A stretch of DNA of 21,830 nucleotides, from positions 1 through 21,830 of IMG/VR virus record IMGVR_UViG_3300040959_000023; one strand, given 5' to 3'. Positions within the stretch are counted from its first letter, which is position 1. Each line of letters opens with the position of its first letter. Made by a program: the position numbers and the translations under genes. The notes beneath the pieces are model-generated. The model saw nothing but the letters and a program-made list of their open reading frames with translations, did not search any database and was not told the DNA's origin. Source of the stretch: a virus. Shown piece by piece: positions 1 through 21,830 of the stretch.

Positions 1-120
1 ATAGCCGCTTTCTGGCGGTGTGTTGATAAGCCGATCTGACAACGGGACGCCTCGTCAGGTCGCACAACACACCACCCGAGCGCGGCGGGCTACGCCCGTT
101 GGATGGCCGATCACTGACGA
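1..120 (+). ncRNA. Structured GC-rich leader (candidate 5' UTR or RNA element)
   Basis: No plausible gene is seen here. The DNA is much more GC-rich than the genes after it (about 68% by hand count over 61-120). Bases 17-25 are the exact reverse complement of 65-73 (9 bp). Inside that, 33-40 pairs with 54-61 (8 bp, one G-U). A further hairpin pairs 86-90 with 94-98 over a 3-base loop. The motif gccgatc followed by tgac occurs at 30-40 and again at 106-118, so the second copy could compete for the inner stem. No U-run follows, so it does not look like a terminator. It could be an untranslated leader, a small RNA, or the tail of an element that begins outside the window; the function is not known. 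Confidence 0.45.
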
Positions 121-132
121 AGGAGAATAGTG

Positions 133-186
133 ATGAGTAACTGTGTTATCCTAAACGGTAATACCTGCCGTGTATGCGGAGATTAA
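133..186 (+). CDS. 17-residue Cys-rich mini-protein or leader peptide
   Basis: A very short reading frame encoding MSNCVILNGNTCRVCGD. It is supported by a strong Shine-Dalgarno AGGAG at 121-125 placed 7 bases before the ATG, as good as any site in the window. Three of 17 residues are cysteine, including a CxxC pair, which could bind a metal or respond to redox. It lies just after the structured leader and 36 bases ahead of the next start, so it may be a leader peptide that sets translation of the downstream operon. No family is recognised. A chance ORF behind a chance ribosome site cannot be excluded. Confidence 0.4.
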   Translation: MSNCVILNGNTCRVCGD

Positions 187-222
187 CCACCATATCTACC
201 GCAAAAGATAAGGAGAAGAACA

Positions 223-498
223 ATGAGTGAAGAAATCGGCACGATTTGTGTAGAAGAAGTCCAAGAGCATGACGATGGCAGTGCCACCTACACGATGCTC
301 ATGGATGACAAGTCACGGCAGCTTGTGATCAACGAGGGCATCAGGCTGGTCTTCAACTGCGCTGCCTACGGCGTCGATCTGGAAGATGTCTACGACTGGA
401 TCGCATCGCATAAAGAGGAGAAGCATGAAGAGTCCTCTGAATACGGTAACTATGGAGAGAACAATCCGCCACTAGGAGACACCAGTGTTTACGATTGA
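223..498 (+). CDS. Conserved phage protein of unknown function (91 aa)
   Basis: First ordinary gene of the rightward arm, with a Shine-Dalgarno AAGGAG at 210-215 ahead of the ATG at 223. The protein is acidic, with a compact N-terminal part (residues 1-62) containing a DDGSATYTMLMDD stretch followed by predicted helices, and a Glu/Asn/Gly-rich tail that looks disordered. Similar short acidic proteins with a 'GSATYTxxMDD...INEG' pattern occur in many marine phages as I recall them, but none has a known role. Its end overlaps the next gene by 14 bases, indicating translational coupling. By position next to the leader and upstream of the replication genes it is probably an early gene. Confidence 0.75.
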   Translation: MSEEIGTICVEEVQEHDDGSATYTMLMDDKSRQLVINEGIRLVFNCAAYGVDLEDVYDWIASHKEEKHEESSEYGNYGENNPPLGDTSVYD

Positions 499-715
499 GT
501 TTGAACCTGATGCTGCTGTGATCACAAGCTTGGATGAACACGATCAGTTTGAGGACGTTGAGGTTGTCATAGGTGAAGATGGTACTGTATACATGAGACA
601 GTTCAACGAAGAACTAAATGAGTACCAGCTATTGTACATGTCATTCCAACAGTACCTAGATATAGCCTACGCTCTAAACAAGACACAAGGAATGTACTAT
701 GTCGAAAGAACATAA
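485..715 (+). CDS. Small acidic protein of unknown function (76 aa), GTG start
   Basis: The reading frame starts at GTG 485, chosen because AGGAG at 474-478 sits 6 bases upstream and no in-frame ATG gives a better site. It overlaps the preceding gene by 14 bases and the following one by 17, so the three small genes form a coupled cluster. The product is acidic and Tyr/Gln-rich, with beta-strand-like segments (FTIEFEP, VEVVIGEDGTVYMRQF) followed by a helix. No family is recognised. The compact fold and early position would suit a small host-takeover or regulatory protein, but nothing in the sequence shows this. Confidence 0.65.
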   Translation: MFTIEFEPDAAVITSLDEHDQFEDVEVVIGEDGTVYMRQFNEELNEYQLLYMSFQQYLDIAYALNKTQGMYYVERT

Positions 716-902
716 GACGGTGCTAGTAGACCCCACAGGTCAACATCCTGAGTATCACGTGGCCTTGCATATAAACGATGCTATTGAGGCTTGCCGTATG
801 TACATGCAAGCACAGGCCTTGCGTGACAACATCGAAGCAGTGTATGATGACATCTTCGATAGCTGGGACTACTGGCATCCAGGTGATATGCAGAAGTTCT
901 AG
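699..902 (+). CDS. Small protein of unknown function (67 aa)
   Basis: The ATG at 699 lies inside the end of the previous gene and has an AAGGA ribosome site about 9 bases upstream. The protein is acidic, with a predicted beta strand at the N-terminus (KTVLVDP), a helix around residues 25-50 and an aromatic cluster DSWDYWHPGD near the end. No family is recognised. It closes the cluster of small early genes; a 32-base gap separates it from the helicase gene, with no terminator visible, so they are probably cotranscribed. Confidence 0.65.
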   Translation: MSKEHKTVLVDPTGQHPEYHVALHINDAIEACRMYMQAQALRDNIEAVYDDIFDSWDYWHPGDMQKF

Positions 903-934
903 GTACAATAGCAGCAGAGAGAGGTGCATTACGC

Positions 935-2161
935 ATGATGGAGCTAGCACTTATCAGGACTCTTATGAACAAAGAGTTCCACGAAGATCACAAAGGCATC
1001 CGTTGCCCCGATAAAATCTTCACTAAGGATGTGCGTAAGATCAAGCAGACGCTGGATTACGCCATTGACACATACCAGAAAGACCTCACCCCTTCTGAAC
1101 TTGAGGCGCTGTTCTTTGCTAACAACAGCAGCATGACTACTGCGAACAAGCAGGCCTACAAAGACCTCTTCCGTAAGATTCAGCGTGAGCAACCTATGTC
1201 TGCTGACATTGCTGAAGATGTATTGTCTAAGATGTTTCAGCAGGTGGTAGGCGAAGAGATTGCTAACCTAGGCTTCAACTACGTGAACGGCACTGAGGCT
1301 ACTCTTGAGCCTCTACGTAAGTTGCTGTCGGACTATCAAGATGACTTCATGCCCAACCTCAAGGTAGACTGGGATGACATCAGCATTGACACTCTGCTGA
1401 AGGCTAATGACATTCAGTCTCAGTGGAAGTGGAACATCCCTTCGCTACAACGTAGGGTGGAGGGTATCTCTGGCGGTCACTTGGTTATCGTGGGTGCACG
1501 ACCTAACACAGGCAAGACCAGCTTCCATGCTAGCACACTGGCAGGCCCTGATGGCTTTGCTCAGCAGGGTGCCAAGTGCATGATCCTGTGTAACGAAGAA
1601 GCGTATGAGCGTGTTGGTGCACGGTATCTCAGTGCTGCTACCAGTATGGGCATGGATGAAGTGAAGGGAAACTATGTACTGGCTGCTAGTCGCTATGCTG
1701 CTGTGAAGGATAACATCTTCATCAAGGACAGCACAGGCAAGGATATGGCATGGGTAGAGGCTATCGTGAAAGCATACGAGCCTGACGTTGTTGTCTTGGA
1801 TATGGGCGATAAGTTTGCTGCACGTACAAGTGACAAGTCTGATGTGTACCTCAAGGATGCAGCTATCCATGCACGTAACATCGCTAAGCAGTACAAGTGT
1901 GCTATCATCTGGATGTCACAGTTGTCTGCCGTAGCTGAAGGTGTGGTACGTGTGGATCAGTCTATGCTTGAAGGTAGTAAGACAGGCAAGGCAGCAGAGG
2001 CTGACCTTATGATCCTCATCTCTAAGAACAGACCTGTTGAGGGACAGGAAGAAGAAGACACCCAGCGCCACTTGAACATTGCTAAGAACAAGCTTAAAGG
2101 TGGGTATCATGGGGTGATACATTGTGAGTTGGATGGTGAACGCAGCCAATACACATCTTGA
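935..2161 (+). CDS. DnaB-type replicative DNA helicase
   Basis: Hexameric, ATP-driven helicase expected to unwind DNA at the phage fork. The N-terminal half (about residues 1-165) is helical and unlike a known primase: I see no TOPRIM acidic motif and no zinc-binding cysteine set. The C-terminal half is a RecA-like core. Walker A is GARPNTGKTS at 187-196, a Walker B-like VVVLDMGD at 285-292, a DnaB/T7 gp4-type motif SQL at 328-330, and a basic segment near 384-390 where an arginine or lysine finger is usual. At 408 residues it is a helicase without a fused primase, so priming must come from elsewhere. The ATG at 935 has only a modest GAGG site 10 bases away; a second ATG follows at 938. The stop lies 12 bases before the polymerase ATG. 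Confidence 0.88.
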   Translation: MMELALIRTLMNKEFHEDHKGIRCPDKIFTKDVRKIKQTLDYAIDTYQKDLTPSELEALFFANNSSMTTANKQAYKDLFRKIQREQPMSADIAEDVLSKMFQQVVGEEIANLGFNYVNGTEATLEPLRKLLSDYQDDFMPNLKVDWDDISIDTLLKANDIQSQWKWNIPSLQRRVEGISGGHLVIVGARPNTGKTSFHASTLAGPDGFAQQGAKCMILCNEEAYERVGARYLSAATSMGMDEVKGNYVLAASRYAAVKDNIFIKDSTGKDMAWVEAIVKAYEPDVVVLDMGDKFAARTSDKSDVYLKDAAIHARNIAKQYKCAIIWMSQLSAVAEGVVRVDQSMLEGSKTGKAAEADLMILISKNRPVEGQEEEDTQRHLNIAKNKLKGGYHGVIHCELDGERSQYTS

Positions 2162-2172
2162 GGGGAGAGAAC

Positions 2173-4221
2173 ATGAGGCTTACGCTTGACGTTGAGAACA
2201 CAGTGACGAAGCGCAACGGAAAGATGCATCTTGATCCGTATGAGCCTAGCAATACTCTCGTGCAGGTGGGTACGCAGAACGTAGACAACCGTGATGAGAC
2301 TAACATCTTTACGTTTGACCACAAAGAGAAGCAGGATGTTGGTGGCATTCAGCGTAAGAAGTTGCAGATCATCTTAGACAACACAACTTTGCTGATCGGA
2401 CACAACCTCCAGCATGACTTGGCCTGGCTCTGGGAGTGCGGCTTCGTGTATGACGGTGATGTTTATGACACCATGCTTGCTGAGTACCTGCTCCTTCGTG
2501 GGCAGAAAGAACCGCTTAGCCTAGATGCCTGTGCTGAGCGCCGTGGCTTGGAGTATCAGAAGGATGATACGCTCAAGCGTTACTTCAAGGAAGGATACAA
2601 CACCAATGAGATACCTCTATCGGACCTCAGTCACTATCTTCGCTGTGACCTTGATGTCACTAGCAGCCTGTTCCTCGCAACCGAGAATGATTACGCTCAG
2701 CCCGGAGCCGACTCCCTCGCGCGAGTTAAGCGAGTCACCTTCGAGACCTGCAAGTTGCTCACGCGAATGTACATGCGAGGAGTCAGGGTGGATCGAAAGG
2801 CGCTTGGACTAGTACGTGAAGAGTTTGAACAAGAACGTGCTGACATCCTGCAACGCCTGTCCACGAAGACACGTGAGTTGATGGGTGCTACCCCTATCAA
2901 TCTCAATTCTCCTGAGCAGGTTTCGCAGGTCGTGTTCTCTCGGCGTGTTAACAACAAGAAAGAGTGGGCCAACCTGTTTGACTACGTGTTCAGTGACACA
3001 GAGTTCAAGGATGCAGTCAACTCCAACAGCACTGTCATCATGAAGACTCGTGCCGCCACCTGCCCTGAGTGCAAGGGTGAAGGCAAAGTGTACAAGCTGA
3101 AGAAGGATGGCACACGCTACGCTAGGCCCAACAAATGTACTAACTGCGATGCGCGTGGGTATCTGCTACACCAGACTAAAGAGGTGGCAGGCCTGATGTT
3201 CTCTGCCCCTAGCAAGAAGTGGGTCAGCGCCAATGGCTTCAGCACAAGTAAGGACAACCTAGATACGCTCATGGCTACTGCTAAGACGCGAGGCATGGAG
3301 CAGGCTGTGTCTTTCCTTGGTGACCTGAAACGCCTGTCTGCTGTGTCTAGCTACCTGTCTAGCTTTGTGGATGGCATTGACACTTACACTAAACCTGACG
3401 ACATGCTTCACGTCTCCCTGACGCAGCACATCACAGCCACAGGTCGCTTCTCTGGGCGTAACCCTAACATGCAGAACATGCCGCGTGGTGGTACGTTCCC
3501 TGTGAAGCGTGTGTTTGTATCTCGCTGGGACGGAGGCAACATCATGGAAGCTGACTTCGCTCAGCTAGAGTTCCGTGTTGCTGCATTCCTGAGCCAGGAT
3601 AAGGTAGCTATGGAAGAGATTGCTACTGGCTTCGATGTGCACAGTTACACGGCACAGGTTATCTCTGATGCAGGTCAGCCTACGTCACGACAAGAGGCTA
3701 AGGCACACACGTTTGCACCTTTGTTTGGTGCTACAGGTTACGGCAGGTCCAAGGCAGAAGCATCATACTACGAACACTTCACTGAGAAGTACAAGGGTAT
3801 CGCTAAGTGGCACAAGAAGCTAGGAGATGAAGCTGTGCGTCTGCTGAAGATTACGAATGTCTCTGGTAGGCAGTACGCTTTCCCTGATGTAACACGCAGG
3901 TCTAACGGGAGTGTAACGCACTTCACCATGATCAAGAATTACCCTGTGCAGGGCTTTGCTACAGGCGATGTTGTACCTGTTGTGCTTATTGAAATGGAGA
4001 AGCGCCTGAGCAACATGCAATCCTGCCTTGTGAATACAGTGCACGACAGTATGGTGATTGACGTGCATCCTGATGAGACACAACAGGTTATTCAGACAGT
4101 GCACGATATGAACGAGGGACTGAATGACTTGATTGAACAGTACTACGATGTTAAGATGAACGTACCTCTGCTGCTTGAAGCTAAGCTGGGTCCGAATTGG
4201 CTTGACACCAAAGACGTGTAA
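2173..4221 (+). CDS. Family A DNA polymerase with 3'-5' exonuclease and DnaJ-like zinc finger
   Basis: Replicative DNA polymerase of the Pol I/T7 type (682 aa). I take ATG 2173, with AGGGGAG 5 bases upstream, over an in-frame TTG at 2158. The exonuclease domain has ExoI D6-V-E8, ExoII N78/D82 and ExoIII Y155xxxD159. The polymerase domain has motif A DFAQLEFR (D461), motif B with K510 and FGxxGYG-type O-helix residues, and motif C HDS (D625). All catalytic residues are present. Between the domains lies an insertion with CPECKGEG (297-304) and CTNCDARG (322-329), two halves of a DnaJ-type zinc-binding module. The residue aligned with E. coli Phe762 is F514. There is no 5'-3' exonuclease domain. 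The gene follows the helicase closely and precedes the ssDNA-binding candidate and exonuclease, matching a T7-style fork plus end-processing set. Confidence 0.93.
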   Translation: MRLTLDVENTVTKRNGKMHLDPYEPSNTLVQVGTQNVDNRDETNIFTFDHKEKQDVGGIQRKKLQIILDNTTLLIGHNLQHDLAWLWECGFVYDGDVYDTMLAEYLLLRGQKEPLSLDACAERRGLEYQKDDTLKRYFKEGYNTNEIPLSDLSHYLRCDLDVTSSLFLATENDYAQPGADSLARVKRVTFETCKLLTRMYMRGVRVDRKALGLVREEFEQERADILQRLSTKTRELMGATPINLNSPEQVSQVVFSRRVNNKKEWANLFDYVFSDTEFKDAVNSNSTVIMKTRAATCPECKGEGKVYKLKKDGTRYARPNKCTNCDARGYLLHQTKEVAGLMFSAPSKKWVSANGFSTSKDNLDTLMATAKTRGMEQAVSFLGDLKRLSAVSSYLSSFVDGIDTYTKPDDMLHVSLTQHITATGRFSGRNPNMQNMPRGGTFPVKRVFVSRWDGGNIMEADFAQLEFRVAAFLSQDKVAMEEIATGFDVHSYTAQVISDAGQPTSRQEAKAHTFAPLFGATGYGRSKAEASYYEHFTEKYKGIAKWHKKLGDEAVRLLKITNVSGRQYAFPDVTRRSNGSVTHFTMIKNYPVQGFATGDVVPVVLIEMEKRLSNMQSCLVNTVHDSMVIDVHPDETQQVIQTVHDMNEGLNDLIEQYYDVKMNVPLLLEAKLGPNWLDTKDV

Positions 4222-4230
4222 TGGTATAAC
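4202..4230 (+). promoter_or_regulatory. Sigma70-like promoter ahead of the ssDNA-binding candidate
   Basis: A perfect -35 hexamer TTGACA (4202-4207) is followed after exactly 17 bases by TATAAC (4225-4230), 5 of 6 to consensus. It overlaps the last codons of the polymerase gene. Transcription would start near 4237, giving a leader of about 27 bases to the ATG at 4264. This is the best-scoring promoter I found in the window. It would let the downstream gene be made at a higher level than the polymerase, using the host RNA polymerase. Confidence 0.7.
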
Positions 4231-4263
4231 TACAGGTTCTTGAAACGTGAAAGGAAAAACACG

Positions 4264-5136
4264 ATGAGTAACGAACTGACTATCGCGCAGGACATGGGTA
4301 TGTCTCTGGCTGAAGCTATGGGTATCTCCTCTGGAGCCTCCACTAGCTCTGTGTATATGCCGCGCATGGCCATCCTGCACAACGGTATCATGGGTAAGAT
4401 GGATGTTGGTGGCAAGACCATCAAGACTGAAGTCATCCCTGCAGGTGCATACAAATACAACCCTGATGCAGAGACTACCATCTACTCTGTGAACCCTGAG
4501 ATTCGCATCTTTGCTGTGCGTGAACAGTGGATGCGCTGGGACAACGACAACGAGACCATGCTCAAGACTGTCATGGCTACCAACCTGAAGGGTGACCTGA
4601 AGGACAACAACGGTGGCTTCAACTTGGGTCGGCCCAGCGGCTACATCAAAGACTTCAAGTCCCTGTCTGAGGACATGCAGAACCTGATGCGTTCCGTGAA
4701 GCGCAACAAGGTTGTCTTTGGTCTGGTGACTATGGTTGATGCAATGGATGAGAGCGGTGAGCCTGTTGAGGGTTATACTGACCCCATGCCTTTCGCTATC
4801 GACCTGAAGAACACTGCTAGCATCAAGGCTCTGGATCATGCGCTGGGTGTGCTTGAGCGTAACAAGGTCATGCCGCCGCAGCACACGCTGATCCTTGAGG
4901 CTGAAGAGCATAGCATTCCTACTGGTGCTACGTATCAGGTGCCGATCTACAAGGCAGGTGCTAACATTGGGTTCCAGCCTGGCGACAACGACACGCTGCG
5001 TGACTTCCTCGACTACATTGAGTACGTCAACAAGTCTATCCTTGCTAAGTGGGAAGAGAAAAACACTGACCACGGCATGTCTGGTGAAGAGGTAGACATG
5101 GTTCATGAGTTTGTAAACGTCGAAGAGGCAGACTGA
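4264..5136 (+). CDS. Candidate single-stranded DNA-binding protein
   Basis: A 290-residue acidic protein with no motif I can name. The start is ATG 4264 with AAGGA 8 bases upstream, preferred over an in-frame TTG at 4240. The body looks like a mixed beta-rich fold (for example IKTEVIPAGAYKYNP and IRIFAVREQWMRW), with aromatic and basic residues in the first half and an acidic tail, DMVHEFVNVEEAD, at the C-terminus. Phage and bacterial ssDNA-binding proteins often end in such an acidic tail used to recruit replication partners. Its place between polymerase and exonuclease, and its own strong promoter (such proteins are needed in bulk), fit this role. The assignment is inference from context and tail, not homology. 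Confidence 0.5.
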   Translation: MSNELTIAQDMGMSLAEAMGISSGASTSSVYMPRMAILHNGIMGKMDVGGKTIKTEVIPAGAYKYNPDAETTIYSVNPEIRIFAVREQWMRWDNDNETMLKTVMATNLKGDLKDNNGGFNLGRPSGYIKDFKSLSEDMQNLMRSVKRNKVVFGLVTMVDAMDESGEPVEGYTDPMPFAIDLKNTASIKALDHALGVLERNKVMPPQHTLILEAEEHSIPTGATYQVPIYKAGANIGFQPGDNDTLRDFLDYIEYVNKSILAKWEEKNTDHGMSGEEVDMVHEFVNVEEAD

Positions 5137-5137
5137 T

Positions 5138-6001
5138 ATGAACCATCCCGCTGAACTTGCTGTGTACGACTACCTTCAGAAAGCTATGAAGGGTGAGACA
5201 CACATGGCTGATGAGATTCGTGAGCAGGTAGCTCAGGATGTTAAAGCAGCCTTGGAAAAGCAGTTCAGCGGCCCTCCTCGTGGCGACTTCAGGCTCAGGA
5301 TGTCCAACATTGGGCGTCCTACCTGCCAGCTTTGGTACGAGAAGAATGACCCTGAAGGCAGAACACCTCTGCCACCTCACTTCCTGATCAACATGATCTT
5401 GGGTGATATTGTAGAGGCTGTCTTCAAGGGTCTACTGAGGGCCGCTGGCATTAAATTTACTGACAACGAGAAGGTCACCCTGAACCTACCTGATGGCACT
5501 GCTATCAAGGGTGAGTTTGACATGATCTTGGATGATGCAGTGGATGACGTTAAGTCTGCTTCACCTTGGTCGTATCAACATAAGTTCGTTGACTATGAGA
5601 CCTTGAAGAAGGGCGACTCCTTTGGATACGTCCCTCAGTTGTTCGGCTATGCTACTGCTGCAGGCAAGAAGGCTGGTGGCTGGTGGGTAGTCAACAAAGG
5701 TAACGGTGAGTTTAAGTATGTGCCTGTTGAAGAGGATAACCCTGAGGCGGTACTTGAGCAGATTCAAGAGACGGTATCGTACATCAACAACGATGAGCCG
5801 TTTGAGCGTTGCTTTGAGCCAGTAGAAGAGACGTTCTATAAAAAGCCTACTGGTAACCTGAAGCTTGGCACACAGTGTGGTTTCTGTGAGTACAAGCATA
5901 AGTGCTGGCCTGGTTTGCGTACTTTACCTAACGTCAAGTCTACTGCGCAGCAGCCTCCTATGGTTGACTATGTGCACATTGATCCGCAGTACGATGTCTA
6001 G
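5138..6001 (+). CDS. Cas4/RecB-like PD-(D/E)XK exonuclease with iron-sulfur cysteines
   Basis: A nuclease of the Cas4/AddB/RecB type (287 aa). Motifs in order are GDIVE (E93), GEFD (D128), D137-V-K139, and QLFGYA (167-172), which together form the PD-(D/E)XK active site. One cysteine (C63, RPTCQLWYE) precedes the nuclease core and three follow it (C247, C250, C256 in CGFCEYKHKCW), the arrangement that binds a [4Fe-4S] cluster in Cas4 and AddB. Its place after the polymerase matches T7 gene 6, so it probably degrades host DNA and trims or resects phage DNA. The gene starts 1 base after the previous stop. ATG 5204, behind AAGGGTGAG, is an alternative start that would remove 22 residues without touching any motif. 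Confidence 0.85.
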   Translation: MNHPAELAVYDYLQKAMKGETHMADEIREQVAQDVKAALEKQFSGPPRGDFRLRMSNIGRPTCQLWYEKNDPEGRTPLPPHFLINMILGDIVEAVFKGLLRAAGIKFTDNEKVTLNLPDGTAIKGEFDMILDDAVDDVKSASPWSYQHKFVDYETLKKGDSFGYVPQLFGYATAAGKKAGGWWVVNKGNGEFKYVPVEEDNPEAVLEQIQETVSYINNDEPFERCFEPVEETFYKKPTGNLKLGTQCGFCEYKHKCWPGLRTLPNVKSTAQQPPMVDYVHIDPQYDV

Positions 6002-6434
6002 GCGTCCTCGACACAACAGCAGGGCGTATCGCAGCGGTTTGGAAAGCCAGATCGCTGCTTTCCTTAAGCAATGCCAGAAGGAAGTACGCTATGAGAAGCT
6101 GAAGGTGGAGTGGGAAGACCTACGCTACCGCACGTACACCCCAGACTTTGTGTTAGACAACGGTATCATCATTGAGACTAAGGGTATGTTTGACAATGAT
6201 GATAGGCGTAAGCACTTAGCCATCAAAGAGCAACATCCAGAGCTAGACATACGCTTTGTGTTCAGTAATGCCCAAGCTAAGTTGTATAAGGGGGCCAAGT
6301 CTAGGTACTGTGAATGGTGTGACAAGTATGGATTCATGTGGGCACACAGAATTATCCCACCTGAATGGTTGACTGAGAAGGGTAAACCCCCTAGTTTAGA
6401 ACGAGTCACACTAAAAACAAAAAGGAAGAAGTGA
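5994..6434 (+). CDS. T7-like endonuclease I (Holliday junction resolvase)
   Basis: This 146-residue protein closely resembles T7 gp3 (149 aa). It carries the SGLE motif (E17), the catalytic series YTPDF (D51) and IIIETKG (E61, K63), and the family signature HPELDIRFVFSNAQAKLYKG (81-100), followed by the typical WCDKYG and IPPEWL segments. The enzyme cuts branched DNA, resolving replication and recombination intermediates before packaging. ATG 5994 overlaps the exonuclease gene by 8 bases and gives the expected family length; the open frame extends further upstream but without a sensible start. The stop overlaps the start of the next gene (TGATG). Confidence 0.92.
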   Translation: MSRRPRHNSRAYRSGLESQIAAFLKQCQKEVRYEKLKVEWEDLRYRTYTPDFVLDNGIIIETKGMFDNDDRRKHLAIKEQHPELDIRFVFSNAQAKLYKGAKSRYCEWCDKYGFMWAHRIIPPEWLTEKGKPPSLERVTLKTKRKK

Positions 6435-6781
6435 TGCCACGTGATATCGAAGACGATGAGTTCGCTATCGTACTGCGTCCATTGGATTACACGGGTGATG
6501 GCTCTGATTGGTCAGGCAATGTCTCTACCAAGCTTGTCATGAGTCCTGATTGTGAGTTGCCTGTAGGTATTCTTGGACACGTCTATGATGTAGCGACTAT
6601 GATGGCTACCTTCTTGGATGTGGCTGCTGATTACCCTGACATCTATGAGCTTGTAGAAGAACGCCGTGATGAGCTACTGGGTATGCTGGATGGCCAGCAG
6701 AAAGAAGAGCCAGTGGAAGTACAACGTGATGGCAATGTCTACACCCTGACCCGCTGGACAAAGACAGAAGGCAACGCATGA
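6434..6781 (+). CDS. Protein of unknown function (115 aa)
   Basis: Translation probably starts at ATG 6434, which shares one base with the endonuclease stop and has AAAGGA 8 bases upstream; a GTG at 6431 is in frame and cannot be ruled out. The protein is acidic. Residues 1-50 look beta-rich (FAIVLRPLDYTGDGSDWSGNVSTKLVMSP), then a helical segment (HVYDVATMMATFLDVAADYPDIYELVEERRDELLGML) and a short C-terminal strand (VYTLTRWT). No family is named. It is embedded in a string of overlapping genes for nucleotide and DNA metabolism, so a role there is plausible but unproven. Confidence 0.7.
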   Translation: MPRDIEDDEFAIVLRPLDYTGDGSDWSGNVSTKLVMSPDCELPVGILGHVYDVATMMATFLDVAADYPDIYELVEERRDELLGMLDGQQKEEPVEVQRDGNVYTLTRWTKTEGNA

Positions 6782-7008
6782 CACACGATCCTGTCAATAA
6801 ACCTGTACACTACAACCAGGCTGGCCTAGAATGCATCGATGCTATCACAGCCATGACAAGCACCATGAAAGGTGAATGTGGCTACCTAGCAGGCAACATC
6901 CTTAAGTACATCTGGAGGCACGAATACAAGAACGGCCTAGAGGATTTGCGTAAGGCGCAGTGGTATCTCAACAAACTGATCGAAACATACATGGAGAAGC
7001 ATCAATGA
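6778..7008 (+). CDS. DUF3310-like protein (putative nucleotide-kinase-annotated family)
   Basis: A 76-residue protein with the DUF3310 pattern: VNKPVHYNQAGLECIDAI at the N-terminus, then GYLAGNILKYIWRHEYKNGLEDLRKAQWYLNKLIE. The family is common in T7-like and many other phages and is often labelled a nucleotide kinase, although I know of no firm biochemical support for that label. The protein is full length for the family. It starts by an ATGA overlap with the previous gene and ends by an ATGA overlap with the MazG-like gene, so the three are probably made together. Confidence 0.88.
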   Translation: MTHDPVNKPVHYNQAGLECIDAITAMTSTMKGECGYLAGNILKYIWRHEYKNGLEDLRKAQWYLNKLIETYMEKHQ

Positions 7009-7490
7009 TTACTGCAGAAGATATGGAAGCAATGCGACCACGTATGCCTCATGAGCAGGTAGGGGAATTTATGCAGGCCTTTGGTGCCTCTCTTGACCCT
7101 CGCATGTGGATCAAGTTGATTGATGAGGAACTTGCTGAGTTGTACAAAGAGCAGCCTCGCACACCCAATCACCTGAAAGAACTCTGTGATCTTCTGTATG
7201 TTTCAACTGGCTTGGCACTCACTGCACCTGAGCATATCGGTATGCTGATCCCTGAGAAGGAACGTGCTAAGGTAGTGAAGCAACAAGCCAAGGTAAGTCG
7301 TGCACTTAACGAGTACCTTATGTTCTACGGTGAGAACCTTTTCGTTGAAGCGTTTAACCGTGTACATGCCAGCAACATGTCCAAGCTAGGTAAAGATGGT
7401 CAGCCCATCAAGCGTGAGGATGGTAAGATTCTCAAAGGGCCTAACTACAAAGAGCCTGTGCTGGATGATCTCTTGGAAAGAGGCCCATGA
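7005..7490 (+). CDS. MazG/HisE-like nucleotide pyrophosphohydrolase
   Basis: An all-helical protein of 161 residues resembling the MazG/phosphoribosyl-ATP pyrophosphohydrolase group, which removes pyrophosphate from nucleoside triphosphates. The metal-binding pattern EELAE (E41, E42, E45) is followed by ELCDLL with E59 and D62. The C-terminal part has the VHASNMSKL (120-128) and KGPNYKEPVLDDLL (144-157) segments seen in phage members of this group. It starts through an ATGA overlap and lies two genes before the ribonucleotide reductase. It may clean unusual nucleotides from the pool or, as proposed for cyanophage MazG, affect nucleotide signals; the substrate cannot be deduced here. Confidence 0.82.
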   Translation: MITAEDMEAMRPRMPHEQVGEFMQAFGASLDPRMWIKLIDEELAELYKEQPRTPNHLKELCDLLYVSTGLALTAPEHIGMLIPEKERAKVVKQQAKVSRALNEYLMFYGENLFVEAFNRVHASNMSKLGKDGQPIKREDGKILKGPNYKEPVLDDLLERGP

Positions 7491-7657
7491 GTAAAGCTAG
7501 ATTTGAAATTAAGCTTCTGATAGAAGTAGACGAAGAAGACAACCTGCTTCCTGTCATGCCTGAGATGTATGAGGATGCTATCAGCGATCTGCTAAAGGAT
7601 ATCTTCTACGATATCGATGCTGCACAGATAATCAAGATTGAGGTGAGACAACGATGA
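7487..7657 (+). CDS. Small acidic protein of unknown function (56 aa)
   Basis: A 56-codon gene between the MazG-like and reductase genes, easily missed because of its size. It starts by an ATGA overlap at 7487-7490 and ends by an ATGA overlap at 7654-7657, which is strong evidence that it is real. The product begins MSKARFEIKLLIEVDEEDN and ends IIKIEVRQR, with two beta strands flanking a helix of about 20 residues, a ferredoxin-like half-fold pattern. Small proteins of this pattern occur in other phages in my recollection, without known function. It might modulate its neighbour, the reductase, but nothing shows that directly. Confidence 0.75.
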   Translation: MSKARFEIKLLIEVDEEDNLLPVMPEMYEDAISDLLKDIFYDIDAAQIIKIEVRQR

Positions 7658-9552
7658 ACAACTATCTGCCAACTGACTACCAAGCATTCATTCACACCAG
7701 CCGCTATGCACGTTGGCTGGAGGATGAGGGTCGTCGTGAAAGCTGGAGCGAGACTGTAGGCCGCTATGTAGAGAATGTAGTAGTGCCTGCCACTCGTGAT
7801 GAGATTGTGGTGGACGACTTAGAGCAGGCTATCCTGAGCCTTGAGGTTATGCCTTCTATGCGGGCTATGATGACTGCAGGCCCAGCGCTACAGCGTGACA
7901 ACACAGCCGGGTACAACTGTAGCTACCTACCCGTAGATGACCCTAAGTCCTTCGATGAGGCTATGTTCATCTTGCTCTGCGGAACTGGGGTAGGCTTCAG
8001 TGTTGAGCGTCAGTTCGTCAACAAGCTGCCTGAAGTGCCTGAGTTGTTCGACAGTGAGACTACTGTTGTTGTGAAGGACAGCAAGGAGGGCTGGGCTAAG
8101 GCTCTGCGTCAAGTTATTGCACTCCTGTATAGTGGTGAGATTCCTAAGTGGGATGTCTCTAAGGTACGCCCTGCAGGTGCTAGGCTTAAGACCTTTGGTG
8201 GCCGTGCTTCAGGCCCAGCGCCTCTGGTTGATCTGTTCAACTTTGTGGTTTCTGTATTCCGCCAAGCACAAGGACGCAAGCTGTCTAGTATTGAATGCCA
8301 TGACCTGATGTGTAAGATCGGGGAAGTCGTTGTTGTGGGTGGTGTGCGCCGCTCTGCAATGATCAGCCTGTCCAACCTGAGCGATGACCGTATGCGCCAC
8401 GCTAAGAGCGGTGCATGGTGGGAGAATGATCCGCAACGTGCTTTGGCTAACAACTCCACGAGCTACACAGAGAAGCCGGATGCTATCTCTTTCATGCGTG
8501 AGTGGATGGCTCTAGTTGAGTCTGGCTCTGGTGAGCGTGGTATCTTTAACCGCCAAGCTAGCAAGAAGCAAGCAGCTAAGAACGGCAGACGTGATGCAGA
8601 TCATGAGTTTGGCACCAACCCTTGCTCAGAGATCATCCTGCGGCCCTACCAGTTCTGCAACCTGACTGAGGTAGTTGTACGTGCAAGCGACACTATTGAA
8701 GACCTAGAGCGCAAGGTTAAGCTGGCTACGATCTTGGGTACGATTCAGTCTACCTACACGCACTTCCCGTATCTTCGCAAGAAGTGGAAGGATAACACAG
8801 AAGAAGAACGTTTGCTTGGTGTGTCCCTGACAGGCATCATGGACAACCCCCTGATGACACTGAGTAACTCAGGCCTGGAGAAGACCCTTGATCATCTACG
8901 TGCTGTCGCTGTTGCTACTAACGCTGATTGGGCAGAGCGTCTTGGTATTCCTTGTTCAGCAGCTATCACCTGCGTCAAACCGTCTGGCACTGTTAGTCAG
9001 TTGGTCGATAGTGCTAGCGGTATACATGCTCGTCATAGCGCTTACTACATTCGCACTGTTAGAGGAGATAACAAAGACCCTCTGACCCAGTTCATGATTG
9101 AGCAGGGCATCCCCAACGAACCCTGTGTTATGAAGCCTGACCAGACTACTGTGTTCTCTTTCCCTGTTAAGGCCCCTGATAATGCTGTAGTCACAGAAGA
9201 CATGACAGCTATTGATCAGCTTGAGATGTGGCTCGTGTATCAGCGACACTGGTGTGAACATAAGCCCAGCGTCACGATCAATGTGCGTAAGGATGAATGG
9301 TTCGAGGTTGGTGCCTTCGTGTACAAACACTTTGACGAGATGTCTGGTGTTAGCTTCCTGCCCTACAATGAGCATACGTACCAGCAGGCACCCTATCAAG
9401 AAGTAGGTAAGTCTGAGTACGAACAATTGCTTGCTGTGATGCCAGAAGCTATTGACTGGTCTCTTCTTTCAGGGTATGAGAAAGAGGATGGCACTAAGTC
9501 TAGCCAGACATTTGCTTGTGTTGGTTCCTGTGAGATCGTTGACCTTGAGTAA
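7654..9552 (+). CDS. nrdJ: Class II (adenosylcobalamin-dependent) ribonucleotide reductase
   Basis: This enzyme reduces ribonucleotides to deoxyribonucleotides with a thiyl radical generated from adenosylcobalamin, so it depends on host vitamin B12. The active-site pattern of the Lactobacillus-type enzyme is complete. C89 is in AGYNC; C324 and E326 are in NPCSE; and C335 in FCNL gives the expected C-x-E and C-x10-C spacing for the radical cysteine, its glutamate and the second redox cysteine. The loop KPSGTVSQLVDSASGIH (442-458) is typical, and a C-terminal pair C622/C626 (CVGSC) can relay electrons. At 632 residues it is shorter than the 739-residue Lactobacillus enzyme. No small subunit or activase accompanies it, as expected for class II. 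It ends the overlapping gene string. Confidence 0.9.
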   Translation: MNNYLPTDYQAFIHTSRYARWLEDEGRRESWSETVGRYVENVVVPATRDEIVVDDLEQAILSLEVMPSMRAMMTAGPALQRDNTAGYNCSYLPVDDPKSFDEAMFILLCGTGVGFSVERQFVNKLPEVPELFDSETTVVVKDSKEGWAKALRQVIALLYSGEIPKWDVSKVRPAGARLKTFGGRASGPAPLVDLFNFVVSVFRQAQGRKLSSIECHDLMCKIGEVVVVGGVRRSAMISLSNLSDDRMRHAKSGAWWENDPQRALANNSTSYTEKPDAISFMREWMALVESGSGERGIFNRQASKKQAAKNGRRDADHEFGTNPCSEIILRPYQFCNLTEVVVRASDTIEDLERKVKLATILGTIQSTYTHFPYLRKKWKDNTEEERLLGVSLTGIMDNPLMTLSNSGLEKTLDHLRAVAVATNADWAERLGIPCSAAITCVKPSGTVSQLVDSASGIHARHSAYYIRTVRGDNKDPLTQFMIEQGIPNEPCVMKPDQTTVFSFPVKAPDNAVVTEDMTAIDQLEMWLVYQRHWCEHKPSVTINVRKDEWFEVGAFVYKHFDEMSGVSFLPYNEHTYQQAPYQEVGKSEYEQLLAVMPEAIDWSLLSGYEKEDGTKSSQTFACVGSCEIVDLE

Positions 9553-9647
9553 GTCCTACTAGGGTAATAGGTGAGAATCTCAATGCTGACAGGGTTTACT
9601 GAGTATTAAGGTAGACATCGCAACACCTGAGTAAGTGTATAAAAGGC
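9553..9647. other. Gap after the reductase gene
   Basis: Ninety-five bases between the reductase and the oppositely oriented HNH gene. I see no convincing terminator: CTCAC near 9638 can pair with GTGAG near 9664, but the loop is long and no U-run follows. A possible 8-codon frame (9583-9609) sits behind AGGTGAG but is too short to support. The segment may be a remnant of the junction created when the HNH gene entered. Confidence 0.4.
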
Positions 9648-9992
9648 TCACTTCCTCCTTTCGTGAGTAACAATGGAATGACAGTTAGCACAACGTACTT
9701 CACACTTACGAATCTCTTCCTTTACTTTTTTAAGGGAGGCACTTCTTGAGACTAACGAAGATACAGCCATTGTTTTTTTGCCCTTAACATGGTCAAACTG
9801 TAACGCAATAGCGTTCTCTTTATAGCCGCAATCAACGCAACCTACATAAAGTTTATACCTATCAACGAACCTACGAAGCTCTGTCCTAACTCTTTTATTT
9901 CTTGCTTTAGCTTTAGCTTTGTAGTATTCTTTATTATCTAAGTAGTGTTGTCTAATATAGCGCTTCTGATATTCTGGGTCATTACTAGGCAT
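9648..9992 (-). CDS. HNH endonuclease (probable homing type)
   Basis: A 114-residue HNH nuclease on the strand opposite to all neighbours. ATG 9992 is chosen because AAGGA lies 7 bases upstream on the minus strand; the frame stays open further upstream through the tRNA-like element but without support. The N-terminus is basic and helical (about 1-48). The zinc and catalytic core is C52xxC55, FDH (H68), then CEVRCANCH with C101xxC104 and H105. Its DNA is markedly AT-rich (about 28-35% GC by hand count in two 60-base rows) against roughly 48-50% nearby. That, the reversed orientation and the tRNA-side position suggest a recently arrived selfish element that cuts DNA to spread itself. Confidence 0.85.
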   Translation of the reverse strand: MPSNDPEYQKRYIRQHYLDNKEYYKAKAKARNKRVRTELRRFVDRYKLYVGCVDCGYKENAIALQFDHVKGKKTMAVSSLVSRSASLKKVKEEIRKCEVRCANCHSIVTHERRK

Positions 9993-10006
9993 AGTGTGAT
10001 CCTTAT

Positions 10007-10094
10007 GGTTGCTGCCCCCGCATGAGTCTTCTAAACTCACGGCGTTAAATAGCGGGATGGATGCCACGGGGTTCGATTCCTCCAGCGACCTCCA
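10007..10094 (+). tRNA. tRNA-like element, UCU anticodon loop, apparently lacking a D-arm
   Basis: Bases 10007-10013 pair with 10084-10090 (7 bp, one G-U) as an acceptor stem, followed by T and an encoded CCA (10091-10094). A perfect 5-bp stem (10023-10027 with 10035-10039) closes the loop CTTCTAA, exactly that of a tRNA-Arg(UCU). The T-arm has loop TTCGATT with a 4-bp stem and one mismatch. Only 9 bases separate the acceptor from the anticodon stem, so there is no room for a D-arm, and 27 bases fill the variable region, where 10041-10045 can pair with 10061-10065. It may be an odd functional tRNA, a decayed tRNA or tmRNA piece, or a site for other elements. The U73 discriminator is unusual for Arg. 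Confidence 0.45.
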
Positions 10095-10114
10095 TACACA
10101 TAGTTATATCATAC

Positions 10115-10143
10115 TTGACTTCTAATGTCAAAGCGTATATTAT
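10115..10143 (+). promoter_or_regulatory. Promoter for tRNA-Thr and following genes
   Basis: TTGACT (10115-10120) is 5 of 6 to the -35 consensus and is followed after 17 bases by TATTAT (10138-10143); an overlapping TATAAT (10141-10146) would give a 20-base spacer. The surroundings are AT-rich. It lies 17 bases before the tRNA-Thr and could also drive the genes from 10260 to 11788, restoring transcription after the oppositely oriented HNH gene. Confidence 0.6.
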
Positions 10144-10159
10144 AATCTCCTACGGCCAG

Positions 10160-10235
<76 letters not shown>

Positions 10236-10259
10236 CTCAAACAGGGAGGTATCCCACAG

Positions 10260-10469
10260 ATGAATAGTTCAATCTTCGTAGTCTTGCTTGTATTGCTACA
10301 TGCTACACCTGACACAGAGCCTAGCGTAAACGTTAACGGGCAAGTGTATCACACGCTGCAACATTGCTTGGAGGATATCCCTGTAGTAGAAGACCTACTC
10401 ATGGAATCTGCACCAACAGAAGAGTCCTACGTAGAAGCGTTCTGTGTAGTTATCCCTGTGGATGCGTGA
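10260..10469 (+). CDS. Small protein with hydrophobic N-terminus (69 aa), unknown function
   Basis: The start ATG 10260 follows GGGAGG by about 10 bases; an upstream GTG would begin inside the tRNA and is rejected. The first 15 residues include a hydrophobic run, SIFVVLLVLLHA, which could be a signal peptide or a membrane anchor, although it has no positive charge before it. The rest is acidic with two cysteines (HCLEDI and AFCVVI). The gene ends by a one-base overlap (TGATG) with the endonuclease VII-like gene. No family is recognised. Confidence 0.6.
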   Translation: MNSSIFVVLLVLLHATPDTEPSVNVNGQVYHTLQHCLEDIPVVEDLLMESAPTEESYVEAFCVVIPVDA

Positions 10470-10885
10470 TGCAGCTAGACCTGTTCACGCCTGATGAAGT
10501 AGACTCCATTGAGGACGATGGTAAGCAGTGTGTCAAATGTGAAAGGCACCTGCCACTGTCGTCCTTTTCTTTTGCTAGTGGTGGTAACTACCTACGCTCT
10601 GAATGCAAGCGTTGCTCGAATGAAATGCAGAAACTACGCACCAAGATTCGTGAAGAGCAAACACCCCCAGATGAAAACTACTGCTGCCCTATCTGCAAGA
10701 GAACAGAGGCAGACGTAGATGGACAAGGAGGTAAACGCTCAGGGGCATGGGTAGTTGATCACGATCACAAGACAGAGAAGTTTAGGGGTTGGCTGTGCCA
10801 TAAATGCAACAGAGCGCTGGGCGCATTTGAAGATAACATCAACCGACTTCAGTCTGCCATAGAGTACTTACTAGATGCACAATAA
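10469..10885 (+). CDS. Endonuclease VII-like HNH nuclease
   Basis: A 138-residue protein of the phage recombination endonuclease VII type (T4 gp49 group), which cuts branched DNA. The core is CPIC (C73, C76), VVDHDH with H98/H100, GWLCHKCNRALG (C110, C113), and a DNINRL...AIEYL helix, which matches the family from end to end. An extra N-terminal zinc-binding-like unit, CVKC (C21, C24) and CKRC (C46, C49), precedes it; many stand-alone phage members have such a domain. It may act as a resolvase or as a freestanding homing nuclease. It starts by overlapping the previous stop and overlaps PhoH by 11 bases. Confidence 0.86.
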   Translation: MQLDLFTPDEVDSIEDDGKQCVKCERHLPLSSFSFASGGNYLRSECKRCSNEMQKLRTKIREEQTPPDENYCCPICKRTEADVDGQGGKRSGAWVVDHDHKTEKFRGWLCHKCNRALGAFEDNINRLQSAIEYLLDAQ

Positions 10886-11588
10886 CATAGAGCCGCTTAA
10901 GAAGCCTACACGGTCCCGCCGTAAGACTAACTACAAGAATGCAGACAAGAAGCAGACATCAGGGTTAGTACCTCGCACAGACAAACAGAAGATGTTTCTT
11001 GATGCTTTACGTGATAGCAGTCAGGTACTTGTACTCGGCCCAGCGGGTACAGGTAAGACATATGTCACAGCTACCTATGCTGCAGACCTGTACACACTGA
11101 AAGAGATAGACAAGATCGTCATCACTCGGCCCCATGTAGCAGTAGGTAAAGACATTGGGTTCTTGCCTGGCACCCTAGAAGAGAAGACATACCCGTGGGC
11201 ACTACCTGTGCTGGACGTGTTAGAGAAGCATTGGGGTAAGGGCACTCTAGATACAGCCATAAAGAACGGCAATGTAGAGATGGCACCTCTTGCATTGATG
11301 CGTGGCCGTAGCTTTGACAACAGTTTCATCATTGTGGATGAAGCGCAGAACATCACTACGCATGAGCTAAAGATGTTGTTGACTCGCGTAGGCGAGTGTA
11401 GTACAATAGTCCTTAATGGTGATGTTCAACAGTCTGACCTGAAGGAAGCTGACGGTCTGACCAAGATCATACACCTAGCAAAGAAGCACATGCTCCCTGT
11501 GCCCGTTGTTGAGTTTGGTGTAGAAGATATCATCAGGTCTGACATATGCGCACAGTGGGTTAAAGTGTTCATTGAGGAAGGGCTATGA
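10875..11588 (+). CDS. phoH: PhoH-like P-loop ATPase
   Basis: A 237-residue PhoH-family ATPase, widespread in marine phages. The N-terminal 30 residues are basic (KKPTRSRRKTNYKNADKK). The P-loop GPAGTGKT is at 55-62, ITRPHVAVGKDIGFLPGT (83-100) is the family signature, and Walker B FIIVDEAQ is at 151-158, followed by LNGDVQQSDL (180-189). The cellular PhoH belongs to the phosphate regulon and related proteins act on RNA, but the phage role is not settled. The start overlaps the previous gene by 11 bases; the stop overlaps the next gene by ATGA. Confidence 0.93.
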   Translation: MHNNIEPLKKPTRSRRKTNYKNADKKQTSGLVPRTDKQKMFLDALRDSSQVLVLGPAGTGKTYVTATYAADLYTLKEIDKIVITRPHVAVGKDIGFLPGTLEEKTYPWALPVLDVLEKHWGKGTLDTAIKNGNVEMAPLALMRGRSFDNSFIIVDEAQNITTHELKMLLTRVGECSTIVLNGDVQQSDLKEADGLTKIIHLAKKHMLPVPVVEFGVEDIIRSDICAQWVKVFIEEGL

Positions 11589-11788
11589 GCATCGAACAAG
11601 AGGCGCAGGATTTCGTGTCAGGAAAGAAGAACGCATTCAAAGATGGTATGGAACTAGGTTGTAACGACATGACACAGTACATGAAGGATAACCTATACCC
11701 TAGCCATGAGTTAGAACGTGCCTTAGATAAGCTCACTGAGATGGAGCTATGGGCGTTACGTGCAGCAGAACAATATGGCATCAAGTAA
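11585..11788 (+). CDS. Small helical protein of unknown function (67 aa)
   Basis: The last rightward gene, starting by an ATGA overlap with phoH. The product is acidic and predicted almost entirely helical, ending LERALDKLTEMELWALRAAEQYGIK. No family is recognised with confidence. The gene stops 6 bases before the convergent terminator hairpin. The overlap with phoH suggests they are made together. Confidence 0.65.
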   Translation: MSIEQEAQDFVSGKKNAFKDGMELGCNDMTQYMKDNLYPSHELERALDKLTEMELWALRAAEQYGIK

Positions 11789-11794
11789 AAAGAA

Positions 11795-11818
11795 AGGGCG
11801 GGGTTAATCTCCCGCCCT
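11795..11818. terminator. Convergent (bidirectional) terminator hairpin
   Basis: AGGGCGGG (11795-11802) is the perfect reverse complement of CCCGCCCT (11811-11818), with an 8-base loop. On the minus strand the stem is followed by TTTCTTTTTA, a good U-run for leftward late transcripts. On the plus strand it is followed by AACTCTTT, a weaker tail. It lies exactly between the two convergent gene arms. Confidence 0.88.
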
Positions 11819-11832
11819 AACTCTTTGTGCTG

Positions 11833-14800
11833 TTAATCAAGACCTCTTCGATACGTGTCTTGTAAGTAGTCTACCAAGTCCATAAAATCCTGTAGTTCAG
11901 GAATAGTCATATCACTTATGCCTGCATCTACTCCCCTATCCCGCAGAGACTGCATCGCTATATTTCTGAGAGCCTCATTGCCCATTGTGTTAGCGCGTCT
12001 ACGCATAGCAGCAAGTCTGCTCTCTGGATCAGTAGAGTAGTCCTGCATATACTGTCTCACCATAGACCTTGCAGCCCTTAGTGTCTCACGCAGCATAACA
12101 CGGCGCTCATCAGAGTTGCCTTCAACGAAACGTCTGTCTCTTGTAAGGCGCTCCATTCTAGCTTCAAGGTGAGGGGCAATCAGGGTGTTGAAGATTCTGT
12201 CGTACTCAGGAACACTTGTGCGTTCACTTGCAGTCCACTCAGCCATGTTAGCCATAGAGTAAGCCTGCTCTGTCTCAGTACGTGCAGGTCTGATTGTCAA
12301 ACCAAAGATGCGGGCCAGGGGGTTAGGATCAACAACATCGCCTTGCCGTGTAGCAACACGAAGTTCTTCACCTGTCACTGCTTCAACACGACCGAAGAGT
12401 CTCTCAAAGATGTTGTCTACGTAGCGGGTCGATGCCTGGCTGAACAGTTGAGTACCAGAAGCTTGCCGCAGGTCACGTGCAGCATCTGTGTCATCAATGT
12501 ATCCAACCAGTCTGTTGACTGCATCAAGAGGACGCGTGAAGCCTGCAGTAATGTTACCCGCTGCCCTGAATACTGCATCAAAGGTTGATCTTCTGTCGCC
12601 TTCATTGAAGTTAAGAATTGAGTCTGTAATGTTGATAAGATCATTACCAAACTGAACATCGCTAGCAAACTGACCGACACCGATTTGTGTGCCAAGTTCT
12701 GTGATAAGTTCAGGACCAACAGTTTCACCTTGCGATACAAGGTTGGCAACTCTACCAGAAATAAGGAAAGCAGAGAAGGGGAATGTGTTTCTGGCATCGA
12801 TGATAGAACCGCCAGCACCCTGCACTTCATTCCATGCAAGACCCTGCTCTTGGCGTTCTCTGTCGTACACCATAGCCGCGCCCAGCGCAGAAGTACCCAC
12901 GATAGCCCTAGCCGTAGATTCAAGTAGGGCTACCTGATTACCTTTCTGTGCAAGCTCCCCTGTCCCTCTCATGCTTCTATAGACTGCTCCGATAGGCGTA
13001 GCCAAGCCTGCAGGAGACCACTGATAAGCAAAAGCAACAGTGTTATTAAGGAACCTACCAAAAGGAAGCACTGTACCAATCACAGGAATATTAGAGAAAC
13101 TCTCAATAAAACGTGCTACTTGGCCAAGAAGCTGGTCATCACCCGTATAGTCCTTAGAGAACACAGACTTCATGGTTGTGTCTAGGGTAGCACCCATGAC
13201 ATTATCATCAATCAGTCTAAGATCGCCTGACTCCAGAACATCCAGCAGGTCTCTATCATGAATGAGCCTCATGTTCTTATCAAGCTCAGTCATGAACATC
13301 TGAGACTTAGTGAAGGTGTCCTGAATACGTACACCAGTAAGCCTGTTAGCACCTTCAGTTACAGCTTCAGTAACCTTGAACCAAGCTGCCTCAGGATCAA
13401 TATTAAACCTGTCAGCCTGTCTCTCAACGCCACCTGTGAAGGTCTCAAGCAGCGCTCTCCTTGCGTCCTTGTTCTCTTCAAGGATAGCCATGTAGGCATC
13501 GTGCGTAGTGTATGGGTCAAGGAAGTTACGCATCTTCTGTGCTTGGATTTGCCTGTAGACACGACCCATACGTAGAAGCTCGTCTGCCCGTCTTGCAGAG
13601 AACGGCCTGGTTGCAACACTGAGCATACCCAATGTGCCAGAGTTAAATAGGTCTGCTACAGACTGACCAACATAGTATTGTCCAAAGCCACTGATGTTAG
13701 CCATAGTGGTAGCAGGAGACGACACAAGAAGTCTACGCCACACGGACTGCCCATAGCCTGCTAGCCTCATACGCTTCTGCTCTGCCTGTGCAGCCCTCTG
13801 AGCAGCTTGTGAGGCGTTGATACCTTGCATAACATTGCTGCCATGCACAACACCACCGTCCAGCGTCTTGCGCAACTGAGACATAACATTCAGGGTTCGC
13901 GCACTCTGGTTAATGTCCTTGGCAAGGAGGTCTTGCAGCCTGGTACGCATAGAGGTGAGATCACCAATGTTAATACCAGTAGCACGGTTCAGCTTTGTGT
14001 TGATGTCACGAAGTGTGCTGTCAGGAAGCTGTGCCACGAAGTCTGTCATGAGGTCTGATACCGTCATGTTTCGCGGGAGTCTGACACCTAGCGATTGCAG
14101 AATGCCTGCAACACCTTCGCCACTGCCAGGCCCACCCGGACCAAACACAATCTCATGCAACAAGTCAACAGGTGTCACATCAGGATCAAAGTCCTGCCTA
14201 CCACGTGCAACTTTGTTCTGCCAACTGTCAATGCCTTTAGACACAGCATTAGCGAGGGTGGTGACGTTAGTGCGTGTAAGTGCTGTATCTTCGATAGCCT
14301 GCTGTGCTGCTCTCATGGTGCCTAGTTCAACAAGCTGACCTGTTTCTTCTAGCCCAGAGATACCAGCAGCCTGCCTACCAAGAAGCTGGAAGCCGCCACC
14401 AACAAGACCAAACAATGCACCGAATGCAGTCTGTGTTCTGCTGTACTCTTCCTGTACACCCACTTCCATCATGACGTTCTGGATTTGGTGTTCTTGCAGT
14501 GCAGCAAAAGTACCATCCAAGGCAGTAGTACCATAGAGAGATGCACGTGCTGCAGTCTGTCTACGCCCTGCCATGAAGGCCATCTCAGACTCACCAGCAA
14601 TACGCCGCAGGAAGATGTCTCTTTCAGCACGACCAATACGAGATGCTGCCTGACGCCTTGCCTGTTGAGGTACACCACGCTGCAGCATACGAGTAGCTGC
14701 CTGTGCTGCTGCTGTACTTGCTGCTCTGTCCGCTGCTGCTTGAGTAGCGCCACCACGGATAGCCCTAAGGCCAGCCTGTCTTGTAGCAGCTTGAATAGCC

Positions 14801-15339
14801 TGACGACCTGCAGCAGTAACACCACCAGCAGCCACCCTCGCAGTACCGCCAGTGAGAAGACCTATGTAGTTCGTGGGGTCTGTAGCTGCAGCAAACACAT
14901 AGTCGCCAATACCTTCAACGGCACCAAAGAAGCCATCGTTAGCAAAGACACTGCCCAGCGAGTCATAAAGTTCGTAGGCTTGTGCAGCAGCTTGACGATC
15001 TTCTTCAGAGCCATTGCTGATGAAGCGCACTTCACCTGCAGTAGAGACAGTGTTGGTGTTAAACCAACGCATGTGTTCAACGAAGTCATCCACAAGCTGT
15101 TCAGGGTCAGCGTCATTGTACTGTGTACCATAACGCCGCACCATGTAGTCGCGGATTCTGTTGGAGTTCTCGTAGTCAAGCAGATCGCTTTGAGTGAGAG
15201 GTCCATCAAAGGGTTCTTCTCTTGCAGGTCTCTCAGAGGCAGGCTGCTCTTGTGCTGCTTCAGGTTGAGGGCTTTCAACACCGCCGACAGAGAACCCTGT
15301 ATTGGGCCTCCACTGAAGATCAAAACTCGTGTCTGTCAT
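11833..15339 (-). CDS. Large internal virion / DNA-ejection protein candidate
   Basis: At 1168 residues this is the largest gene in the window and the last of the leftward arm. The N-terminal 45 residues are Pro/Glu-rich and probably disordered. Residues about 165-260 are very rich in Ala, Arg and Gln and predicted helical. GIGDYVFAAATDPTNYIG (143-160) resembles an ATDPxN motif that I associate with large internal proteins of podoviruses. Hydrophobic glycine-rich stretches occur (for example AFGALFGLVGGGFQLLG, 305-321). No lytic transglycosylase motif is evident. Size, composition and place beside the muramidase and two other virion-like proteins suggest an ejection protein like T7 gp15/gp16, delivered into the cell with the DNA. 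ATG 15339 lies 12 bases after the previous stop with a weak AGGG site. Confidence 0.65.
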   Translation of the reverse strand: MTDTSFDLQWRPNTGFSVGGVESPQPEAAQEQPASERPAREEPFDGPLTQSDLLDYENSNRIRDYMVRRYGTQYNDADPEQLVDDFVEHMRWFNTNTVSTAGEVRFISNGSEEDRQAAAQAYELYDSLGSVFANDGFFGAVEGIGDYVFAAATDPTNYIGLLTGGTARVAAGGVTAAGRQAIQAATRQAGLRAIRGGATQAAADRAASTAAAQAATRMLQRGVPQQARRQAASRIGRAERDIFLRRIAGESEMAFMAGRRQTAARASLYGTTALDGTFAALQEHQIQNVMMEVGVQEEYSRTQTAFGALFGLVGGGFQLLGRQAAGISGLEETGQLVELGTMRAAQQAIEDTALTRTNVTTLANAVSKGIDSWQNKVARGRQDFDPDVTPVDLLHEIVFGPGGPGSGEGVAGILQSLGVRLPRNMTVSDLMTDFVAQLPDSTLRDINTKLNRATGINIGDLTSMRTRLQDLLAKDINQSARTLNVMSQLRKTLDGGVVHGSNVMQGINASQAAQRAAQAEQKRMRLAGYGQSVWRRLLVSSPATTMANISGFGQYYVGQSVADLFNSGTLGMLSVATRPFSARRADELLRMGRVYRQIQAQKMRNFLDPYTTHDAYMAILEENKDARRALLETFTGGVERQADRFNIDPEAAWFKVTEAVTEGANRLTGVRIQDTFTKSQMFMTELDKNMRLIHDRDLLDVLESGDLRLIDDNVMGATLDTTMKSVFSKDYTGDDQLLGQVARFIESFSNIPVIGTVLPFGRFLNNTVAFAYQWSPAGLATPIGAVYRSMRGTGELAQKGNQVALLESTARAIVGTSALGAAMVYDRERQEQGLAWNEVQGAGGSIIDARNTFPFSAFLISGRVANLVSQGETVGPELITELGTQIGVGQFASDVQFGNDLINITDSILNFNEGDRRSTFDAVFRAAGNITAGFTRPLDAVNRLVGYIDDTDAARDLRQASGTQLFSQASTRYVDNIFERLFGRVEAVTGEELRVATRQGDVVDPNPLARIFGLTIRPARTETEQAYSMANMAEWTASERTSVPEYDRIFNTLIAPHLEARMERLTRDRRFVEGNSDERRVMLRETLRAARSMVRQYMQDYSTDPESRLAAMRRRANTMGNEALRNIAMQSLRDRGVDAGISDMTIPELQDFMDLVDYLQDTYRRGLD

Positions 15340-15351
15340 TGAGAGATACCC

Positions 15352-16614
15352 TTACTGCTGCTGCAGTGCGTTACGCATTTCTTGGATTAGGAAGGCTCTA
15401 TTTTCAGGGACATCCACATCAGGCACAGTCTCAGCCCATGCATCAATAGCGTCATTGATGGTTTCATCATCCAGCATGTTCACTTGTGCACCCATATACT
15501 GCAGGTACTCGTAAAGAGCAGTAGACGCCTGTACGTTACTCAGGAATGCAGCCTCTGCAGCAGTACCACCACGCTCTACTACAGCTTGTTCAATTTCCTC
15601 TTGCGACAACTCAGGAGTTTCATCTGTAGTGAGCGTAGTCTCTACCGTAGGCTGCTCAATAGTAGTACCGTCCCCAATACCTGCAGCCGCAAGCTCCTCA
15701 GTGCTGATAGTAGGCTCGGCTTGCTCTCGGTATGCTTCCCTGAGACTATCAACATATGCATCGCCAAGAGACTGACGTAGCGTCACTTCGTGAGCAGCAA
15801 TGAAGTCTTCGCCATATCTGCTGGCGTATCCAGCAACAAAAGAGTTTAGAGCATCAGCACGGAAGGCTCTCTCTGCTGCCAGAAGTTCGTCTCCCACCAA
15901 GTCTTCAACAAGCCTATTGTAACCCGGCGAATCTTCCACAGCACGGGATTGCAATTCATACTCACGCAAGAAGTCAGACTGCGTTACGTCATACCTGTCT
16001 GTATCAGCAAATGTCATGAACGTGCCAGGCATGAGAGACTCATAGTTTGCTCTCTGTGCAGCCCTGTTGATCTCTTGGATGGTCATGCCTTCATAGCCCG
16101 GAGTACTAGCAAGGCGTTCTTCTGCACGGGCCATCTGGTCACGACCAGCAAGTCTATCCCAAAGGCTAAACTGCTGTGGTGCACGTTCTTCTGTGGTAGT
16201 GGGTCTTGGGCCAAGGCCATACGTCTGGTTGATGAAGTCTTCCATAGACATATCCAGAGGAGTAAAGCCTTCAGGGATATTCACAAGGGCAGCAACATCA
16301 TCGTCACCAAGCGGTGCACCTCTGTTGGATTGTACAGCAGCCTGTACACGTTCATACAAGGACACAATACTTTCAGGCCCTGCCGAGATAGCTGCTTGGA
16401 TGTATTCATCGCCAACACCCTGCTGAGTCAGGTAGTTGGTGTAGCCTGTGACCTGATCTGCGATAGCACGTCTTCGCGAGATAGTCTGTGCATTACGCTC
16501 AGCAGCCTGTCTTTGTTCTTGCTCAAATTGCTCAGCCTCTTCCCTGCGCTGGGTCTGAATCTCTTCAGTGCGCTCAAGGAAGCCTGTAGCAAAGGACATC
16601 CAATCAAAGCTCAT
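15352..16614 (-). CDS. Probable internal virion protein (420 aa)
   Basis: An acidic 420-residue protein of no recognised family. Residues 12-55 form a likely coiled coil rich in Glu, Gln and Arg. The middle is mainly helical. A Thr/Glu-rich stretch around 300-345 looks like a flexible linker, followed by a helical C-terminal domain ending RNALQQQ. The ATG at 16614 is preceded by AAGGAGG 9 bases upstream, inside the end of the previous gene, so translation is coupled. Its position directly before the 1168-residue protein, in the order medium then large, recalls T7 genes 15 and 16, so an ejection role is a reasonable inference. Confidence 0.6.
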   Translation of the reverse strand: MSFDWMSFATGFLERTEEIQTQRREEAEQFEQEQRQAAERNAQTISRRRAIADQVTGYTNYLTQQGVGDEYIQAAISAGPESIVSLYERVQAAVQSNRGAPLGDDDVAALVNIPEGFTPLDMSMEDFINQTYGLGPRPTTTEERAPQQFSLWDRLAGRDQMARAEERLASTPGYEGMTIQEINRAAQRANYESLMPGTFMTFADTDRYDVTQSDFLREYELQSRAVEDSPGYNRLVEDLVGDELLAAERAFRADALNSFVAGYASRYGEDFIAAHEVTLRQSLGDAYVDSLREAYREQAEPTISTEELAAAGIGDGTTIEQPTVETTLTTDETPELSQEEIEQAVVERGGTAAEAAFLSNVQASTALYEYLQYMGAQVNMLDDETINDAIDAWAETVPDVDVPENRAFLIQEMRNALQQQ

Positions 16615-16615
16615 C

Positions 16616-17221
16616 TTACATGGCCTCCTTTGCCATCAAGCCTCTGGGAGCCATAGGCATTTCATCTTCTTCCTGCATCATGGGTTCATCTGCTTCTGGG
16701 GCAGGCTCCATGTCATCCGTTACTCTGCCACCAGACATAGTTTCAGATACTTCCTGCAGCAGAGCAATGCCGGGGTCTGTATCTGCAGTGCGATCCCCTG
16801 CCTTAGCATCAGCAAGAGCAAGCTGGATAGCTGTCTTCAGCCTACGGTTCTCACGCTCAGTCGGGTCTTTCTCAGGATTGTATGTATCATCCTTGGCTTC
16901 GATCCCGTACTGCAACATGGCTGCTTTGATGAAGGCATGAATCACAGGAGCAACAATAAGACTCACATCAACGGTATGCATCCCCTCAGAGACACCTGTA
17001 GTAAGCAGGGTCTCAACAAAGGGTCCAATAGGCATCCCACCATCAAACAACACAGACAGGTCATCCATGACATCCTGATCTGCAAGCTTGTTGATGTAGT
17101 ACTTAGTCACCTCTTCATAGTCAGCCATCTGAGGAGGTCTCTCCCACTTGTACTGCCTAGGGGTAGAAGTAAGAGACTGGCCAGGGATAGGCCCTTCAAG
17201 GAAGTTCTCAGGTTTGACCAT
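16616..17221 (-). CDS. Conserved virion-type protein of unknown function (201 aa)
   Basis: The N-terminus contains GPIPGQSLTSTPRQYKWERP, a pattern I associate with a protein found in several marine podo- and myoviruses, usually listed as structural or hypothetical. The central part (about 35-110) is hydrophobic and helical with a GMHTVDVSLIVAPVIHAFI segment, probably a folded core rather than a membrane span. The C-terminal 35 residues are Met/Glu/Pro-rich and disordered. The start ATG 17221 has AAGG upstream with 9-base spacing. One base separates its stop from the next ATG. Its constant position among ejection and lysis genes suggests a virion component. Confidence 0.62.
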   Translation of the reverse strand: MVKPENFLEGPIPGQSLTSTPRQYKWERPPQMADYEEVTKYYINKLADQDVMDDLSVLFDGGMPIGPFVETLLTTGVSEGMHTVDVSLIVAPVIHAFIKAAMLQYGIEAKDDTYNPEKDPTERENRRLKTAIQLALADAKAGDRTADTDPGIALLQEVSETMSGGRVTDDMEPAPEADEPMMQEEDEMPMAPRGLMAKEAM

Positions 17222-17232
17222 GTTACTGCGCC

Positions 17233-17676
17233 TTATTTAGTGAAGCCTGCGCCAAAGTAGAGGCCTACGATAGCTGAAACAATGTGTGTATCTAGTGGGG
17301 TAATAACGAAGCCTCGTGCAGTCACCCACTGAATGGCTTCTTGGTCACCGCCAAAGAGGTTCCAGAAACCACCCACAGCTTCAGTGTAGCCTACGTAGAC
17401 TGTAACGTCAGGATACCATACAGCCACCAGCTTAGGCAAGACAATAATTGCAAACACAGAGCCTAGAGCAATAAGCCTACGTGTCCAAGCAAAGTGCTTG
17501 TCTGTCTTGCCTGCATCACGTGCTTCTTTAGCAAAGCCTGCATTGGCATTAGCTCTCTCAAGCAGCATCTTGTTGTTAGCTTCACGAGCCTTGATAGACT
17601 GGCCCCAAATAGACATGACACCACCGAGTACAGTGGAGCCAAGCATTGTGATAAGTTCTAAAGGAAGACCGCCCAT
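17233..17676 (-). CDS. Three-segment membrane protein, holin-like
   Basis: A 147-residue protein with three hydrophobic segments: about 4-25 (LELITMLGSTVLGGVMSIWG), 67-88 (RLIALGSVFAIIVLPKLVAVWY) and 131-145 (HIVSAIVGLYFGAGF). A charged helical stretch rich in Arg, Asn and Lys separates the first two. This layout resembles the 3-TM holin group known from gene transfer agents and alphaproteobacterial phages. It lies directly after the muramidase gene (5-base gap), the usual partner of a holin, so it probably forms the pore that releases the lysin or triggers lysis. Membership in the family is from layout, not alignment. Confidence 0.65.
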   Translation of the reverse strand: MGGLPLELITMLGSTVLGGVMSIWGQSIKAREANNKMLLERANANAGFAKEARDAGKTDKHFAWTRRLIALGSVFAIIVLPKLVAVWYPDVTVYVGYTEAVGGFWNLFGGDQEAIQWVTARGFVITPLDTHIVSAIVGLYFGAGFTK

Positions 17677-17681
17677 GTGTG

Positions 17682-18575
17682 TTAATTCCTAAAGCTTCTA
17701 GCTCTGTTGAGCCAGCCATCCAAGAAGCCTGCCTGCGTATCATCTCTTGCTACAATGCCTCTGTAGAAACGCTCACGTGCATCTGCATACATGTTGTTCG
17801 TAATCTCAGCATTGCTCAGAGCCTCACGTGTGATAGGTCCAAAGGAACCATCATCTGCTACACCAAGCATTCTCTGAAGGATGCGAATAGAGTTGCTGCC
17901 AGAGTTCACTGCCATGTCAAACACGTTAGCCTGCAGTTCCTCAGGAAGCTCATCAATGTGATAACGATAATAGTACTGCTGCAGGAAGATATCACGTGCC
18001 TCTTCTTCAGTGACACCTCGGATATCCTCTACTGTAATACTGTTGGGGCTTACGCCACGATACTCAGCAAGTGCTGCAGGGGTAACCCCTCTGTTGGTGC
18101 CGATCAGTCTATCGCCAACGTAGTTACCTCTGTCGTTCGCCCACTGCTGAAACCCACCCTCTTGTGTGAGGATGTCATCAATCATGGCTTCAATGGTAGG
18201 TGTAGGCCCACCTTCACTGCTACCACCAGAGGTTCTAGTAGGTGCAGGACGCTCAGGGCCTTGCAGAGGGCGCAGGTTCTCCCACACACTCAGGTCAGGC
18301 AGTTCACGAGGCCTACGCTGCGGTACAAGCGACTCAGCTACAGCTTGGGGGTTATCAGAGCTAGCACCAATGTGCCTTGCAATAGCCTCAAGGAAGGAGG
18401 CATCTGAGGGTCTAGGCTCAGGTCTAACATCAGGACGTACAGGCCTAGGAATAGGTCGCATCAAGCCGGAGAACTCAGACGTAATGGCATCGCCTGCCAG
18501 TTCATCACCCTGCAGAAGCGCTTCACGGAAACGCACAGGGTCAATCTCAGCCATAGTTCTGTAGCTACGTGTCAT
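17682..18575 (-). CDS. GH108-type N-acetylmuramidase (endolysin or virion lysozyme)
   Basis: A peptidoglycan hydrolase of 297 residues. The C-terminal half matches glycoside hydrolase family 108: EGGF with the probable catalytic E139, then ANDRGNYVG and IGTNRGVTPAALAEY, followed by a peptidoglycan-binding type 3 segment (FDMAVNSGSNSIRILQRMLGVADDGSFGPITREAL, residues 219-253). The first 120 residues are an unusual extension, Pro/Arg-rich around 40-60 and 85-118, that could tether the enzyme to the virion. The start is ATG 18575 (AGGGT upstream), with ATG 18554 as an alternative. Since the gene lies among virion proteins next to a holin-like gene, it may be the lysis enzyme, an entry enzyme, or both. 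Confidence 0.82.
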   Translation of the reverse strand: MTRSYRTMAEIDPVRFREALLQGDELAGDAITSEFSGLMRPIPRPVRPDVRPEPRPSDASFLEAIARHIGASSDNPQAVAESLVPQRRPRELPDLSVWENLRPLQGPERPAPTRTSGGSSEGGPTPTIEAMIDDILTQEGGFQQWANDRGNYVGDRLIGTNRGVTPAALAEYRGVSPNSITVEDIRGVTEEEARDIFLQQYYYRYHIDELPEELQANVFDMAVNSGSNSIRILQRMLGVADDGSFGPITREALSNAEITNNMYADARERFYRGIVARDDTQAGFLDGWLNRARSFRN

Positions 18576-18591
18576 AGTGTAAAGACCCTGA

Positions 18592-20505
18592 TTAACCGAA
18601 GATGATAGAGGATACAATGGAGCCTGCAGCGCTAGCAAAAGCAGCAGACTTGTTAGCATCAGCAGCACTTGCTTCTGCTTCGTTGGCAAGTTTTTGTACA
18701 GCAATTGTCGTGGCCCTATCTGCGTTGTTGTTCGCAGTCTGAATAGCGTAGCTCATAAGGTCACGCTCACGCTGCCAAATCTGATCAACGTTAGCCATAG
18801 TCAAAGAGTTAAGAGTCTGAGCAAGAAGCATGTTAGCTTCATTCTGTGCAGCAGTGTCCAAGGTAGCAACGTTCTGTCGCCACAGGGTGTTGGCTTGTTC
18901 TACTACAAGGCTATTCTGTGCGTTGAATAGATCACGCTGTTGCAGAAGTTCCGCGTTAAAGGTACGGATAGCATTAGCAGCATCAGCGTTGAACTGCCTA
19001 TTAGCATTCGTCTGTGCTGCATTGAACTGGGATGTCTGACTTGCAAGCCCAGCAAAGAACTGGTTCGTCTGATTCTCACTCTCAGCGTTGATCTGTTGTG
19101 CAGCATTCTGTGCTGCTTGGTCGTTAAAGAGGGCCTGAATGTTCTGCTGAGCCTTAAACATAGATGCTTGCTGCTCATTAGACAGATTAGTCAGGTCCAT
19201 TTGCAGGAAGTTCTGTGCGTTCTGCACTGCTGCCTGCTGTCTGTTATTCAGGTTAGAGATATCCAGTTGCGACAGGGCTGCAGCCTCTGCCATAACAACA
19301 GCCTGACGGTTGGTCAGATTCTCTAGGTTAATCGTGTTGGCTGCACGAGCATTCTCAAGTGCAATCTGCTGCTCAGCCGTGAAGTTCATGTTGGCTGCAT
19401 CAGCGATACGAGACGCATTAGCTACACGTGCCTGGAACGCTTGGTCAAACTCCATGCCCATGAACTGTGCACGTTGTTCTGCAGCAAGCATAGCTCTCTG
19501 CTGACGGTTGCTAAGATTCTGTGCTTCGAACTGTGCTACAGTCTGTGCATCTGCTGCAGCAATCGGGAGTGCGGCTTCCATTGCAGCTTGTACAACAGCC
19601 TGCCCAGCGATACTGGAAGCACCAAGACCACGTGCAGCAAGAGACTGCATAGCTGTGCGCATAGCACCAGAGGCCCACGAAGGAGTGTCACCACCCTCAA
19701 AGTCAGCCATAAGGCTCTCAAGTTGACCCGCTACAGTAGCCTTCTTAGAAGGAGTAGCCTGTGCTGCCTCAATCTGTTCAGTGAAGGATGCTGCCTTAGC
19801 TGCATTAGCTGCTTCAGAGATAAGTTCCCCTGCCTGGATTTCACGCTGAACAGGGTTGTCCATCATGATAGCAGTGCCCTGAGCAGCCTGAACGTTGGCT
19901 ACAGAGGTCTGAGACTGTGTTGCTGCAGTCACCTGCGCTTCAGGCGTTACCTGCCCTGTAGCAGCCTCTACGCCAGCCAGAGCAGCCGATACTTCAGGTG
20001 CAGCAGTAGCAGGTGTCATCTGTGCTGCAGCGCTGGGCGTAACAGGAGCAGCAGTGGCTGTAGTAGTAACTTGTGCAGGAGTAGCAATAGGAGCAGGCTG
20101 AGTGGCTTGACCTGCAGTAGAGGACACAAACTGCTGCGGTGTAGTAGGAATCTGTGCTACTGTAGCAGAAGCAGGTGTCATCGTTTGCATAACGATGTTC
20201 TGCTGTGCCTGTGCAAGGTCTGCTGTAGTAGGATTGACTGTCTGGTCTGTTGCTACAGTAGGGGTAGTGGTCGTAGTAGTGGAAACATCACCACCATCAG
20301 CATAGCCTCTGCGCATCATGAGGCCACCCTTAGCCATAGCTGCAGAGTAACGCTGCATCTTAGCTGCCACAGCAGGGTTAGACCGTCTGAAGTTCTCTAG
20401 AGCCTCACGTGTTCTAGGCCCTGTGTAGCCCAAGAACTTAGAAGCCATTCGGTACATACCGTCAAGCTGTGCGTCCTGCATGGTGTTTTCCATATTGATG
20501 TTCAT
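18592..20505 (-). CDS. Hendecad-repeat Ala/Gln/Asn-rich virion protein (DNA-conduit candidate)
   Basis: A 637-residue protein of four parts. Residues 1-72 are basic (KGGLMMRRGYADGG). Residues 74-205 are a low-complexity Thr/Ala/Pro/Gln linker, including six Thr in a row. Residues 230-590 are a long Ala/Gln/Asn-rich helical region almost without proline. The end, SAAFASAAGSIVSSIIFG, is hydrophobic. The helical region repeats: N-L-x-N-(R/E)-Q type units recur at 330, 374, 396, 418 and 440 (multiples of 22), and F-N-A units at 494, 505, 516 and 527 (11 apart), with F483 and I472 in phase. Eleven-residue periodicity is typical of parallel helical barrels. By place and form this could be an internal or pilot protein that makes a DNA tunnel. 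The start is uncertain: ATGs at 20505, 20493 and 20481 all lack a strong ribosome site. Confidence 0.7.
   Translation of the reverse strand: MNINMENTMQDAQLDGMYRMASKFLGYTGPRTREALENFRRSNPAVAAKMQRYSAAMAKGGLMMRRGYADGGDVSTTTTTTPTVATDQTVNPTTADLAQAQQNIVMQTMTPASATVAQIPTTPQQFVSSTAGQATQPAPIATPAQVTTTATAAPVTPSAAAQMTPATAAPEVSAALAGVEAATGQVTPEAQVTAATQSQTSVANVQAAQGTAIMMDNPVQREIQAGELISEAANAAKAASFTEQIEAAQATPSKKATVAGQLESLMADFEGGDTPSWASGAMRTAMQSLAARGLGASSIAGQAVVQAAMEAALPIAAADAQTVAQFEAQNLSNRQQRAMLAAEQRAQFMGMEFDQAFQARVANASRIADAANMNFTAEQQIALENARAANTINLENLTNRQAVVMAEAAALSQLDISNLNNRQQAAVQNAQNFLQMDLTNLSNEQQASMFKAQQNIQALFNDQAAQNAAQQINAESENQTNQFFAGLASQTSQFNAAQTNANRQFNADAANAIRTFNAELLQQRDLFNAQNSLVVEQANTLWRQNVATLDTAAQNEANMLLAQTLNSLTMANVDQIWQRERDLMSYAIQTANNNADRATTIAVQKLANEAEASAADANKSAAFASAAGSIVSSIIFG
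18916..19518 (-). repeat. Protein-level 22/11-residue helical repeats
   Basis: This part of the 637-residue protein (residues 330-530) repeats at the protein level. Five units of the N-(L/F)-x-x-x-Q-Q type fall at 330, 374, 396, 418 and 440. Units of Q-F-N-A type follow at 471, 482, 493 and 504, with related F-N-A at 516 and 527. The nucleotide sequence is diverged between units, so the repeats are old and selected at protein level. Confidence 0.75.
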
Positions 20506-20507
20506 CT

Positions 20508-20765
20508 TTATTGTCTATCCACATACATCCACACAGCAGTGGCAATGAATACCAGTAACGCTGTGGTAGCAACACGAACAGTTGTAGTCCAGATAGACTT
20601 ACGAGTATCGCGCCAGGCTTCAAGCAAACTACGCATCTCACTAATGTCTTTGTGAGCGGACTCATCTAAGAGACCAATAGAGGCCAACGCTTCCTTAGCG
20701 CCACGTCTAGCAGCACGATCAAGCATGTCCTCAAGTTCTTCGTGAGAGAGTTTTACCTCAGACAT
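20508..20765 (-). CDS. DUF6127-like small membrane protein (85 aa)
   Basis: An 85-residue protein with an N-terminal helical region (LSHEELEDMLDRAARRGAKEALASIGLLDESAHKDISEMRSLLEAWRDTRKS) and one C-terminal transmembrane helix at about 60-81 (TTVRVATTALLVFIATAVWMY). The pattern 'RAA..GA.EAL..IGL....A..DI..MR.LLEAWRD.R' is that of the DUF6127 group found in alphaproteobacterial phages and prophages. Function is unknown; a role in lysis or in anchoring to the inner membrane is possible. The start ATG 20765 lacks a clear ribosome site. The stop is 2 bases before the next ATG. Confidence 0.75.
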   Translation of the reverse strand: MSEVKLSHEELEDMLDRAARRGAKEALASIGLLDESAHKDISEMRSLLEAWRDTRKSIWTTTVRVATTALLVFIATAVWMYVDRQ

Positions 20766-20864
20766 AGTTTAACTCATTTATGCTGAAATGCCAAGTGTTA
20801 ACACGGGGCAGCAGGAAGCCATTGTTCGTGTGCCATGTCAGCATCCTATCATCGAAAGGTTAAG
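20766..20864. other. Intergenic segment with a perfect palindrome
   Basis: This 99-base gap is the largest in the leftward arm. It contains the perfect 10-base palindrome GTGTTAACAC (20795-20804). On the minus strand, TTGGCA followed by 17 bases and TAAACT gives a weak promoter-like match, but its start point would fall inside the next gene. A 12-codon frame (20798-20836, minus) is too short to support. The segment may hold a regulatory site or processing point between tail-fibre-related genes and the ejection genes. Confidence 0.35.
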
Positions 20865-21167
20865 TTACCAAGGCACCCCGGCCCCAGTGGTAGGTGCTTT
20901 CTGGCCAGCAATATCATCAGCCAGACGCGCCTCGGTCTCGTCCTTGTCGATCTGGTGCCAGACCCAATGCAGCACGAAGTCTTCCGTCAAGGCATCATAC
21001 GGAACGAAGTCAGGCGCAGAGGCGTCAGGCGTGAAGCCACATGTGCCATATGCAGAAGCGGTATAGTCGCCATCTTCAGCAGTTACACGCCAATGTGCCA
21101 CGATCACACCCCCGTCAGCGACATTGCGTTCCATCTGTGCGATGGTCCAGTTGTAGGTGATAGCCAT
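20865..21167 (-). CDS. DUF7936-like small phage protein (100 aa)
   Basis: A 100-residue protein that begins MAITYNWTIAQMERN, continues VIVAHWRVTAEDGDYTASAYGTCGF and ends with VPW; this is the pattern of the DUF7936 group, small beta-rich proteins found in the tail regions of many phages. Predicted beta strands fill the first 60 residues and a helix follows (VLHWVWHQIDKDETEARLADDIAG). Function is unknown. It overlaps the stop of the gene before it by one base, and neighbours tail-fibre-associated genes, so a role in tail or fibre structure is likely. Base composition is more GC-rich than in the genes further left. Confidence 0.75.
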   Translation of the reverse strand: MAITYNWTIAQMERNVADGGVIVAHWRVTAEDGDYTASAYGTCGFTPDASAPDFVPYDALTEDFVLHWVWHQIDKDETEARLADDIAGQKAPTTGAGVPW

Positions 21168-21382
21168 TATGCGGCCTCCTCTTGATGAAGTTCAGCTTTA
21201 AGACGTGCCATGAAGAACTCACGTCCGCCTTGCAGCTGAGTCAGATTGAACTGTGCAGACGCGATCTTCTGGTCAAGCGATTGGATGTGGTTGATGCACC
21301 CCTTCGCCTCTTCCGTCAGTTGGTCTTCAGTGTATTCAATGTCGTCGATAACAATGATCGGCTTTTTGTCTTCACCGGGCAT
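21167..21382 (-). CDS. DUF6447-like small protein (71 aa)
   Basis: A 71-residue protein with the pattern IIVIDDIEYTEDQLTEEAKGCINHIQSLDQKIASAQFNLTQLQGGREFFMARLKAEL, matching the DUF6447 group of small proteins common in marine phages. A short beta hairpin at the N-terminus is followed by a long helical hairpin. Function is unknown; such genes travel with tail-fibre genes. The start ATG 21382 has AAGGAG 8 bases upstream. Its end overlaps the next start by one base. Confidence 0.78.
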   Translation of the reverse strand: MPGEDKKPIIVIDDIEYTEDQLTEEAKGCINHIQSLDQKIASAQFNLTQLQGGREFFMARLKAELHQEEAA

Positions 21383-21409
21383 GTGTTGATCTCCTTTATT
21401 CAGTTGAGG

Positions 21410-21784
21410 TTACGGCGCAGTCGGCCAAGTTACGTTGTCAGGGAAGCCCGGTTGCTGCGGAATGTCCCGCAGTGCTTGGCGGTAGTCGAGCCAAACGACA
21501 GGGATTTGCACCCCGAGGCCGTCCTGCGCGTTCTGTTCGATGGCCTTGGTCACGACCCAATCGCTCTCAGCGAGGAGCGTGTCACGCCGTGCGCGGATTT
21601 CCTCTTCCGTAGGTGCAGGCGCAGGTGGCGGCGTGAAGGTTACGCCATCATAGGTGCCGCCAACAGCGGTGTCATCAGCCGCGTCAACCCAAGAGGATGC
21701 CCAGTCGGGCAGGTTGTCGGAGTCAAACATTGCGACATTGACGACCACTCCATTCTCGACCTGCGCCTTCATGATGTGTGCCAT
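21410..21784 (-). CDS. Tail fibre assembly / tail assembly chaperone-like protein
   Basis: A 124-residue protein. Residues 1-60 include a beta-rich part (VENGVVVNVAMFD, GGTYDGVTFTPPP) followed by a Pro-rich linker. The C-terminal half carries the tail-fibre-assembly signature: EEEIRARRDTLLAESDWV, then WLDYRQALRDIPQQPGFPDNVTWP (98-121). Members help fold or attach receptor-binding fibres. It begins by overlapping the stop codon of the preceding protein (TAATG) behind GAGGAG, which fits a fibre gene followed by its chaperone. The gene is GC-rich (about 63% in one 60-base row counted), unlike the rest of the arm. Confidence 0.78.
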   Translation of the reverse strand: MAHIMKAQVENGVVVNVAMFDSDNLPDWASSWVDAADDTAVGGTYDGVTFTPPPAPAPTEEEIRARRDTLLAESDWVVTKAIEQNAQDGLGVQIPVVWLDYRQALRDIPQQPGFPDNVTWPTAP

Positions 21785-21830
21785 TATGCGTACTCCTCAA
21801 CGATGACGATGCCCGGCCCGCCGTAGCGGC
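21784..21830 (-). CDS. C-terminal end of a glycine-rich protein, probably tail fibre (partial)
   Basis: On the minus strand the last 14 codons of a frame entering from the right edge read RYGGPGIVIVEEYA before a TAA that overlaps the next ATG. Endings of the type 'GGxGGPGIVIV' are usual for phage tail fibre and other virion proteins with a glycine-rich C-terminal domain. The gene extends beyond the window. The following gene being a fibre-assembly-like protein supports this reading. Confidence 0.6.
   Translation of the reverse strand, partial: RYGGPGIVIVEEYA

Follow-up and report, generated by a model that had tools for sequence, protein, structure and literature searches.

A protein ladder of 11-residue repeats that changes length by whole units in HMO-2011-type phages, and its possible part in genome ejection

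The window analyzed here, a stretch of 21,830 nucleotides of the IMG/VR virus record IMGVR_UViG_3300040959_000023, encodes a 637-residue protein, gene A, which contains a long ladder of 11-residue (hendecad) repeats. The periodicity was confirmed, on firmer evidence than the initial annotation had at hand, and comparison of homologs indicates that the ladder is held in register and grows or shrinks by whole hendecads. A register-locked hendecad helix that changes length by whole units only is an uncommon and testable signature. The product of gene A quite possibly, with a little less than an even chance, belongs to the genome-ejection module in the virions of HMO-2011-type short-tailed phages, and a DNA-ejection conduit would be a plausible function. 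The gene and the parts of its product are the following:

18592..20505, minus strand: gene A, the 637-aa hendecad protein (open reading frame; homolog of HMO-2011 phage1322_25 and Vibrio phage CHOED_013)
19891..20283, minus strand: Thr/Ala/Pro/Gln-rich, almost uncharged linker, residues 75-205, of variable length in homologs (composition and homolog lengths)
19564..19740, minus strand: conserved head of the core, residues 256-314 (ATVxGQL..TPxWAxGxMR..AARGLGASS..ALPIA; near-invariant columns)
18880..19566, minus strand: hendecad ladder between the anchors P314 and W542, 228 residues or about 20.7 hendecads (anchor-distance rule and column asparagine)
19123..19518, minus strand: imperfect 22-residue (2 x 11) repeats, residues 330-461 (lag 22, z=6.1 for residues 330-460)
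18886..19122, minus strand: 11-residue repeats with a Phe ladder (QFNA motif), residues 462-540 (lag 11, z=5.3 for residues 460-540)
18595..18651, minus strand: Ala/Gly/Ile-rich, moderately hydrophobic C-terminus, residues 619-637 (Kyte-Doolittle 1.24 over 19 residues)

When residues 320-540 were analyzed by identity autocorrelation, lags 22 (z=6.89), 44 (z=5.60), 11 (z=5.01) and 33 (z=3.55) stood out, all other lags remaining at or below 1.4. The repeats had initially been assigned to residues 330-530, which indeed correspond to 18916..19518, and both the motif starts at 330, 374, 396, 418 and 440 and the ladder of F483, F494, F505, F516 and F527, with I472 in phase, were recovered. The passage from a 22-residue into an 11-residue period was likewise found, lag 22 dominating residues 330-460 (30 identities against 11.5 expected) and lag 11 residues 460-540. 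The 22-residue period had been described as exact; this holds for the register, but the repeat units themselves are imperfect, since the unit starting at 352 has diverged. Tandem Repeats Finder detected no array with a period of 33 or 66 bases in the DNA. A DNA-level tandem array was thus rejected, and the repeat is maintained at the protein level.

Relatives of gene A were found by tblastn in 26 phage records, every one from an HMO-2011-like phage or a more distant relative, with E values for the named relatives from 2e-165 to about 1e-7. HMO-2011 itself matched at 60.6% identity over 66% of the query. The others include roseophages (CRP-1/2/9/13/207/345/603 and CRP-3/235/738), pelagiphages (HTVC033P/103P/104P/115P, including HTVC103P_gp59), phages of further hosts (Vibrio CHOED, Aeromonas MQM1 and 1233, Pseudoalteromonas Slicky01) and the rhizobial phages phiM6 (phiM6_25) and RHph_N3_13. 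In addition, 61 IMG/VR loci with relatives came from a first scan and 49 from three further scans. In the named relatives the gene is annotated as "hypothetical protein", phage 1233 being unannotated at the match. Window gene A gave no Pfam match and no credible PHROG match. Similarity of the core and the A-(insert)-B-C-D gene order, both of which were observed, place gene A by sequence in the HMO-2011 phage1322_25 family, with which it shares the gene block and the hendecad register.

The phages that carry this family form the HMO-2011-type group, very common short-tailed marine phages (PMC9038755, PMC8528129), in agreement with the short-tailed context proposed initially; HMO-2011 carries a P22-type coat protein. 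The window also contains (2158..4221, plus strand) a Family A-like DNA polymerase open reading frame with a zinc-finger-like insert, CPECKGEGK...CTNCDARG, which is annotated DnaJ_CXXCXGXG in the HMO-2011 polymerase. In the loci L226-L229, phage contigs identical in name and length sit in metagenome-assembled genomes of two phyla (Flavobacteriales TMED123 and Neomarinimicrobiota MED589); these host labels reflect a binning artefact and are not evidence of host.

The hendecad register persists in homologs down to about 24-40% identity. Among 69 non-redundant homologs, lag 22 exceeded z=2 in all 69 (median 7.3) and lag 11 in 99% (median 5.1), lags 7, 10, 12 and 15 being negative. The initial annotation had named loss of the 11-residue register among homologs as an argument against its proposal; the register is retained across them.

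The length of the ladder was measured between two flanking anchors, the proline of the PIA motif (P314) and the tryptophan W542, which requires no alignment. Among 120 homologs, the P314-W542 distances were 140, 151, 162, 173, 184, 206, 217, 228, 283, 316 and 317 residues. Ten of these 11 distances differ from the 228 of the window by multiples of 11 (-88 to +88), and the distance is congruent modulo 11 in 119 of the 120 homologs, the exception, L089 (317), being off by one. Nine of the ten distinct non-reference lengths are therefore multiples of 11 away, for which p is about 4e-9 if lengths were random; distinct lengths and not sequences were counted, since the homologs are related. Control segments of the same protein do not follow the rule: the lengths of the two terminal parts vary without constraint, and W542 lies 35 from the next tryptophan in 112 of 115 homologs. 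Since the anchor-to-anchor length changes by multiples of 11 and the other segments do not, the register is under selection, and whole hendecads are gained and lost in the family. Both odd and even multiples occur, so that the structural unit is 11 and not 22 residues. A length that changes by whole units only implies that the helix tolerates no interruption and has to keep its phase relative to its partners.

Across homologs the ladders span about 13-29 hendecads, and no heptad signal was seen. Among Pelagibacter phages the ladder measures 162 residues in HTVC033P and 316 in HTVC103P and HTVC115P. Because phages of the same host genus thus differ twofold, there is no simple match between ladder length and host periplasm, and a periplasmic ruler in its simple form was ruled out.

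Of 1351 hendecads taken from the homologs, 71% have Asn at column 9 and 50% have Gln at column 4. Charged residues are concentrated at columns 2 and 6, whereas column 5 almost always holds Ala or a hydrophobic residue. Among the last seven hendecads, 69% carry Phe at column 8. When gene A is plotted on an 11/3 wheel, its charged stripe lies at about 95 degrees and its Gln stripe at about 270 degrees, on opposite sides. Column permutation of the helix faces gave p values of 0.03-0.5; as such tests are weak with only 11 columns, this sidedness is suggestive. The N-proximal hendecads have no single hydrophobic face (first-harmonic amplitude 0.16), whereas the C-proximal ones have a partial face (amplitude 0.45), with a stripe at columns 1, 5 and 8.

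In the AlphaFold2 monomer, computed from 58 sequences, residues 378-566 were predicted as a single helix without breaks, shorter helices lying on either side, at modest confidence (mean pLDDT 65, pTM 0.26, pLDDT mostly 70-80 along the helix). The ladder is thus predicted to be one long, nearly straight alpha-helix and, if it is a single straight helix, would be about 34 nm long in the window. A sequence search against solved structures (PDB) found no relative of gene A, and Foldseek returned only non-significant long-helix matches to the model, one of them being a type I antifreeze protein that itself has 11-residue repeats (E 9.2).

Outside the ladder the family is far more variable, full-length homologs ranging from 460 to 1656 aa. 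The N-terminus is short in the window, whereas many members of the phage1322_25 family have 400-1000 extra N-terminal residues (for example L014:6071-11041 and L005:801-4652) or other C-terminal modules. A motif of the type GG-x-MR-x-GY-x-GG, a putative domain or cleavage motif, occurs in the extended N-termini, twice in some. At the other end, Peptidase_S74 is absent from window gene A (Pfam) and from most homologs and present in four (CRP-3, CRP-235, CRP-738 and L116), and HMO-2011 has a different tail. The CRP-235 homolog (L078:911-3445) has both an N-terminal LysM and a C-terminal Peptidase_S74, which makes it a candidate virion protein joining peptidoglycan binding with a self-cleaving chaperone. 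The CRP-3 homolog matches phrog_6121, "virion structural protein"; as this match runs partly through its S74 domain, it does not count here as proof that the protein is in the virion. A hydrophobic C-terminus had also been put forward. It is moderate in the window (Kyte-Doolittle 1.24, similar to the 1.31 of both P22 gp7 and T7 gp14), but is not conserved among the homologs, whose best C-terminal windows have a median of 0.81.

Gene A lies at the end of a late operon, always upstream of gene B and as a rule also of two large proteins. The minus-strand order in the window is DUF6127 protein, A, GH108 muramidase, 147-aa hydrophobic protein, B, C and D, the genes around A being:

20508..20765, minus strand: 85-aa DUF6127 protein, immediately upstream of A and with a hydrophobic helix at its C-terminus (Pfam PF19622, 4e-24)
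17682..18575, minus strand: GH108 muramidase that also has PG_binding_3 and probably starts at the ATG at 18575 (Pfam GH108 1.2e-19, PG_binding_3 3.7e-13)
17233..17676, minus strand: 147-aa protein, holin-like by position, with a strongly hydrophobic stretch (Kyte-Doolittle 2.47 at residues 68-86; phrog_38283, unknown function)
16616..17221, minus strand: gene B, 201-aa conserved partner downstream of A, with a helical domain (homolog loci and AlphaFold2)
15352..16614, minus strand: gene C, 420-aa fast-evolving protein of the A-B-C-D block (position and size match HMO-2011 phage1322_23 and CHOED_016)
11833..15339, minus strand: gene D, a large protein of 1168 aa that closes the block (only its size and position make it a candidate large ejection protein)

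The late-operon block A-(insert)-B-C-D is kept from roseophages to Vibrio, Aeromonas and rhizobial phages, so that the gene order next to large late proteins, to which the initial annotation had pointed, proved to be a conserved feature of these short-tailed phages. Gene B (about 180 aa in the family) follows A in 107 of the 107 fetched homolog loci where both were readable, and the 26 phage records that contain it are almost identical to those with A. It contains the motif APIPGQSLT..P..PWERPP, and its helical domain was modeled with a pLDDT of about 95-98 for residues 31-110. Gene B matched nothing by HHalign (T7/P22 ejection proteins), PDB sequence search or Foldseek, and its candidacy as a gp14 homolog was dropped for want of support from these searches. 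Gene C gave few BLAST matches. Gene D has 36 complete homologs among the fetched loci, nearly all of 1127-1247 aa, and no HHalign match to T7 or P22 gp16.

The muramidase next to gene A had also been cited. The GH108 gene is present in the window, but its adjacency is not conserved: the slot between A and B holds Hydrolase_2 in CRP-603, LysM with a GH19-like domain in CRP-207 and other, unrelated genes elsewhere. The muramidase is thus not a stable partner of A, and, together with the hydrophobic C-terminus, it lends the conduit weak support. In HTVC115P (L073:3506-3955), an RTX-toxin-type lysine acyltransferase (HlyC, Pfam E 1e-15) directly follows gene A, in the slot where other members have peptidoglycan hydrolases. 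Within the window, the mechanical TTG start of the GH108 frame at 18704 (17682..18704, minus strand; 340 aa) overlaps gene A by 113 bases; the apparent transmembrane segment that it brings is removed by the ATG at 18575, which the sequence favors.

As an ejection protein, gene A would be carried in the virion and released ahead of the DNA together with its partners B, C and D. Several copies would pack their helices side by side, parallel and in register. The resulting rod or open tube, whose length would range from about 21 to 47 nm among the phages, would form part of the passage through the periplasm. The amide-rich face would look onto the DNA, as it does in the tube of phiX174 H, and the variable N-terminus and C-terminal module may fit the protein to components of the envelope, for example peptidoglycan and membrane. 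The periodicity, the modulo-11 lengths, the column pattern, the predicted helix, the late-operon block and the short tail all point to this reading, as do the LysM of CRP-235, the matches of the CRP-3 S74 tail and the fact that H alone among six reference ejection proteins has a lag-11 signal. It is weakened by the lack of kin among known ejection proteins, the modest AlphaFold2 confidence, the unconserved hydrophobic C-terminus, the twofold range of ladder length within Pelagibacter phages, face tests that are no more than suggestive, a search of papers that turned up no virion proteomics, and the S74 domain of some homologs.

This last domain leads to the main alternative, in which gene A encodes a trimeric fibre, or a tail needle, on the outside of the virion, with a right-handed hendecad coiled coil as its shaft, the N-terminus sitting on the tail and a C-terminal module (S74 chaperone or other cap) folding the trimer. 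Peptidase_S74 is best known from trimeric fibres and, ending several relatives, keeps this explanation alive. Furthermore, the single hydrophobic stripe of the C-proximal hendecads, with Phe at column 8, resembles a small coiled coil, variable termini are typical of fibres, and in HMO-2011 gene A directly follows the tail-fibre cluster. However, the S74 tail of the CRP-3 homolog matches annotated DNA ejection/injection proteins of Salmonella phage 7-11-like phages, so that S74 alone does not make gene A a fibre. Conservation is far higher in the ladder than at the termini, the opposite of what is seen in a receptor-binding fibre; the gene is linked to B, C and D and not to fibre genes, and the N-proximal hendecads lack a single hydrophobic face. 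A fibre is rather unlikely on this balance.

The strict genetic linkage to gene B would also suit an internal structural rod, a portal-associated core or spool that organizes DNA or the B, C and D proteins in the head and serves as no conduit. Its model is the long helical DEV gp72, which rings the portal before ejection (PMC10925440); yet gp72 also becomes a channel after ejection, and a registered helix of 21-47 nm in a head of about 70 nm is explained no better by a rod than by a conduit. We consider this clearly unlikely.

Apolipoprotein- and perilipin-type families have 11- and 22-residue periods, and the repeats of gene A are charge-poor with one hydrophobic stripe in the C-proximal part, but an amphipathic helix of that kind, binding or remodeling the host membrane, is highly improbable, since the face analysis gives a single-face lipid-binding helix no support over most of the ladder, the conserved position-specific Asn, Gln and Phe are not required for lipid binding, and the ladder changes length by exact units only.

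To return to genome ejection, the initial annotation had likened gene A to the pilot protein H of phiX174. In the published H tube the helices are of the 11-residue type and 18 of 23 lumen positions are N, Q or R (PMC7354561). Gene A and H are alike in the 11-residue periodicity of a long Gln/Asn-rich helix; in the hendecads of H the charged and amide stripes lie at 147 and 344 degrees, so that in both proteins the amide stripe is roughly opposite the charged one. Over whole proteins, H gave a lag-11 z of 4.1, whereas T7 gp14/15 and P22 gp7/20/16 gave values of at most 1.2. They differ in that H has three hendecads followed by heptads and serves a tailless ssDNA phage, whereas the ladders of gene A have about 13-29 hendecads, show no heptad signal and belong to tailed phages. 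HHalign gave an E value of 0.046 (probability 1.2%) between the two, and an HMM search of phiX174 found no match. As the period is shared and kinship is not detectable, gene A may work like H but is not shown to be H.

The A-B-C-D block resembles the ejection operons of T7 (gp14-15-16), P22 (gp7-20-16) and DEV (gp73-72-71) by position and size only (PMC8954989, PMC10925440). The likeness to T7 and P22 lies in a late-operon block of helical proteins ending in large ones in a short-tailed phage; the HMO-2011 block, however, has four proteins and the T7 and P22 sets three, and T7 gp14/gp15 and P22 gp7/gp20/gp16 lack the 11-residue period. With reference alignments that, for H as well, are shallow and could miss very remote kinship, neither HHalign nor HMM searches found kinship between gene A and these five proteins (HHalign probability 0.1-6.6% for T7 gp14 and P22 gp7), and no match to Pfam P22_gp7 (PF25688) was seen. 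A homology to P22 gp7, raised by a visual likeness at the AARGLGASS...PIA helix-turn-helix, was therefore discarded. In the Schitoviridae phage DEV, the helical virion proteins gp72-gp73 rebuild into a DNA-wide tube (PMC10925440); the operon organization is alike, but gene A gave no sequence match to solved structures and no significant fold match. The likeness to S74-capped trimeric phage fibres concerns only some homologs, those ending in Peptidase_S74.

It is possible, if somewhat doubtful, that these tailed dsDNA phages carry their DNA across the envelope through a hendecad helical tube of about 21-47 nm, which would have evolved independently of the phiX174 H tube and of the T7/P22 channels and be tuned in 11-residue steps. 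If gene A does form a conduit, the principle of phiX174 H would have been put to use a second time, by convergence, in tailed dsDNA phages, with natural length variants of the ladder ready for comparison.
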